Assembly (NCBI RefSeq): GCF_007785775.2
Contig: NZ_VNIK02000003.1
Location: 62,001 to 126,000, forward strand
Reading direction: 5' to 3'
Origin: Flagellimonas hadalis
GTDB taxonomy: Bacteria; Bacteroidota; Bacteroidia; Flavobacteriales; Flavobacteriaceae
DNA length: 64,000 nucleotides
Numbering within the stretch: the first letter of the stretch is position 1; every line of letters begins with the position of its first letter. This document shows, one piece after another, positions 1 to 64,000 of the stretch. Both the position numbers and the translations under genes were made by a program. A model generated the notes under the pieces. That model worked only from the letters and a program-made list of their open reading frames with translations. It was not told the origin of the DNA and searched no databases.

Positions 1-989
1 TCCAATTTTCTAGGTGTGTATTCTTTAACAACATCTGCAATGGCCCTGATATGCTCCGGTGTGGTTCCGCAGCAACCGCCCACAATGTTCACCAGCCCCT
101 TTTCCACATATTCCTTGATCTGGGCGGCCATCTGTTCCGGGGTTTCATCATACTCTCCAAAAGCGTTGGGCAGTCCTGCATTGGGGTGGGCCGAGGTGGC
201 AAATCCAGATTTGGCCGAAATCACTTCCAAATGGGGCACCAACTGTTTGGCACCAAGCGCACAGTTGAAACCAACGGACAAGATTGGAATGTGTGAAATT
301 GAGATCAAGAAGGCTTCCGCCGTCTGTCCGGACAAGGTCCTTCCCGAAGCATCGGTGATGGTACCACTGACCATGACAGGCACTTCTATATTGCGCTCGT
401 CCTTCACTTCCTCTATGGCAAAAAGGGCCGCTTTGGCATTCAACGTATCAAAAATGGTCTCTACCAATAAAATATCGGCTCCACCGTCCAAGAGTGCCTC
501 TACTTGCTGCTTGTACGCTTTTCTAAGCTCATCAAAGGAAACGGCCCGGAACCCTGGGTCGTTCACATCGGGCGACATGCTTGCCGTTTTATTGGTGGGT
601 CCGATGCTTCCTGCCACAAACCGTGGTTTGCTAGGGTCTTTTTTTGTAAATTCTTCTGCTACTTGCTTTGCAATCCTTGCGGATTCATAGTTTAGTTCAT
701 ACACCAATTCTTCCATACCGTAATCAGCCATGGCGATGGTGGTCCCCGAAAATGTATTGGTTTCCAAAATATCCGCACCAGCTTCCAGATAGGCCCGGTG
801 CACATCGGCAATGGCCTGCGGCTGGGTCAAGGATAGAAGGTCGTTGTTGCCCTGCAGGTCGGTTGGCCAATCTTTGAAACGCTCTCCCCTAAAATCTTCT
901 TCCTTGAATTTGTAGCGCTGTAACATGGTGCCCATGGCCCCGTCCAACACCAAAATCCGTTTCTTTAAAATATCTTCAATTTTTTCCAT
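1..989 (-). CDS. metH: Methionine synthase, homocysteine-binding half (partial)
   Basis: About 329 residues are visible before the window edge cuts the gene. The protein reads as the homocysteine S-methyltransferase (pterin-independent) module that supplies Zn-bound homocysteine to cobalamin-dependent methionine synthase. Seen: an N-terminal [10 protein letters not shown] motif, ETNTFSGT, and the zinc ligands in VGFNCALG and [11 protein letters not shown]. The ATG at 989 lies about 80 nt downstream of a SAM-I riboswitch, which fits end-product control. The visible stretch covers essentially all of this domain, so the C-terminal B12-binding half is either just past the edge or, as often in Flavobacteriaceae, a separate gene. 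That split cannot be judged from here. Confidence 0.93.
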
Positions 990-1066
990 AGTACAATTTC
1001 CTTTCAAAAAAAAGGGATATGTCGAAATCAAGAAATGCTCGGAAAATACTGCGAAGTATTCTTTAC

Positions 1067-1205
1067 GTTATCCTTCCCCAGTGGCAGGATCATGCGCCGT
1101 ACCTTCCCGATCACGGTTCAGGACAAGGGTAGAATGTAGCACCTTCTCGAAGTCGAGGGTTGCTAAGGCTTCGCAGGGTCCAATCCCTCCACCTTTCTTG
1201 ATAAC
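1067..1205 (-). promoter_or_regulatory. SAM-I (S-box) riboswitch upstream of metH
   Basis: On the minus strand the segment begins GTTATCAAGAAAGGTGGAGG and carries the other S-box hallmarks GCAACC and AAGGTGCTA, then closes with GGATAAC, which pairs with the initial GTTATC to form P1. Compared with the metY copy in this window it has about 35 extra bases before the closing P1 strand, presumably an enlarged P4. A short stem (AATACT/AGTATT, about 1044-1060) followed by a few Us lies downstream and may be part of the expression platform. Binding SAM is expected to lower metH expression. Confidence 0.93.
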
Positions 1206-1300
1206 ACTTTCAAATTATTAATGAACTGAACCGCAAAGAAACGGCACTCGGTAGTGAAAAGCAAAAAAAGCCCTTGAATTTTTAGAAAACCGGGCATAAA

Positions 1301-1328
1301 AAAACGGGTTGATCGCTCAACCCGTTTT
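1301..1328 (-). terminator. Rho-independent terminator after the SDR gene
   Basis: Inverted repeat AACGGGTTGA/TCAACCCGTT with a short loop, flanked by A and T runs, 20 bp past the stop of the SDR gene. It also separates the AraC/SDR pair from the metH leader. Confidence 0.8.
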
Positions 1329-1348
1329 AAACCATCCTTTTTCAGGTT

Positions 1349-2110
1349 TTAAATCATCATTCCGCCTGAAACCTCGATGCGCTGCGCATTGACCCATTTA
1401 GCATCTTCCGTACACAAAAAGGCCACTACACCTCCAATGTCACTGGGGATACCCACTCGGCCCAGAGCTGTAAAATTGGCAATTGCCGCTCTTTTGTCCT
1501 CGTCATTTTTGTTGGTGCCACCGCCAAAATCGGTTTCAATGGCCCCTGGTGCCACCACGTTCGACCGTATTTTTCGTACTCCCAATTCCTTGGCTTGATA
1601 ACGGGTAAGTGCTTCCATTGCCGCTTTCAGGGAACCATAGACTGAATATCCCGGAAAGGAAAATCTGGCCAATCCGCTCGAAACATTGACGATCCCGCCT
1701 CCATCCGCCATGAGGGGCAACAATTTTTGGGTGAGAAAAAATGCTCCTTTGAAATGGATGTCCACCAAGGTATCGAACTGCTCTTCGGTGGTTTCCGTGA
1801 TCGGGGCATTGATCCCGATTCCTGCATTATTGATCAAAAAATCGATGCTGTCCGCCCCGAAATGGGAGCCGACCACTTTTTTGACATCGTTCACAAAGGC
1901 ATCAAAACTGTTTGTATCGGCCACATCCAATTGAAGTGCATAGGCTTTTTGCCCCAAGTTTTCAATTTCCTTCACCGTATTATCGCCCTCTTCCTTATTA
2001 CTCCGGTAGGTCAATACCACGTCCAATCCTTTTTTGGCCAAGTTGATGGCCATATCTTCACCGAGGCCTCTACTGCCCCCGGTCACCAGTGCTATTTTAC
2101 TTTTTGCCAT
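1349..2110 (-). CDS. SDR-family NAD(P)-dependent oxidoreductase
   Basis: A 253-residue classical short-chain dehydrogenase. Seen: cofactor motif TGGSRGLG at residues 10-17, NNAG at 94-97, the catalytic region VNVSSG (Ser144/145) and Y158-xxx-K162, and a C-terminal EVSGGMMI ending typical of the family. The ATG at 2110 is preferred over an upstream in-frame start at 2200 because the Rossmann strand then begins at residue 5, as in homologues. It lies 86 bp downstream of the AraC-type regulator on the same strand, which suggests joint or regulated expression. The substrate is unknown; quinone, alcohol or 3-oxoacyl reductases all share this layout. Confidence 0.9.
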   Translation of the reverse strand: MAKSKIALVTGGSRGLGEDMAINLAKKGLDVVLTYRSNKEEGDNTVKEIENLGQKAYALQLDVADTNSFDAFVNDVKKVVGSHFGADSIDFLINNAGIGINAPITETTEEQFDTLVDIHFKGAFFLTQKLLPLMADGGGIVNVSSGLARFSFPGYSVYGSLKAAMEALTRYQAKELGVRKIRSNVVAPGAIETDFGGGTNKNDEDKRAAIANFTALGRVGIPSDIGGVVAFLCTEDAKWVNAQRIEVSGGMMI

Positions 2111-2196
2111 TTTTATTTTGATTTTTGATTCGGGTACAAAGTTCCGAAACAAGGCACCCCAATGGATTGCGAGCATCAATCCATTTTTTGCAAAAA

Positions 2197-3114
2197 TCAA
2201 ATGGCGATACTGCCTCTGTATTTCAATGGGGAGGTATGTGCAAACTTTTTGAAGAAATTGGAAAAATGGGCCACTTCCTCAAATCCCAAACTGAACGCAA
2301 TTTCGGAAATGTTCCAATCCGTGTTGTTGAGCAAGATCTTGGCCTCTTCAAAAATGCGTGCATGGATGATGGCCGTTGTAGTGCTTCCCGTAGTTTCCTT
2401 GAGCACTTTGTTCAGATGGTTGGCGTGCACGGCCAATCGCTCCGCAAAGTCGTTGGGCGTTCTCAGCAACAGTTGTTGTGATGGTGTATTGATGGGAAAC
2501 TGACGTTCCAAGAGTTCCACAAAAAAGTCAGTAATTCGGGTCGCTGCATTTTTTCCATTGTCCACAGGTTGAACCGGTTGCAGCTTTTGCCCCATGTGCA
2601 AAAGTTCCAAAACATAGGCACGGATCAAATCAAATTTAAAGGGATATTCCGAGGACAGCTCCCTGTCTATCTTTTGGAAAAGTTGTTCCAGTTCGGCATA
2701 TTCCTCATCGGCAATAGTGAAGATGGGAAAACCGCCGGGTTGAAAAAGGGGCAATTTTTCCAAGATGATCCCGCTTTTATCTTTAGATAAAAAGTTCTCG
2801 GTGAACACACAGAAATAGCCTGATTGGTTTTCATCCTGGGGCACGTAGTGATATGGGATGCGAGGGGATGCGAATAAAAGAGCCTTGTCCGCAATGTCGA
2901 TGACCTTATCGGCATATTCGGCACGGTTCTTTCCGTTGATCAAACTGATCTTGAAATAGGAACGCCGATCGTACCGCATTTCCCCTTCATTGAGCTTGGT
3001 ACGGTATTCATCGATCTTGAACACATTGAAATGACCAATGTCCTTCCCAATCGTGTCAGGAATGGGCAATCGCATTTTCCCGTAGAAATCCCGTAAGGTG
3101 AACAACTCTTCCAT
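2197..3114 (-). CDS. AraC-family transcriptional regulator
   Basis: A 305-residue regulator with an N-terminal effector-binding, cupin-like domain (about 1-190) and a C-terminal AraC double helix-turn-helix (about 200-305). The second HTH reads WNISEIAFSLGFEEVAHFSN followed by FFKKFAHTSPLKYR, the standard signature. The start is taken at ATG 3114 (MEELFTL); longer in-frame starts run into the upstream terminator and encode low-complexity, cysteine-rich residues. In Bacteroidota such regulators often control a neighbouring SDR or aldo-keto reductase, and the SDR gene follows here. Confidence 0.9.
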   Translation of the reverse strand: MEELFTLRDFYGKMRLPIPDTIGKDIGHFNVFKIDEYRTKLNEGEMRYDRRSYFKISLINGKNRAEYADKVIDIADKALLFASPRIPYHYVPQDENQSGYFCVFTENFLSKDKSGIILEKLPLFQPGGFPIFTIADEEYAELEQLFQKIDRELSSEYPFKFDLIRAYVLELLHMGQKLQPVQPVDNGKNAATRITDFFVELLERQFPINTPSQQLLLRTPNDFAERLAVHANHLNKVLKETTGSTTTAIIHARIFEEAKILLNNTDWNISEIAFSLGFEEVAHFSNFFKKFAHTSPLKYRGSIAI

Positions 3115-3146
3115 CAAATTGTAAAATTCAAATATAGTGCAAAAAC

Positions 3147-3184
3147 AAAAACACCCTCCGAAATTGCTTTTGGAGGGTGTTTTC
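3147..3184 (-). terminator. Terminator after the Asp-box lipoprotein gene
   Basis: Perfect stem AAAACACCCTCC/GGAGGGTGTTTT with a 12-nt loop, 45 bp past the stop of the upstream minus-strand gene. Confidence 0.85.
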
Positions 3185-3227
3185 ATATAAACTATACTCA
3201 AAAATGGATGCTCGATCCAATAAGTCT

Positions 3228-4529
3228 TTAGTTCAATGTCCAAATATCATTTAGGTACCCCATGTCCGTATTTAACCCCAGCATTACATATATCTTGTCT
3301 AAGAATACCACTATAGAATTATCCTGTCTGTTCGGGAACCCTGTTTCTTGGTATTCTTGTTCCCAATCCTTACCATTGGTACTACTCCAGACAACTGCAG
3401 AACTATCAGAAGTGGCTCCTTCAACCATTAAAATCATTTTCTCTTCAATCGATACCAAAGAATATTCCTTGTTATTTGATTGAAATGGTGCATTTTCCAA
3501 TTCCAACGCCCAATCAATCCCATCTATGCTACTAAACACTTTGTCCTGGACAACCACCCACATTTTGTCATTAAACACAACTGCTTCCTGCTCTATCGAC
3601 ACGGAAAACCCAATATCATCAGTAACTAAACTCCAGTTAACTCCATCATCACTGCTCCAAACATTTTGATTGAAAAATTCATTCTGTCCTCCTGTAATCA
3701 ACCAAAGTTTATCATTGTACAGCAAAATTTTATGACCCCAATCTGCTGGAAATTCAGCATTTTCTTTCTCCATGAGCCAATTTTTTCCATCTATACTGGA
3801 CCAAATATCATTGGAAGGGGCTCCATTCCATTTAAAACCTCCTATCAAAAACATCTTGTTGTGAAAAACGACCGCTTGATGAAATGATCGCGGCATAAAA
3901 CCTGGGGCATCTGTTTCCAAAGTCCAATTTTCACCATCGACACTACTCCAAACATCATCCAAATAATGTAATACCCCGTCAGAATTATAACCATAACCAC
4001 CAATAGTGAAAAGTTTTCCATTAAATTCTACAACTGTGGCCAAATGACGTGCGCCAAAAGAAGGCGAGGATACAAAAGAACCTACGGGTCTGGTCTTGAA
4101 ACTATATATTTTACTGGTCGTAGCATTACCATTCCCATCCTCTGCCACCACTTTCCAGAAATAGGTAGCGGCAAATTCCAAATCGTCATCCAAACTATAA
4201 GTCAAAGAATTCAGGTTCGTCGCAACCTGTGAAACTGGATTTTCTTCTTGACCAAGGAACAAGGTATAAGTAACCGCCTCATTTTCCGGGTCAATGGCTT
4301 CCGTCCATTCGAATGTAGGTTTTAATTCCACTTCATCTTCACCATCTTCTATCGCTAATAAATCGAAAGAGGCTGGGGCAGCATTCTCTGGTTCTTCATT
4401 TTCTTCAGGGGTGGTAGGGGTTTCGCCAGTAGGAGATTCTCCCATATCATTGTCACCACTACAAGAAACAGTACTTAAGGATACAAAAACCACTAGTAAT
4501 AACAGAAAAGCCAAATTATTTCTCCTCAT
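3228..4529 (-). CDS. Lipoprotein with Asp-box/kelch-like beta-propeller
   Basis: A 433-residue exported lipoprotein. The signal peptide ends in a lipobox (STVSC, Cys23), then comes an acidic, Pro/Thr/Glu-rich linker, a fibronectin-III-like domain (about 50-150), and at least five copies of a W-S-S-x-D-G-x-x-W repeat (for example DDVWSSVDGENW and NDIWSSIDGKNW). The repeats resemble Asp-box or kelch blades and imply a beta-propeller on the outer membrane or cell surface. No catalytic residues are recognisable. Its base composition is clearly more AT-rich than the sulfur genes around it, so it may be a later insertion into the cluster. Function unknown. Confidence 0.8.
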   Translation of the reverse strand: MRRNNLAFLLLLVVFVSLSTVSCSGDNDMGESPTGETPTTPEENEEPENAAPASFDLLAIEDGEDEVELKPTFEWTEAIDPENEAVTYTLFLGQEENPVSQVATNLNSLTYSLDDDLEFAATYFWKVVAEDGNGNATTSKIYSFKTRPVGSFVSSPSFGARHLATVVEFNGKLFTIGGYGYNSDGVLHYLDDVWSSVDGENWTLETDAPGFMPRSFHQAVVFHNKMFLIGGFKWNGAPSNDIWSSIDGKNWLMEKENAEFPADWGHKILLYNDKLWLITGGQNEFFNQNVWSSDDGVNWSLVTDDIGFSVSIEQEAVVFNDKMWVVVQDKVFSSIDGIDWALELENAPFQSNNKEYSLVSIEEKMILMVEGATSDSSAVVWSSTNGKDWEQEYQETGFPNRQDNSIVVFLDKIYVMLGLNTDMGYLNDIWTLN

Positions 4530-4591
4530 TCTTCCTCTATTTAATGAAGAGCAATATAATACAATTCTTACTGGTTAATAATGTACCTGTT

Positions 4592-5653
4592 TTAATTGAT
4601 GCTCTGCACCACTTCTTTCTTGGCCTCTTTTTTGGAACCATCAAATCCTTCCACACCGCCCACTGTAGTGTATTTCATCACGTAGCGTTTGTCCGGATTG
4701 ATAATCTGATAGGCAAACTGGCACATTACCGCGGCTTCGTGGAAACCGGACAAGATCAATTTCAATTTACCGGGATAAATGTTGACATCCCCTATGGCAA
4801 ATACGCCTGGAATGTTGGTCTGGTAATCCTTGGCATTGTTCACCTTAATGGCGTTCTTCTCGATTTCCAAGCCCCAATTGCCGATAGGACCCAATTTTGG
4901 TGAAAGCCCGAACAACGGAATAAAGAAATCCGTCTCCACGTAGGAGTCTTCCTTGGCTTCATCATTGTACTTGATCACCACGGCCTGAAGTTCGTCCTTT
5001 CCATGGATTTCCTGGACTTCGGCTTCGGTGTAGAGTTGGATTTTGCCCAATTTGGCCAGTTCCCTAGCTTTTTCCACAGAATCCAATGCTCCACGGAACT
5101 CGTTTCTGCGGTGTACCAGAGAAACTTCGGAAGCCACATCGGCCAAGAAAATGGCCCAATCCAAAGCGGAATCACCTCCTCCGGAAATCACCACTTTTTT
5201 ATCCCGGAACTGCTCAGGATCCTTGACCATATACTCCACGCCTTTGCTCTCAAAGAGTCCAATATTGGCGATCAACGGCTTTCTGGGTTCAAAAGAGCCC
5301 AGTCCACCGGCGATGACCACCACTGGCGCTTGGTGTTGGGTGCCTTTGTTGGTGGTGACGATAAAGGAACCGTCCTCTTGCTTGTCCAAGGTTTCTGCAC
5401 GTTCGCCCAAGGTAAAACCTGGTTCAAAAGGCCTGATCTGTTCCATCAGGTTGCTCACCAAATCCCCGGCCAAGATTTCCGGAAAGGCCGGAATGTCATA
5501 AATCGGTTTTTTGGGATAGATCTCGGCACATTGCCCTCCGGGTTGGGCCAAGGCATCTATCAAATGGCACTTGAGCTTCAACAAGCCTGCCTCAAAAACG
5601 GTGAACAATCCTGTGGGTCCCGCTCCAATTATAATGATGTCTGTTTTGATCAT
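4592..5653 (-). CDS. Ferredoxin-NADP(+) reductase, thioredoxin-reductase-like type
   Basis: A 353-residue flavoprotein with an FAD motif GAGPTG near the N terminus, QPGGQC close behind it, a second dinucleotide motif SGGGDSALD around residue 157, and the C-terminal FAD-contact sequence FAIGDVN. It lacks the redox CxxC of thioredoxin reductase, matching the bacterial FNR type 2 of Chlorobium and Bacillus YumC. Because it is co-oriented with and close to a ferredoxin-type sulfite reductase and siroheme methyltransferase, it probably passes NADPH electrons through ferredoxin to sulfite reductase. That role is inferred from context. YpdA-like bacillithiol reductase is a less likely alternative. 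Confidence 0.87.
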   Translation of the reverse strand: MIKTDIIIIGAGPTGLFTVFEAGLLKLKCHLIDALAQPGGQCAEIYPKKPIYDIPAFPEILAGDLVSNLMEQIRPFEPGFTLGERAETLDKQEDGSFIVTTNKGTQHQAPVVVIAGGLGSFEPRKPLIANIGLFESKGVEYMVKDPEQFRDKKVVISGGGDSALDWAIFLADVASEVSLVHRRNEFRGALDSVEKARELAKLGKIQLYTEAEVQEIHGKDELQAVVIKYNDEAKEDSYVETDFFIPLFGLSPKLGPIGNWGLEIEKNAIKVNNAKDYQTNIPGVFAIGDVNIYPGKLKLILSGFHEAAVMCQFAYQIINPDKRYVMKYTTVGGVEGFDGSKKEAKKEVVQSIN

Positions 5654-5668
5654 AATGTTGACTTTACA

Positions 5669-5703
5669 ATTACACCCCTAAAGTCCCCTCAAGGGGACAC
5701 TAA
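5669..5703. repeat. Short palindromic intergenic repeat, copy 1
   Basis: The gap between two operon genes holds ACACCCCTAAAG followed by the palindrome GTCCCCTCAAGGGGAC (5683-5698). A close relative sits at 13589-13617, also between two sulfur-cluster genes. Confidence 0.6.
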
Positions 5704-5708
5704 AGGAT

Positions 5709-6485
5709 CTATACTCTTTCTAACAATTCTTTTTCCTTGTTTTGATATTCCTTTTGAATGTCCAATATTCTTTGGCGATGGTTCACCACCTCTCCGATGA
5801 TGATGATCGCTGGGTTGGACAACTGCTGCTCCCTTGCCTTGTTCTCAATGGAAGCAACAGTGCCAATTCCAATCTTTTCATGCTGCGTGGTACCATTTTG
5901 GATGATGGCCACCGGAGTTTTTTCTTTTCCTTCCTGTTTGAAGAGTTCCATGATCTCCCCCAACTTTGACATTCCCATCAGAATGATGACCGTTGCGCTC
6001 GACTTGGCGGCCAAGGCCACATCATTGGATAGTTTGTGTTCTTTGGTGGTACCGGTGATTACCCAAAAACTCTCGGCCGCACCTCTTTTGGTCACCGGGA
6101 TGTTTTGGGATGCTGGAACGGATACAGAAGATGAAATCCCAGGAACCACGACCACTTCAAGGCCTAATTCCGCAGCATATTCCATTTCTTCGGCTCCACG
6201 GCCAAACACAAACGGGTCGCCCCCTTTCAATCGGACCACATGATGTCCTTGATGGCCTCGTTGCACGATCAGTTCGTTGATTTGTTCCTGTTGGTAGGTG
6301 TAGCAGCCTTTGCGTTTGCCCACAAATATCTTTTCGGCTTGGGGTGCATAGTCCAATAATTCTTCGGACACCAAGGCATCATACAACACCACATCTGCGG
6401 CCTGCAATGCCTTCACACCCTTTAGGGTGATCAAATCCACATCCCCGGGGCCGGCCCCTACCACTGTCAATTTTCCGTTACGCAT
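5709..6485 (-). CDS. cobA: Uroporphyrinogen-III C-methyltransferase
   Basis: A 258-residue SAM-dependent methyltransferase that makes precorrin-2, the first committed step toward siroheme, the cofactor of the adjacent sulfite reductase. Seen: VGAGPGD at the N terminus, VRLKGGDPFVFGRG (substrate loop) and VVPGISS, all diagnostic of SUMT. The ATG at 6485 overlaps the sulfite reductase stop by 8 nt, pointing to translational coupling. An upstream in-frame extension exists but would lie wholly inside the sulfite reductase gene. No precorrin-2 dehydrogenase/ferrochelatase domain is fused to it or adjacent. Confidence 0.95.
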   Translation of the reverse strand: MRNGKLTVVGAGPGDVDLITLKGVKALQAADVVLYDALVSEELLDYAPQAEKIFVGKRKGCYTYQQEQINELIVQRGHQGHHVVRLKGGDPFVFGRGAEEMEYAAELGLEVVVVPGISSSVSVPASQNIPVTKRGAAESFWVITGTTKEHKLSNDVALAAKSSATVIILMGMSKLGEIMELFKQEGKEKTPVAIIQNGTTQHEKIGIGTVASIENKAREQQLSNPAIIIIGEVVNHRQRILDIQKEYQNKEKELLERV

Positions 6486-8568
6486 GTTCCAACTCCAATT
6501 TTCTATACGCTTCCAATCGTTCCAATACGGTCTTCGCATCTTCCAAATAGCTTTTTGCAAATGCTTCGGAAGGCTCATTTTGGTTGAGCTGAAGAGCAAT
6601 TTTTTCAAATCCTCCCTCAAACGCTATTTTTCCTGCGGCCACATATAGCTCATCAAAATCCTTGATGATGCTTGCATGGGTATTCACTTTTTGTTTTTCC
6701 GCAGTAAGCAGAGCTTTGGCAGAGTTCACCATCGACTGGTACGAATAGTAAATACTCGCCGCCCATTTTCCTTGTTGGATAGCCTCTTCAGCATTTTCTA
6801 TCTTCTCTTGGCTTTCCAAGAAAAGGGTGGCCACCAAATCCACAATGACCCCGGCACATTCCCCAACTCCGATTTCCTGTACGTATTTTTCCTCATTGCC
6901 CCAATCGATAAAATCTTCTTGGGTCAGGTTGTCCACATCGGTCAATGGTTTCAAGAAATCGTAGAAATAATGCTGTCCTTTCTCTTCATAATACTCGGTG
7001 AAGTTGGCACCGTTTCCATTGGCCTCAAAATCATCCAAGATCAAACGAAGTGCCTCTGGCCCTCTTTTGCTTGGGATTTTGGCCACCTTATCGGCAAACT
7101 TTCCGTTACCGTTGCCCAAATTGCCACCGCCCAACAAGACCTGAAGGGCCGGGGCCACCAATTTGTCCTTGGTACGGATGGACATTCCCTGGAACCCAAT
7201 GTGGGCCATGTTGTGCTGTCCACACGCGTTCATACACCCACTGATCTTGATCACCACATCTGCATTGTTGATGTATTGCGGGTATTCGACCTTGATCACT
7301 CTTTCCAATTCATCGGCAATACCAGTGCTACTGGCGATACCCAAATTACAGGTATCGGTACCGGGACAGGCGGTGATGTCCAAAGCCTTGTTGTAACCTG
7401 CTTCGGCAAAGCCCAATTTCTTTAATTCTTGGTAGAAGAAAGGAACCAATTCCTCCTTCACGAAGGGGATCAAAATATTCTGTCGCAAGGAGAGACGAAG
7501 CTCACCTGCTGCATAGTCCTGCACCAAACGGGCCAGTTCCCTTGCCTTATCGGTATAAAAATCGCCCAACAATACCTTGATGCCGATGGCCACATAGCCT
7601 TCTTGTTTTTGGGGTACCAAGTTGGTGGATTTCCATTGTTCAAATGCTTTTGTATCCTCAATTTCAACCTTGGGGGTTTCCACTACTGCCACTTCTAACT
7701 TCGGATAACTTTCAAAATCGATGGGATAGGATTGAATTGGAATGGCGGTCTGTTCTTCTTCCAACAATTGTTTGAAGCCATCCAAACCAATATCCTTCAA
7801 CAAAAATTTCATACGTGCCTTGGCCCTGCTCTTGCGCTCGCCGTAGCGGTCGAACACGCGAACCACGCCTTCCATCATCGGGATGATCTTATCCGTGGGC
7901 AAAAAGCTGTAGAGTTCATCGGCATGGCGGGGTTGCGAACCCAATCCACCGGCCAACATCACCTTGAACCCTCTTACTCCATTCTCCATTTTGGCGATAA
8001 AACCCAAATCGTGCATATAGGACAACCCGGTATCGGCATCACTGGCAGAGAAGGAAACCTTGAACTTTCGTCCCATCTCCTGACCGATGGGATTTCTTAA
8101 AAAGTATTCGAACAAAGCTTGGGCGTAGGGCGATACATCGAATGGCTCATCCACATCGATACCTGCCGTTTCGCTGGCCGTTACGTTACGAACGGTATTC
8201 CCACATGCCTCGCGGATGGTCACTTCATCTTTTTCCAACTCGGCCCACAATTCCGGTGTCCGCTCAAGGTCCACATAGTGGATCTGGATGTCCTGACGGG
8301 TGGTGATGTGCAGACGACCTCGGGAATATTCGTCGGAAACGTCGGCAATGCGCAACAACTGCTTGGAGGTCACCTTGCCATAGGGGAGCTTGATTCGGAT
8401 CATCTGTACCCCGGGCTGGCGTTGACCATAAATGCCACGTGCCAAGCGAAGGCTCCTGAATTTTTCCTCATCCATTTCACCTCCTCTGAACTGGTGGATT
8501 TTTTTCTCCAATTCGATGATGTCCTTTTCGACTACCGGGTTCTCTATTTCTGTTCTAAAACTTTGCAT
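6478..8568 (-). CDS. Ferredoxin-type sulfite reductase with C-terminal HEPN-like domain
   Basis: A 696-residue protein. Residues 1-565 form the siroheme/4Fe-4S nitrite-sulfite reductase fold, with two ferredoxin-like half domains and the cluster ligands Cys401, Cys407, Cys445 and Cys449 (ACPGTDTC and SGCMNACG). It reduces sulfite to sulfide with electrons from ferredoxin. Residues from about 575 to the end form an all-alpha extension resembling a HEPN domain (KWAASIYYSYQSMVNSAKAL) that ordinary CysI/Sir proteins lack. No RxxxxH nuclease motif is visible in it, so it is probably structural or regulatory. Position between cysN and cobA favours sulfite over nitrite as substrate. Confidence 0.93.
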   Translation of the reverse strand: MQSFRTEIENPVVEKDIIELEKKIHQFRGGEMDEEKFRSLRLARGIYGQRQPGVQMIRIKLPYGKVTSKQLLRIADVSDEYSRGRLHITTRQDIQIHYVDLERTPELWAELEKDEVTIREACGNTVRNVTASETAGIDVDEPFDVSPYAQALFEYFLRNPIGQEMGRKFKVSFSASDADTGLSYMHDLGFIAKMENGVRGFKVMLAGGLGSQPRHADELYSFLPTDKIIPMMEGVVRVFDRYGERKSRAKARMKFLLKDIGLDGFKQLLEEEQTAIPIQSYPIDFESYPKLEVAVVETPKVEIEDTKAFEQWKSTNLVPQKQEGYVAIGIKVLLGDFYTDKARELARLVQDYAAGELRLSLRQNILIPFVKEELVPFFYQELKKLGFAEAGYNKALDITACPGTDTCNLGIASSTGIADELERVIKVEYPQYINNADVVIKISGCMNACGQHNMAHIGFQGMSIRTKDKLVAPALQVLLGGGNLGNGNGKFADKVAKIPSKRGPEALRLILDDFEANGNGANFTEYYEEKGQHYFYDFLKPLTDVDNLTQEDFIDWGNEEKYVQEIGVGECAGVIVDLVATLFLESQEKIENAEEAIQQGKWAASIYYSYQSMVNSAKALLTAEKQKVNTHASIIKDFDELYVAAGKIAFEGGFEKIALQLNQNEPSEAFAKSYLEDAKTVLERLEAYRKLELEHA

Positions 8569-8572
8569 TATC

Positions 8573-8600
8573 CTATTTTTCCTATCTCTTTTATAGGTTA
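8573..8600 (-). promoter_or_regulatory. Candidate regulator site between cysN and sulfite reductase
   Basis: The gap contains TCCTAT twice and the imperfect dyad CCTAT-N7-ATAGG (8581-8597). The same hexamer forms the longer dyad in front of the DUF2061-cys genes. It could be a binding site of the neighbouring Rrf2 protein. Weak on its own. Confidence 0.3.
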
Positions 8601-8642
8601 TTAATAAAAATCACCCCTGCTTTTTCGCAATTCACAAAAATA

Positions 8643-9890
8643 TTATTCTATGAAACCTACTCCTGCTGTATGATTGGTCCTACTGTCGATAATAATGAAG
8701 GACCCATTGGTACGGTGCTCCTTGAAACGATCATAAAAAATCGGCTTGTTCAACTTCAGGCGCACTTTGGCAATATCGTTCATATTGAGTGAGGACACAT
8801 TTTCCTCAATACCCGAATAATCTGGGTGGATCTTGTGCTCAATGGCATCGACCTTGGCCAATGCTTTGTTTACACCATGTTGCAGCACATATTTCCCGCC
8901 GATGGTCAATTGATTGGAATCCATCCAAGAAACAGTTGCCGTCAATTGCTTGTCGATTATAGGAAGGTCCCCTACTTTCACCAACATATCGCCACGGCTC
9001 ACATTCACCTCATCTTCCAACGTGATGGTCACTGAAGATCGACGTGGGGCCGTTTGATACTCTTTGTTGTAAAAATAAATGGCCTTGATCTTGGATCGGG
9101 TCATGGACGGCAAAACCACCACTTCATCGCCCACACTCAATTCACCTCCGTAGACTTTACCTGCAAATCCACGGAAATCGTGGAATTCCTCGGTTTTAGG
9201 CCTAATCACATATTGAACAGGAAAACGAGGTGTACCCACATTGTAGATATCCTGAAGATCCAATTCTTCCAAATGCTCCAACAGGGTCTGGCCTTTGTAC
9301 CAATCCATGTTTTGGGAACGGTTCACCACGTTGTCGCCCTTCAGCGCACTCACTGGAATAAAGGTGATTTTTTGATCTTGGTAATCCCTTTTGCCCATCA
9401 ATTCCTCAAAATCGGCCTTGATATCGTTATAGGCATCTTCGGAAAAACCGACAAGATCCATTTTATTGATGGCCACAATCACGTCTTTGACACGCAATAG
9501 GTTATTGATGAAAAAGTGCCTGTTGGTCTGCTCGATGACCCCTTTTCGGGCATCGATCAAAATGATGGCCGCCTGTGAGGTGGACGCACCGGTAACCATG
9601 TTACGGGTATATTCCACATGCCCAGGGGTGTCGGCAATGATGTAGCTTTTGGTTGCCGTGGAGAAATAGATGTGGGCCACATCGATGGTGATGCCCTGCT
9701 CTCTTTCCGCTACCAAACCATCGGTCGCCAGTGAAAAATCGAGATAATCGTACCCCTTTTGTTTGCTGGTCCGCTCGATGGCCTCCAATTTATCGTCGGT
9801 CAGGGATTTGGTGTCGTACAACAATCTTCCGATCAAGGTACTTTTGCCATCATCCACACTTCCTGCTGTTGCTATCTTTAAAACTTCCAT
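8643..9890 (-). CDS. cysN: Sulfate adenylyltransferase large (GTPase) subunit
   Basis: A 415-residue elongation-factor-like GTPase that couples GTP hydrolysis to ATP sulfurylase, making adenosine 5'-phosphosulfate with CysD. Seen: G1 GSVDDGKST near residues 10-18, G3 DTPGH, G4 NKMD, then EF-Tu-like beta-barrel domains. The length matches CysN without a fused APS kinase (CysC) domain, and no separate cysC is present in the window, although the reductase downstream could act on APS or PAPS. It follows cysD with a 9-bp gap. Confidence 0.96.
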   Translation of the reverse strand: MEVLKIATAGSVDDGKSTLIGRLLYDTKSLTDDKLEAIERTSKQKGYDYLDFSLATDGLVAEREQGITIDVAHIYFSTATKSYIIADTPGHVEYTRNMVTGASTSQAAIILIDARKGVIEQTNRHFFINNLLRVKDVIVAINKMDLVGFSEDAYNDIKADFEELMGKRDYQDQKITFIPVSALKGDNVVNRSQNMDWYKGQTLLEHLEELDLQDIYNVGTPRFPVQYVIRPKTEEFHDFRGFAGKVYGGELSVGDEVVVLPSMTRSKIKAIYFYNKEYQTAPRRSSVTITLEDEVNVSRGDMLVKVGDLPIIDKQLTATVSWMDSNQLTIGGKYVLQHGVNKALAKVDAIEHKIHPDYSGIEENVSSLNMNDIAKVRLKLNKPIFYDRFKEHRTNGSFIIIDSRTNHTAGVGFIE

Positions 9891-9899
9891 TGTCTCTTC

Positions 9900-10847
9900 T
9901 TAAAAGTATCCTTGTTGTTTGCGTTTTTCCATGGCCGCCTCGGAACGTTTGTCATCGATTCGCGCACCTCTTTCCGAAATTTTTGATTCCCTGATCTCCG
10001 AAACCACTTTGTCGATGGTATCCGCATGGGATTCCACGGCTGCAGTGCAGCTCATATCACCCACGGTACGGAAACGCACGATTCTTTCCTCCACTTTCTC
10101 ATCCTCAGCCCTGAAAACCACACCATCTTCTGCGGACCAGATCAGTCCGTCACGAAGGAACGTGTTTCTTTTGTGGGCAAAATAAATGGATGGAATTTCA
10201 ATATTTTCCTTTTGGATATAGCTCCAGACATCCAATTCGGTCCAGTTGCTGATCGGGAACACCCGCACGTTCTGGCCCATTTCAATCTGTCCGTTCAACA
10301 TATCGAACAATTCGGGACGTTGGTTCTTTTCATCCCATTGTCCAAAATCGTCACGAACGGAAAATATTCGCTCTTTAGCCCTTGCCTTTTCTTCATCACG
10401 TCTGGCACCACCGATACAGGCATCGAACTTGAACTCTTCAATGGCATCCAACAAAGTTGTGGTCTGCAACATGTTCCTACTGGCATATTTTCCAGTTTCT
10501 TCCACCACTTTTCCTTGGTCGATGGAATCCTGCACGTTCCGCACAATGAGTTCCACGCCCAATTCTTCCACCAGTTTATCCCTGAACTCTATGGTCTCCG
10601 GGAAGTTGTGGCCGGTATCGATATGCATCAATGGAAAGGGAATCTTTGCGGGCCAGAATGCCTTTTGGGCCAAACGGACCAACGTGATGGAATCCTTTCC
10701 TCCAGAAAACAACAGCACGGGTTTTTCAAACTGTGCGGCCACTTCCCTTATAATATATATGGCCTCATGCTCCAATGCATTGGCATTGGGCCTGTCGGCA
10801 CTGTTGATTGTTTTCGGTTTTTTGATTTCTTCTGCGAGTGTACTCAA
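9900..10847 (-). CDS. cysD: Sulfate adenylyltransferase catalytic subunit
   Basis: A 315-residue adenylyl-transferring subunit of ATP sulfurylase, PP-loop superfamily. Seen: PP-loop LFSGGKDS near residue 45, HIDTGHNFPETI, and the C-terminal RERGAR-like segment (ISERGARIDD). No in-frame ATG precedes the conserved core (AIYIIREVAAQF), so translation must begin at a non-ATG codon. TTG at 10847 gives 315 residues; a second TTG, in front of EHEAIYIIR, would give a protein nearer the E. coli length. The first is given, with low certainty on the exact start. It lies 30 bp behind cysH. Confidence 0.93.
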   Translation of the reverse strand: MSTLAEEIKKPKTINSADRPNANALEHEAIYIIREVAAQFEKPVLLFSGGKDSITLVRLAQKAFWPAKIPFPLMHIDTGHNFPETIEFRDKLVEELGVELIVRNVQDSIDQGKVVEETGKYASRNMLQTTTLLDAIEEFKFDACIGGARRDEEKARAKERIFSVRDDFGQWDEKNQRPELFDMLNGQIEMGQNVRVFPISNWTELDVWSYIQKENIEIPSIYFAHKRNTFLRDGLIWSAEDGVVFRAEDEKVEERIVRFRTVGDMSCTAAVESHADTIDKVVSEIRESKISERGARIDDKRSEAAMEKRKQQGYF

Positions 10848-10877
10848 AGCTCTGTTTGTTTTTTAAGCGTTGGGGAA

Positions 10878-11501
10878 TTAGGTATGCAAACCACATTCGC
10901 GGTTGGCCAATACTTTTGTGGGATCAAAATATTTGTGCTCGTTGGGCAGGCCGTGTTCCTTAAGGTAGGCATCCAATTGCACATCACTCCAATGATAGAA
11001 AGGGCTCACCTTCAGCACACCGTCCTTGCTCATGCTCAACACATCCAACGAATCCCTAAGGGCGGTCTGTCCTTTTCTAAGATTGGTGAACCAAACATCC
11101 GGTTTGTGCTCATCCATAGCTCTTCGGAACGGCTCCAATTTGACCTGCTCGGTAAATTCTTGGTGACGTGGATCATCTATTTGCGGAATCCCCATGACAG
11201 CATCACGGTGAGAGCTGGTCTGTTTGGGCACATACAATTTGATGTTCAGTCCCAAACGGGCAATCAATTCTTCGGCATGCTTGTAAGTCTGTGGCGTGTT
11301 GTAGCCTGTATCGCACCAAATGACCGGAGTGTTCCTGTCCACTTCGGTGACAGCATGCAGAATGGCCACTTCATAAGGTCGAAAATTGGTGGTCACAACC
11401 GATTTCTTTCCATGCTTAATGGCCCAAGAAATGATTTCTTCCGGCGGGATGCCTTTGAACTGGCGGTTCAGATTCTGTATTTCATCTTGCGTCAATGCCA
11501 T
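10878..11501 (-). CDS. cysH: Phosphoadenylyl/adenylyl-sulfate reductase
   Basis: A 207-residue thioredoxin-dependent reductase that releases sulfite from (P)APS. Seen: a PP-loop-like N terminus, WCDTGYNTPQTY, TSSHRDAVMG, and the catalytic C-terminal ECGLH. The paired-cysteine (CC) iron-sulfur motifs of plant-type APS reductases are absent, so this is the cluster-free E. coli-like type. That normally prefers PAPS, yet no APS kinase is seen here. It is the second gene of the DUF2061-cysH-cysD-cysN run. Confidence 0.93.
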   Translation of the reverse strand: MALTQDEIQNLNRQFKGIPPEEIISWAIKHGKKSVVTTNFRPYEVAILHAVTEVDRNTPVIWCDTGYNTPQTYKHAEELIARLGLNIKLYVPKQTSSHRDAVMGIPQIDDPRHQEFTEQVKLEPFRRAMDEHKPDVWFTNLRKGQTALRDSLDVLSMSKDGVLKVSPFYHWSDVQLDAYLKEHGLPNEHKYFDPTKVLANRECGLHT

Positions 11502-11512
11502 ATCCGTTCTAT

Positions 11513-11776
11513 TTATTTACCCCATTTGATGGAGTTCCAAATTCTTTCGTGAAAAAAATAAAGCACCATTTTGGTGACCAATTCCACCAAACCAATTGAA
11601 AATGCCAAGCGAAGGGTTCCTGTAACGATCCATGATATGATGATGGTATCGATGGTTCCCACAATTCTCCAACTAACCGATTTTGCTATGCTCCGCTTCG
11701 GGCTTTCAGAGCTTTTATCCTTGGTATAGGTGCCTTGCTCTCCGTTACTTTTTACTATCAACTGGTCTGTGATCAT
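11513..11776 (-). CDS. DUF2061 small membrane protein
   Basis: An 87-residue protein with a basic N-terminal stretch (KRSIAKSVSWRIVGTIDT) and one or two hydrophobic segments (IIISWIVTGTLRLAFSIGL and the region following). The SWR..GT.DT....W..TG pattern is that of DUF2061. The gene lies 11 bp upstream of cysH and appears to be the first gene of the sulfate-assimilation operon, right behind a dyad-symmetric site. Its biochemical role is unknown; a membrane accessory for sulfate or sulfite handling is a guess from position only. Confidence 0.85.
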   Translation of the reverse strand: MITDQLIVKSNGEQGTYTKDKSSESPKRSIAKSVSWRIVGTIDTIIISWIVTGTLRLAFSIGLVELVTKMVLYFFHERIWNSIKWGK

Positions 11777-11788
11777 CAGTATTATTAT

Positions 11789-11811
11789 TTTCCTATCGAC
11801 TTACTAGGAAA
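11789..11811 (-). promoter_or_regulatory. Dyad operator candidate upstream of the cys operon
   Basis: TTTCCTA-N9-TAGGAAA, a perfect 7-bp inverted repeat 12 bp upstream of the first ATG of the DUF2061-cysHDN run. TCCTAT also recurs at about 11871 and 11929 in the same gap. An Rrf2-family regulator is encoded just upstream and is the obvious candidate binder. That link is inference. Confidence 0.45.
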
Positions 11812-11953
11812 TTCAAAAATAGAATTAAATTTCAAAACCACATGCAAAAGCCTTCTTAAATTTACTTTTATCCTATGGTTTTAGTAGATTATCGAAAATC
11901 AAAGTGGATTTTTAGAATATTCTCATCCTATCTTTTAAAAAAAGAAAAGAAAT

Positions 11954-12361
11954 CTAGAGTATGTCGGCCAAGGTATTGTTCCTATAGACATCAAGGGCGC
12001 TGTCCCTGATCTGGAGCATCAGTTTGTGTACGGAACAGGTGGCCTCATCGGGACAATCGTCGCATTTTTCGTAGAAATTGAGGCTGACACAGGGCACCAT
12101 GGCAATGGGTCCTTCCAATACACGCATCACGGTGGTCATCGGTATGTCCTCAGGATCTTTGATCAGATAGTACCCCCCGCCCTTTCCTTTTTTGGAGCCC
12201 AAAAAACCGTTCCTTCTCAAAGTGAGCAGGATACTTTCCAAAAATTTCTGGGAAATGTTCTCGTGCTTGGCAATCTCGGCAATCTGGACGGGCTCCTTAC
12301 CTTTCGCCCTTGCGAGATAGGTAAGCGCCTTTAAACCGTATTTTGTCTTCTTGGAGAGCAT
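11954..12361 (-). CDS. Rrf2-family transcriptional regulator
   Basis: A 135-residue winged-helix regulator (N-terminal HTH in PVQIAEIAKHENISQKFLESIL, wing GGYYLIKDPEDI). Residues about 90-110 carry a cluster of cysteines (PCVSLN, KCDDCPDEATC), as in Rrf2 proteins that hold an Fe-S cluster or sense cysteine state. It sits between the methionine genes (metY-metX/thrA-metZ) and the sulfate-reduction genes, all on the same strand, so it most likely controls sulfur assimilation, in the manner of CymR. The effector cannot be read from sequence. Confidence 0.92.
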   Translation of the reverse strand: MLSKKTKYGLKALTYLARAKGKEPVQIAEIAKHENISQKFLESILLTLRRNGFLGSKKGKGGGYYLIKDPEDIPMTTVMRVLEGPIAMVPCVSLNFYEKCDDCPDEATCSVHKLMLQIRDSALDVYRNNTLADIL

Positions 12362-12415
12362 CGCACGAATATAGCGAAAATTAGCAATCGCCTTTTAAAA
12401 TATTCCCGGAATGCC

Positions 12416-13588
12416 CTATTCCAACGCTTGTTCTATATCCGCAATGATATCGTCTATGTGTTCCAACCCAACGGAGACCCGTACCATGCCATCTGAAATC
12501 CCGACCGATTCCCTATCTTCTTTGGAAAGTTTGCTGTGCGTAGTGGATGCCGGATGGGTGACGATGCTCCGTGAATCGCCCAAATTGGCAGAAAGGGAGA
12601 GCAATTCAATGCTATCAAAGAATTTTCTACCTGCATCCAACCCTCCTTTTACTTCAAAAGCCACTACACAACCACCCGCCTTCATCTGTTTTTTAGCAAT
12701 TTCATACTGCGGATGCGACTTCAGAAAAGGATATTTCACCCAATCAATCTTCGGATGGTTTTCCAAAAAAGTGGCCAATTTCAAGGCATTTTCGCAATGT
12801 CTATCTACCCTGATCGCCAAGGTTTCCAGACTTCTAGAGAGCACCCAAGCATTGAAAGGGGACAACGCAGGACCTGTGATACGTGAAAAACGGTACACCT
12901 TGTCCATCAATTCTCCGCTACCCACTGTAATGCCTGCCAAAACCCTGCCCTGACCGTCCATCAACTTGGTCCCTGAATGAATTACCAGGTTAGCTCCGAA
13001 CTTTATGGGCTGCTGCAGATAAGGCGTCGCAAAACAATTGTCAACAATAAAAATAAGTCCATATTTTTTGGCAATTTGACCCAACACTTCCAAATCCAGC
13101 ACATCCACTCCCGGGTTGGTGGGCGATTCTGCATATAGAATCTTGGTATTGGGTTTGATCAACCCTTCAATGGACGAAAGATCGGTGGCATCAAAATAAC
13201 TGGTGGTGATGTTCCATTTGGGAAAAAACTGGGTGAAGAGCGTGTGTGTGGAACCAAAAATACTCTTGGACGAGACCACGTGGTCACCTGAGTTCAACAA
13301 AGCAGCCAAGGTAGAGTACACGGCCGCCATGCCAGAGGCGAAGGCAAAACCGTTCTCCGCACCTTCCATTTTGCACACCTTGTCTATAAACTCCGAGGAA
13401 TTGGGGTTGGAATATCTGGAATAGATGTTCCTGTCCTTCTCCTCGGCAAAGGAAGCGCGCATGTCCTCCGCATCCTCGAACACAAAACTGGAGGTCATGT
13501 AAATAGGACTGGAGTGTTCCAAATTCTGGCTACGCTCCATTTGTGTCCGTATCGCTTCTGTCTCGAATTTTTTACTGTTCTTTCTCAT
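12416..13588 (-). CDS. metZ: O-succinylhomoserine sulfhydrylase / Cys-Met PLP enzyme
   Basis: A 390-residue PLP-dependent gamma-family enzyme. Seen: SRYSNPN, the PLP lysine context HSGTKLMDGQGRVLAG, and the C-terminal SLGD-like segment SANLGDSRSIVTHPASTTH with SVGLE. The DGQGR sequence after the PLP lysine is typical of MetZ as opposed to cystathionine gamma-synthase. It would join sulfide to an activated homoserine to give homocysteine. The start follows the metX/thrA stop by about 40 bp, consistent with an operon. Having both MetY and MetZ in one cluster is notable; either may carry the main flux. Confidence 0.88.
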   Translation of the reverse strand: MRKNSKKFETEAIRTQMERSQNLEHSSPIYMTSSFVFEDAEDMRASFAEEKDRNIYSRYSNPNSSEFIDKVCKMEGAENGFAFASGMAAVYSTLAALLNSGDHVVSSKSIFGSTHTLFTQFFPKWNITTSYFDATDLSSIEGLIKPNTKILYAESPTNPGVDVLDLEVLGQIAKKYGLIFIVDNCFATPYLQQPIKFGANLVIHSGTKLMDGQGRVLAGITVGSGELMDKVYRFSRITGPALSPFNAWVLSRSLETLAIRVDRHCENALKLATFLENHPKIDWVKYPFLKSHPQYEIAKKQMKAGGCVVAFEVKGGLDAGRKFFDSIELLSLSANLGDSRSIVTHPASTTHSKLSKEDRESVGISDGMVRVSVGLEHIDDIIADIEQALE

Positions 13589-13617
13589 AATACACCCCTT
13601 AGGTCCCCTCAGGAGAC
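13589..13617. repeat. Short palindromic intergenic repeat, copy 2
   Basis: TACACCCCTTAGGTCCCCTC followed by AGGAGAC fills most of the 40-bp gap between the fusion gene and metZ. It is an imperfect copy of the repeat at 5669-5703. Confidence 0.55.
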
Positions 13618-13628
13618 AATTTAGTTTT

Positions 13629-16600
13629 TTAAATTTTCTCAGCTATTCTCAATATATCGCCAAAAACACCTCTGGCCGTGACCGCGGCACCTGCTCCGGC
13701 TCCTTGGATCACCAATGGGTTTTCGCCATAGGACTCCGTGTAAATCTCGATGATGGAATCGGAACCCTTCACCTGCCCCAACGCACTTTGCTTGGGCACG
13801 GAAACCAATTTCACCTCCAAAATTCCCTTGTCCTGTTGAAGGTCGCCATGCAAATCCCCCACATATCTGAGAACATGGCCTGCTTCTTGCTTGTTTTTTA
13901 TTTCCTCGAACACCTTGTCCATCTCCCCGATCCGATCAACGAACCCATCAAAATCCAAGGTCTGCAATTCCTTTGGAATCAGGTTCTGCACTTCAATATC
14001 GGAAAATTCATTTTGAAGGTCCAACTCCCTTGCCAAGATCAAGAGCTTTCTACCCACATCGTTCCCGGAAAGGTCTTCCCTCGGATCAGGTTCTGTGTAC
14101 CCACTTTTCATAGCCTCCTTCACGATGGCCGAAAACGAGGCCTCCTTTTCCGAAAAAGTGTTGAAAATATAGCTCAACGACCCAGAGAACACCCCTTTGA
14201 TCCGGGTAATGTTCTCCCCCGAAAGGTGCAATAGCCTAATGGTGTCTATCAATGGGAGACCTGCCCCCACATTGGTCTCATACAGGTATTGCTTCTGGTT
14301 TTGGTCCAAGGATTTCCGGATGGACTTGTATTTCTCAAAACTCAGCGTATTGGCAATCTTGTTGGAAGAGACCAGGTCAAACCCTTTTCTGATGAACGGT
14401 TCGTAGTGCTCCACAAAAACACTGCTGGCCGTATTGTCCACCGCAATGAGGTTTTCCAAATGGTGTTGCTTGGCAAAGGCAGCAATATCCTCCACTTGGT
14501 AGGGCCTTCCTTCCTTCTCCAATCGCTTTTTCCAATCGGAACCAATTCCTGAAGCATCCAACAACACTTTTTTGGAATTGGCGACCGCAAACACACGAAG
14601 GCCAATTCCTTTCCTTGATTCTATGTTCTTTTCAGAGTCCAAGATCTGATCGATCAAGGTACCCCCGACATTACCATGTCCAAAAATGGCCAGGTTGATT
14701 CGCTTTGCGATGCCAAAAATCTGTCCGTGCACCACATTGACCGCCTTATGAAGGTCCGACTTTTTCACGACCAAGCTCACGTTCTTTCCCGTCACCGTGT
14801 TATTGAACAACAGGGGAATCACTTGGTTTTTGGCCAAGGCATTGAAAGGCCTGTGGAAACTGCTCAGGTCCATCCCCACAATGGAAATGACAGAAACATC
14901 TTTGACCACGGAAATTTGGTTGATGTCCTGTGATGAATAATCGGTTTCAAATTCCTGGTCCAGTACTTTTTTTGCCTTTTCCGCTTTGGATGCATCCACC
15001 ACAAGGCCAATCCCCCTTTCGGACGATCCTTGCGAAATGATGCCCACACTGATGCCATTTTGGCCCAAGGCGCGGAAAATACGCATATCCACACCCACTT
15101 TGCCCAACAACCCCCTACCCTCTAGGTTGATGAGGGCCATGTGGTCCAGCACGGACAGGGATTTGATGCCTCCGTTCCCCGTCTTCGGTCCAATGAGCGT
15201 CCCTTCATTTTCATCATTGAAGGTATTGCAGATTCGAAGTGGGATGTTTTTTTCGATAAGAGGTATGATGGTCTTCGCATGCAGGATATTGGCCCCAAAA
15301 TTGGCCAGCTCGTTGGCTTCCTCATAGGAAATCACATCGATCAAGCGGGCATCCTTTACCAAATCGGGATTGGCCGTAAAGATACCATCCACATGGGTGT
15401 AGTTGACCAGTTCCCCGGCATCCAGAAAGTTGGCCAGCAATGCCGCGGAATAATTGCTGCCGTTTCTACCCAAAGTCGTCGTGGATCCATCCCCGTTAGA
15501 CCCAATAAATCCTGTGACCACGGCTATGGTATCGGTATCCAATTTGTGGAAATACCGTATCACATTTTCCTTGGAGGTCCGTTGGTCCACCTCTGCATTG
15601 CTAAAGGTGTCGTCGGTCTTGATCAATTTTCGGGAGTCCAACAGTTGTGCATTCAGCCCTTGGGCATTCAGCAAAGTGGTCACTACCTTGGCAGAGATCA
15701 GCTCGCCGTAGGACAACACCTCATCCTTGGTCTTGAGGCTATAATCCCCAGTCAGGGAAACCCCATTGAGTATTTTTTGGATGGTCTTTAGCTCTTCTTC
15801 GATATCGACCCCTGCAAAATCATTTTTTTGATAGGCCGCAAAATGGTCGAGGTCCTGTTGAAAATCCTTCCCTTTTGCCGCTTTGTCCAACAAGTCTTCC
15901 AACTCATCGGTGGCCTTACCACGGGCTGACACCACCACGGCAAAATGCTCTTTGTTCTCCGCCCTTTTGGCAATCACCTTCAGCACTCTTTCGATACCCT
16001 CGCCGTTGGCCAAGGACTTCCCACCGAACTTCAACACCTTGATGCGTTCTGTCTTTCCATTTTTCTGAAAAACGGTCTCCAACAGCTTTTCCAATTGTTC
16101 AAATTCCATCAAAAAGGCATCATGGCCGTGGAGCGACTGTACTTCACCATAGGTGACATTGGTGTTGGCCTGGGCCAATCGTTTAAAAGTCTCCCTATTT
16201 TCCTCTGCCGTAAAGAACAGATCGGAATTGACCCCAATGATGTGGATCTTCATGTCGCTTTCCTGCAATGCCTTGAAGGCATCATCCCCGCTACGGGTGA
16301 TGTCGATGGTCTTCAGCAATTGGTTCATCAACTTGTAGGCGGACAACTGGAAACGTTCCTGCAACTTTTTCCCGTGGTGCATCAACCAGCTCTCCACATT
16401 GAAAACCTGAAGCTCTTCGTTCGTGCTCCGTTTGAACCGCTCCTTGAAGGATTCGGGCGTGCGGTAGCAGAGCATGGCATGCATACGGGCATCGTGCACC
16501 GGTTGTTTGGAATTCACGAGGAACTGCTCTTGAATCTGGCAATTGGCTATCAACCAATCCGTTGATTTCCAGTCAGATGCCACAGGAACCAAATGTTCTG

Positions 16601-17015
16601 TAATGTTGGGGTTGAATGCGGCCATTTCCCAGGCGATACCACCGCCCAAAGAACCTCCTATGATGGCGTACAGTTTTTCGATCTTCAATTGTTCCAGTCC
16701 CAAAAGAAACAGTCGGGCAATATCGCCCGCCACAAAATCCTTGTAGTTCTCGATGACAAAACCATCATACCCATTGCCCGGAATGTTGAAGGCCAAAATG
16801 GTATATTTTTCGGTATTGATGCATTTCCCTTCCCCGATCAGATCGGACCACCAGCCATTCTCCCCGGCAACATCGGAATTTCCCGTGAGGGCATGGTTCA
16901 CCATCACCACCGGGGCCGAGTGCAGGGGCTGCCCGAACAATTGATAGGACAATTGTAGGTCCTGTACTTTGCCACTCTGGGTAGAAAATTGATCGATTTT
17001 CAAATACTGTAACAT
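13629..17015 (-). CDS. Homoserine O-acyltransferase-aspartokinase-homoserine dehydrogenase fusion
   Basis: A 1128-residue three-module protein. Residues 1-320 are an alpha/beta hydrolase of the MetX type: nucleophile GGSLGGG (Ser122), Asp265 (GVNSDLFF) and His298 (HGHDAF) form the expected triad. Residues about 325-600 are aspartate kinase (VLKFGGKSL, then GRNGSNYSAA), followed by ACT-like regulatory repeats (about 620-765). Residues 775-1128 are NAD(P)-dependent homoserine dehydrogenase (FGHGNVGG, SGNDVGRKLLILARE). The last two modules correspond to ThrA; the first adds the next methionine-branch step. A continuous frame with no internal stop supports a genuine fusion. It lies between metY and metZ with 40-bp gaps and probably shares their SAM-I control. 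Confidence 0.92.
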   Translation of the reverse strand: MLQYLKIDQFSTQSGKVQDLQLSYQLFGQPLHSAPVVMVNHALTGNSDVAGENGWWSDLIGEGKCINTEKYTILAFNIPGNGYDGFVIENYKDFVAGDIARLFLLGLEQLKIEKLYAIIGGSLGGGIAWEMAAFNPNITEHLVPVASDWKSTDWLIANCQIQEQFLVNSKQPVHDARMHAMLCYRTPESFKERFKRSTNEELQVFNVESWLMHHGKKLQERFQLSAYKLMNQLLKTIDITRSGDDAFKALQESDMKIHIIGVNSDLFFTAEENRETFKRLAQANTNVTYGEVQSLHGHDAFLMEFEQLEKLLETVFQKNGKTERIKVLKFGGKSLANGEGIERVLKVIAKRAENKEHFAVVVSARGKATDELEDLLDKAAKGKDFQQDLDHFAAYQKNDFAGVDIEEELKTIQKILNGVSLTGDYSLKTKDEVLSYGELISAKVVTTLLNAQGLNAQLLDSRKLIKTDDTFSNAEVDQRTSKENVIRYFHKLDTDTIAVVTGFIGSNGDGSTTTLGRNGSNYSAALLANFLDAGELVNYTHVDGIFTANPDLVKDARLIDVISYEEANELANFGANILHAKTIIPLIEKNIPLRICNTFNDENEGTLIGPKTGNGGIKSLSVLDHMALINLEGRGLLGKVGVDMRIFRALGQNGISVGIISQGSSERGIGLVVDASKAEKAKKVLDQEFETDYSSQDINQISVVKDVSVISIVGMDLSSFHRPFNALAKNQVIPLLFNNTVTGKNVSLVVKKSDLHKAVNVVHGQIFGIAKRINLAIFGHGNVGGTLIDQILDSEKNIESRKGIGLRVFAVANSKKVLLDASGIGSDWKKRLEKEGRPYQVEDIAAFAKQHHLENLIAVDNTASSVFVEHYEPFIRKGFDLVSSNKIANTLSFEKYKSIRKSLDQNQKQYLYETNVGAGLPLIDTIRLLHLSGENITRIKGVFSGSLSYIFNTFSEKEASFSAIVKEAMKSGYTEPDPREDLSGNDVGRKLLILARELDLQNEFSDIEVQNLIPKELQTLDFDGFVDRIGEMDKVFEEIKNKQEAGHVLRYVGDLHGDLQQDKGILEVKLVSVPKQSALGQVKGSDSIIEIYTESYGENPLVIQGAGAGAAVTARGVFGDILRIAEKI

Positions 17016-17055
17016 GAATGTGTACTGTGATTTATTCTTCTGTGTGTAAAAACAA

Positions 17056-18336
17056 TTATTTTCCTATCCCAACAAATGCGTTTTCCAAATCGGCCTTCAG
17101 GTCGGATAGATCTTCCAAACCAACAGACAGTCGGATCAAGTCCTTGGTCACACCTGTTGATTCCTGTTGCGCATCGTCCAATTGTTGGTGCGTGGTACTT
17201 GCCGGATGTATGATGAGCGATTTGGTGTCCCCAATATTGGCCAAAAGAGAGAAAATCTTAGTTTCATCCGCTATTTTCTTGGCCGATTCAAATCCGCCCT
17301 TCACCCCAAAGGTAACAATACCACTTTGGCCATTTGGCAGGTACTCATCTGCCAGGGCCTTGTATTTGCTGGATTCCAGTCCAGGATAGTTCACCCAAGT
17401 GACCTCGTCCCTACTTTCCAACCATTTGGCCAGGGCCAAAGCATTTTCACTGTGCTTTTTCATCCGTATCTCCAAAGTTTCCAATCCTTGGATGATCTGG
17501 AATGCATTATAGGGACTCAAACAGGCCCCATGGTCACGTAATCCCTCGATCCGCACTTTGGCAATGAACGCCGCAGGGCCCAAGGCTTCGTGATAGACCA
17601 ATCCATGGTAACCTTGCGAAGGTTCTGTAAATTCAGGGAATTTTCCATTGGCCCAGTCAAATGTCCCGGCATCAATGATCACCCCTCCCATGGTGGTCCC
17701 GTTCCCGTTGATGTACTTTGTCAAGGAATGCACTACAATATTGGCGCCGTGCGCAATGGGGTTCAACAGTGCCGGTGAGGCCACTGTATTGTCCACGATG
17801 AGCGGTACCTTGGCTGCTTTGGCTTCCTTGGAAATGGCTTTCAGGTCCAGTACGTCCAACTTGGGATTTCCCAAGGATTCCACAAAGAAGGCCTTGGTAT
17901 TGCCTTGGACCGCTTTTCCAAAATTGGCAGGATCCGAAGGATCCACAAAGGTGGTAGTAATGCCCAGACGCGGCAAGGTGACATTGAAGAGGTTATAGGT
18001 TCCCCCATACAGGCTATTGGATGATACGATATGGTCCCCGGCCTTCAACAAGACCAACAAAGCGGTGTTAATGGCGGCCGTTCCCGAGGAGGTCACTACA
18101 GAGGCAATCCCTCCTTCCAATGTGGCCAACCGCTGTTCCAAGATATCGTTGGTCGGGTTGTTGAGCCTGGTATAGATGTAACCCGGCTCACTCAAGGAGA
18201 AAAGATTGGCGGCGTGGTCCGAATCCCTGAACACATAGGACGTGGTTTGGTAGATCGGCACAGCCTGCGTTCCTCCATTCGCGGCCACATCATGGCCAGC
18301 ATGCAATGCATTTGTTGAAAATTTTTGATCACTCAT
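17056..18336 (-). CDS. metY: O-acetylhomoserine sulfhydrylase
   Basis: A 426-residue PLP enzyme converting O-acetylhomoserine and sulfide to homocysteine. Seen: the N-terminal FSTNALHAGHD typical of MetY, TSSGTAAI, the PLP lysine in VHSLTKYINGNGTTMGG, the large insert between residues 225 and 255 (FPEFTEPSQGYHGL) that distinguishes MetY from MetZ/MetB, and SLIIHPASTTH near the end. It is the first gene of the metY-metX/thrA-metZ run and sits directly behind a SAM-I riboswitch. Confidence 0.95.
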   Translation of the reverse strand: MSDQKFSTNALHAGHDVAANGGTQAVPIYQTTSYVFRDSDHAANLFSLSEPGYIYTRLNNPTNDILEQRLATLEGGIASVVTSSGTAAINTALLVLLKAGDHIVSSNSLYGGTYNLFNVTLPRLGITTTFVDPSDPANFGKAVQGNTKAFFVESLGNPKLDVLDLKAISKEAKAAKVPLIVDNTVASPALLNPIAHGANIVVHSLTKYINGNGTTMGGVIIDAGTFDWANGKFPEFTEPSQGYHGLVYHEALGPAAFIAKVRIEGLRDHGACLSPYNAFQIIQGLETLEIRMKKHSENALALAKWLESRDEVTWVNYPGLESSKYKALADEYLPNGQSGIVTFGVKGGFESAKKIADETKIFSLLANIGDTKSLIIHPASTTHQQLDDAQQESTGVTKDLIRLSVGLEDLSDLKADLENAFVGIGK

Positions 18337-18453
18337 GACTTTTGTTTTTTAAAAATTTTAAAATCGATAAAATAAAAAGTCAAACTCCCATGGTACATAC
18401 TACATGGAAAAATCAAAAAGTTATAAGAAAGTGAAATCGAAAAGTCGATTGTC

Positions 18454-18556
18454 GTTATCTATTCCCATCGGGATAGAATGTAGCACCTTCTTGACATTGT
18501 GAGCCAAGGGTTGCTAAGGCTTCAAAGGGTCTATTCCCTCCACCTTTCTTGATAAC
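18454..18556 (-). promoter_or_regulatory. SAM-I (S-box) riboswitch upstream of metY
   Basis: On the minus strand: GTTATCAAGAAAGGTGGAGG, then GCAACCC, AAGGTGCTAC and a closing GATAAC that pairs with the opening GTTATC. All four helices and the SAM-pocket sequences of the S-box class can be drawn. Its spacing of about 115 nt from the metY start leaves room for an expression platform. Confidence 0.94.
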
Positions 18557-18585
18557 TAATCAATACGTGTTTGAACTTCGTTGGG

Positions 18586-18593
18586 CAAATATA
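18586..18593 (-). promoter_or_regulatory. Bacteroidota -7 promoter element for metY
   Basis: TATATTTG on the minus strand matches the TAnnTTTG -7 element and lies 30 bp upstream of the riboswitch, as expected for its transcription start. No clear -33 TTG was identified. Confidence 0.5.
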
Positions 18594-18655
18594 CTGATGG
18601 AAAGATGGAATTTCCTAATCTTTCGGAAAAATTTCACCAAAACGTAGCCTGACTT

Positions 18656-20593
18656 CTATTTCAATACCGTGAACTCAATGTTCGAATCCGTGAAAACGGT
18701 ATGGGTCTGTGTCTTGAAGTCCGATTCATCAGCCTTGAAGATATTCTCCACATAAGTTTGTGGGTTTAAATCGATGAGCGGGAACCAGGTACTTTGTACC
18801 TGTACCTGCAATTTGTGTCCCTTTTTGAAGGTGTGGAACACATCCTGCAACTTAATGTTCACATCCGTTTTTTGGTTGGGTGTAAACGGTTCGGGCTCGG
18901 AAAAACTGTTTCGGAACCGACCTCGCATCACCTCGCTCCTCACCATCAAATGGTAATTGCTCATCTTGAGATGGTTCTGCATTTCTTCATTGGTCTCGGC
19001 ATCCGCTGGGTGCACGTCGATGATCTTTACGATCCAATCCGCGGCACTACCTGTTGTGGCCACTTTCAAATGGGCCAGGATATCCCCCGCCAAGGTGAGA
19101 TCATCTTCCAGGACATCGGTTTCAAAAACGAGTACATCGGAACGTCTGGCCGCAAAGCGTTGGTCGTCCGTCATGTATTTTCGCGGAGTGAACACGGTCT
19201 TGATATCCTCGGAATAGGGCACTGGTTTTTTGATGTCACTGATGAACTGGATACCCGTTGTTCCATTTTGTGACTCGGTCAGCTCTTGGTCCTCGGAAAG
19301 GTACATGGTCTGCTTAGAGGCATTTTCTGGTGGCCAAGTATCATAGGTCTTCCATTCTTTTTTGCCCGTATCGAAAACATAAGCTTCGGGCAATCCTGAA
19401 TTGGGACTTCCGTCTCCTTTTAAAAAGTGATTGAAGAATTTGGTTTCAATGTCTTTCTGGAAAAACAATGAAATGGAATCGCCAAAATAATAATTGCCCA
19501 CTACGTTCCTGTCCACGCTTCGGGCCCAACCTCCGTGATCCCATGGACCAAAGACCATGGTATTGTAGTTGCCTTCATTGTATTTTTCAATGTTCTTGTA
19601 GGTCTCCAAGGGACCATACAGGTCTTCTGCATCGAACCAACCGCCCACAATCATGGTGGCCACACTGCTCTTCACATTTTTCAAATGTTGGATGAGGCCT
19701 TTGGACTGCCACATTTCATCATAATTGGGATGCTCCTTGAGCTCGTTCCAGAAATAATCATCGGTGACACCTTCGGGACGCATGGTGGGGGTGTCCGCTG
19801 TTTCGTATTCAAAAAAGTAGTCCAAGTTCTTCAATGGCCCTGCATCCAAGAAGAACTGGTATTGATCTTCCGTGGGAAGCTCGGGCAAGGTGTACCAAGC
19901 GGTATCAATGGGCTGGTCGCCATTGGGCCTGGGCGTCCCGAACAGGGAAGTGGCCCTGAAATAACTCAACAAATAGGCTCCATTATGGTGGAAATCATCA
20001 AAAAAGAAATCCCCGATACAGGCTTGGGGCGATGCTGCCTTCAGTGCGGGATGCGCATCCACTGTGGCATAGGTGGCGTAATACCCGGGATACGAAATAC
20101 CCCATACACCGACATTACCATTGTTGTTCTCCACATTGTTGACCAACCATTCAATGGTGTCGTAGGTATCGGAGCTTTCGTCCACTTGGTCATTGGAGGT
20201 CTTGTTGGGAATATAGGCCCTCATGTTCTCATAGTGCCCTTCGCTGAGCCAACGCCCACGGACATCTTGGTACACGATGATGTTCCCTTCCTTCATCAAA
20301 TGCTCATTGGGCCCGATCTTGGTCCTGAAATTTCCCTCCCCATAGGGCTGCGAACTGTATGGGGTCCGCTGCATGATAATGGGATACTTTTTGGAGGTGT
20401 CCTTTGGGGAATATATGGTGGTGTGCAGTTTTATCCCGTCCCGCATTTCAATGTCCACCTCTTTCTTGGTGTAATGGTCGGCCACATAGGTATCGACCGG
20501 TTTTTCTTCGGTCTTGACCGTCGTTTTTTTGCAGCTGACCGCCACAAATAGGAAACAGATACTCAGAAACAGGATTCTAACCGAACTTTTCAT
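18656..20593 (-). CDS. CocE/NonD-family (peptidase S15-like) hydrolase, lipoprotein
   Basis: A 645-residue secreted lipoprotein: signal peptide ending AVSC (Cys21), followed by an X-Pro dipeptidyl-peptidase/cocaine-esterase-type alpha/beta hydrolase. Seen: MRDGIKLHTTIYSP, the nucleophile elbow GISYPGYY, a C-terminal jelly-roll segment (residues about 470-640; DILAHLKVATTGSAADWIVK), and FGPWDHGGWAR carrying the likely catalytic His. Such enzymes cleave alpha-amino acid esters, peptides or acylated amides; the substrate here is unknown. It stands between metY and metK without an evident metabolic link and has its own start region. Confidence 0.88.
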   Translation of the reverse strand: MKSSVRILFLSICFLFVAVSCKKTTVKTEEKPVDTYVADHYTKKEVDIEMRDGIKLHTTIYSPKDTSKKYPIIMQRTPYSSQPYGEGNFRTKIGPNEHLMKEGNIIVYQDVRGRWLSEGHYENMRAYIPNKTSNDQVDESSDTYDTIEWLVNNVENNNGNVGVWGISYPGYYATYATVDAHPALKAASPQACIGDFFFDDFHHNGAYLLSYFRATSLFGTPRPNGDQPIDTAWYTLPELPTEDQYQFFLDAGPLKNLDYFFEYETADTPTMRPEGVTDDYFWNELKEHPNYDEMWQSKGLIQHLKNVKSSVATMIVGGWFDAEDLYGPLETYKNIEKYNEGNYNTMVFGPWDHGGWARSVDRNVVGNYYFGDSISLFFQKDIETKFFNHFLKGDGSPNSGLPEAYVFDTGKKEWKTYDTWPPENASKQTMYLSEDQELTESQNGTTGIQFISDIKKPVPYSEDIKTVFTPRKYMTDDQRFAARRSDVLVFETDVLEDDLTLAGDILAHLKVATTGSAADWIVKIIDVHPADAETNEEMQNHLKMSNYHLMVRSEVMRGRFRNSFSEPEPFTPNQKTDVNIKLQDVFHTFKKGHKLQVQVQSTWFPLIDLNPQTYVENIFKADESDFKTQTHTVFTDSNIEFTVLK

Positions 20594-20647
20594 GCTTTTT
20601 AAATTTTGAATCCCTAAATCTACTAAAGTTCCCCAAAGTGTGCCAAT

Positions 20648-20682
20648 AAAAAAGGAGCCCTTCCAAAAGAACTCCTTTCCAT
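20648..20682 (-). terminator. Terminator after metK
   Basis: Stem AAAGGAG/CTCCTTT with a loop of about 14 nt and, read on the minus strand, a U-rich tail. It begins 23 bp past the metK stop. Confidence 0.75.
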
Positions 20683-20704
20683 TTTTATGTGAATGAATAT
20701 TGGG

Positions 20705-21958
20705 TTATAGGCCAAAAGCTGCTTTCACCTTGTCCACCATGTCCAGTTTTTCCCAAGTGAAGAGTTCCACTTCCTTTTCGATCCTTCCGTTGTAGGGAGA
20801 CTCGAACACCTTGGTCAAGGTTTGGGGTTCTTTGCCCAAATGTCCGTACGCAGCGGTTTCCAGATAGATGGGATTGCGGAGTTTTAGGCGTTCCTCAATG
20901 GCAAAAGGCCTCATATCGAATAGCTCCGCGGCCTTCTTGGCAATCTCGCCATCACTTAGCTTTACGTTGGATGAACCATAGGTTTCCACAAAAATAGAGG
21001 TCGGTTCCACCACCCCGATAGCATAACTGACCTGTACCAAAATTTCATCGGCCACCCCGGCGGCGACCAAATTCTTTGCCATGTGGCGTGCGGCATAAGC
21101 GGCGCTTCGGTCCACTTTGCTCGGGTCTTTGCCACTAAAGGCGCCTCCCCCGTGGGCTCCCTTGCCGCCGTAGGTATCCACAATGATCTTCCTACCGGTC
21201 AATCCGGTATCGCCATGTGGTCCACCGATCACAAATTTTCCAGTTGGGTTGATGTGGTATTTGATCTTGTCATTGAAAAGTTTCTGGATATCCTCCGGCA
21301 ACAACTTTTTCACTTCAGGGATAAGAATATTGATGATATCTTCCTTGATCTGGGCCAACATCATCTCATCCGAAGCAAACTCATCGTGCTGGGTAGAGAC
21401 CACTATGGTATCGATGCGCTGTGGCACGTTGTCATCGGAATATTCAATGGTCACTTGGGACTTGGCGTCGGGACGCAGATAACTGATCCGTTGACCCTCC
21501 CTTCGCAAATCGGCAAGCACCTGCAAGATCTTATGTGAAATATCCAACGCCAAAGGCATGTAATTCGCCGTCTCCTTGGTGGCATAGCCGAACATCATCC
21601 CTTGGTCTCCCGCACCTTGCTCCTCTTTGCTGCCACGATCCACCCCTTGGTTGATGTCCTGTGACTGTTCGTGGATCAGAGAGATCACCCCACAGGAATC
21701 GCCACTGAACTTGTATTCGCCCTTGGTATAGCCAATATTGTTGATGACCTCCCTGGCAATGCTCTGCAGGTCCACATAGGTATGGCTCTTCACCTCGCCG
21801 GCCAAGACCACCTGACCCGTGGTCACCAAGGTCTCGCAGGCCACTTTGCTCTCGGGGTCAAAGGCCAAAAAATTATCCAATAGGGCATCACTGATCTGGT
21901 CCGCGATCTTATCCGGATGTCCTTCACTAACAGATTCTGATGTAAACAAATATGGCAT
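20705..21958 (-). CDS. metK: S-adenosylmethionine synthetase
   Basis: A 417-residue enzyme that makes SAM from methionine and ATP. Seen: [20 protein letters not shown] at the N terminus, [26 protein letters not shown] and [16 protein letters not shown], all invariant MetK segments. The start at 21958 is fixed by the conserved [13 protein letters not shown]. It is preceded by a SAM-II-like aptamer and a 30-codon reading frame ending 9 nt upstream, so its synthesis is very likely fed back by its own product. Confidence 0.98.
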
Positions 21959-21967
21959 TGTTCTTAT

Positions 21968-22060
21968 TTAATGGAAGTATTCTGACAGATGCCCAGCAAA
22001 GAAGTTCGTAACCCTTGAAGAGTGGTGTCGGGCATTGCCCAACACGAACTGCTTTAGCAT
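21968..22060 (-). CDS. Putative 30-residue leader peptide upstream of metK
   Basis: An ATG-initiated frame of 30 codons that begins within the 3' strand of the SAM-II pseudoknot (AAAAATGCTAAAG) and stops with TAA 9 nt before the metK ATG. The product starts MLKQFVLGNARHHSSR and ends GHLSEYFH. It has no recognisable domain, signal peptide or run of methionine codons. The same RNA folds extensively, so the frame may be a true leader peptide, an accidental frame in a structured RNA, or both. If translated, its start would be exposed only when the pseudoknot is open, and it could couple to metK. Confidence 0.45.
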   Translation of the reverse strand: MLKQFVLGNARHHSSRVTNFFAGHLSEYFH

Positions 22061-22119
22061 TTTTCTTGTGCCAAACCATTTTGGCCACGGAGGTTGCAAT
22101 CAGTCAAATCTTTCCTCGT
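22048..22119 (-). promoter_or_regulatory. SAM-II-type riboswitch upstream of metK
   Basis: On the minus strand the element reads ACGAGG, GATTTGACTGATTGCA, then CCTCCGT: P1 is ACGAGG with CCTC(C)GT. After an L3 region that ends in an A-run comes GCTAAAGCAGT. ACTG pairs with CAGT and TTGC with GC(T)AA to give the H-type pseudoknot of SAM-II. GATTT, ATTGCA and GCTAAA are the conserved SAM-II sequence blocks. The class is known mainly from Alphaproteobacteria and some Bacteroidota. L3 is longer here than in the type examples. Confidence 0.8.
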
Positions 22120-22128
22120 TCTGATGGG

Positions 22129-22159
22129 CAAAAGTACGTATTTGAATGATATTTCAAAA
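22129..22159 (-). promoter_or_regulatory. Bacteroidota promoter for the metK leader
   Basis: Minus strand TTTTG, 18 nt, then TACTTTTG, matching -33 TTG and -7 TAnnTTTG. Transcription would start a few bases before the SAM-II aptamer, leaving almost no extra 5' sequence. Confidence 0.6.
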
Positions 22160-22290
22160 CTTTGTTCCCTGAGGTTTGCCCGCTTTTCCATTTCGTCCAG
22201 TTTTTTTTCTTGAAGTGGATATACTTTGTATATTGCGCCGATTAGATTTCCCTAGTCCTCGAACACCAACATCATAAACACCAACATCTT

Positions 22291-22917
22291 ATGCACATTG
22301 CTGTAGCAGGAAACATTGGCGCCGGAAAGACCACCCTGACCAACTTGCTTGCAAAACACTACAAGTGGGATGCCCATTTTGAGGATGTGGTGGACAATCC
22401 CTATCTGGATGATTTCTATACCCAGATGGAACGTTGGAGCTTCAACTTACAGATCTACTTCCTGAACAGCCGCTACCGACAGATCTTGAAGATCAGGGAA
22501 AGCGGGAAAGATGTGATCCAGGACCGGACCATTTATGAGGATGCCCATATTTTTGCACCCAACCTCCACGCCATGGGCCTGATGACCAACCGTGATTTTG
22601 AGAATTACAGGAGTCTTTTTGAGCTGATGGAAAGTTTGGTGGAGCCGCCGGACCTATTGATCTATCTCCGCAGCTCCATCCCCAATTTGGTGAACCAGAT
22701 CCATAAACGGGGGCGGGACTATGAAAATTCCATTTCCATTGATTACCTCAGCCGGCTGAACGAACGCTACGAGGCCTGGGCCAATACCTATGCCAAAGGT
22801 AAATTGCTCATTTTTGATGTGGACGACCTGGATTTTGTATCCGATCCCGAAGACTTGGGCAAAGTCATCAACAGAATTGATGCGGAGATCCATGGGTTGT
22901 TCGACTCCAACAGCTAA
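22291..22917 (+). CDS. Deoxynucleoside kinase
   Basis: A 208-residue salvage kinase of the dNK family, phosphorylating deoxynucleosides to monophosphates. Seen: P-loop GNIGAGKT near residue 8, FEDVVDNPYLDDFY, the DRTIYED motif with catalytic Asp-Arg, and an Arg-rich lid (IHKRGRDYE). It is transcribed divergently from the metK leader. Whether it prefers deoxyadenosine, deoxyguanosine or others cannot be read from sequence. Confidence 0.93.
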   Translation: MHIAVAGNIGAGKTTLTNLLAKHYKWDAHFEDVVDNPYLDDFYTQMERWSFNLQIYFLNSRYRQILKIRESGKDVIQDRTIYEDAHIFAPNLHAMGLMTNRDFENYRSLFELMESLVEPPDLLIYLRSSIPNLVNQIHKRGRDYENSISIDYLSRLNERYEAWANTYAKGKLLIFDVDDLDFVSDPEDLGKVINRIDAEIHGLFDSNS

Positions 22918-23058
22918 GTCCAGTGTCAAGTTAAAAAAAGTTTGTCCATTCCCTCACCCAAACGACCAGTTCCCTCATTTCTTTTTTTAATAGGTTGATT
23001 TTCAAAGTAGTTTAGACCAACTGTTAACTACGCCCTTTGGGCCAAAAACTTGAAAATC

Positions 23059-23775
23059 ATGGAACCGAAAAAGAACCGAAAACTGGACCCCAACCGAAAC
23101 AGCCTGCTCTATTTTTTTGTGGGAATGACAATGATGCTGCTTATGGCCTTTTTGGCCTTAGAGTGGAAGACCTTTTATTCCAGTGACGAATGGGACAGAG
23201 CCACCCTGAAGATCCAAGACGATTTGATCGAGGAAGTACCCATCACCATGCAAAAATTGCCTGACCCGCCCAAACCGAAAATCATTACTCCTCCTAAAAT
23301 TGAAATAGCGGATGATGATGAGAAAATCGAAGAAACTGTAATTGAGGCAGTAGACCCCAATCAAGATACCGAAATCGCTGAAATCGAAGACATTGAAGTA
23401 GCGGAAGAGGAAATTAATGAAGAAATTCCAATAGTTTTGGTCGAAAAAGCCCCTGTTTTTCCTGGATGCGAAAACGAAACGACCGAAGAAGACAAACGGC
23501 AGTGTTTTCAGGAAATGATGCAAAGACATATTCGGAAGAATTTTCATTATCCAGAAAATGCACTTGAGTTAGGATTAGAAGGCAAAATTGCAGTAATGTT
23601 TACCATAGAGAAAGACGGCAGTATCGGGAATGTTCGTTTACGTGGACCACATAAAAGTTTGGAAGCGGAAGCGGCCCGGATCATTTCCAAATTGCCAAGC
23701 ATGACACCAGGTAAACAAAGGGGCACTGCCGTCAAAGTTTCTTATGCCATTCCCATCACTTTTAGATTGAATTAA
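23059..23775 (+). CDS. TonB-family energy-transducing protein
   Basis: A 239-residue inner-membrane-anchored protein: short basic N terminus, one membrane segment (about residues 17-37), a Pro/Glu-rich periplasmic linker (PDPPKPKIITPP), then a TonB C-terminal domain (about 160-239; YPENALELGLEGKIAVMFTI). The FPGCE motif before that domain is common in Bacteroidota TonB proteins. It should transmit proton-motive force to TonB-dependent receptors. No exbBD genes are adjacent. The ATG at 23059 is preferred over a TTG three codons upstream. Confidence 0.88.
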   Translation: MEPKKNRKLDPNRNSLLYFFVGMTMMLLMAFLALEWKTFYSSDEWDRATLKIQDDLIEEVPITMQKLPDPPKPKIITPPKIEIADDDEKIEETVIEAVDPNQDTEIAEIEDIEVAEEEINEEIPIVLVEKAPVFPGCENETTEEDKRQCFQEMMQRHIRKNFHYPENALELGLEGKIAVMFTIEKDGSIGNVRLRGPHKSLEAEAARIISKLPSMTPGKQRGTAVKVSYAIPITFRLN

Positions 23776-23776
23776 T

Positions 23777-23879
23777 CGTTGTGTATTTTGACCAGAGTTT
23801 GTCAGTTCGAGTGATTTTTCAAAAGAAAAATGTATCGAGAACCAGAATTTCACGTTCAAAACCTTCAAAATACACAACG
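23777..23879. repeat. REP-like inverted-repeat element
   Basis: Fifteen-bp perfect inverted arms (CGTTGTGTATTTTGA and its complement, 23777-23791 and 23865-23879) enclose an inner imperfect hairpin (GTTCGAGTGATTTTTC ... GAAAAATGTATCGAGAAC). It lies 1 bp past the TonB-like gene. The layout resembles short palindromic repeats scattered through flavobacterial genomes. Confidence 0.65.
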
Positions 23880-23928
23880 GGTTAAGCTAATTACGTTCAA
23901 GGTCACATCCTTTAAACCGACCTCCATA

Positions 23929-23957
23929 AAAAAACCACGCCAAGGCGTGGTTTTTTC
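23929..23957. terminator. Bidirectional terminator between tonB-like gene and hppA
   Basis: Stem AAAAACCACGCC/GGCGTGGTTTTT with a minimal loop and A/T runs on both sides, between two convergent genes. Confidence 0.85.
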
Positions 23958-23978
23958 AGCTTTAAGGTAAAGCAAGCG

Positions 23979-26372
23979 CTAATTCTTTGCCTTAGCACTG
24001 TTTTTATAGGCTTCCACCAATTTTTCTACTTCTTCCTTGGTGTCGGCGACAAATTCTTTGGTCTCTTCCACCAACTCACCATCGACCTCAGTGCTTGAGG
24101 TAACAACAGCTTTGTAGGCTCCTTCGGCGGTATTGCTCATTTCGATACGAATCTGCTTTTCAATGGTTCTGGATTCTTTCATACCATCCTCAGTAATCGT
24201 AATGGTAGTTCCATCTTCCTTGGTCATGCTGACACCATCTGCAGGGGATAGGCTCACCAAACTTGGGGCGATTACCAGTGCCACAACGGACATCAATTTC
24301 AACAAGATGTTCAATGATGGTCCTGAGGTGTCCTTGAACGGATCTCCAACAGTATCGCCGACCACTGCTGCCTTGTGGGCATCAGTTCCTTTTCGTCCAT
24401 CTGCTTCAATCATTTTCTTTGCGTTGTCCCAGGCTCCCCCTGCATTGGATTGGAATATCGCCATCAATACCCCGCAAGTGGTCACACCGGCCAAGAGGCC
24501 CCCAAGCATTTCGGCCCGTCCTATAAAACCAACGGCCACGGGTACGGCAATCGCCAATAATCCGGGCAACACCATCTCTTTGATAGAGGCTTTTGTGGAA
24601 ATGGCCACACATTTCTGATAATCGGCATGTCCATCCGCCGCATCAAAAATAGCTCTGTCCTCGGTAGTCGCTTTGGACATATCAGAATCATACTTCCGCA
24701 TTACGGCCAAAGCAGCGTTGAGCTGTGGGATATCCTTAAACTGGCGACGGACTTCTTCGATCATGGCCATCGCAGCCCGCCCTACTGCCTTCATGGAAAG
24801 GGCAGAAAATACGAAGGGTAGCATTCCCCCAATCAAAAGCCCGGCCATCACCTTCGGTTTTGAAACATCAATGGATGTAACATTCGCAACCTGCATAAAT
24901 GCGGCAAACAGTGCCAAAGCGGTCAAAGCGGCCGATGCAATGGCGAAACCTTTACCAATAGCAGCCGTAGTGTTCCCAACAGCGTCCAATTTATCGGTCC
25001 GTTCACGGACTTCATGTGGCAGTTCTGCCATTTCAGCGATTCCCCCGGCATTATCGGATATCGGTCCGTATGCATCAACGGCCAATTGGATACCAGTGTT
25101 CGCCAACATACCCACGGCAGCGATTGCAATTCCATAAAGGCCCGCAAAATGGTGCGAAACCAAAATGGCGATCGCTATCAATACAATTGGTATCATCGTC
25201 GACATCATACCTACTCCAAGGCCTGCAATGATATTTGTTGCGGCACCCGTTTCAGATTGGCGCACGATCGAGCTCACTGGCTTGGTTCCAGTACCTGTAT
25301 AATATTCTGTTATCTTGCCAACACCCAAACCGGCAATAAGTCCTGCTATGGTGGCCCAAAAAATTCCCATGGCCCCATATGGTAAACCTTCAACAGATTC
25401 CGGGATCATGGCATTTATTATAAAATAGGAGGCTATCACCATCAAAATGGCCGAACCAAACTCACCAATGTTCAACGCTGTCTGAGGATTTCCCCCATCT
25501 TTTACTTTCACAAAGAAGGTTCCAATGATCGACATCACTATACCCACGGCAGCCAATACCAATGGAAGGTAAACCGCACCCAATCCTTCAAAATCTGGAG
25601 TAATGATAAACGCTCCCAACACCATGGTACCAATGATAGACCCTACATACGATTCGAACAGATCCGCTCCCATCCCGGCAACATCACCTACGTTATCACC
25701 CACATTATCCGCAATGGTAGCAGGGTTCAAAGGATGGTCTTCGGGTATTCCTGCTTCCACTTTTCCGACGAGATCCGCCCCTACATCGGCAGCTTTGGTA
25801 TAAATACCGCCTCCAACACGGGCAAACAAGGCTATCGAGGATGCTCCCATGGAAAATCCTGTAAGTACGTTCAAGACCATCGACAAGTTATCTGCGCCTG
25901 GCCATATTTCCTGATACATCCAGAATAAGGTACTCAATCCCAGAACACCAAGACCTACAACTCCAAGGCCCATAACGGCCCCTCCGGCAAAGGCGACTTC
26001 CAAGGCCTTGCCCAAAGATGTCCTTGCTGCATTTGTGGTCCTGACATTGGCCTTTGTGGCCACTCTCATCCCAATGAACCCTGCCAAGGCGGAACAGATG
26101 GCTCCTGCAATAAAGGAAACAGCCACCATACCATTGGAGCCGACCTCATTGCTCCCTTTGAAGAACAACAGGACAGCAACGGCCAAAACGAAAATGCTGA
26201 GTATTTTATATTCTGCCTTTAAGAACGACATTGCCCCATCCGCAATGTTCTTGGCAATCCGTGCCATTTTTTCGTTACCGACCTCTTGTTTGGAAATCCA
26301 TACGTTCTTAATGAAAACGTACAACAGGCCCAGGATACCAAAAACGGGCAGAAATTTTACGATCAAATCCAT
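23979..26372 (-). CDS. hppA: Membrane-bound ion-translocating pyrophosphatase
   Basis: A 797-residue polytopic pump that uses PPi hydrolysis to move H+ or Na+. Seen: [36 protein letters not shown], and a late [20 protein letters not shown], the three acidic PPi/Mg sites. The [10 protein letters not shown] motif has Ala where K+-independent enzymes have Lys, so this should be the K+-dependent subfamily, which includes Na+ pumps. The last ~95 residues, after the final membrane helix, form a charged hydrophilic tail not found in typical members of about 700 residues. Confidence 0.95.
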
Positions 26373-26431
26373 AATTTGAGTTGTTTAAGAAATTTTTAAC
26401 GGCTGCTAAAGTAGTAAAATACGAAGTAATA

Positions 26432-26470
26432 AAAAAAATACGCCATTGTTTATAAATGGCGTATTTTTTT
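26432..26470 (-). terminator. Terminator after the soluble pyrophosphatase gene
   Basis: AAAAAATACGCCATT/AATGGCGTATTTTTT hairpin with a 5-nt loop, 15 bp past the stop. Confidence 0.88.
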
Positions 26471-26484
26471 ATAGCTATTATTAC

Positions 26485-27012
26485 CTATATGGTATAGGTG
26501 CGTTTCTTTTTGTGCTCACTGTCATCATAGCGTTTCACACATTCGTGGTAAATCTGGATGGCCTCTTCCACACCACCCCAACCTCCGGTGTCCACTTTCT
26601 TTTTTTCAAGGTCCTTGTACACTTGGAAAAAGTGCTCTATTTCCTTCAACCTGTGCGGGTTCAGTTCACTGATGTCGTCCCTCTTGCTCCAGATGGGATC
26701 GGACACGGGTACACATATCAATTTTTCATCGGGTCCTTTTTCATCGGTCATGTGAAAGACTCCAACAGGCTTCACCTCCATCACTACCATCGGATAGGTA
26801 GGCTCCGTTCCCAATACGAGTACGTCCAATGGATCTTGGTCCAAGGCCAAGGTCTCCGGCACAAAACCATAATCGCCAGGATACATCATAGAAGAAAAGA
26901 GGGTACGGTCGAACCGTATTTTATGTAACGTAAAGTCGTATTCGTATTTGTTTCGGCTACCCTTTGGAATTTCGATGAGTACATCAAAGGTGACTGTTTG
27001 CTTTTTGGACAT
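26485..27012 (-). CDS. ppa: Soluble inorganic pyrophosphatase, family I
   Basis: A 175-residue enzyme hydrolysing PPi. Seen: EIPKGSRNKYEYD, YPGDYGFVPETL, the metal-binding DPLDVLVLG and DEKGPDEKL. The start at 27012 (MSKKQTV) is preferred to one eight codons upstream because it is the typical N terminus. It lies just upstream of the membrane pyrophosphatase on the same strand, separated by a strong terminator, so the two PPi-consuming enzymes are neighbours but separately transcribed. Confidence 0.96.
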   Translation of the reverse strand: MSKKQTVTFDVLIEIPKGSRNKYEYDFTLHKIRFDRTLFSSMMYPGDYGFVPETLALDQDPLDVLVLGTEPTYPMVVMEVKPVGVFHMTDEKGPDEKLICVPVSDPIWSKRDDISELNPHRLKEIEHFFQVYKDLEKKKVDTGGWGGVEEAIQIYHECVKRYDDSEHKKKRTYTI

Positions 27013-27088
27013 TCTTGAAGTTTTAATTTGATGCAAAAATAACCAGTATGGCTGGAATAGGGCAAATAAATTGCTGTATTCACATCAA

Positions 27089-29584
27089 TTAAAAGTTAAA
27101 TCCGAAAGTTCCCGTGATTCCGAAGCGGCGGGCATCGGGATTGTCCAAATAATTGCCCCTGAAATTAAAGTCGATCCGCAATATCTTGAAAATGTTCCCC
27201 ACCCCGACGGAGTATTCCCAATAGATCTGGTCTTCCGGGGCCATCAAGGGGATGTTGGCGGGTGCGCTCAGCGCAATGTTCTCATCGGACAATTGCCCCC
27301 AAGCTCCCCTCAGCCCTACTATTTCACGTAGGTTGAGTTTGCGCAACATGGGAATCCGAGAAAATAGGCGTCCATTGAAGTTGTGTTCCAAGTGCACGGT
27401 CGCATAGGTATCGGTCACAAACTCATAAAAATCGAGGTTGGGAAACACGTTGTACAGCGAGAAAAGGGTCTGGTTACCGGGAATGACGCTCAATAGACTC
27501 AAAGGCACCTCACCAAAGGTCTTGCCCAGTTCCACACTGCTCGTCAATCGGCCCAATCCCCCTATCTGCCAGGGCTGTCTGTACGAAAACTGCAATCGTT
27601 CGTAATCGAAATCACTTTCCAGAAAACCGCTTATACCTTTGGTATAGTTGAGTACCAGGGTGCTGTAATTATCGTTGATATTGGCCCTCTCCACCCCATA
27701 GCCAATGGTCCGTTTGCCCGGCGTATAGATCAGCGTGGTGGTCAGGTCCATCTGTTTCACTTCGGAAGATACGCCCGTGGGGGAACTGGGATCCACATAA
27801 TCCAGATTGAAGGCTTCGGGCAATGCGGAACTCAGTGTACGGAACGAGCTGCCCACACTGATCCGAAAATTTTTCACAGGCTCCATCTCCACATTGAAGG
27901 TGGACAGGTTGATGTTGGTGAGCCTATTGTTGGAACCGACCGTGACCAAGGAAGACGAGGCAATGCTCCTCCCCAGGACGTCATTGGTACTGGTGAGACT
28001 GAGGCCCAACTGCTCTATGTCCCTTCGGTTTCCGCCGGAAATCATGAGCCTGCTCTTTCGGTCCAGCAGAAACTTGCCCGAAAAGCCGTGTTTGAACTTC
28101 TTATCGTCAAAACCGTAGGCCATGTAGCCTTCCAGACGCCAAGTGTCATTTTGGCCAAAATAGGTCCGTGCACCGCCCCGCAAACGGATTCCTTCGGCAT
28201 CGTTATAGCCAAAAGTGCTGTAGATGTCCCCTATGTCGATGTTCCATTTATCGATTTCGACATAGCCCGAACCCAAGATGCTGACAATATCGTAATAGGT
28301 CCTGAACTTGGGCACGGTCTTCAGGGTGTCCAGCAACTTGAAAATCCCGGACTCGTCATCGTTCAGGTTTTCCAAGCGGGCATTTTTCCAGAACACACTG
28401 TCCTGCGAGAACACCCTTGGGTCATAGGGGTCGGAGACCGCCTTGTAAAATTCCTCTGGGCGGTTGGTGTTGAAATTATAATTGTCATAGACCGTGGTCC
28501 GTTTGCCATACACTCCTTTTGATGTTTCCTTTTTGGAAAAACTGAAATCGCTCAGCATATAGTCCCGCTTGAGCAAAAAGACCGAATCGCTCACCACATT
28601 GAATTCCTGTTCAATATAGATTTCCTTCACCCAATTGATGTTGGCACTTTTCGTGACCTGCATGTTGATCTTCTTGATGGCGAAGGTGGTGTCGTTCACC
28701 CAAAAATCCCCTTTGAAGGTAAGTTCGTTCTTCCGTCTGGGGTAATAGATGATGTTGTAGCACCACTTATTGTCGATAAAAGTACTGTCCGAAAGCACAT
28801 AATTATAAGTGTCAATCCCTGTTTTGGAGAGGGGACTGGTGAAACTCTTATCGAAAAATTTCAGGTAGTTGTCATAAATGTCATAGTCCGAATACAGGTC
28901 CTCCACAAAAGCGGTGATGGCCTGGTTGCCACTGAACCCGGAACTCTTGTTGCCCAGAACGTCTTCTTTTTCCTTTTCGAGGGTGTTGTCGCCATACACT
29001 TTTGAGAAGGTTTCGTTCAAAAAGATGGGGAGGTAGGTTTTCCCCGTGATCCGGGACGTGTCCAAGTCCTCGAACATGAACTCCAATCCCTTGAAGAGTT
29101 TACTTTTTATCAGGGCACTGTCGATCGTATTGAGGTCAAACTCCACCTTTTCGTATTTGTCATACTGGTATTGCTTGAACTTCCGAACCCCGTTCACTCG
29201 CTTTTTCTCCCATATTTTTCTAAGGATATCTATGGCCGGATTGTTCTTTTTGGATTGTTTTCCGGTATAGACCACCACTTCCTTCAACTGTTCGGCGGAT
29301 TCCGTCAGCACAATTTCCATCCCATAGTTCACTTTTTGTGTGAGTGGGATTTCCTTGGATTCATACCCTATAAAGGACACCTTGATGGTCTTATAGGTAT
29401 TGTCCGATTCAAAATAAAAACGGCCATTGTCGTTCGTGATGGTGCCTTCGGATGAGCCCGTGAAGATGATATTGGCAAAGGCAATGGGCATTCCCGATTC
29501 ATCCTTCACGATTCCCTCGATCTTGGTCTGGGAAAAGGCGGTTAAAAAACTAAGGCAGAAAAAAACAAGGAGATATCTTTTCAT
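27089..29584 (-). CDS. DUF5686 / carboxypeptidase-regulatory-like outer-membrane protein
   Basis: An 831-residue exported protein: signal peptide ending AFSQ, a CarboxypepD_reg-like beta-sandwich (residues about 20-105; IEGIVKDESGMPIAFANI), then a long DUF5686 region that ends with alternating beta-strands and a terminal aromatic (TGTFGFNF), as in outer-membrane barrels. The start at 29584 matches a clean signal peptide; an upstream in-frame extension is not credible. The family is common in Bacteroidota surface envelopes; its function is not established. Confidence 0.88.
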   Translation of the reverse strand: MKRYLLVFFCLSFLTAFSQTKIEGIVKDESGMPIAFANIIFTGSSEGTITNDNGRFYFESDNTYKTIKVSFIGYESKEIPLTQKVNYGMEIVLTESAEQLKEVVVYTGKQSKKNNPAIDILRKIWEKKRVNGVRKFKQYQYDKYEKVEFDLNTIDSALIKSKLFKGLEFMFEDLDTSRITGKTYLPIFLNETFSKVYGDNTLEKEKEDVLGNKSSGFSGNQAITAFVEDLYSDYDIYDNYLKFFDKSFTSPLSKTGIDTYNYVLSDSTFIDNKWCYNIIYYPRRKNELTFKGDFWVNDTTFAIKKINMQVTKSANINWVKEIYIEQEFNVVSDSVFLLKRDYMLSDFSFSKKETSKGVYGKRTTVYDNYNFNTNRPEEFYKAVSDPYDPRVFSQDSVFWKNARLENLNDDESGIFKLLDTLKTVPKFRTYYDIVSILGSGYVEIDKWNIDIGDIYSTFGYNDAEGIRLRGGARTYFGQNDTWRLEGYMAYGFDDKKFKHGFSGKFLLDRKSRLMISGGNRRDIEQLGLSLTSTNDVLGRSIASSSLVTVGSNNRLTNINLSTFNVEMEPVKNFRISVGSSFRTLSSALPEAFNLDYVDPSSPTGVSSEVKQMDLTTTLIYTPGKRTIGYGVERANINDNYSTLVLNYTKGISGFLESDFDYERLQFSYRQPWQIGGLGRLTSSVELGKTFGEVPLSLLSVIPGNQTLFSLYNVFPNLDFYEFVTDTYATVHLEHNFNGRLFSRIPMLRKLNLREIVGLRGAWGQLSDENIALSAPANIPLMAPEDQIYWEYSVGVGNIFKILRIDFNFRGNYLDNPDARRFGITGTFGFNF

Positions 29585-29689
29585 GTTCAGATATATGGGA
29601 CAATTAGGGAGAACCACCAAAGGTTTCCCGTTTTTAATTTCGGTCAAATTTGGTTCAAAAGTAGTTTCCTATCAAAAATTGTTCCCTAA

Positions 29690-29719
29690 AAAAGCCCCGC
29701 CAACTCTGTTGACGGGGCT
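29690..29719 (-). terminator. Terminator after pdhB
   Basis: AGCCCCGTCAAC/GTTGGCGGGGCT hairpin, read on the minus strand, followed by a run of Us, 25 bp past the pdhB stop. Confidence 0.85.
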
Positions 29720-29741
29720 AATATACCTTACAAATAGGATA

Positions 29742-30722
29742 CTATAGCTTATATAACACTTTCTTAACAGCCTTGATCACATCCTCGTGATTGGGCAACC
29801 ATTCGGCCAAAAGTACGGGCGAATAAGGTGCTGGCGTGTCTGCAGTGTTTATTTTTACGATAGGTGCATCCATATAATCGAATGCCTTGTCCTGAACATG
29901 GTAGATGATTTCAGTGGCCACGTTACCAAATGGCCAGGCTTCTTCCAAGATCACCATCCTGTTGGTTTTCTTCACGGAAGTGATGATGGTATTGATATCC
30001 ATTGGACGAACGGTACGCAAATCGATGATCTCGCAGCTGATGCCTTCCTTTTCCAATTCTTCGGCGGCCTTGTAGGCCTCCTTGATGATCTTTCCAAAGG
30101 AAACAATGGTCACATCCGTTCCTTCCCTTTTGATATCGGCCACACCCAAGGGAATGGTGTACTCTCCCTCTGGAACCTCACCTTTGTCTCCGTACATCTG
30201 CTCGGATTCCATAAAGATCACGGGGTCGTCATCACGAATGGCGGATTTCAACAAACCTTTGGCATCGGCTGGGTTGGATGGCACCACTACCTTAAGTCCG
30301 GGGCAGTTGGCAAACCAACTTTCAAAAGCCTGGGAGTGCGTAGCGGCCAATTGTCCCGCAGAAGCCGTTGGCCCCCTGAACACAATGGGACAGTTGAACT
30401 GACCAGCCGACATTTGGCGGATCTTGGCAGCGTTGTTGATGATCTGGTCAATCCCCACCAAGGAGAAGTTGAAGGTCATGAATTCTATGATGGGTCTGTT
30501 CCCGTTCATGGCAGAACCAACACCGATACCGGCAAAACCAAGCTCCGAAATGGGGGTATCCAGCACGCGCTCGGGGCCAAACTCGTCCAACATTCCTTTG
30601 GAAGCCTTGTATGCACCGTTATATTCGGCAACTTCCTCGCCCATCAAATAAATGGTGTCGTCCCTTCTCATTTCCTCGCTCATGGCCTCGGCTATGGCTT
30701 CCCTGAATTGAATTGTCTTCAT
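29742..30722 (-). CDS. pdhB: Pyruvate dehydrogenase E1 component, beta subunit
   Basis: A 326-residue transketolase-like subunit (pyrimidine-binding and C-terminal domains) that with the alpha subunit decarboxylates pyruvate on thiamine diphosphate. Seen: MGEEVAEYNGAYKASKG, DTPISELGFAGIGVG (ThDP-contact Glu), AATHSQAFESWF, and EEAWPFGNVATEI in the C-terminal domain. The alpha and E2 subunits are not adjacent, so the complex is encoded at scattered loci. Branched-chain E1 beta is a close relative, but the MGEEV-AYK pattern fits PdhB. Confidence 0.93.
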   Translation of the reverse strand: MKTIQFREAIAEAMSEEMRRDDTIYLMGEEVAEYNGAYKASKGMLDEFGPERVLDTPISELGFAGIGVGSAMNGNRPIIEFMTFNFSLVGIDQIINNAAKIRQMSAGQFNCPIVFRGPTASAGQLAATHSQAFESWFANCPGLKVVVPSNPADAKGLLKSAIRDDDPVIFMESEQMYGDKGEVPEGEYTIPLGVADIKREGTDVTIVSFGKIIKEAYKAAEELEKEGISCEIIDLRTVRPMDINTIITSVKKTNRMVILEEAWPFGNVATEIIYHVQDKAFDYMDAPIVKINTADTPAPYSPVLLAEWLPNHEDVIKAVKKVLYKL

Positions 30723-30820
30723 TATATCGTACTAATATGATTCGTTGGTATGCTTAAAAATGCAAGCAAAAATAGGAAAAACTAAAAGAACAAAGCTTTG
30801 CATGAAACCAAAAAAAGAAC

Positions 30821-30850
30821 AAAATTTATTATGCATGCATAATAAATTTT
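30821..30850. promoter_or_regulatory. Thirty-bp perfect palindrome in the etfBA promoter
   Basis: A perfect palindrome centred on ATTATGCATGCATAAT. It overlaps the position expected for the -33 element of the etfB promoter, which suggests a repressor operator. The central 16 bp recur exactly at 54370-54385. Confidence 0.7.
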
Positions 30851-30863
30851 AGATTTATATGAC

Positions 30864-30871
30864 TATATTTG
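30864..30871 (+). promoter_or_regulatory. -7 element of the etfBA promoter
   Basis: TATATTTG, a perfect TAnnTTTG, 23 bp upstream of the etfB ATG and 13 bp downstream of the palindrome. Confidence 0.55.
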
Positions 30872-30893
30872 AAACCATAAACCTTAAGCATAT

Positions 30894-31640
30894 ATGAAGA
30901 TTCTAGTTTGCATCAGTAATGTACCGGATACCACGTCCAAGATAAACTTCACGGAAGGTGATACCAAGTTTGACACAAACGGGGTCCAATTTGTTATCAA
31001 TCCGAATGATGAGTTTGGTTTGACACGGGCCATGTGGTTCAAGGAGAAGCAGGGTGCCGCTGTCCATGTGGTCACCGTGGGAGGCGCACAAACAGAGCCG
31101 ACCATACGAAAAGCGTTGGCCATTGGTGCCGATGAGGCCATCCGTGTGAACGCCGAACCCACCGATGGTTTTTTTGTGGCCAAACAGTTGGCCGAAGTGG
31201 TCAAAAATGGCGGTTACGACCTGGTCATTGCAGGAAGGGAATCCATTGACTATAACGGGGGCATGGTGCCCGGAATGTTGGCCACCTTGTTGGACATGAA
31301 CTTCGTGAACACCTGTATCGGGCTGGAAATTGATGGCAACAATGCCACCGCCATGCGCGAAATCGATGGGGGAAAGGAAAAAATAAGCACCACATTGCCC
31401 TTGGTCATCGGTGGACAGAAAGGACTTGTCCAAGAAAGTGACCTCCGCATCCCAAACATGCGTGGCATCATGATGGCCCGTCAAAAAGCATTGAATGTAG
31501 TGGAACCCGTGGACGCGCCACAACCTACCCAAGACCAAAAATTTGAAAAACCGGCACCAAAAGGTGCGGTCAAGTTGGTCGATGCGGACAATGTGGGCGA
31601 ATTGGTCAACCTTTTGCACAACGAAGCGAAAGTCATCTAA
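30894..31640 (+). CDS. etfB: Electron transfer flavoprotein, beta subunit
   Basis: A 248-residue AMP-binding subunit of ETF, which accepts electrons from acyl-CoA dehydrogenases in beta-oxidation. Seen: MKILVCISNVPDT, NPNDEFGLTRAMW, AIGADEAIRV and the loop AGRESIDYNGGMVPGMLA. It pairs with etfA 70 bp downstream. A 30-bp palindrome in its promoter suggests regulation, plausibly by a lipid-responsive factor. Confidence 0.95.
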   Translation: MKILVCISNVPDTTSKINFTEGDTKFDTNGVQFVINPNDEFGLTRAMWFKEKQGAAVHVVTVGGAQTEPTIRKALAIGADEAIRVNAEPTDGFFVAKQLAEVVKNGGYDLVIAGRESIDYNGGMVPGMLATLLDMNFVNTCIGLEIDGNNATAMREIDGGKEKISTTLPLVIGGQKGLVQESDLRIPNMRGIMMARQKALNVVEPVDAPQPTQDQKFEKPAPKGAVKLVDADNVGELVNLLHNEAKVI

Positions 31641-31710
31641 ACCAAAAACGTAAAGCACCAAATACCAAACATTTGGAATTTGGGATTTGAACATTGAAAT
31701 TTTAGAAAAT

Positions 31711-32679
31711 ATGTCAGTTTTAGTATATACCGAATCCCTTAAGGGAAAATTCAAGAAAAACGCCTTTGAAGTGGCTTCCTATGCCCACAAAGTGGCACAA
31801 GATCTGGGCACAAGTGTCACAGCGGTCACCTTCAACGCCAATGACGATGCCTCCTTGGGCAATTATGGCGTATCCAAGGTCCTAAAAATAGCAAACGACA
31901 AATTGGAGACCTTCAATGCAAAGGCCTATGCCGATGCACTGGCACAAGCTGCCCAGGCCGAAGGTGCCAAGGTCATCATATTGAGTTCCAGTGCCGACAG
32001 TAAGTTCTTGGCCCCCATACTCACCACCAAATTGAATGCAGGCTATGTGCCCAACGTAGTCGCCGCACCGGACAGCACTTCCCCTTTCGTGGTCAAAAGG
32101 ACCGCTTTCAGTAACAAGGGGTTTGCCCACACGGAAATCAGTGCGGATATCAAGGTCATCGGGCTGTCCAGCAATGCCTTTGGCGTTGTGGAAAATGGTG
32201 GTTCTGCCACTGTGGACAACTTCAGTCCTTCCTTGAGCGAAGGCGATTTTGCGGTGAAATCCGTGGAAGTGGACAGAGTGGTTGGAAAAGCCACCATTGC
32301 GGATGCCGACATCGTGGTATCGGGTGGACGAGGCCTCAAAGGCCCTGAAAATTGGGGAATGATCGAAGAACTCGCAGAAGTTTTGGGTGCCGCAACGGCC
32401 TGCTCCAAGCCCGTCTCCGATCTCGGTTGGCGGCCACATGGTGAACACGTGGGCCAGACCGGAAAACCCGTGGCCAGCAATCTTTACATCGCCATCGGCA
32501 TCTCCGGGGCCATCCAGCACTTGGCCGGGGTAAGTGCCTCCAAGACCAAAGTGGTGATCAACAACGACCCTGAGGCCCCCTTCTTCAAGGCGGCCGATTA
32601 CGGCATTGTCGGGGACGCCTTCGAGGTAGTGCCCAAGCTCATCGAAAAATTAAAGGAATTTAAAGCCCAAAACGCTTAA
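31711..32679 (+). CDS. etfA: Electron transfer flavoprotein, alpha subunit
   Basis: A 322-residue FAD-carrying partner of EtfB. Seen: an N-terminal alpha/beta domain, [20 protein letters not shown], then the FAD-binding signature [20 protein letters not shown] near residue 255 and [20 protein letters not shown]. The ATG at 31711 is chosen because the longer frame begins at a TTG and adds atypical residues. Confidence 0.96.
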
Positions 32680-32697
32680 ATTTTGTTAATTTGCCCA

Positions 32698-32762
32698 TTG
32701 CAAGGGGCTGTTCAGATAACTGGCATTGCCGCTTATTTGAACGGCCCTTTGGGGTTTTTAGG
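32698..32762 (+). terminator. Terminator after etfA
   Basis: A long imperfect hairpin (AAGGGGCTGTTCA with TGAACGGCCCTT, loop about 20 nt) followed by GGGGTTTTTA, between etfA and the next gene. Confidence 0.55.
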
Positions 32763-32770
32763 AGGAGATT

Positions 32771-33403
32771 ATGAGCTTAGTTCGATTAAAAATAAAGGGA
32801 ATATCATACAGTCAAACACAAAATGGCGCTTATGCCCTTATTTTAAATGAGGTTGATGGAGATCGAAAACTTCCCATTGTGATAGGGGCATTCGAGGCAC
32901 AATCCATCGCCATTGCCCTGGAAAAGGAAATCAAACCGCCCAGACCACTCACCCATGACCTGTTCAAAAATTTTGCGGATAGGTTCCAGATCGTGATCAA
33001 GCAGGTCATCATCCATAAATTGGTGGACGGTGTCTTCTACTCCAGCATCATATGTGAGCGCGATAATGTGGAAGAGATCATCGATGCAAGGACCAGTGAC
33101 GCCATTGCCCTTGCCCTTCGTTTTGATGCACCTATCTTCACCTACAAGACCATCTTGGACAAGGCCGGCATCTTCCTAAAGTTCTCATCGAAGGAAGATG
33201 AGGAAAAGGATGAGGACGACAGCATCGTGGTGGACGAGATCCTTCAAGAAGGGGAAGCCGTGGAGATTGAATCCGGGGCCGCCTCGCACGGGTACCGCGA
33301 AATGTCCCTCGAAGAACTCCACAAAGAACTGGACCAGGCCGTGGCCAATGAGGACTACGAAAAGGCCGCCAAATTAAGGGACGAAATTTCCAAGCGCAAA
33401 TAA
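32771..33403 (+). CDS. Bifunctional nuclease family (DUF151) protein
   Basis: A 210-residue protein: a DUF151 bifunctional-nuclease domain (1-135; LPIVIGAFEAQSIAIALE, ARTSDAIALALRF), an acidic linker (EDEEKDEDD), and a C-terminal UVR-like helical hairpin (LDQAVANEDYEKAAKLRDEI) as found in UvrB/UvrC. Its cellular role is not established beyond nuclease activity reported for family members. Unusually for this genome, a strong Shine-Dalgarno sequence (AGGAGGAG, 32760-32767) lies just upstream of the ATG. It is followed within 7 bp by the transporter gene. Confidence 0.9.
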   Translation: MSLVRLKIKGISYSQTQNGAYALILNEVDGDRKLPIVIGAFEAQSIAIALEKEIKPPRPLTHDLFKNFADRFQIVIKQVIIHKLVDGVFYSSIICERDNVEEIIDARTSDAIALALRFDAPIFTYKTILDKAGIFLKFSSKEDEEKDEDDSIVVDEILQEGEAVEIESGAASHGYREMSLEELHKELDQAVANEDYEKAAKLRDEISKRK

Positions 33404-33409
33404 ACGTAC

Positions 33410-34870
33410 ATGGCGAAAAAGACCAACTGTTTTCTGATACTCCTGCTCCTCTGCTCGGTCACTTTCGGCCAAAATTCCCTCCCCACAGATTCCCTCAATG
33501 TCGCCATAGGCACCACCATCGTTGACGACATTTCGGCCCAAAACACTTTGGACATGGTCCCCAACCAGGGATTTTCCCTCAACAGCCTTTGGCGTGGTGC
33601 ACTGGGCATGGCCGTGTTGATATTGATCTCATTTCTGTTCAGTTCCAATAGAAAAGCCATCAACTGGAAAACGGTGGGCATTGGTTTGGCACTCCAACTT
33701 TTGATTGCCATCGGGGTCTTGAAGGTGCCTTTTGTACAATATATTTTTGAAAAAATAGGTGAAGTCTTCGTCAGCATCCTTGAATTTACCAGGGCCGGAA
33801 GTCGGTTCCTTTTTGAAGGTCTCGTAGTGGACATGGACACCTTTGGCTACATTTTTGCCTTTCAGGTGCTCCCTACCATTGTGTTCTTCTCCGCCCTCAC
33901 CTCCGTACTCTTTTATTTGGGTGTCATCCAAAAAGTGGTAAAGGGGATGGCCTGGTTGCTTTCCAAATCCCTTGGTATTTCAGGAGCGGAAAGCCTTTCC
34001 GTGGCCGGGAATATTTTCTTGGGACAGACCGAGGCCCCATTGCTGATCAAGGCCTATCTGGAAAAAATGAACAAGTCCGAGATCCTCCTGGTCATGGTCG
34101 GGGGAATGGCCACTGTGGCCGGTGCCGTATTGGCCGCCTACATCGGTTTTTTGGGTGGGGACGATCCCGAACTGCGATTGGTCTTTGCCAAGCACCTTTT
34201 GGCCGCATCCGTAATGGCCGCACCAGGTGCCATTGTGATCTCAAAAATATTGTATCCGCAGACCGAAACTGTCAACACCGATGTGAAGGTCTCTTCGGAA
34301 AAAATCGGCGCCAACATCTTGGACGCCATTGCCAACGGAACAACCGAAGGATTGAAACTGGCCCTGAATGTGGGTGCCATGCTCTTGGTCTTTGTGGCCT
34401 TTATCGCCATGATCAATGGTATTCTGGGCTGGGTCGGCGACCTCACCACATTCAACAATTGGATCGCGGCCAATTCCCCCTACGAGAGTTTTTCGCTCGA
34501 GGCCATACTCGGTACGGTGTTCGCTCCGCTCATGTGGCTCATCGGCGTGGCGAACGAAGATGTCATGCTCATGGGGCAACTGTTGGGCATCAAACTGGCG
34601 GCCAGTGAATTTGTGGGATATATCCAACTGGCGGAACTCAAGAATATGGCCAGTGGCATGCACTTTACCTACAACAAATCGGTCATCATGGCCACCTATA
34701 TGCTCTGCGGCTTTGCCAACTTCGCTTCCATCGGCATCCAGATCGGCGGGATAGGCTCCTTGGCCCCGGGCCAGCGCAAGACCCTTTCCGAATTTGGGAT
34801 GAAGGCCGTTCTGGGCGGTTCCTTGGCCTCTTTACTTTCCGCCACCATTGCGGGTATGATTTTGGGGTGA
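33410..34870 (+). CDS. Concentrative nucleoside transporter, NupC/CNT family
   Basis: A 486-residue membrane protein. An N-terminal hydrophobic leader (FLILLLLCSVTFG) and about 60 extra residues precede the CNT core. Seen: GQTEAPLLIKAYL, where Gln/Thr/Glu bind nucleoside, and APLMWLIGVANEDVMLMGQL, with ~10 membrane segments including the terminal Ala/Gly-rich one. It imports nucleosides with Na+ or H+. Starting 6 bp after the DUF151 stop, it is probably cotranscribed with it. The salvage kinase at 22.3 kb and thyA nearby make a nucleotide theme. Confidence 0.94.
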   Translation: MAKKTNCFLILLLLCSVTFGQNSLPTDSLNVAIGTTIVDDISAQNTLDMVPNQGFSLNSLWRGALGMAVLILISFLFSSNRKAINWKTVGIGLALQLLIAIGVLKVPFVQYIFEKIGEVFVSILEFTRAGSRFLFEGLVVDMDTFGYIFAFQVLPTIVFFSALTSVLFYLGVIQKVVKGMAWLLSKSLGISGAESLSVAGNIFLGQTEAPLLIKAYLEKMNKSEILLVMVGGMATVAGAVLAAYIGFLGGDDPELRLVFAKHLLAASVMAAPGAIVISKILYPQTETVNTDVKVSSEKIGANILDAIANGTTEGLKLALNVGAMLLVFVAFIAMINGILGWVGDLTTFNNWIAANSPYESFSLEAILGTVFAPLMWLIGVANEDVMLMGQLLGIKLAASEFVGYIQLAELKNMASGMHFTYNKSVIMATYMLCGFANFASIGIQIGGIGSLAPGQRKTLSEFGMKAVLGGSLASLLSATIAGMILG

Positions 34871-34880
34871 TGGAGTGAAA

Positions 34881-35355
34881 GGTAAATGGTGATTGGGTAA
34901 AGGGTAAAAGGGCTTTTCACCAATCATAAAAGTTTAGTATTCAACCTCGGAATTTTTAAACATATCTAATTATGAGAAATTTTCGAGAGTTAAACGTCTG
35001 GAAAGATGGTCGAATTTTAGTGAAAGAAATTTACACACTCACTAAGCTCTTACCAGATTCCGAACGATTTGGATTGATATCCCAGGCAAATAGAAGTTCC
35101 ATTTCCATTCCTGCCAATATTGCGGAAGGTTGCGGCAAATACTCTGAGAAGGATTTTGTTCGATTTCTTCAAATCAGTCTTGGATCAGCCTACGAATTGG
35201 AAACCCACTTGATTCTTTGTCAAGATCTGGGCTTTCTTTCCCCTGATGCAGCAGACTGCGTTATAGAAAAGATTCAAAGACTGCAACAGAAAATCGTATC
35301 GTTCATCAAACACATTGAATCAAACCAATGACCCTTTACCCTTTCACCATTTACC
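34881..35355. repeat. Inverted repeats flanking a four-helix-bundle gene
   Basis: GGTAAATGGTGATTGGGTAA (continuing AGGGT, 34881-34905) is matched in inverted orientation at 35331-35355, with 23 of 25 positions identical. Further degenerate TTTACCC copies follow up to 35450. The arms enclose exactly one gene and little else, outlining a cassette of about 475 bp between the transporter gene and thyA. Confidence 0.65.
34972..35331 (+). CDS. Four-helix-bundle protein (S23/23S rRNA-intervening-sequence-protein family)
   Basis: A 119-residue protein with the family signature FRELNVWKDGRILVKEIY, then PDSERFGLISQANRSSISIPANIAEGCGKYS, then FLQISLGSAYELETHL. These proteins form pentameric helical bundles related to the Avd accessory protein of diversity-generating retroelements; their function as stand-alone genes is unclear. 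It lies within a pair of inverted repeats and is separated by base composition and repeats from the neighbouring genes, suggesting a mobile or recently inserted cassette. Confidence 0.9.
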   Translation: MRNFRELNVWKDGRILVKEIYTLTKLLPDSERFGLISQANRSSISIPANIAEGCGKYSEKDFVRFLQISLGSAYELETHLILCQDLGFLSPDAADCVIEKIQRLQQKIVSFIKHIESNQ

Positions 35356-35456
35356 CTTTTGCCCTTCACCCTCCTCCTTCTTCGTTGATAAAATTTTCAT
35401 AAGTCTACCCATTGTCTATTGTCCTGTTACCCATAACCATTTACCTTTAACCCACT

Positions 35457-36281
35457 ATGAAACAGTACCACGACCTCCTCAAACACGTATTGGAACACGG
35501 CAACCAGAAAGGGGACCGCACAGGCACAGGAACCTTGAGCGTTTTTGGCTATCAGATGCGATTTGACCTTTCCGAAGGGTTTCCCATGGTGACCACGAAG
35601 AAACTGCACCTAAAATCCATTGTCCACGAACTGTTGTGGTTTTTGAAGGGCGATACGAACATCCAGTACCTTCAGGAGAACGGGGTGCGCATCTGGAACG
35701 AATGGGCCGATGACAACGGCGATCTTGGACCGGTCTATGGCCACCAATGGCGCAACTGGAACAGTGAGGAGATCGACCAGATCAAGGAAGTCATCGAGAC
35801 CTTGAAGCACAACCCGAACAGCCGCCGTATGCTGGTCTCCGCTTGGAACCCCAGCGTATTGCCGGACACTTCGGTGTCGTTTGCGGAAAATGTGGCCAAC
35901 GGAAAGGCCGCCCTTCCTCCCTGCCATGCCTTTTTCCAGTTTTATGTGGCCGATGGCAGACTCTCCTGCCAATTGTACCAGCGCAGTGCGGACATCTTTT
36001 TGGGCGTTCCCTTCAACATTGCCTCCTACGCCTTGTTCACCTTGATGATGGCCCAAGTATGCGGTTACCAGCCCGGGGAGTTCATCCACACCTTTGGTGA
36101 TGCGCACATCTACAACAACCACATGGAGCAGGTGGAGCTGCAATTGAGCCGTGACCCCCGCCCCTTGCCCACCATAAAACTGAACCCCGAAGTAAAGGAC
36201 ATCTTTGCCTTTACCTTTGATGATTTTGAGCTCTTGAACTACGACCCACACCCGCATATTAAGGGGGTTGTGGCGGTGTGA
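35457..36281 (+). CDS. thyA: Thymidylate synthase
   Basis: A 274-residue enzyme methylating dUMP with methylenetetrahydrofolate. Seen: [27 protein letters not shown], the catalytic cysteine in [10 protein letters not shown] (Cys156), [19 protein letters not shown] and [12 protein letters not shown]. The dihydrofolate it releases would be recycled by folA, encoded 8 kb downstream on the same strand. Confidence 0.98.
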
Positions 36282-36363
36282 TTCGTTTTTCTGCTATTTT
36301 AGGAGCTATAGATGTGTCTATTTTACAGGACACATACACATGCCATTTGAAATAAGCTCTAAT

Positions 36364-37236
36364 ATGAAAAGATTTCCCACAATCATATTGATTTTAGCCT
36401 TTTGCAAAATCGGATATTGCCAAAGCAAACAGGTTGTAGGCGAAGTAAGGAACTTTGAAAGCAATGAACCTTTGCCCTATGTCAATGTCGGGATTGCCAA
36501 TAAAACGGTCGGAACAGTTTCCAATGAAAATGGATTTTTCAAACTTGACTTAAATGAAAGGACCTCTCCAAGAGACACTGTCATTTTCTCATACATAGGT
36601 TTTAAAACTGAAAAATACTTGGTCTCGGATTTGAGCAATCAAAAGAGGGCAATTTTATTGCACCCACAGAATACAGCATTGGACGAAGTAATAGTGACTT
36701 CAAAAAAAATAGAACTGAAACACAGAAAGATAGGAAGAACATCCAAAGGCCTTGGATTGATGCATTCAAATTTCTACTCTTACCACGAAAAAGATATCGA
36801 TGATCGTTTGAGCAAAGAAAGAGGAATGAAGTTTAAGATCAGAAAAAACTGCCACATCCAGGATTTGAATTTCAACATTACCTCGAATGACTTCAAATCC
36901 CTGAAATTCAGGGTAAATTTCTACAAGATTGAAAATGGGTTTCCAACAGAATTGGTAGTGGAAAAAAATATTGTTTTTGAAATCAAGGACAATTTCTTAG
37001 GATGGTTCAAAGTAGATTTGGAACCTTACAGTATCTATCTCAAAGAAGAAGTTGGAGAAATTGCTGTAACCATACAATGGGTCGAAAGTGAAAAAGCAGA
37101 TACAAAAAGTAAGTACTTTGCCATTTCAACTGCCAGTTCGCCGACCCATACGGCTTATTTTAGGGAAAAAGCCATGGACAGTTGGACCAAAGGAGGGCAA
37201 AGTTTAAGTTTCTATCTAAATGCATTGTGTGAATAA
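36364..37236 (+). CDS. Exported CarboxypepD_reg-like domain protein
   Basis: A 290-residue protein: signal peptide (MKRFPTIILILAFCKIGYCQ), a carboxypeptidase-regulatory-like beta-sandwich (residues 22-110; VGEVRNFESNEPLPYVNVGI), then a region of about 180 residues without recognisable domain. It is distinctly AT-rich compared with thyA upstream. The start at 36364 is the first one giving a proper signal peptide. Such proteins are common, poorly characterised envelope components of Bacteroidota; function unknown. Confidence 0.75.
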   Translation: MKRFPTIILILAFCKIGYCQSKQVVGEVRNFESNEPLPYVNVGIANKTVGTVSNENGFFKLDLNERTSPRDTVIFSYIGFKTEKYLVSDLSNQKRAILLHPQNTALDEVIVTSKKIELKHRKIGRTSKGLGLMHSNFYSYHEKDIDDRLSKERGMKFKIRKNCHIQDLNFNITSNDFKSLKFRVNFYKIENGFPTELVVEKNIVFEIKDNFLGWFKVDLEPYSIYLKEEVGEIAVTIQWVESEKADTKSKYFAISTASSPTHTAYFREKAMDSWTKGGQSLSFYLNALCE

Positions 37237-37273
37237 AAGACTATTATAAAAACTATCCTTGCTACCACAAGCC

Positions 37274-37480
37274 TCATGGCCCGTCCCTAATACACCCCTT
37301 CAAAACCTTATTGATTCCCCGCAAGGCCACTGCCACATTTTGGATTTCCCTTTGGGAAAAGGCACCTTCTTCCACATAAAAGAGCATTTCCAAGCCCAAA
37401 TCCAACACATCGGCCAGTTCCGCAGGAGAAGCGTAGGCATCTTCAAACAAGTCCAAAAATATTCTCTCGCTTTTGATCAT
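37274..37480 (-). CDS. Small hypothetical protein
   Basis: A 68-residue frame on the minus strand (starts MIKSERIFLDLFEDAYAS) with a predicted mostly helical, acidic N-terminal half. It occupies the only gap on this strand between two plus-strand genes. Codon use looks genuine, with no long competing plus-strand gene, but no family is recognised. Confidence 0.45.
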   Translation of the reverse strand: MIKSERIFLDLFEDAYASPAELADVLDLGLEMLFYVEEGAFSQREIQNVAVALRGINKVLKGCIRDGP

Positions 37481-37729
37481 GGTTCAAATGTAATCAACTG
37501 ATTGGGGTTAAGCGTCATAACAGATCATGACCTTAAAATCAATTGAATTGTATTGGAAAATAATTTCCCCCGCTAGCACAAGCCTTTTACCTCCTGCAAA
37601 TCCCAAGACTCCAGAATCTCTACCCCAAGACACCACCCTACTCAAAAAATCAGTACCTTCCCTTTTACAATCCCATCGCTACGAGACGGTTAGCTGTGAT
37701 TGTATTCAAAAAACACCAACCTCCATTTT

Positions 37730-39469
37730 ATGACACGAAAACATCTTTTGGCCTGCGCCTTTCTGATCAGCTCGTTTTCCCTGTTCGCACAAACCTACAT
37801 CACCCATGTGACCGTGGCCGATGTGGAAAAACAACGATTGCTGCCCGATCAGACCGTGGTGATCACCGATGGCCTCATCTCCAACATCAAAAAAAGTAGC
37901 AGCATCAAAATCCCACAAAATGCGACCGTAATCGACGGACGGGGCAAGTTCCTTTTTCCCGGCCTTGTGGACGCCCATATCCATTTCTCCCAAAATGGGG
38001 GACTGTACACCCGCCCGGATGCCATCGACCTGAGAAAATATATGGACTACAACGACGAAATTGCGCTTGCAAAATCCGACATGGAAACCAAATTGAAGCG
38101 ATACCTCCAAAACGGGATCACCACGGTGGTGGATGTGGGCTCTACGTTCAACCTGCTCGACGCAAGAAATGATTTCAAGGATAATCCCACTACGGCCCAA
38201 ATTTTCATGACGGGGCCCCTATTGACCACCTATGAGCCGGCAGCTTTGGCTAACCTTGGAAACGATGGGGTTTTTACCTTGACAAAGACCATTGAAGAGG
38301 GCGTCAAGGGCGTCCAACAACAATTGCCCCACCAACCGGACTTTATCAAAATATGGTACATCGCCGGGGCGGACGGATTGGGCGTGGAGGAAAGTGCACG
38401 CAAAAACCTGCCCATTGTGAAAGCAATCATTGAGGAAGCCCACAAGCACCGTTTGAAGGTGGCAGTCCATGCCACGGAACGGATCACTGCACAATTGGCC
38501 GTGGAAAATGGCGCCGATTTCTTGGTCCATAGTGTGGATGACGAGGTGATAACGGACAATTTTGTGGCTTTGTTGAAGAAAAACAATGTGGCCCTCTGCC
38601 CTACACTGGTCGTGCCAAGTGGGTACATGGACACCTTTAGCCAAAAACTGGAGCTTGGCACCCACGACCTCCAAAAAGCCGACCCCTACCAATTGGGAAC
38701 GCTGCTGGACCTGAAACACTTGCCCGAGCCCTCGCTTATCGAGAATTATAAAAAGTATGCAAACGACCCGAAGAACGTTGCCAAACTCAAAAAGAGCGAT
38801 TCCATTTCCAGGGTCAATCTGAAAAAATTGTGTGATGCGGGCGTTTTGATCGTAACCGGAACGGATGCCGGAAATATTGGCACCCTGCATACTTCGTCCT
38901 ACCTTCCCGAATTGAAGGCCATGCAGCAGAGCGGTATGAGCAACTGGGACATCATTCAGGCCTCCACTGTAAACGGAGCAAAGCTCTTCGGCAAGGAAAA
39001 TGAGTTTGGAACAGTGACTACGGGAAAAAAGGCAAATCTTTTGCTCTTGGATGCGAACCCCATTGAAGACCTCGAAAATATCACCCAAATACATACGGTC
39101 TTCAACCAAGGAGAGGCTTTCAATCCCAACGAAGTTTTGCAAGATTCCCCGACCGATCTGGCGCAACGACAACTGAACGCCTATAACCTAAGAAACATTG
39201 AAGCCTTTTTGGAACCCTATGCCGAGGATGTGGAAGTATATGCCTTTCCAAACCAACTGCTCTATAAAGGAAAAGAAACGATGAGAGGACAGTATGCCCA
39301 AATGTTTGAAAACACGCCAGACCTGCATTGTGAACTCAGGGAGCGAATTGTTCAGGGCAATGTGGTGATCGATAAAGAGCGGGTTCAATTTGGCCCGGAA
39401 ACCGTAGAGGCGGTCGCCATGTACCACGTTGAAAACGGTAAAATCAAAAAAGTGTATTTTATTCAATAA
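37730..39469 (+). CDS. Secreted amidohydrolase with C-terminal SnoaL-like domain
   Basis: A 579-residue exported protein. After a signal peptide (ending LFAQ) comes a metal-dependent amidohydrolase: LFPGLVDAHIHFS carries the first two metal His, VAVHATERI and LVHSVDDEV later ligands, and VTGTDAGN the catalytic Asp, up to about residue 460. The last ~105 residues (LNAYNLRNIEAFLEPYAEDV to the end) look like an NTF2/SnoaL-type cone domain. The substrate is unknown; related imidazolonepropionase- and prolidase-like enzymes act on cyclic amides or X-Pro peptides. The following Dabb lipoprotein starts 13 bp downstream. Confidence 0.87.
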   Translation: MTRKHLLACAFLISSFSLFAQTYITHVTVADVEKQRLLPDQTVVITDGLISNIKKSSSIKIPQNATVIDGRGKFLFPGLVDAHIHFSQNGGLYTRPDAIDLRKYMDYNDEIALAKSDMETKLKRYLQNGITTVVDVGSTFNLLDARNDFKDNPTTAQIFMTGPLLTTYEPAALANLGNDGVFTLTKTIEEGVKGVQQQLPHQPDFIKIWYIAGADGLGVEESARKNLPIVKAIIEEAHKHRLKVAVHATERITAQLAVENGADFLVHSVDDEVITDNFVALLKKNNVALCPTLVVPSGYMDTFSQKLELGTHDLQKADPYQLGTLLDLKHLPEPSLIENYKKYANDPKNVAKLKKSDSISRVNLKKLCDAGVLIVTGTDAGNIGTLHTSSYLPELKAMQQSGMSNWDIIQASTVNGAKLFGKENEFGTVTTGKKANLLLLDANPIEDLENITQIHTVFNQGEAFNPNEVLQDSPTDLAQRQLNAYNLRNIEAFLEPYAEDVEVYAFPNQLLYKGKETMRGQYAQMFENTPDLHCELRERIVQGNVVIDKERVQFGPETVEAVAMYHVENGKIKKVYFIQ

Positions 39470-39482
39470 GAAAACAAAGCAA

Positions 39483-39908
39483 ATGAAAACCATCTCCATC
39501 ACACTTTTTGCCGCCCTATTATTTGCCAGTTGTGGCGAGCAACCCAAAAAAGAAACCGCCGAAAAACCGGAAGAGACCGTGAAAAAAACCGAAGAAACCG
39601 CCACCCGTAAGTTGCGCCATGTGGTGCTGTTCAAATTTAAGGAGACCTCCACCGCCGATGATATTGAGCAGGTAAAACAGGCCTTTGATGCCCTACCCTC
39701 AAAAATTCCGCTCATCAAGGGGTATGAATGGGGACTGAACAACAGTCCGGAAAACCTGAACAAGGGTTTTACCCATTGCTTTTTCCTCACGTTCCACAGT
39801 GAGGCCGACCGCGATGCCTATCTCCCCCATCCCGAGCATAAGGTTTTTGGGGAGATTGCTGGTCCGCACATCGATGATGTCCTTGTGGTGGATTACTGGA
39901 CCGAATAA
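39483..39908 (+). CDS. Dabb-domain lipoprotein
   Basis: A 141-residue lipoprotein: signal peptide with lipobox (LFASC, Cys17), a Lys/Glu-rich linker, then a stress-responsive A/B-barrel (Dabb) domain, with RHVVLFKFKETST at its first strand and AYLPHPEHKVF. Dabb domains dimerise as ferredoxin-like barrels; the function is generally unknown. Spacing of 13 bp from the amidohydrolase suggests cotranscription. Confidence 0.87.
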   Translation: MKTISITLFAALLFASCGEQPKKETAEKPEETVKKTEETATRKLRHVVLFKFKETSTADDIEQVKQAFDALPSKIPLIKGYEWGLNNSPENLNKGFTHCFFLTFHSEADRDAYLPHPEHKVFGEIAGPHIDDVLVVDYWTE

Positions 39909-40010
39909 ATTGTGGGGCAGATTTGATTTTGGGCAATTTTTCAAACTGTCAATGACCCAATGGCGGTTGTGCTTTGTGGCAAAAAGCCATATCTTTTCAA
40001 AAAAAGATAC

Positions 40011-41477
40011 ATGAGCAAGCCGCAAGCTTTTATTTGGGCAATTTTTGTTGTCCTCATCCTTGGAAATTGCAAGCGACAAGAGGAAAAATCAGAAACAACC
40101 AATACCCCAAAGTCGAACATCATTTACATTTTGGCAGATGACCTGGGCTATGGCGACCTTGGCGTGATGGGCCAAACCAGGTTTCCAACCCCGAACATTG
40201 ACCAATTGGCGGCAGATGGCATGCTCTTTACCCAACACTATTCAGGTTCCACGGTCTGCGCACCGTCCCGTTCCGCACTGCTGACAGGCCAACATACCGG
40301 CCACACTTTTATCCGGGGCAACAGGGAGATCCAGCCAGAAGGCCAATACCCTATGGCCGCTTCCGTGACAACGATTGCCGAACTTTTAAAATCGGCAGGA
40401 TATGTCACAGGGGCCTTTGGAAAATGGGGCTTGGGCTATCCGGCTTCCGAAGGCGACCCCAACAACCAAGGTTTTGATGAATTCTATGGCTACAATTGCC
40501 AACGGATGGGCCATAATTACTACCCCTACCACTTATGGGAAAACCAGACCAAAGTGACTTTGGACGGTAATGTCGGCACCCAGACCCAGACCTATGCACC
40601 CGATTTGATCCATGAAAAATCGTTGGAATTTATCGAAAAGCACAAGGACACTACTTTCTTTATGTACTATCCGTCCATCATTCCACATGCCGAACTTGCC
40701 GCCCCAGAGGAATACATATCAAAATTTAGGGGAAAACTGGAACCCGAAAAAAGTTATGAGGGAATAGATAAGGGAGCGGATTACAAAAAGGGTGGCTACG
40801 GTTCCCAAGAGGAGACCCATGCGGCTTTTGCGGCCATGGTGCATTTATTGGACCGGCAAGTGGGCGAGATCAGAAAAAAAGTGGAAGAACTGGGCATTAC
40901 GGAGAACACCCTCATCATCTTTACTTCGGATAACGGACCCCACCAAGAAGGCGGCGCAGACCCTGATTATTTTAACAGCAATGCAGGGCTTCGAGGACAT
41001 AAGCGCGACCTGTACGAGGGTGGCATACGCGTGCCCATGATTGCCTATTGGCCCCAAAAGATACGTGCAAATTCCACTTCCGACCATGTTTCGGTCTTTT
41101 GGGATTTCCTGCCCACAGCTTGCGACATTGCACAGATTGATATTCCGAAGGGCATCGACGGTATCTCCTACTTACCGGAACTATTGGGCGGAGACCAGAA
41201 AAAGCACGACCATCTGTATTGGGAGTTTTTGGAGCAGGGAGGAAAACAAGCGGTTCGGTTCGGGGATTGGAAAGGTGTACGCCTAAACATGGACAACGAC
41301 CCAGAGGCCGCCATCGAGCTCTATGATCTGAACAATGATTTGGGGGAACAGTACAATGTTGCCTCTGAGCACCCAGAAATAGTGGCGCAAATAGCCACTA
41401 TCATGGCACAGGAACATTCTCGTTCGCAGGAATTTAGCTTTGGGTACGAAAAGGACCAAGAAACGAACAATCCTTGA
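40011..41477 (+). CDS. Arylsulfatase-like sulfatase, lipoprotein
   Basis: A 488-residue exported sulfatase. N-terminal signal with lipobox (ILGNC), metal-binding ADDLGYGDLG, the formylglycine site CAPSRSALLTG (Cys-type, matured by FGE or anSME), GKWGLGYP, and the distal TSDNGPHQEGG. It would hydrolyse sulfate esters, perhaps of marine polysaccharides. No maturase or carbohydrate-uptake (SusCD) genes lie nearby. The start at 40011 gives the signal peptide; an earlier in-frame ATG would bury it. Confidence 0.93.
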   Translation: MSKPQAFIWAIFVVLILGNCKRQEEKSETTNTPKSNIIYILADDLGYGDLGVMGQTRFPTPNIDQLAADGMLFTQHYSGSTVCAPSRSALLTGQHTGHTFIRGNREIQPEGQYPMAASVTTIAELLKSAGYVTGAFGKWGLGYPASEGDPNNQGFDEFYGYNCQRMGHNYYPYHLWENQTKVTLDGNVGTQTQTYAPDLIHEKSLEFIEKHKDTTFFMYYPSIIPHAELAAPEEYISKFRGKLEPEKSYEGIDKGADYKKGGYGSQEETHAAFAAMVHLLDRQVGEIRKKVEELGITENTLIIFTSDNGPHQEGGADPDYFNSNAGLRGHKRDLYEGGIRVPMIAYWPQKIRANSTSDHVSVFWDFLPTACDIAQIDIPKGIDGISYLPELLGGDQKKHDHLYWEFLEQGGKQAVRFGDWKGVRLNMDNDPEAAIELYDLNNDLGEQYNVASEHPEIVAQIATIMAQEHSRSQEFSFGYEKDQETNNP

Positions 41478-41509
41478 TCTTTGACCTATCATTCTATTTA
41501 AATCTAGGC

Positions 41510-41806
41510 ATGAACCGATTTGAACTGTACCAAAAGATCAAAGAAATACAATCGGCCCCCATTAGGGAAATGGCCTATTATCTGGCAGATGAAAAGCGGA
41601 TTGCCATCACCTCATTCGGGCTGGCCTGGTCCAAAGCAACCGCGCCTTGGATCTATTTTGATACGGTCTTGGATCTGGAGGGGTTACGATCCCAATTTGG
41701 ATTGGGCGAAAATATGGAAGTCCATGAGAACCTGGACCCCAAATCCGGACTTGAAAGAGGTTTTGTGGACCGAACGACCGGAGAAGGTCTGATGGGCAAA
41801 ATTTGA
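41510..41806 (+). CDS. Hypothetical protein
   Basis: A 98-residue protein (MNRFELYQKIKEIQ...) with mixed helix and strand and no signal peptide or recognised family. It follows the sulfatase by 32 bp and is closed by a terminator, so it is probably the last gene of that transcript. The reading frame has normal composition. Confidence 0.65.
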   Translation: MNRFELYQKIKEIQSAPIREMAYYLADEKRIAITSFGLAWSKATAPWIYFDTVLDLEGLRSQFGLGENMEVHENLDPKSGLERGFVDRTTGEGLMGKI

Positions 41807-41825
41807 CAGCAGAAATTCCCTGATA

Positions 41826-41868
41826 AAAAAGACCGCCATCAGTCTTGGGGAATCCTGATGGCGGCTTT
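41826..41868. terminator. Bidirectional terminator between convergent genes
   Basis: CCGCCATCAG/CTGATGGCGG stem with a ~12-nt loop, A-rich on the left and T-rich on the right. Confidence 0.8.
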
Positions 41869-41872
41869 GATT

Positions 41873-42169
41873 TTATACTTCCAAAACGGCGTTTTCGGTG
41901 CCGGCATACTCGTTCCATTGGAAACGGTCAGCCTCCTCGTCGTTGGTAAAGTTGCCATCTATCAAATATCTGAACTCGTAGCTGTTCTCCATCGGAAGTT
42001 CAAAGGTCCCTTTAAAGGTCCCGTTCTTCAACTTCTTCAGTTCGCTCGCAGTGGGATTCCAATTGTTGAAATCGCCGACAACGGCAACGGTCTCTGCCTC
42101 ATCTGCGGGAACGGTAAAGGTCACCTTGCAGATAGGCTTGCTTTTTAGGTATTGTTTTTTAATCGCCAT
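41873..42169 (-). CDS. Isoamylase early-set (CBM48-like) domain protein
   Basis: A 98-residue stand-alone glycogen-binding-type beta-sandwich. Seen: KVTFTVPADEAETVAVVGDFNNWNP and YEFRYLIDGNFTNDEEAD, the classic AMPK-beta/isoamylase N-terminal pattern. Such small proteins are frequent in Bacteroidota; a role in sensing alpha-glucan is inferred from the fold only. The start at 42169 (MAIKKQYLK) is preferred over one eleven codons upstream. Confidence 0.92.
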   Translation of the reverse strand: MAIKKQYLKSKPICKVTFTVPADEAETVAVVGDFNNWNPTASELKKLKNGTFKGTFELPMENSYEFRYLIDGNFTNDEEADRFQWNEYAGTENAVLEV

Positions 42170-42310
42170 GGTACCAAATAATTTAATTCCGGTACAAAGC
42201 AATACATAAAACTGCTTACTTACAATTAGTTAGCGCCGATTTATCAAATTGATAAAATGTACCTAACCCTAAGGTTACTTTTGGCAAATTAACTCCTGCT
42301 TTTTTACCAA

Positions 42311-43405
42311 TTATCGCTTTGACATCCAACGCTTTAGAAGTGTTCCAATTACATCAATTTCCTCTTCCGTATTGTAAAAATGGAAACTGAGCCGTATGCC
42401 CCCACCCCGTGGGGAGGCCACGATATTCTCTTCGGTCAACCTGTTGAAGAGCTTTTCATCCCCTTTGATGTTGAAGATGGTGCTGTGCTGTTTTCTTTGG
42501 GCAATATGGGGCTCCAAGAGGTCCAGTTCCGAAAAGGTCTGCATTGCTTTTGTGGAAAGTTTTTGCAGTTGCGCCTGTACATTTTCCAGACCGATATCCT
42601 CCAAAAAATGGAGCGCAAATTCCAGGCTGCCAAAGTTGAGGGAATCCAAATGCCCCGGCTCCAAAAATTTGCAGAACGAAATGTTGTTACGCTGGGAAAG
42701 ATCGTTGTTCACGGAACCATTGCCAATGCCTTTCAGGTCAAATTGGTCCTTCACCCCGTCCTTTACCAGGAAAAACCCGTTGCCATAGCCCGCCAAGAGC
42801 CATTTGTAGGCACTGGTCCCCAAAATGTCGATACCGGAAGCTTCAAAATCAAACTCTTCCACACCACAATATTGGGTACCATCGGCAATGATCATCACAT
42901 TGGGAAAATCCTTTTTCAGCTCCTTTAAAAAATCAAGATCGATACGGACACCATTTACCCATTGCACCAAGCTCAGGGCCAGCACATCAATCTTTCCCGA
43001 TTTGACCTTTTCGCGGATATTATCTTCCATGCCCGCATCGATATCCACATATACCCTTTTAAAATTCCGGGTCTCGAAGGGCCAGTTCACGGATGGATAA
43101 TCACTTTGGAGCAACAGCACCGTTTTGTCCTTGGGCAGGCCCTCAAGTAAAAGGTTCAACCCCAGACTGAAGTTGGGCACGAGGGCCACATTTTCCGGAC
43201 TGCAGTGAAAGAACTTACCGACCACTTTTTTGATCTCGGGCATATGGGCAAACCCCTTGTTCTTCATTTTACTCCCACCGATCAGGAAGTCCAGGTCGTG
43301 TCCTTGGCGCCATTCCATCAAATCTTCGCTCAACAGGCCTGCTGAGGCAGTATTGGCATAGATACATTGTTTGAGTACGGGGAATTTTTTTCTGAGGTTC
43401 TGCAT
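42311..43405 (-). CDS. Class-V aminotransferase-like PLP enzyme
   Basis: A 364-residue PLP-dependent enzyme of the cysteine-desulfurase/isopenicillin-epimerase group. Seen: YANTASAGLLS, ADGTQYCGVEEFD (PLP-binding Asp), and the lysine in TSAYKWLLAGYGNGFFLV. It lacks an obvious catalytic desulfurase cysteine loop, so an aminotransferase or epimerase activity is more likely. The ATG at 43405 is preferred to one 11 codons upstream. The substrate is not deducible. Confidence 0.85.
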   Translation of the reverse strand: MQNLRKKFPVLKQCIYANTASAGLLSEDLMEWRQGHDLDFLIGGSKMKNKGFAHMPEIKKVVGKFFHCSPENVALVPNFSLGLNLLLEGLPKDKTVLLLQSDYPSVNWPFETRNFKRVYVDIDAGMEDNIREKVKSGKIDVLALSLVQWVNGVRIDLDFLKELKKDFPNVMIIADGTQYCGVEEFDFEASGIDILGTSAYKWLLAGYGNGFFLVKDGVKDQFDLKGIGNGSVNNDLSQRNNISFCKFLEPGHLDSLNFGSLEFALHFLEDIGLENVQAQLQKLSTKAMQTFSELDLLEPHIAQRKQHSTIFNIKGDEKLFNRLTEENIVASPRGGGIRLSFHFYNTEEEIDVIGTLLKRWMSKR

Positions 43406-43502
43406 TGCTACTGTTTTGGGTACAATTCCTTTATTCATTTATTTATTATATAAACTGTACCAGTTGTCATGGTAAGTCGCATCAATGTTGGTTTTTGTCC
43501 TC

Positions 43503-43546
43503 TTGAGCGCAGTCGAAAGGCGGACGAAACATCTCGACTGCGCTCG
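43503..43546. repeat. REP-like palindromic repeat
   Basis: GAGCGCAGTCGA (43505-43516) pairs perfectly with TCGACTGCGCTC (43533-43544) across a 16-nt loop; two more outer pairs extend it to 14 bp. The TTGAGCGCAGTCGA unit is typical of dispersed palindromes in flavobacterial genomes. It lies in the promoter gap between two divergent genes. Confidence 0.7.
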
Positions 43547-43624
43547 ATGTGACATCCGAATAGACCACTGGCACAATTAGACGATACAATTTCCTTTATA
43601 TTTGTTGTTAAAGATAGCCATTCC

Positions 43625-44017
43625 ATGTTGTCATTCGGAAAAAAGAAGAAACCTGAAATAGATCTGGAACAGCACGAACTTTTGGAGAATGCCCACAAGC
43701 GCATCAAACAAAAGAAACGGCTGTTTTCCCACTTTGTGATCTTTGTGATCGGCAGCGTTTTTTTGGTGTTGATCAATAAAATCTTAAAGTATGGGGAGAC
43801 CTATGATTGGTTCGTATGGGCCATTCTTGTTTGGGCATTCCTTTTCGTCATCCATGCCGTCAATGTATTTGTGACCCACAGGTTCATGGGCCAAGACTGG
43901 GAGCGCGCGCAACGGGAAAAACTGGTGGCATTGCAAAAGAAGCGTATCGCCGAGATCCAAAAGGAAATTGAGACTGATTTCCCCCTTTCCAGCATCAATA
44001 AAAAAAAAGATCAATGA
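43625..44017 (+). CDS. 2TM-domain membrane protein
   Basis: A 130-residue protein with two membrane helices (HFVIFVIGSVFLVLINKIL and WFVWAILVWAFLFVIHAVNVF) and the GQDWERAQREKL motif after the second, the 2TM family pattern (sometimes fused to LytTR regulators). The function is unknown. Its stop overlaps the folA start (ATGA), so the two are translationally coupled. Confidence 0.9.
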   Translation: MLSFGKKKKPEIDLEQHELLENAHKRIKQKKRLFSHFVIFVIGSVFLVLINKILKYGETYDWFVWAILVWAFLFVIHAVNVFVTHRFMGQDWERAQREKLVALQKKRIAEIQKEIETDFPLSSINKKKDQ

Positions 44018-44511
44018 AGCGATTGATCATCATTGCCGCTGCTGCGGAGAACAACGCTTTGGGCAAGGACAACGACTTGGTGTGGCACCTTCCGGACGAT
44101 TTTAAGCGGTTCAAGGCCCTGACCACTGGACATCAAATCATCATGGGCAGGAAAACGGTGGAAAGTTTTCCTAAACCGCTTCCCAATCGTGAGCATATCG
44201 TAATCACCCGAGACCCTGATTATAGTCCTAAGTTCCCTTGTACGGTGGTACACTCCCTGGAAGAAGCCATTGGATTGGTCAATGAGGGGGAAACGGCGTT
44301 CATCATTGGTGGGGGCGAGATCTACAAACAGTCCATGCGGTTGGCCACGGACATGGAACTGACCCGGGTGCACGGTATTTTTGAGGCCGATACTTTTTTT
44401 CCAAAGATTGATGAAAGCCAATGGGAACTGGTGAACGAGGAACATCATCCAAAGGATGACAGGCACAAATATGCCTTTACCTATCTTACCTATCGAAGAA
44501 AAGGAACATAG
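44014..44511 (+). CDS. folA: Dihydrofolate reductase
   Basis: A 165-residue enzyme regenerating tetrahydrofolate, needed after thymidylate synthase (thyA at 35.5 kb). Seen: AENNALGKDNDLVWHLPDDF with the substrate Asp, IIMGRKTVESFPKPLP, and VHSLEEAIGLV...FIIGGGEIYK. Its ATG overlaps the stop of the 2TM gene by 4 nt. Confidence 0.97.
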   Translation: MKRLIIIAAAAENNALGKDNDLVWHLPDDFKRFKALTTGHQIIMGRKTVESFPKPLPNREHIVITRDPDYSPKFPCTVVHSLEEAIGLVNEGETAFIIGGGEIYKQSMRLATDMELTRVHGIFEADTFFPKIDESQWELVNEEHHPKDDRHKYAFTYLTYRRKGT

Positions 44512-44698
44512 GCAATAATATCAGGTTAGGAGTTAAGAGTTCTGAGTTAGGGGTTTCAAGTTTATGACCTTTTTGGCACACTCGCCTGCGTGGGCGGGAA
44601 TTGCACGAATACACTTGGATTTGATGTTTGAACTTGAGCTTGATGTTTTTGTCAAGTCGGAATCCTGTTTATCAATTTCTTGCCTAACTTTTCAATAA
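44512..44698. other. Intergenic region without a gene
   Basis: The 187 bp between the convergent folA and murI genes hold degenerate direct repeats (GTTAGGAGTTAAG, GAGTTAGGGGT) and a short GC hairpin (TCGCCTGCGTGGGCGGGA, about 44583-44602). No reading frame or RNA gene was recognised. Confidence 0.5.
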
Positions 44699-45478
44699 TC
44701 AAAAATCAAGATGGGAAACTTGGGCATCGGGACAATCAACCAGGCTTTTCAAAACCTCAATGTCCTTATTCGAATAAAAAACAGAGGTCTGGGTATTTCC
44801 ATCGGTCCGAAGTAGGTCATTTTTTTCCAAGACGGCCTTGGTCTGCCGCGCCACCGCCTCACCCGAATCGATGATGGTGATATTTTCGGGCAACAGTTCC
44901 TTCAGTACGGGCAGCAAGTATGGATAATGTGTACAGCCCAACACAAGGCAGTCTATGCGCTGTGCCAACATGGGTTGTAGAATCTCTTCCAATACGGCCT
45001 GCATCTCTTTTGATTGGACCTTTCCTGCTTCAATGAGCTCCACCAGCCCCCTGCCCTCTTGTTCCAAAACGGTTATACCCTCGGCGAACAGCTTGGAGGT
45101 GTTGTGGAACAGACTGCTGGAAAGGGTTCCCTTGGTGGCAAGCACCCCCACTTTTTTGGTCTTGGTCTGCAGTGCAGCTGGTTTAATGGCGGGTTCTATG
45201 CCAATAAAGGGGACATCGTAATTCGCCCTTAAATAGTCTATCGCATTGGTAGTGGCGGTATTGCAGGCCACAACAATGATCTTGCTCCCCCTGCCCAATA
45301 AAAACTCGGTATTCTTGATACTGAGCCGAAGAATTTCCTCTTTGGATTTCTCGCCATAAGGAGCATTGGCACTGTCTGCAAGGTATAGGGTATCCTCAGC
45401 GGGCAGCATTTTGTGGATTTCCTTCCAAATGGAAGTGCCCCCTACGCCTGAATCGAAGATGCCAATCGGTTTGTCCAT
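44699..45478 (-). CDS. murI: Glutamate racemase
   Basis: A 259-residue enzyme supplying D-glutamate for peptidoglycan. Seen: IGIFDSGVGGTSI, the first catalytic Cys in VVACNTATTNA, and the second in LVLGCTHYPYLLP. The ATG at 45478 is chosen over a TTG two codons upstream. It is the distal gene of the envelope block uppS-bamA-ompH-ompH-murI but is separated from ompH by a terminator. Confidence 0.97.
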   Translation of the reverse strand: MDKPIGIFDSGVGGTSIWKEIHKMLPAEDTLYLADSANAPYGEKSKEEILRLSIKNTEFLLGRGSKIIVVACNTATTNAIDYLRANYDVPFIGIEPAIKPAALQTKTKKVGVLATKGTLSSSLFHNTSKLFAEGITVLEQEGRGLVELIEAGKVQSKEMQAVLEEILQPMLAQRIDCLVLGCTHYPYLLPVLKELLPENITIIDSGEAVARQTKAVLEKNDLLRTDGNTQTSVFYSNKDIEVLKSLVDCPDAQVSHLDF

Positions 45479-45509
45479 ACCCAAAAATAAAGACTAAAAA
45501 GTTCATGGA

Positions 45510-45548
45510 ACAAAAAAACCGCTCTTCAATATGGAGAGCGGTTTTTTG
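45510..45548 (-). terminator. Terminator after the second ompH gene
   Basis: AAAAAACCGCTCT/AGAGCGGTTTTTT hairpin 20 bp past the stop, before murI. Confidence 0.87.
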
Positions 45549-45567
45549 AATTGTATACGATATTGGC

Positions 45568-46077
45568 TTAGAAGCCCAATTCTTTCTTTACTTCGGGCAG
45601 AAGGTCTTTTCCTTTGGCCACGATAAGGCTCAATCCTGGGCTGGCATCGATCACATAATCGAATCCTTGTGCAGCGGCCACTTTTTCGATGGCTGCTTTG
45701 GCCTTGTCGGAAATCGGCGCGAACAGCTCCTGTTGTTTTTTCTGCATTTCCTGCATGGCAGCCTGCTCGGCTTCCTGAATGTTTCTTTCGAACCCTTGAA
45801 GCTCTACCGCTCTTTGCTCGTTTTCCTCATTGGTCTTGGAAGTGGCCTCATTTTGGTATTGGGTCAACTTGTTCTGAAGCTCTTTCATGGAGCTTTGTAT
45901 GTCTGCCCTATAGGTTTCCTGCAATTTCTTCAACTCTGCCTGTGCGGCCTTCATCTCCGGCATATCAGACAATAGTTGCTGTACATTGATATGTGCAACC
46001 TTGCTCTGCGCGCTCACAAAACCCGTAGCCGCTACAAACAATACAAGGGCCACAGCAATCCTTTTTACATTTCTCAT
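45568..46077 (-). CDS. OmpH/Skp-family periplasmic chaperone 2
   Basis: A 169-residue exported protein: signal peptide ending VSAQ, then a long alpha-helical coiled-coil (residues about 40-135, KLQETYRADIQSSMKELQN) of the Skp type that holds unfolded outer-membrane proteins. It directly follows a longer OmpH paralogue and bamA, whose substrates it would chaperone. Confidence 0.93.
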   Translation of the reverse strand: MRNVKRIAVALVLFVAATGFVSAQSKVAHINVQQLLSDMPEMKAAQAELKKLQETYRADIQSSMKELQNKLTQYQNEATSKTNEENEQRAVELQGFERNIQEAEQAAMQEMQKKQQELFAPISDKAKAAIEKVAAAQGFDYVIDASPGLSLIVAKGKDLLPEVKKELGF

Positions 46078-46123
46078 GGTTCTAGTTACTATTTTGATAT
46101 TAAATTTAGTGTTTCAATATATG

Positions 46124-46957
46124 TTATTCTATTGAATCTTTTGGTTGTTCCTGCACTTTTTTCCGTTCGTCCAATTTGGCATCACGTTTGGCCTCGCGCT
46201 CTTCCAATAATTTCTTTCTTCGTTCCTCGTAGGCCCTTTTTCGTTCTTCCCTGAGCTTCAATTGTTCAGCTCTCCTATCCTCTATGGCCTTTGCATTGGC
46301 TTGCTGTATGGAGTCCGTCCTTTGCTGGCGATCCAACAGGGCCTCGCTTATTTCTTCCTCTTCTTCCGCATCCTCTTCAATGAACCTATCCAATCGGTTC
46401 TGTTGTTCTTGCTTTGTGTTGGATGCACTTACTTTTCTGGTACGTGCTATTTCCCTTAAAACCAAGTCGCTGACGTCGTGTCTTTTTTCGGAGTACAACA
46501 TTACAACATCTGCCGATTTATCAAAAATAAAATCGTATCTTTTATTGGCGCCTATTTTTTGGACTTCGTTGAAAACCTGGTCCTGAATGGGCTGTATCAA
46601 CAGTTGCTTCTGCATCACCAAATCCCCCTGCGGACCAAAGCGATCCTGTTGATAATCCAGCATCTCCTTTTCCAAGATCTGGATCTCCTCATCCCGTTCG
46701 GCGATAAGCTCATCCGTGAGGAGCACTTTTTCTGCCATCAGATCTTTCTTCATCTGCTCAATGGCGCTCTGCTTCAGCTCTATCTCCTGCTTCCATTTTT
46801 GCGCCTTGATCTCCAACTGTTGGGTGGCATCCCTATATTCCTCCACATTATCAAGGATATACTCCATATCCACGTATCCTATGCGCACCCCGCGTTGGGA
46901 AAACCCATAAAGGGACGTCATAAGGACAACCAATGACAAAAGAACTTTTGTATTCAT
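46124..46957 (-). CDS. OmpH/Skp-family periplasmic chaperone 1
   Basis: A 277-residue paralogue of the next gene: signal peptide ending GFSQ, the OmpH motif RIGYVDMEYIL, a coiled coil from 45 to 130, and a C-terminal extension of roughly 100 residues very rich in Glu, Arg and Lys (EERKRAYEERRKKLLEERE), which is likely a long single helix. Together with bamA upstream and the shorter ompH downstream it forms the outer-membrane assembly operon. Confidence 0.92.
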   Translation of the reverse strand: MNTKVLLSLVVLMTSLYGFSQRGVRIGYVDMEYILDNVEEYRDATQQLEIKAQKWKQEIELKQSAIEQMKKDLMAEKVLLTDELIAERDEEIQILEKEMLDYQQDRFGPQGDLVMQKQLLIQPIQDQVFNEVQKIGANKRYDFIFDKSADVVMLYSEKRHDVSDLVLREIARTRKVSASNTKQEQQNRLDRFIEEDAEEEEEISEALLDRQQRTDSIQQANAKAIEDRRAEQLKLREERKRAYEERRKKLLEEREAKRDAKLDERKKVQEQPKDSIE

Positions 46958-47055
46958 CTTTACTTCCGCTTTTTACATAGAAAATATCGTGCCAAAATAA
47001 ACAATCCATTTATAATGAGCCGTTTAATTAATATCAGGACACTATTTTCCCTTGA

Positions 47056-49731
47056 TTAAAACTGCTGCCCGATGATGAAGTGCGTTTGCCAGCCGCTTGG
47101 TCCGACCGATCCAGGTCTGGCATCGCTATCGAAGCCATAACCAAAATCGATTCCCAAGAGTCCGAATGCCGGCATAAAAATACGCAGCCCCACTCCGGCA
47201 GATCTTTTTAACTCAAACGGATTATAGTCATTAAAATTGTTGAACGAGTTCCCTGCTTCCAAAAATGTAAGCCCATAAATGGATGCGGAGGGTTTCAACG
47301 TGAACGGATAACGGAGCTCCAAGGAGAATTTATTGTATATGGTGCCCCCCTCTTGTTCCAAGTTTCCAGTTATGGCATTGTTGATGTATGGGGTGAGGGA
47401 TTGGTTCTCATAGCCACGCAACTGCACGATATCCCTACCATCCAGGGTGAAGTTTCCAAGACCGTCACCACCCACGTAGAACCGCTCAAAGGGCACATCC
47501 CCGATATCGTGGTTATAGGCTCCCAAAAATCCGAACTCGGCATTGGTACGAAGTACCAGTTTGTCCACCAAACGAGTGTACCAATCACCCTTGAACTTGA
47601 TCTTGTAAAACTCCAACAATTTGAAACGTTCCTCTTCCAATCTTTCCAAATCTCCTCTGAGTTGAGTGTATTCCAATTGTTCTTCCGGTGTAGCATTGTT
47701 AGGATTACCAATTTCACTCAACCTAACTGTTGTAGCATCGATGTCCTCCTTGATTTGTTCAAAGTCCTTGGTGCCAAAAAGGGAATAAGGTGGTGTGAAT
47801 TTGGCCGTAAGCTCAAAGTTGGATCCTGACATTGGGAAAATCCTATTCGGACCTTGAGAGCTCCTGGAAATCCCAATGGTATAGTTAATGGAGTTGGAAC
47901 TACCATTTCCAAAGTTGAACAGACCACTGTTGTAATCGTTGAAATCGTATCGCTGGTAACTCACTGCATGGGATATGGTAAAGAAGTCATCGGGCCATTG
48001 AACCCTTTTGGCCAATCCTGCTGAAACTCCTGTAATGGCAAAACCGCGTGATTTATCCACATCTATCCTGCCCCTGCTGTCATATCCCGTGGCAAATTGC
48101 TGTGTCCTTGAGAGGGAAAGGTTGAACCTTACCGGCTTTTTTCCTCCCAACCAAGGTTCGGAGAAGTTCAAGCTATACACCCTAAAGGTCCTACTGGCCT
48201 GCAAACGCAGGGCAAAGGTCTGGCCATCCCCCATTGGCACAGGCTTGTATGCCTCGCCGTTGAAAATGTTCTTCAATGAAAAGTTACTGAAGGAAAGTCC
48301 AAGGGTACCGATGAAACCTCCGCCGCCAAAACCACCCTGGAGTTCTATTTGACTGGAACCTGCTTCCACGAGACTGTACTGAACGTCCACTGTACCGGCA
48401 TTGGGGTCTGGATTGATGATGTCCGGTTTTATCTGTTCCGCATCGAAAAATCCAAGTTGGCCCAATTCGCGGATACTCCTTACGATATTGTCCTTACTGT
48501 ATTTTTGACCTGGCCTTGTCCGCAGTTCCCTAAAGATCACGTGGTCGTTGGTCTTGTCGTTGCCCACAACGGTCACGTGGTCCAAAAAGGTTTCCTTGCC
48601 CTCAATGATCCTTATCTCAAAATCGATGGTGTCATTCACCGCGGAAACCTCTACGGGATTGATGCTGGAAAAGAGATATCCGTTGTTCTGGTACTGGTTG
48701 GTCAAATCTATGGCATCGGGCTTACTGTCATCGGCAATACGTTCCTTCAACAACACCCCATTATAGGTGTCGCCCTTTTTGATGCCCAAAATTTGGGCCA
48801 ATTGCCTGTCGGTATAGACCGTGTTACCCACAAAGTCGATGTCCCCGAAATAATATTTATTGCCCTCTTCGAGCTTTATCTTCAGGTCGATGTTGTTCTC
48901 ATCCACCTTGGTAAAGGTATCCATCAAGATACGGGCATCCCTGTAGCCTCTTTCGGCATAGGTGTCCATCAAATTGGATAGGTCTTCCCTATAATCTTCC
49001 TCAATGTATTTTGATTTTTTCCAGAACCTATAGAATTTCTTCTTTTTGGTCTTTTTCAAGGATTTGCGGAGTCTCTTGTCCGAAAGCTGGTCATTGCCCT
49101 CAAAAACGATCTTTCTGATCTTGACCTTGTCCCCTTTGTTCAGGTTGATCACCATGTTCTGGACATTGACCCCAGAGGTATCGGCAGCGGTGGCTATGTT
49201 CACCTTTGCATTCAGGTACCCTTGTTTTTTGTATTTGTTCTGGAGGTAGTTTTTGGTGTTGGCTATAAGGCTTTCCGTTATCTTTTTGCCCTTTTTGAGG
49301 TCGGTATCGTTGATGATGTCCTCGACCTTGCGTTTTTTGACACCATACACAGTGACATTGTTCAAGGTAGGGCGTTCTTGGATATAGAGTTCCAAGAAAA
49401 TCTTTTCGCCTTCAATTTTGGTGTAGTACATCTCCACATTGCTGAAGAGATCTAGTCCCCACAATTTTTTGATGACCGCACTGATCTCATCCCCGGGCAC
49501 CGTTATAGGCTGGCCCACACGCAATCCTGTATACGTCTTAACGGTCTGCTCGTTGTAGCTCTGGAGCCCTGTGACCGTCAAATCCCCCAAGATGTATTGT
49601 TTCCCGTCCTCAAACGAGGTTTCCTGGGCCAAGGCCTGACCGGAGAAAAATAATAGGGGGAGAAGTAATTTAAGGTATGAATGTATAGAGTTCCTAATAC
49701 CCTTAATTGAGTTGTTCGCTAGTTTTTCCAA
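47056..49731 (-). CDS. bamA: Outer-membrane protein assembly factor BamA
   Basis: An 891-residue Omp85 protein: signal peptide (ending ALAQ), five POTRA domains (about 45-450), then a 16-stranded barrel ending in FIIGQQF with the terminal Phe. The conserved barrel motif GDGLGNFTLDGRDIVQLRGY (a VRGF/Y-type lid element) is visible. An insert at about 665-720 rich in Glu/Leu (EQLEYTQLRGDLERLEEERF) likely forms an exposed helix. The start overlaps the end of uppS by 29 nt. Confidence 0.95.
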   Translation of the reverse strand: MEKLANNSIKGIRNSIHSYLKLLLPLLFFSGQALAQETSFEDGKQYILGDLTVTGLQSYNEQTVKTYTGLRVGQPITVPGDEISAVIKKLWGLDLFSNVEMYYTKIEGEKIFLELYIQERPTLNNVTVYGVKKRKVEDIINDTDLKKGKKITESLIANTKNYLQNKYKKQGYLNAKVNIATAADTSGVNVQNMVINLNKGDKVKIRKIVFEGNDQLSDKRLRKSLKKTKKKKFYRFWKKSKYIEEDYREDLSNLMDTYAERGYRDARILMDTFTKVDENNIDLKIKLEEGNKYYFGDIDFVGNTVYTDRQLAQILGIKKGDTYNGVLLKERIADDSKPDAIDLTNQYQNNGYLFSSINPVEVSAVNDTIDFEIRIIEGKETFLDHVTVVGNDKTNDHVIFRELRTRPGQKYSKDNIVRSIRELGQLGFFDAEQIKPDIINPDPNAGTVDVQYSLVEAGSSQIELQGGFGGGGFIGTLGLSFSNFSLKNIFNGEAYKPVPMGDGQTFALRLQASRTFRVYSLNFSEPWLGGKKPVRFNLSLSRTQQFATGYDSRGRIDVDKSRGFAITGVSAGLAKRVQWPDDFFTISHAVSYQRYDFNDYNSGLFNFGNGSSNSINYTIGISRSSQGPNRIFPMSGSNFELTAKFTPPYSLFGTKDFEQIKEDIDATTVRLSEIGNPNNATPEEQLEYTQLRGDLERLEEERFKLLEFYKIKFKGDWYTRLVDKLVLRTNAEFGFLGAYNHDIGDVPFERFYVGGDGLGNFTLDGRDIVQLRGYENQSLTPYINNAITGNLEQEGGTIYNKFSLELRYPFTLKPSASIYGLTFLEAGNSFNNFNDYNPFELKRSAGVGLRIFMPAFGLLGIDFGYGFDSDARPGSVGPSGWQTHFIIGQQF

Positions 49732-50443
49732 ATCGTCGTTCTCTATTTTGGTAACTTAATATTGCCTCTACCAAATGATGCTCTCTAAAATCCGGCCAAA
49801 ATACATCAATAAAATATAATTCGGCATACGCAATCTGCCAAAGCAGAAAATTGCTTATCCTGCACTCGCCACTGGTGCGGATTAGCAGGTCCACATCCGG
49901 CAGGAAGTGCGCGTAAAGATGTGTATTTATAACGGCTTCATCAATATTTTCAGGTGAAATTATATTATTTTTAACTTTGGCCGCAATCTGCTGTACGGCT
50001 GTTTTTATCTCTTCCCGAGAGCCATAGCTAAGGGCCAGGGTAACTGTCATCCCTGTATTTTTTGATGTTTTGGAAATGACCTCCTCCAATTCCTTGCGCA
50101 CTTTCACGGGCAAAGTGTCCATTTTACCGATGGCCTTCAACCGTATATTGTTCTTGTGCAAGGTCTTGAGTTCTTTTTTCAATGCACTCACCAACAGTTT
50201 CATCAAGGTATCCACCTCAATCTTTGGCCGATTCCAGTTTTCAGTGGAAAAAGCGTATAGGGTCAGAAAGGGAATCTGGAGCTTGGCACAGCTTTCCACG
50301 GTTTGCCTCACGGACTCCACGCCATTCTCATGGCCAAAGACCCTGAGTTTGCCCCGCTGCTTGGCCCAACGACCGTTACCGTCCATGATGATGGCCACGT
50401 GTTGGGGAAGTCTGTCCTTGTTTACGTCCTCTAGTGTGTGCAT
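49703..50443 (-). CDS. uppS: Isoprenyl (undecaprenyl) diphosphate synthase
   Basis: A 246-residue cis-prenyltransferase making the C55 lipid carrier for cell-wall synthesis. Seen: HVAIIMDGNGRWAKQRG with catalytic Asp, FSTENWNRP, and the C-terminal DLLIRTSGECRISNFLLWQ and FWPDF. The start at 50443 leaves 2 bp to the DUF6089 stop; an ATG five codons upstream would overlap that gene. It precedes bamA, an arrangement widespread in Gram-negative envelope loci. Confidence 0.96.
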   Translation of the reverse strand: MHTLEDVNKDRLPQHVAIIMDGNGRWAKQRGKLRVFGHENGVESVRQTVESCAKLQIPFLTLYAFSTENWNRPKIEVDTLMKLLVSALKKELKTLHKNNIRLKAIGKMDTLPVKVRKELEEVISKTSKNTGMTVTLALSYGSREEIKTAVQQIAAKVKNNIISPENIDEAVINTHLYAHFLPDVDLLIRTSGECRISNFLLWQIAYAELYFIDVFWPDFREHHLVEAILSYQNRERRFGKTSEQLN

Positions 50444-50445
50444 TC

Positions 50446-51129
50446 TTATTGAAAACAATCCTGGCAGGGCTTGCGTCCAAAGGTATACGTGAGCGTAAAA
50501 CCTGTAAAGACATACCAGTCATCGCTCAATATGTTCCCGAACCGGAACTGCTCAAAATTGGAACCTTCGGGATTGCTTGCGTCCAAATTGTCCGTAAACG
50601 TGTACCTGGCCCCAATTTCGGCGCCGAGGATCAGGAATTGATTTAACCGATACTTTGCCCCAACCGTCATTGGAATTGCAAAACTACCTTCTTTTTGGTT
50701 AATATCCTGCACTTGAAGGGCATCAATATAATTAAAATCGTATCTGAAGTAGGTGAGACCCGTGTAAAGGTAAGGTGTGAAGGCCGGTCCGAGCTTGTGC
50801 AGATTATATTCCACAAAGTTGATCTCCAGCCCCAAGGAGGCTTCTAGAACGGAATTGTCCACGATATAGGCCCGTTCCTGTCTGGATTCCATGCCGGATT
50901 TTGTATCGTCTGCCGTAAAGTCCCCATAGATGACACTGGCGCGCCATGCATACCTTTTACTTTTGTTCCATTTGAAGATACCGCCAAAGGCCGGACCTGA
51001 AGGCAATATATAGTTCGTCCTTCCCACATCGCCCACCATATTGGCACCACCGGCAAACACCCCCACCTCATAGGTCTGGGCACTGAGCTTGACCACACAG
51101 CATAGAAAAACCGCCAAAACTATCCGCAT
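50446..51129 (-). CDS. DUF6089 outer-membrane beta-barrel protein
   Basis: A 227-residue exported protein: signal peptide ending KLSAQ, then alternating hydrophobic strands with aromatic belts (YEVGVFAGGANMVGDVGR; VFTGFTLTYTFG), consistent with an eight-stranded barrel. A C-terminal Cys-x-x-Cys (KPCQDCFQ) follows the last strand. The family sits next to uppS in many flavobacteria; its function is unknown. ATG 51129 is preferred over a TTG three codons upstream. Confidence 0.88.
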   Translation of the reverse strand: MRIVLAVFLCCVVKLSAQTYEVGVFAGGANMVGDVGRTNYILPSGPAFGGIFKWNKSKRYAWRASVIYGDFTADDTKSGMESRQERAYIVDNSVLEASLGLEINFVEYNLHKLGPAFTPYLYTGLTYFRYDFNYIDALQVQDINQKEGSFAIPMTVGAKYRLNQFLILGAEIGARYTFTDNLDASNPEGSNFEQFRFGNILSDDWYVFTGFTLTYTFGRKPCQDCFQ

Positions 51130-51241
51130 ACTATCCAAAAAATTTCACGTGTTAAGAGTAAAGGAAGGTCAATAAGTACGATGTTTGCATTGTTCTCCTT
51201 TGTTAAACAGTTTTTCGCTCCTTTTATTGTTTTTGATGGGT

Positions 51242-52123
51242 TCAATTGCGCCTATCTTCCCCCCAAAGCAATTTGTTGCGCAATGTTTTCAAGAAGCTTT
51301 CCGATTTGTACTCTATCATTTTTATGACAACGTCCGATTTTCTGATCTTGATTTCCTTGCCGTTGGGAATGTCTGCTATTCTGGAATCCAGGGACACCAA
51401 ATGGGTCTTTTCCCTTCCGGAAACCTTGAGCCTGATCTGGGTATCATCGGAAATGACCAAGGGGCGGGCATTCAGGTTGTGTGGCGCAATCGGTGTAAGC
51501 ACCAAGGATTTTGCCGTTGGGGCTATCACAGGACCGCCACAGCTCAGGGAGTAGCCCGTAGATCCCGTAGGCGTGGAGACAATCAGTCCATCCGCCCAGT
51601 ATGAAGTGAGGTATTCATCGTTCAGGTAGGTTTCCACGGTGATCATGGAAGTGGTGTCCTTTCGGCTGACGGTGACTTCGTTCAGTGCAAAGTTGAGTCC
51701 GTTGAACTCATCCAGATCGGAGTTCAGTTCCACCTCAACCAAAGCACGTTCCTCTATAGTATAATGCCCGGCCACAAATTCCGTGACAAGTTTACGTACG
51801 TTTTCCTTTTTGAAGGTGGACAAAAAGCCCAACCTGCCCGTGTTCACCCCCACAATGGGAATGCCCAGGTCCTTAATATAGGTAACGGCCCGCAACATGG
51901 TGCCGTCCCCTCCAAAACTCACGAACATGTCAAAAGTGGAATCCAATCCTTTGGATTGGGAAAAAGTACCTTGGATATGCCCATTGGTGGAACTGGAAAT
52001 CAATCGGTTGAATTTTTCCTCCACAAATATGCTGGCATTCAACTTTAGGAGCTCATCCAGCAGTTCCTCCACACATCGTTTGTCTTCTTCCAGAAAAGTT
52101 TGACCATAGATGGCTACCTTCAT
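51242..52123 (-). CDS. nadK: NAD kinase
   Basis: A 293-residue kinase making NADP. Seen: the GGDGT motif in VSFGGDGTMLRAVTY, GVNTGRLGFLS, and the C-terminal TPTGSTGYSLSCGGP. The start at 52123 (MKVAIYGQTF) is the family N terminus and lies 1 bp from the stop of the upstream CBS gene, indicating coupling. Confidence 0.97.
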   Translation of the reverse strand: MKVAIYGQTFLEEDKRCVEELLDELLKLNASIFVEEKFNRLISSSTNGHIQGTFSQSKGLDSTFDMFVSFGGDGTMLRAVTYIKDLGIPIVGVNTGRLGFLSTFKKENVRKLVTEFVAGHYTIEERALVEVELNSDLDEFNGLNFALNEVTVSRKDTTSMITVETYLNDEYLTSYWADGLIVSTPTGSTGYSLSCGGPVIAPTAKSLVLTPIAPHNLNARPLVISDDTQIRLKVSGREKTHLVSLDSRIADIPNGKEIKIRKSDVVIKMIEYKSESFLKTLRNKLLWGEDRRN

Positions 52124-52124
52124 G

Positions 52125-52781
52125 CTAAACGTTAAGATATTTTTCAAGATAGTCCGATCGCTGTTTGAGATCTTCCATAAATTGATCGTCGCTGTTGCCA
52201 AATACAATGGTATAGTTGTACCGCCTAAAGGTTTGGGTCACCTCATTGAGGCTCTGCGTTCCTATCTTAAGGGTAATCTGCACCACATCGTTCTCGGAAT
52301 CCGTGATGAAGGCGCCCAACAACCGGGCATTGTTGCTCTCCACAATCTGGGCAATCTCACTGAAGGAATAGTCCTTGATGCCCGTGGAAACAACCAAAAT
52401 GGCTCCGGGCTCCCTAAAAAACGGGGTGTCAATGAAAACACTGACAATATCCTCTAGCCGATAATAGCCCAGAATGACCTGGTTCTCGTCCAGAACGGGC
52501 AAAATGTTGGACTCGTTCCTGGAGAACATTTCCAGCACATCCAACCAAGCCGTTTCCTTGGTCACAAAGAATCCTTCCACTTCGTACCTGAAATCCTCAA
52601 TTTTCTTTTCAGGTTCAAAACAGGCAAGGTCGTTTTCGGACAACAGCCCCAAATAAATCCCATTTTCAGTGACGGCCACATGCGAAAAAGTAGTCTCCTC
52701 AAAAAACTTGATGACATCCTTCAAGGTCTCCGAAACCTCAAAAACGGGAACATTGGTCACAATTTGGTCTTGTATGTACAT
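52125..52781 (-). CDS. CBS-domain protein
   Basis: A 218-residue cytoplasmic protein with two CBS motifs (residues 1-60 and 65-125; FSHVAVTENGIYLGLLSEND and NILPVLDENQVILGYYRLED), followed by an ACT-like region (about 130-205) ending in VFGNSD. CBS pairs usually bind adenine nucleotides, which would suit an upstream neighbour of NAD kinase. The ligand is not known. Confidence 0.88.
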   Translation of the reverse strand: MYIQDQIVTNVPVFEVSETLKDVIKFFEETTFSHVAVTENGIYLGLLSENDLACFEPEKKIEDFRYEVEGFFVTKETAWLDVLEMFSRNESNILPVLDENQVILGYYRLEDIVSVFIDTPFFREPGAILVVSTGIKDYSFSEIAQIVESNNARLLGAFITDSENDVVQITLKIGTQSLNEVTQTFRRYNYTIVFGNSDDQFMEDLKQRSDYLEKYLNV

Positions 52782-52867
52782 GACAGTTCTATTAGGTGCA
52801 AAATACTAATTTAAAATGGCAAAAGGCGTGCCTAATCCTTATTTTTGCCTATCTAAAAAAGAACTTT

Positions 52868-53584
52868 ATGACAAAGTTGAGCGTCAACATCAACAAACTG
52901 GCAACTTTACGGAATTCCCGCGGCGGCAATGTACCCGACCTGATCACTTCGGCCCAGGACATTGAGGCGTTCGGGGCAGAAGGAATTACCATCCACCCCA
53001 GACCGGATGAACGCCACATACGCTACCAAGATGCCAAGGACCTCAAGAAAATCGTCACCACCGAATTCAATATAGAAGGCAATCCTGTGCCCAAGTTCAT
53101 CGACCTGGTCTTGGAGGTAAAGCCCACCCAGGTCACACTGGTTCCCGATGCGGAAGATGCCATCACTTCCAATGCCGGATGGGACACCCAAAAACACAAG
53201 GATTTCTTGGTGGACGTCATTAAAACATTCAAGGAAAATGGCATCCGGACCTCCATTTTTGTGGACCCTGATGTGGAGATGGTGAAGGGAGCCGCCAAAA
53301 CGGGCACGGACAGAATAGAACTCTATACCGAAAGTTTCGCGCATCAATTCGCCGAAGGCCACAAAGAAAAGAGCATAGCCCCTTTTGCCGAGGCGGCCAA
53401 AATGGCACATCAACTCGGATTGGGCATCAATGCAGGACACGACCTCAATCTGGACAACATCAAATTTTTCAAGGAACACATCCCCCATCTTTTGGAAGTT
53501 TCCATTGGGCACGCCCTGATCTGCGAATCCATTTATTTGGGCCTTGAAAATGTGATCAATATGTATTTACACCGACTGAAATAA
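52868..53584 (+). CDS. pdxJ: Pyridoxine 5'-phosphate synthase
   Basis: A 238-residue TIM-barrel enzyme closing the pyridoxine ring. Seen: [32 protein letters not shown], and the C-terminal [20 protein letters not shown]. The start at 52868 aligns with the family. It is transcribed divergently from the CBS-nadK pair; its stop overlaps the next ATG by one base. Confidence 0.97.
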
Positions 53585-54354
53585 TGGAACTTTTACATTC
53601 AAAAATATTGGGAGAAGGCAAACCATTTGTGATCCTACATGGTTTCTTGGGCATGTCCGATAACTGGAAGACCCTCGGCGCCCAATATGCCGAAAATGGA
53701 TATGAGGTGCATTTGCTGGACCAGCGCAACCATGGCAAAAGTTTTCATTCCCCTGATTTTGAATACGAACTGCTTGCCAAGGACGTGCAGGATTATATGG
53801 CGCACCACAAAATTGCTCCAGCCATAGTACTAGGCCACTCCATGGGCGGCAAAACGGCAATGCAATTGGCCACCTCCCACCCCGAATTGGTCTCCAAGCT
53901 CATCATTGCGGACATTGCGCCCAAGTTCTATCCCCCACATCACCAAGATATTGTTGACGGATTGGCCACATTGGATTTTGACCAAATAACAAGCCGCAGC
54001 GAGGCCGATGAGATCCTTTCCAAAAGCATCAGGAATTTTGGAGTGAGGCAGTTCCTCTTGAAAAACCTGTATTGGGTGGAACAGGGAAAATTGGGGTTCC
54101 GCTTCAATTTTGGGGTGCTCAGGAACAAAATGGAAGAGATCGGGGACAATATCAGCCCCACGGCCCTCTACGAAGGCCCTACCCTTTTCCTACGGGGAGA
54201 CCGTTCCGAATACATCCAACCTACTGATCTTCCCGAGATCAAAAAACATTTCCCCAACGCACATATTGAAACCGTGGACAATGCGGGACACTGGCTGCAT
54301 GCGGAAAACCCCGAACAGTTTTTCGAGAAAAGCCTCCATTTCCTAAATTCCTAA
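53584..54354 (+). CDS. Alpha/beta-fold hydrolase (YbfF-like)
   Basis: A 256-residue esterase-like protein. Seen: HGFLGMSDNWKTLG (oxyanion loop), DQRNHGKSFHSP, the nucleophile elbow GHSMGGKTA, and the terminal NAGHWLHAENP with catalytic His. It resembles E. coli YbfF-type acyl-CoA/ester hydrolases. Start and pdxJ stop share one base (TAATG), so it is translationally coupled to pdxJ, but a link to vitamin B6 is not evident. Confidence 0.92.
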   Translation: MELLHSKILGEGKPFVILHGFLGMSDNWKTLGAQYAENGYEVHLLDQRNHGKSFHSPDFEYELLAKDVQDYMAHHKIAPAIVLGHSMGGKTAMQLATSHPELVSKLIIADIAPKFYPPHHQDIVDGLATLDFDQITSRSEADEILSKSIRNFGVRQFLLKNLYWVEQGKLGFRFNFGVLRNKMEEIGDNISPTALYEGPTLFLRGDRSEYIQPTDLPEIKKHFPNAHIETVDNAGHWLHAENPEQFFEKSLHFLNS

Positions 54355-54369
54355 AATTTCACCCTTTTT

Positions 54370-54385
54370 ATTATGCATGCATAAT
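54370..54385. promoter_or_regulatory. Palindrome upstream of the GDSL lipoprotein gene
   Basis: ATTATGCATGCATAAT, identical to the core of the 30-bp palindrome at the etfBA promoter. It lies 16 bp upstream of the -33 element at 54402. Confidence 0.65.
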
Positions 54386-54401
54386 TTTTTTATCCATTTA
54401 A

Positions 54402-54432
54402 TTGTCTGTATAACAATTTTGATATAGCTTTG
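54402..54432 (+). promoter_or_regulatory. Promoter of the GDSL lipoprotein gene
   Basis: TTG at 54402-54404, 20 nt, then TAGCTTTG (54425-54432), a good Bacteroidota -33/-7 pair 46 bp upstream of the ATG. Confidence 0.6.
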
Positions 54433-54478
54433 GTTAATTCTGGTTTTATCAGGAACTAACTCTAACAGATTATTCAAT

Positions 54479-56002
54479 ATGAAAAAGTTTTATGCCTTAC
54501 TCCCCTTTTTAGGCCTATTCTTAATTGCATGTGAGGATGATACTACCCCGACCAACCCACCAGGCCCAGATCCTGTGGACTATACCGCAGGAGCAGCAAA
54601 TTTTTCCAAGTATGTTGCCGTAGGGAATTCCCTGACCGCAGGGTTCTCGGACAACGCCTTATTTAGGGCTGGGCAAGAAGCCTCTTTCCCTAATATGCTG
54701 GCCTCCAATTTTGCCCTGGTCGGCGGAGGCGCCTTTGAAATACCCTATATGGCGGACAATTTGGGAGGTGCCACCATAAATGGTCAAACCGATGCAAACA
54801 TGGACGGCTCTCCCGATATAGGCAACCGACTGATCTTGAGCTTTGCCGCCGGACCCGCTCCCGTCCCCGTAGCAGGCCAAGGAAGCACCGAAATCACTGA
54901 TAAACTTTCAGGCCCTTTCAACAACATGGGCGTTCCCGGAGCAAAAAGTTATGAGCTGTTGGCACCGGGCTATGGCAGTTTGGCCGGTTTGGCCATAGGA
55001 GCAGCCAATCCCTATTTTGTGAGGTTCTCTTCCTCCGAATCGGCCACCGTTATAGGTGATGCAGCTGCACAGAATCCCACTTTCTTTACCTTATGGGTGG
55101 GAGCCAATGATATTTTGTTATATGCCACTGGCGGTGGAACCGGGGTCGACCAGACAGGAAATCTGGACCCGAGTACCTATGCAAGAAATGATATCACGGA
55201 TCCCAATGTTTATGCCAATGTAATGAACGGAATCCTAACGACTATGACGGTCAACGGGGCCAAAGGTGCCATTGCCAATATCCCATATGTCACCGATATC
55301 CCTTATTTCACTACGGTACCGCACAATCCCATTCCGTTGGATGCAGCCACCGCAGCCTTTCTGAACAGTGCTTCGGCCTATGGAGCATACAATGCCGGTC
55401 TACAACAATTACAGGCAATGGATTTGATAACTGAAGATGAATTGGCAAAAAGAACCATCACCTTTACTGCTGGTGAGGGCAACGCCGTGGTCATCATTGA
55501 TGAGGACCTTACCGATTTAACGGGTTTCAACCCAGCATTGATCAATATGAGACAAGCTACCGATGCCGATCTTATGGTGCTCACCTCAAGAACGTTCATC
55601 GGCACCCTGGCCGATCCCAACAACCCCACGTCCATTAATGGGGTGGCGGTTCCTTTGGCCGACAAATGGGTCTTGACCCCTGAAGAGCAAAAAATGGTCA
55701 AGGACGCCACAGATGCCTACAACCAGACCCTTTCCGCTTTGGCGACTTCATACGATTTGGCCTTTGTAGATGCGAACGCCTTGATGAACAACATCAAAAC
55801 AAACGGTGTCCAATTGGCGGACGGCAGCACTGTAACTGCAGACTTTGCCACTGGTGGAGGGTTCTCATTGGATGGTGTCCACCCGGCCCCTAGAGGTTAT
55901 GCCATTGTGGCCAATGCCTTCATTGCCGCCATCAACACCAAATATGGTTCTAATTTGCCCGGTGTAAATCCTTTGGATTATACTGGACTATATATTAACT
56001 AA
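54479..56002 (+). CDS. SGNH/GDSL-family lipoprotein hydrolase
   Basis: A 507-residue lipoprotein (lipobox LIAC, Cys18; Pro-rich linker) with the SGNH core: block I VAVGNSLTAGFSD with Ser, block III LWVGANDIL, and block V DGVHPAPRGYA with the Asp-x-x-His pair. It is likely an outer-membrane-anchored esterase or lipase. The promoter carries the same palindrome as etfBA, hinting at a link with fatty-acid use. A terminator follows. Confidence 0.9.
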   Translation: MKKFYALLPFLGLFLIACEDDTTPTNPPGPDPVDYTAGAANFSKYVAVGNSLTAGFSDNALFRAGQEASFPNMLASNFALVGGGAFEIPYMADNLGGATINGQTDANMDGSPDIGNRLILSFAAGPAPVPVAGQGSTEITDKLSGPFNNMGVPGAKSYELLAPGYGSLAGLAIGAANPYFVRFSSSESATVIGDAAAQNPTFFTLWVGANDILLYATGGGTGVDQTGNLDPSTYARNDITDPNVYANVMNGILTTMTVNGAKGAIANIPYVTDIPYFTTVPHNPIPLDAATAAFLNSASAYGAYNAGLQQLQAMDLITEDELAKRTITFTAGEGNAVVIIDEDLTDLTGFNPALINMRQATDADLMVLTSRTFIGTLADPNNPTSINGVAVPLADKWVLTPEEQKMVKDATDAYNQTLSALATSYDLAFVDANALMNNIKTNGVQLADGSTVTADFATGGGFSLDGVHPAPRGYAIVANAFIAAINTKYGSNLPGVNPLDYTGLYIN

Positions 56003-56026
56003 GCAACATTTAATTTTACTATCTTA

Positions 56027-56055
56027 AAGGCACCGTTTTCATCGGTGCTTTTTTT
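56027..56055 (+). terminator. Terminator after the GDSL lipoprotein gene
   Basis: GCACCG/CGGTGC stem, 7-nt loop, followed by a run of Ts, 27 bp past the stop. Confidence 0.85.
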
Positions 56056-56081
56056 ATATCACAAAAACCTAAAACAACCTT

Positions 56082-56426
56082 ATGAAACTCATTTTAAGAC
56101 TTTTACTGAATGCCTTGGCCGTTGTGATTCTCTCATACATCCTGCCTGGTGTAGGCGTGGACTCCATGTTCACCGCCATCATTGTCGCTGTTGTACTGAG
56201 CATCCTGAACTTTTTGGTCAAGCCCATATTGGTCATCCTCACACTTCCAATTACCGTGCTCACGCTCGGACTTTTCCTTTTGGTCATCAATGCCATTATC
56301 ATACTCCTTGCCGCAAAATTGATTGATGGCTTTCAGGTAGTGAGTTTTTGGTGGGCCATCATCTTCAGCTTGCTGTTGGCTTTTTTACAGGCCATTTTAC
56401 ATTCTATTTTAAAAGAGGACCAGTAG
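56082..56426 (+). CDS. Phage-holin-family-IV-like membrane protein
   Basis: A 114-residue, strongly hydrophobic protein with four membrane segments (AVVILSYILPGVGV, IIVAVVLSILNFLVKPILVI, LGLFLLVINAIIILLAA and WAIIFSLLLAFLQAIL). The pattern NFLVKPIL..LTLPIT..TLGLF matches this widespread family, which despite its name usually occurs outside prophages. The function is unknown and no phage genes are nearby. Confidence 0.9.
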   Translation: MKLILRLLLNALAVVILSYILPGVGVDSMFTAIIVAVVLSILNFLVKPILVILTLPITVLTLGLFLLVINAIIILLAAKLIDGFQVVSFWWAIIFSLLLAFLQAILHSILKEDQ

Positions 56427-56525
56427 AATTCATTTTGTTTGACATTCAAGCGTTTAAAAAGTTGCTGCCAAACCAAAAATGCATTACTTTTGCCACCCAT
56501 TTTTGAATAGCAAATTAGGTAGGAG

Positions 56526-57848
56526 ATGAATATTACTAAAGAGCAGATTGACGATCTTAATGCAGTTGTAAAAGTCGCCATAAGCAAAGAAGACTATCAG
56601 GACAAGGTAGAAAAAATCCTGAAGGATTACAGAAAACAGGCCAATATCCCTGGTTTCCGAAAAGGTCAGGTTCCCATGGGACTGATCAAAAAACAATATG
56701 GCAAGGCCGTTTTGGTGGACGAGGTGAACAAACTGCTCCAAGACAACCTGAACAAATACCTTACCGAGGAAAAATTGGATGTACTGGGCAATCCCCTGCC
56801 CAAGCAACAGGAAAACTTCGATTGGGACAAGGACCACCTCGATTTTGAGTTCGAACTCGGATTGGCCCCCAGTTTTGATGTACAGCTCAAGACCAAAAAA
56901 GCGGTGACCCAATACAAAATTGTCGCCGACAAGAAAATGATCGAAGAGCAAGTGGAGCGCATCCAGAAACAATATGGAAAACTTGTCTCCAAGAGCGAAG
57001 TGGGCAAGAAGGACGAGGTTACCGGTATTTTTGCCAATGAGGCCGAGGACATTGACCACAAGACCACCATCGAGATAGACAAGGTCAAGAGCAAAAAAGC
57101 CTTGGATGCCCTTACCGGAAAGAAAGTCGGCGAAGCTGTGACCCTTCCCACCAAGGGACTTTTCAAAGAAGATTATCTTTTGTCCAGTGCCTTGGGCATC
57201 AACCGTGACAAAGCGGACAAATTGGACACCAACGTGACCTTCACCATTGAAGAGATCAACGAGCGCGAACCCGCTGCTTTGGACCAAGACCTGTTCGATA
57301 AATTGTTCGGAAAGGACAAAGTGACCTCTGAAAAGGAGTTGAAGGACCGCATCAAGGAAGATTCTGAAAAGCAATTTGAGCAACAGTCCGATCAGAAGTT
57401 GTTGAACGACATCACTGAAAAACTGATCGACGAGACCAAGTTTGAACTTCCTGCCGAGTTTTTGAAAAAGTGGATCCAGATCAGTGGCGAAAAACCACTT
57501 TCCGAAGATGAGGCCAAAGAAGAGTTTGAAAGATCCGAAAAAGGACTTCGGTACCAATTGATTGAAGGCAAGATCATCCAAGAGAACAACCTTCAGGTAC
57601 AGTTTGACGAGCTCAAGGAATTTGCCAAAGGCTTCATCAAGTCACAAATGGCACAATATGGCCACTTGGATCCCAAGGACGAGGAACTGGAAGGCATTGC
57701 CGCCAGGGTATTGGGCAATCAAGACGAGGTCAGAAGGCTTTCAGAGCAGTTGATGAGCCAAAAACTATTGGACCTTTACAAAGAAAAGGCCAACCTCAAG
57801 GTAAAGGAAGTCTCTTACGACGACTTTATCAAGGAAGCATATAGCTAG
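56526..57848 (+). CDS. tig: Trigger factor
   Basis: A 440-residue ribosome-associated chaperone and prolyl isomerase. Seen: ribosome-docking IPGFRKGQVPMGLIKKQYG (residues about 39-57), a divergent FKBP-like middle domain (about 150-240) and a helical C-terminal domain. It leads the tig-clpP-clpX block, the same order as in many bacteria. Confidence 0.95.
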   Translation: MNITKEQIDDLNAVVKVAISKEDYQDKVEKILKDYRKQANIPGFRKGQVPMGLIKKQYGKAVLVDEVNKLLQDNLNKYLTEEKLDVLGNPLPKQQENFDWDKDHLDFEFELGLAPSFDVQLKTKKAVTQYKIVADKKMIEEQVERIQKQYGKLVSKSEVGKKDEVTGIFANEAEDIDHKTTIEIDKVKSKKALDALTGKKVGEAVTLPTKGLFKEDYLLSSALGINRDKADKLDTNVTFTIEEINEREPAALDQDLFDKLFGKDKVTSEKELKDRIKEDSEKQFEQQSDQKLLNDITEKLIDETKFELPAEFLKKWIQISGEKPLSEDEAKEEFERSEKGLRYQLIEGKIIQENNLQVQFDELKEFAKGFIKSQMAQYGHLDPKDEELEGIAARVLGNQDEVRRLSEQLMSQKLLDLYKEKANLKVKEVSYDDFIKEAYS

Positions 57849-57880
57849 GCTATCGCTAAAAGAAAAATAAGTATCTTTAC

Positions 57881-57917
57881 GGTGCCGAAAAGCAACTTTT
57901 TCGGCACCTTTTTTTTA
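57881..57917 (+). terminator. Terminator after tig
   Basis: GGTGCCGAAAA/TTTTCGGCACC stem with a short loop and a run of Ts; clpP starts only 22 bp later, so it may act as an attenuating or partial terminator. Confidence 0.85.
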
Positions 57918-57938
57918 AGATAAATCGAAAGAAATCCT

Positions 57939-58619
57939 ATGGATTACGGAAAAGAATTCAAAAAATACGCCACCCAGCACCATGGCATGAACAGCATGCA
58001 CTATGACCAGATCATGAGCAGCATGTACCCCATGAACATGACCCCCAACATCATCGAGGAAAGGCAGTTGAACGCCATTGCCATGGACGTTTTCTCCCGT
58101 TTGATGATGGACCGCATCATCTTTTTGGGCACCGGGATCAACGATCAGGTAGCCAATATTGTACAGGCACAATTGCTGTTCTTGGAAAGCGCGGATGCTT
58201 CCAAGGACATTCAAATATATATCAACTCCCCGGGCGGAAGCGTCTATGCCGGATTGGGCATTTATGACACCATGCAGTTCATCAAGCCCGATGTGGCCAC
58301 CATTTGTACCGGTATTGCCGCATCCATGGCCGCCGTGCTGCTATGTGCCGGACAGAAAGGCAAAAGGAGCGGACTCACCCACTCAAGGGTAATGATCCAC
58401 CAGCCGCTTTCCGGGGCACAGGGACAGGCAAGCGACATCGAAATTGCAGCCAAGGAAGTGTTGAAGATCAAGGACGAGTTGTACCAGATCATTGCCAAGC
58501 ATTCTGGCCAGCCTTTTGATAAGGTGTATGATGACAGCGACCGTGATTATTGGATGAAAGCCGACGAGGCCAAGGAGTACGGAATGATCGACGAAATCTT
58601 GGCAAGGGACAAATCCTAA
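57939..58619 (+). CDS. clpP: ATP-dependent Clp protease proteolytic subunit
   Basis: A 226-residue serine peptidase. Seen: INSPGGSVYAGLGIYDTM, catalytic Ser in CTGIAASMAAVLL, His in SRVMIHQP, and Asp in DSDRDYWM. The N-terminal ~20 residues, rich in Met, are longer than in E. coli and probably form a propeptide (MNMTPNIIEERQLN). Paired with clpX downstream. Confidence 0.97.
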   Translation: MDYGKEFKKYATQHHGMNSMHYDQIMSSMYPMNMTPNIIEERQLNAIAMDVFSRLMMDRIIFLGTGINDQVANIVQAQLLFLESADASKDIQIYINSPGGSVYAGLGIYDTMQFIKPDVATICTGIAASMAAVLLCAGQKGKRSGLTHSRVMIHQPLSGAQGQASDIEIAAKEVLKIKDELYQIIAKHSGQPFDKVYDDSDRDYWMKADEAKEYGMIDEILARDKS

Positions 58620-58710
58620 CAATTTAGTTTATTAAAAAACAACCACTTAGCGCAAACCAAAACCATTTTTTTTACGTTATTGTAGGTTGAATGCAGAATA
58701 TTGATGAAGT

Positions 58711-59946
58711 ATGGCAAAGGAAAATCTGGAATGTTCTTTTTGTGGTAGGAAAAAACCGGAAACCAATTTATTGATCGCCGGGCTTGATGCGCACATCTGT
58801 GATAGATGTATAGAACAGGCCCACAGCATAGTCGCTGAAGAATCCAAACAATCCAAGAACCAAGACCTCTCTTCCGAACTGGTCCTGAAAAAGCCCATGG
58901 AGATCCATGATTTCCTGGACACTTTTGTCATTGGCCAAGAAAGGACCAAGAGGGTAATGTCGGTTGCCGTGTACAACCACTACAAAAGGCTTTTGCAGCC
59001 CAAGGGCAAGGACAATGATGTAGAGATCCAAAAGAGCAACATCATCATGGTTGGGCAGACCGGGACCGGAAAGACCCTTATCGCCAAGACCATAGCCCGT
59101 ATGCTAAATGTGCCTTTGGCCATTGTGGATGCCACCGTGCTCACAGAGGCCGGTTATGTGGGCGAGGATGTGGAAAGTATACTCACCCGTTTGCTACAAG
59201 CTGCGGATTATAACTTGGAGAAAGCGGAAAGAGGCATTGTCTTCATCGATGAGATCGACAAGATTGCCCGAAAGAGCGACAACCCTTCCATAACCCGTGA
59301 TGTTTCAGGTGAAGGAGTGCAGCAAGGACTGTTGAAGCTTCTGGAAGGCACCGTAGTGAACGTTCCACCCAAAGGTGGGCGCAAGCACCCAGACCAAAAG
59401 TTCATCGAAGTGAACACAGAGAACATCCTTTTTGTGGCGGGCGGTGCATTTGACGGTATTGAACGCATCATCACCAAACGCCTGAACATGCAGGCCGTTG
59501 GTTACAGTGCCTCCAAAGCGGAGGACAAACTGGACAGTGAGAACATCCTACAATACATCATCCCGAAAGACCTGAAGGAATTTGGGCTCATTCCGGAAAT
59601 CATTGGTAGACTGCCCGTGCTCACCCACATGAACCCTTTGGACGCGAAGACCCTAAGGGCCATTTTGACCGAGCCCAGAAATGCCATCATCAAACAATAC
59701 GAAAAATTGTTTGCCATGGATGGGATTTCGTTCACCATCACGGAACAAGCACTCGAATATATTGTTGAAAAGGCGGTAGAGTACAAACTTGGGGCCCGTG
59801 GACTGCGATCGCTCTGCGAAGCTGTATTCACCGATGCCATGTTCACCCTGCCAAGCAGTGATGAAACCGAGTTCAAGGTCACCAAGGCCTACGCCGAGAA
59901 AATGCTCTCATACGAGACCATCAAAAAACTGAAAGTGGTGTCCTAG
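58711..59946 (+). CDS. clpX: ClpX unfoldase, ATP-binding subunit of Clp protease
   Basis: A 411-residue AAA+ protein. Seen: zinc-binding [12 protein letters not shown]...CDRC, Walker [10 protein letters not shown], Walker [11 protein letters not shown], the pore loop GYVGEDV, sensor-2 GARGLR, and the ClpP-binding-type IGF-like loop region near 260. The stop codon lies inside a 20-bp perfect palindrome shared with the convergent gene. Confidence 0.98.
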
Positions 59947-59962
59947 ACCCTAAAGGGTCTAG
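59943..59962. repeat. Perfect palindrome spanning two convergent stop codons
   Basis: CTAGACCC-TAAA-GGGTCTAG. It includes the clpX TAG (59944-59946) and, on the other strand, the hydrolase TAG (59961-59959). No T-run follows, so it is at best a weak terminator. Confidence 0.55.
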
Positions 59963-60513
59963 ACCGCTTTCTTGGTAGCCACCACTTGTGTCACTTGTTC
60001 CAAAAGGCCCAAGCACACTTCTGAGATGATTTTTTCATCGGTATAAAGACCATGGCCGAAATGGGGAACCACATTGAGTTCCACTCCTATTTCCTGCGCC
60101 CATTTCTGATTGGGAATGAACTCATCATATTCCCCATAGATCAAGTTCATCGGCACATTGGGCTTTTGATCTTCCAACCTGATCCGTGTAGCCGATATAG
60201 AAGTAAGGGATTTCATGGGCAGACCTCGAAGTGCAGCTTTATAGGCAATGGTACCCCCTGTGCTAAAGGCCAAGTAATGTGCAGGTATGGTTTCTTTTTT
60301 CAGCAATTGGGCAACTGCTGTATCAATTCCGCCATCGACAAAGGCCTTGTGGATGTTCTCTTCGGTGTTCAATGGCACATCGATGCCCCCTAGTTGTTGG
60401 CAATCGTGAAACACGATGTCGTAATACTGCTGAAGGTATCCAAAATAAGAAGCTATCCATAACCCTTTTTTGGCACCCCACATATCTGAGATGACTACCA
60501 GTTTTTCTGTCAT
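59959..60513 (-). CDS. Small alpha/beta-hydrolase-like protein
   Basis: A 184-residue protein with a possible nucleophile elbow (LAFSTGGTIAY), an Asp in YGEYDEFIPNQKW, and a late HFGHG that could supply His. The fold resembles serine hydrolases of the BioH/YbfF type, but it is shorter than most and the family is not recognised. Its promoter region (60514-60683) has two GAAA(A)CGTTTTC-like palindromes, suggesting regulation by a LacI-type factor. Confidence 0.75.
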   Translation of the reverse strand: MTEKLVVISDMWGAKKGLWIASYFGYLQQYYDIVFHDCQQLGGIDVPLNTEENIHKAFVDGGIDTAVAQLLKKETIPAHYLAFSTGGTIAYKAALRGLPMKSLTSISATRIRLEDQKPNVPMNLIYGEYDEFIPNQKWAQEIGVELNVVPHFGHGLYTDEKIISEVCLGLLEQVTQVVATKKAV

Positions 60514-60597
60514 TGTTCAATGGTTTAGTGTTTGACAAAATTTTACGGGGGGAATTTCACCATTAAATGCAAAAACTCCACTTTTATTTGTTCAAAA

Positions 60598-60644
60598 GAA
60601 ACGTTTCCACGATAAAGGGTTCAAATCTACGAAAACGTTTTCGT
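60598..60644 (-). promoter_or_regulatory. Two LacI-like palindromes at the hydrolase promoter
   Basis: GAAACGTTTC (60598-60607) and ACGAAAACGTTTTCGT (60629-60644). On the minus strand the second directly abuts TAGATTTG (60629-60622), a perfect -7 element, so it fills the promoter spacer where a repressor would block polymerase. Confidence 0.6.
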
Positions 60645-60683
60645 TAATCCATCATAACCTTCCACATACTATAAATAATCACT

Positions 60684-62195
60684 CTATTTCATGTTCATTT
60701 GAAGTAGCTCATCAATGTAATTCCTTTCATTCGAGAGCCTTGGAATCTTGTGTTGCCCGCCCAATTTGTTCTTGGATTTCAACCAGTCGTGGAAAAGGTT
60801 CTTGCGTGCCACGTGTACTTTGGGCATTTTGAGGGTGATGTTATTGTATCGTTTCGCCTCATAGTCAGAGTTCAGCGATTTGAGTGCATTGTCAAGGGAT
60901 TCGATAAAATGGGGTACATCCTTCGGTGGTTTTCTGAATTCAATGATCCACTCATGGGCGCCTTTTTCCTTATCGGTCATGAAAATGGGGGCGGCGGTGT
61001 AGTCCATGATCTCGGAATCCGTGGTTTGGCATATTTGCCGTAATGCCTCTTCTGCATTTTCGATGATCAGTTCTTCCCCAAAAACATTGATGTGGTGCTT
61101 GGTGCGCCCCGTGATCCTGATGCGGTAAGGGTTCTTGCTGGTGAAGCGAACCGTATCACCGATCTTATAGCGCCAAAGTCCCGCATTGGTGGTGATCACC
61201 AAAGCATAGTTTACCCCGAGCTGCACTTCCCACAGGGGAATGGCCTTTCCGTTCCCTTCTGCTCCCATCGGGATGAATTCATAAAAGATGCCATAGTCCA
61301 ACATCAGCAACAGGTCTTCCGAATCATTTTGGTCCTGGATGCCAAAGAATCCTTCGGAGGCATTGTAGGTCTCATAGTAATTGAAGCTTTTGCGGGGCAA
61401 CAATTTTTTATACTGGTTGCGATAGGGCGTGAAGCTCACCCCTCCATGAAAATAAACCTCCAGGTTTTCCCAGATCTCGAACAAATGGTTCTTACCGGTT
61501 TTCTCCAACACTTGGTTGAGCAATACCAACATCCACGAAGGGACGCCTGCCAAACTGGTGACATTTTCCCGAATACTCTCTTCGATAATGGCCTCCAACT
61601 TGGACTCCCATTCACTCATCAAAGAGACTTTGTTGCTGGGCGTACTGCTATATTCTGCCCAAAGGGGCATATTGTCTATCAAAATGGCGGAAAGATCTCC
61701 GAAAAAGGTCCCGTTGTCCTCGTACAGTTCCTTGCTCCCTCCCAACCTGAGGCTCTTTCCCGTGAACAGTTGGGAATTCTCATTGTTGTTCAAGTATAGG
61801 CACAGTAAATCTTTGCTGGACTTGTAATGGCAATCTTCCAAGGCCTCGTTGCTCACCGGGATGAACTTGCTCTTCGCATTGGTGGTGCCACTGCTCTTGG
61901 CGAACCATTTGATGGTGGTGGGCCAGAACAGGTTCTGTTCGCCTTTTCGCGTGCGTTCTATCAATGGGGCCACATCCTCATAGCTCACCAAGGGCACCCG
62001 GTTGCAAAATTCCTCATATTTGGGTAAATCCTTGAACCCATACTGTTTACCGATCATGGTGTCCTGGGAAAAGTCCACCAATTGCCGCAATACCTCATCT
62101 TGGACATCCAAGGGGTACTTCAAAAAAAGCTCTATCTGGTGATAACGCTTTCTCAATAACCAAGAAGCTATGGAATTGAATAATGGTATTGGCAT
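60684..62195 (-). CDS. GH3-family adenylate-forming enzyme
   Basis: A 503-residue protein of the GH3 auxin-responsive family, acyl-adenylating enzymes that conjugate amino acids to acids in plants; bacterial substrates are unknown. Seen: SSGTTNAKSKFIPVS (ATP loop), YYETYNASEGFFGIQ, GLWRYKIGDTVRFTS and RTKHHINVFGEELI. The N terminus (PLFNSIASWLLRKRYHQIE) is typical of bacterial homologues. It stands alone, with the DUF2797 gene divergent. Confidence 0.93.
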   Translation of the reverse strand: MPIPLFNSIASWLLRKRYHQIELFLKYPLDVQDEVLRQLVDFSQDTMIGKQYGFKDLPKYEEFCNRVPLVSYEDVAPLIERTRKGEQNLFWPTTIKWFAKSSGTTNAKSKFIPVSNEALEDCHYKSSKDLLCLYLNNNENSQLFTGKSLRLGGSKELYEDNGTFFGDLSAILIDNMPLWAEYSSTPSNKVSLMSEWESKLEAIIEESIRENVTSLAGVPSWMLVLLNQVLEKTGKNHLFEIWENLEVYFHGGVSFTPYRNQYKKLLPRKSFNYYETYNASEGFFGIQDQNDSEDLLLMLDYGIFYEFIPMGAEGNGKAIPLWEVQLGVNYALVITTNAGLWRYKIGDTVRFTSKNPYRIRITGRTKHHINVFGEELIIENAEEALRQICQTTDSEIMDYTAAPIFMTDKEKGAHEWIIEFRKPPKDVPHFIESLDNALKSLNSDYEAKRYNNITLKMPKVHVARKNLFHDWLKSKNKLGGQHKIPRLSNERNYIDELLQMNMK

Positions 62196-62291
62196 TTTTA
62201 GGTATCTTTAACCGAGAATTTAGTAAGGTGTAACCGCTAAAATAGCTTTTCTGGCTTTCATTTTCAAATTAGAAACAAACATTCATTCCAC

Positions 62292-63083
62292 ATGCTATAC
62301 GAAGGAGTTCTACGCAAAATGCAAACCGAAAACGGGAAGCCCATCCAGTACTTTTTGGTCTTCGAGAACGATTTTCTGAACATGAACCAAGCGTTGGGCA
62401 AACAGCTCCAAATCGATTTCATCAAGTTCCAATGTCTCAATTGCGGAGAGGACAGGCCCATTTACCGACAGGGGTTCTGCAAATCCTGCTTTTATGAGAC
62501 CCCACGTGCCGGGGATTGGATCATGAAACCCGAACTGAGCACGGCCCATCTGGACAAGGAAGACCGTGACCTGGAATACGAAAAGAAGATGCAACTGCAG
62601 CCACACATTGTATATCTGGCCAATTCCAGTAGCATAAAGGTAGGCGTCACCCGAAAATCGCAGGTGCCCACCCGCTGGATCGATCAAGGGGCGCACGAGG
62701 CCATCGAAATTGTGGAAGTGCCCAACCGGTATTTGGCCGGAATCACCGAGGTGGCCCTAAAAGACCATGTGAGCGACAAGACCAGCTGGCAGAAAATGCT
62801 CAAAAATGATATTGAGGATGTGGACCTCTTGGAATGGCGCAATAAATTGAAACCCTTTATACCCGACGAAGCTGCCAAATATTTCATCGAGAACAATGGG
62901 GAAACCCACCTTGATTTTCCCGTACTGCAATATCCCGAGAAGGTCAAAAGCCTGAACCTGGACAAAACACCCAGTTACACCGGAGTGCTCAAGGGCATCA
63001 AAGGGCAGTACCTCATCTTTGAGGACAGCACGGTGTTCAATGTACGGGGCAGTGAGGGATATTATGTGGGAATAAATTTTTAA
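62292..63083 (+). CDS. DUF2797 zinc-finger protein
   Basis: A 263-residue protein with an N-terminal strand region, a four-cysteine zinc site (CLNCGEDRPIYRQGFCKSC, residues about 48-66), and the DUF2797 core (VGVTRKSQVPTRWIDQGA, typical GIY-YIG-like YLANSSSIKVGVT). The function is unknown; the fold suggests a nuclease relative that has lost catalytic residues. It runs divergently from the GH3 gene. Confidence 0.9.
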   Translation: MLYEGVLRKMQTENGKPIQYFLVFENDFLNMNQALGKQLQIDFIKFQCLNCGEDRPIYRQGFCKSCFYETPRAGDWIMKPELSTAHLDKEDRDLEYEKKMQLQPHIVYLANSSSIKVGVTRKSQVPTRWIDQGAHEAIEIVEVPNRYLAGITEVALKDHVSDKTSWQKMLKNDIEDVDLLEWRNKLKPFIPDEAAKYFIENNGETHLDFPVLQYPEKVKSLNLDKTPSYTGVLKGIKGQYLIFEDSTVFNVRGSEGYYVGINF

Positions 63084-63136
63084 CCAAAACCTAAAGTGGC
63101 TTTGATTGTTAGGCACTTATCCAACCTGATCGTAAG

Positions 63137-64000
63137 ATGGCCAAAAAAATAGGACTCCGGGAAGCGATATCCATTGGCATTGGCGGCATGGTCGGCGGTG
63201 GTATTTTTGCCGTGTTGGGACTTGCCGTTTCCTTGGCGAAGGGGGGCACACCCTTGGCCTTTCTTTTTGCGGGCATCATCGCCTTGGTGACCTCCTACAG
63301 TTATGTGAAGCTCTCTTTGACCTATCCTGATAGAGGTGGGACCGTAAAGTTCATCAATCAAGGTTTTGGCAGAACAATTTTCAGTGGCGGTATCAACAAT
63401 CTCCTTTGGGTCAGCTATATCATCATGCTTTCCCTATATGCTTCCGCTTTTGGCTCCTATGCACCAAACTTGGTTTCCATTACGGGCGAACCGATGGATT
63501 TTCACATTTTTGCCAGTGCGATCATCATATTGGCCTCTGCCATAAACTATTACAGCATCAAGGTGGTCGGTGCCATAGAATCCTACGCGGTGGTGATCAA
63601 ACTGATCATCCTCATCTCTTTCATTGGAGTGGGCATATACGGGCTGATGGGCAATCCCAATCTAGGGCAATTATCCCCAGAAAATTGGGAAGCCCCCATC
63701 AAATTATTGACCGGAGGGATGGTCATTTTTGTGGCCTACGAAGGTTTTGAACTCATTGCCAATGCCGCTCCGGATATGGACGACCCTAAACGGAACATCC
63801 CAAGGGCCTATTACATTTCGATCCTATTCGTGATCTTACTGTACCTCATCATTGCAGTCGTGACCGTCGGTTCCCTCCCTTTCAAGGAAATTGCCACTGC
63901 GGAGGATTATGTGCTTGCCGAGGCGGCCAAACCCATGCTTGGCAAGGTGGGTTTCACCATCATTACGATTGCGGCACTCATATCCACCTTTTCGGCCATC
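63137..64000 (+). CDS. APC-family amino acid permease (partial)
   Basis: 288 residues are visible before the window edge. Seen: the N-terminal unwound-helix motif GIGGMVGGGIFAVLG, then SYSYVKLSLTYPDRGGT, FVAYEGFELIANAAPDMDDPKRN (helix 6), and about eight membrane helices. Assigned to the amino acid-polyamine-organocation superfamily; the substrate is unknown. The C-terminal helices lie beyond the window. Confidence 0.92.
   Translation, partial: MAKKIGLREAISIGIGGMVGGGIFAVLGLAVSLAKGGTPLAFLFAGIIALVTSYSYVKLSLTYPDRGGTVKFINQGFGRTIFSGGINNLLWVSYIIMLSLYASAFGSYAPNLVSITGEPMDFHIFASAIIILASAINYYSIKVVGAIESYAVVIKLIILISFIGVGIYGLMGNPNLGQLSPENWEAPIKLLTGGMVIFVAYEGFELIANAAPDMDDPKRNIPRAYYISILFVILLYLIIAVVTVGSLPFKEIATAEDYVLAEAAKPMLGKVGFTIITIAALISTFSAI

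Follow-up and report, generated by a model that had tools for sequence, protein, structure and literature searches.

A predicted long-loop SAM-II riboswitch ahead of metK in Flagellimonas hadalis, with a probably incidental ATG in its aptamer

Riboswitch platforms that compete with a strand of the aptamer are a general mechanism. The locus described here lies in a 64,000-nt stretch of the Flagellimonas hadalis genome (contig NZ_VNIK02000003.1), which we call the window. It shares with such platforms a downstream strand that would compete for an aptamer strand, but it differs in that a competitor seems to exist for each of the two aptamer strands, and this in a phylum where Shine-Dalgarno starts are rare.

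Excerpts of PMC2864571 place the "SAM-II long loops" class (RF01726) in Bacteroidetes and marine sequences. The window has in common with this class the full-length aptamer, the phylum and a SAM-related gene downstream; the aptamer shows no difference, whereas the downstream platform considered below is not part of the Rfam model. We found no description of a Bacteroidota platform in searches of the open-access literature, the supplements of PMC2864571 apart, and its newness is uncertain. Excerpts of PMC12121620 contain nothing on SAM-II.

According to partial texts of PMC9373788 and PMC1273637, the alphaproteobacterial SAM-II riboswitches (Sinorhizobium meliloti metA and metZ) share with the window P1, the P2 pseudoknot (predicted in the window) and the gene set, but their target is a Shine-Dalgarno sequence or an intrinsic terminator, neither of which was seen in the window. 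A search with the alphaproteobacterial model (RF00521) gave no match in the window's genome, and the control genomes were likewise without a match. In the window as in S. meliloti metA, an AUG lies close to the aptamer while the gene itself starts elsewhere. In the passages of PMC9373788 on metA, no reporter signal came from the AUG adjoining the aptamer as long as it stood in the riboswitch context, translation begins 74 nt downstream, and the same AUG drives a reporter once the aptamer is removed.

The SAM-II aptamer ahead of metK

The RF01726 model matched positions 22123-22044 of the minus strand with 57.7 bits (cmscan; cut-off 44, E 1.9e-8 for the window), and the alignment covers model positions 1-60 of 60. 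This match is well above chance level and is the single RF01726 match of the genome. The gene downstream is metK (20705-21958, minus strand, ATG at 21958), which encodes an S-adenosylmethionine synthetase of 417 aa with three S-AdoMet synthetase Pfam domains (PF00438, PF02772, and PF02773). Divergent from metK, a deoxynucleoside kinase gene (PF01712) occupies 22291-22917 on the plus strand.

For comparison, leaders were collected from the best 30 RF01726 matches in genomes other than that of the window (L002-L031), from 60 more listed family matches and from the metK matches of relatives; because of this choice of best and listed matches, strong aptamers are over-represented. From the series L001-L181, we excluded L001 as a duplicate of the window, L119, in which no aptamer was found by pattern, and L005, L027, and L118, which had no metK start. 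The 176 remaining leaders comprise 173 distinct ones, 66 in the window's genus and 107 outside it. One of the 173 (L106) is misplaced in the frame and platform counts.

The first-pass annotation had read both pairings of a SAM-II aptamer ahead of metK from the letters, and the sequence blocks are as it described them. P1 consists of GAGG (22114-22117) and CCTC (22090-22093), both on the minus strand, and was recovered by cmscan. Compensated changes of P1 were found in relatives (AGGG/CCCT in 3 of 173 leaders, GTGG/CCAC in 1 of 173). The predicted pseudoknot helix P2 is formed by the complementary strands ACTGATTGC (22096-22104, minus strand) and GCTAAAGCAGT (22048-22058, minus strand). Between P1 and the 3' strand of P2, the cmscan alignment contains a long-loop insert at 22089-22065 (minus strand) with a small hairpin, GTG.CCAAA / TTTGG.CAC; in many members of the genus, this insert is missing or altered.

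Upstream of the aptamer, we noted a promoter-like pair on the minus strand (22129-22158), in which TTTG (22158-22155) is followed after 18 nt by TACTTTTG (22136-22129). It stops 11 nt upstream of P1. The motif TAnnTTTG, which we take to be the Bacteroidota -7 element, occurs 0-16 nt before P1 in 160 of the 173 leaders (2.9 expected from shuffles), although only 66 of these 160 have a TTG 16-26 nt further upstream. Since TAnnTTTG stands just before P1 in most leaders, the aptamer is probably located at the 5' end of the metK mRNA.

Family-wide, 283 of 299 genomes (the window's own included) had an RF01726 match, which was above the cut-off in 275. Thus, a SAM-II element ahead of metK is ordinary in Flavobacteriaceae, and the sequence evidence supports a predicted SAM-II switch placed to control metK. 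For seven genomes of the family, two SAM-II matches are listed (G004, G052, G081, G239, G281, G290, and G298).

The window also contains two SAM-I riboswitches on the minus strand (cmscan), at 18558-18452 (77.4 bits) and 1207-1096 (57.9 bits). The former precedes a gene for a Cys/Met PLP-dependent enzyme (17056-18336) and the latter, judged by eye, precedes metH. In L027, again by eye, the position that SAM-I holds in the window, before a gene for a Cys/Met PLP-dependent enzyme, is taken by a SAM-II element. SAM-I matches were found in 69 of 69 genus genomes searched, 68 with two and one with three, and the genus shows a division with SAM-I on methionine synthesis and SAM-II on metK. A further gene (13629-17015, minus strand) encodes a protein of 1128 aa with alpha/beta hydrolase, amino acid kinase, ACT, and homoserine dehydrogenase domains, which looks like a homoserine acetyltransferase fused to an aspartokinase-homoserine dehydrogenase.

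Predicted pairing of the aptamer strands with downstream sequence

Three elements of a putative platform follow the aptamer on the minus strand. Predicted folds contain a hairpin, GTGTTGGGC-AAT-GCCCGACAC, at 22025-22045. In the lowest-energy fold, the strand ACGAACTTCTTTGC (21996-22009) pairs with the 3' strand of P2 and with the bases that follow it. Finally, the strand GTCAGAATACTTCC (21973-21986) could pair in part with the aptamer 5' strand GGAAAGATTTGAC, as GGAA/TTCC and TTTGAC/GTCAGA (-9.9 kcal/mol). Inspection by eye revealed full GTCAAATCTTTCC-like strands opposite GGAAAGATTTGAC in many relatives, and ACTTCTTTAG-like downstream strands complementary to CTAAAGCAGT.

The lowest-energy fold of 22123-21950 is this fold-back (-44.9 kcal/mol). 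It is weakly better than the folds of shuffled sequences (z -1.70; 11 of 200 as good), and it is no longer the lowest-energy fold of the window's leader when 40 nt of metK are added. RNAalifold analysis of the 66 genus leaders gave GATTTGAC/GTCAAATC as the main helix. Pairing energies were more favourable with real platforms than with shuffled ones for both the 5' strand (-17.3 versus -11.2) and the 3' strand (-8.6 versus -6.5). Furthermore, pairing with the own platform beat all 300 between-species swaps, which ignore kinship. With real platforms, closing the aptamer cost 12.3 kcal/mol, compared to 9.1 kcal/mol with shuffled platforms, and the cost was higher in 142 of 172 leaders (L120 was excluded from constrained folding), as expected of a competing platform.

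Covariation was scored in the aptamer motif GAGGAxyG in the 101 of 173 leaders that have a GTCAAAT-like site; the window is among the 72 unscored ones, and its own platform strand is a poor match. At base y, an A faced T in 53 of 76 cases, and a G faced either C or T in 21 of 24. In contrast, the ungapped count at base x showed little covariation (A/T 50 of 74, T/A 4 of 15, C/G 2 of 8). The bases just past the aptamer strand fit those opposite them in the platform in all 46 scored genus leaders (20 of 66 unscored; clades pooled), and other lineages seem, by eye, to pair GCAATC with GATTGC instead.

We also compared disjoint sister pairs with differing aptamer strands. Longer strands were run first and gave the weaker result (own platform 40 better, 22 worse, 24 the same; P = 0.03). 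When the strands were narrowed to the RNAalifold helix, the own platform was better in 47 pairs, worse in 23, and the same in 5 (P = 0.006); the corresponding numbers were 15, 3, and 2 in the genus (P = 0.008) and 32, 13, and 5 outside it (P = 0.007). The same comparison was not significant with upstream DNA as control, which leans the same way (43 to 29; P = 0.12), nor with reversed platforms (30 to 42; P = 0.19). For the 3' strand, compared in the run with longer strands, the contrast was not significant either (30 better, 18 worse, 16 the same; P = 0.11). In summary, a fold-back of the leader, in which two downstream strands complement both aptamer strands, looks conserved, with moderate support from covariation.

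Possible read-out at the metK start

We consider it likely that the locus is a long-loop SAM-II riboswitch, placed at the very start of the metK transcript, which lowers metK when SAM is plentiful, and that the ATG within its aptamer is incidental. Without SAM, the platform strands would pair with the pseudoknot 3' strand and the aptamer 5' strand, and the leader would fold back, as the leader comparison supports. On SAM binding, the pseudoknot would close, the platform strands would come free, and ribosomes may then reach the metK start less easily. A copy of the aptamer strand, which some relatives carry adjacent to the start, could pair with the freed platform strand. For the last switching step in the window's genus, translation is our first choice and Rho-dependent termination its main rival.

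Evidence for the translational step came from other lineages. In leaders from small genomes (1.3-2.7 Mb), the aptamer is directly followed by a TTGCTTT-like strand, and an AAAGCAA-like strand that lies at most a few bases from the metK ATG is a possible pairing partner for it; this second strand resembles the aptamer's own TAAAGCA. Pairing of the last 20 nt before metK with the platform surpassed 38 or more of 40 shuffles in 23 of the 107 leaders from outside the genus, against an expectation of 7.8. In the window's genus, the same shuffle test did not support a start-proximal strand (1 of 66 leaders; 4.8 expected). Among named metK loci, 35 of 80 had the aptamer by pattern. The leader of Euzebyella saccharophila (L185) contains ACTTCTTTAG and, immediately before the ATG, CTAAAGAAGT, which could pair with each other; L238, from a Lutibacter genome, carries CTCCTTTT and AAAAGGAG. 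Both cases are readings of the sequence with no shuffle control. Because the start-proximal strand copies an aptamer strand and can pair with the platform, it suggests that SAM shuts off translation in those species. Of the 12 genus leaders whose platform strand is of the TCC type, 7 have an AGGA near the start, compared to 0 of 34 others (clades pooled).

Constrained folding of 172 leaders gave no clear loss of start accessibility upon aptamer closure (0.592 free versus 0.556 closed). Changes above 0.1 were toward lower accessibility in 36 leaders and toward higher accessibility in 14, and the values with shuffled platforms were 0.547 and 0.545. In the window, accessibility went from 0.67 to 0.70, which is the wrong direction.

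With no clear change in accessibility and no supported start-proximal strand in the genus, the translational step stays putative, which leaves room for a transcriptional read-out. In this alternative, SAM would free a pyrimidine-rich, weakly structured stretch before metK, where Rho would end transcription. The freed platform strands are indeed poor in G, and SAM-II switches with transcription terminators are known from S. meliloti metZ (in the available part of PMC9373788) and from others (likewise PMC1273637). However, the start-proximal strands of other lineages point to translation, and no intrinsic-terminator-like site, scored as a G+C-rich hairpin followed by a T run, is present in 21900-22300 (0 found; shuffle mean 0.4). 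We therefore regard transcriptional read-out as unlikely, ahead of the other rivals.

Returning to translational control, a broader scheme is possible, and we put it forward tentatively for the SAM-II switches of Flavobacteriaceae. These may share a two-strand fold-back platform, several lineages may carry a start-proximal copy of the pseudoknot strand, and a three-strand exchange may control translation without a Shine-Dalgarno sequence. In the absence of SAM, the platform strand would pair with the aptamer strand and metK would be on; with SAM bound, the platform strand would pair with the copy beside the start codon and metK would be off.

The frame that starts in the aptamer

A small frame on the minus strand (22060-21968) was judged incidental from its sequence and from the leader comparison. 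As the first-pass annotation had correctly described, it begins with an ATG (22060-22058), has 30 codons, and ends with TAA (21970-21968) 9 nt before the metK ATG. The G of this ATG is the first G of the P2 3' strand (22058). The list of open reading frames starts the same frame from an upstream TTG. A Pfam search of the 30 codons gave no match. The ATG is part of the aptamer consensus AAAAAAAUGCUAAAgCAG of the RF01726 model, and it is present in all 66 genus leaders and in 155 of the 173 overall. In the 107 leaders outside the genus, its place is taken by TTG in 5, by GTG in 4, and by no start codon in 9; the last count stays 9 with the true codon of L106, ACG.

The frame is not kept among relatives. 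In the 66 genus leaders, it stops before or at the metK start in 46, runs out of register into metK in 14, and has no stop in the covered sequence in 6 (2 in register and 4 not, the latter covering 62-63 nt of metK). For leaders that cover just 62-63 nt of metK, lack of a stop refers to that stretch. Where a stop was found (60 genus frames), the lengths range from 4 to 71 codons. The distances from the aptamer ATG to the metK ATG fall into the three registers 26, 18, and 22 times (P = 0.48). In a close relative (L034), the leader is identical to that of the window; in another (L033), three substitutions in the frame each change the amino acid; and a third (L035) has substitutions, one extra base, and no stop ahead of metK.

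In the 66 genus leaders, stops were not rarer in the small frame than in the other two. For frames 0, 1, and 2, respectively, 46, 30, and 42 of the genus leaders had a stop-free middle part, as did 96, 85, and 97 of all 173 leaders. The whole leader stretch was free of stops in 21, 0, and 17 of the 66, with frame 1 closed by a TAA inside GCTAAA. Since the ATG belongs to the aptamer consensus and the other leader frames are about as open, the frame is not beyond chance, and a stop-free run of 30 codons is unremarkable.

The bias of synonymous over nonsynonymous changes that the first-pass annotation had suggested looking for was absent, and so was codon-level conservation of the frame. Substitutions were counted after the aptamer strand in 17 disjoint gapless pairs of similar leaders. 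They were spread over codon positions 1, 2, and 3 as 49, 44, and 48 of 141 (P = 0.86), and 32 of 112 in-frame substitutions were synonymous (25.3% expected; P = 0.45). A coding leader was rejected on these counts and on the loss of the open frame and register.

The 9-nt gap to metK has another origin. Flavobacterium starts are preceded by an A-rich stretch at -14 to -11 (accessible part of PMC6847099). A stop triplet at -12 to -10 of metK is found in 47 of the 66 genus leaders and in every register (16 of 26, 12 of 18, and 19 of 22), while the exact 9-nt gap occurs in 10 of 66. Because this triplet occurs in all registers, the stop 9 nt before metK is best read as belonging to the A-rich stretch ahead of the start, with no sign of coupling.

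The aptamer ATG could still act as a SAM-dependent landing site or decoy start with an irrelevant peptide. Its presence in 155 of the 173 leaders in an A-rich context would fit such a role, as would S. meliloti metA, which, per the metA passages of PMC9373788, needs the Shine-Dalgarno sequence of the riboswitch for the start 74 nt downstream. Yet conservation of the aptamer explains the ATG, and 9 of the 173 leaders have neither ATG, GTG, nor TTG there; moreover, the S. meliloti case rests on a Shine-Dalgarno sequence, a signal hardly used in Bacteroidota (PMC6847099, in part). We consider this role very improbable. Least probable of all is translation of the 30-codon frame, with the SAM-closed pseudoknot blocking its start and metK controlled by translational coupling: the frame exists and stops 9 nt before metK, as do 10 of 66 genus frames, and A occupies -1 to -4 of the aptamer ATG in 98-99% of the 173 leaders, where A at -3 helps initiation in Flavobacterium (same excerpts of PMC6847099), but the varying length, register, and stops, the absence of codon-position or synonymous bias, the triplet that produces the gap in all registers, the 14 of 66 genus frames that enter metK out of register, and L035 all speak against it. 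Of the first-pass proposal for metK control, then, the SAM-II element placed to control metK is supported and the translated, coupled leader is not.

We conclude that the small frame looks like a by-product of the aptamer sequence: its ATG lies inside the aptamer because the aptamer keeps those bases, and initiation there, if any, would be incidental. Activity of the S. meliloti AUG once its aptamer is removed means that a ribosome start at such a place is not impossible; nothing in our analysis shows that the small frame matters.

In 6 of 173 leaders (L044 and L045 in the genus; L114, L115, L162, and L175 outside it), the frame reads on into metK in register with no stop in the covered sequence; one of them, L115, has no ATG at the place of the aptamer ATG. 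Where this happens, gene callers may wrongly extend metK, and the conserved aptamer ATG will yield such frames in many Bacteroidota genomes. Here, the leader comparison removes a tempting, probably false small gene. The analysis also provides a testable suggestion of how translation may come under riboswitch control where, as in this phylum, Shine-Dalgarno sequences play little part.
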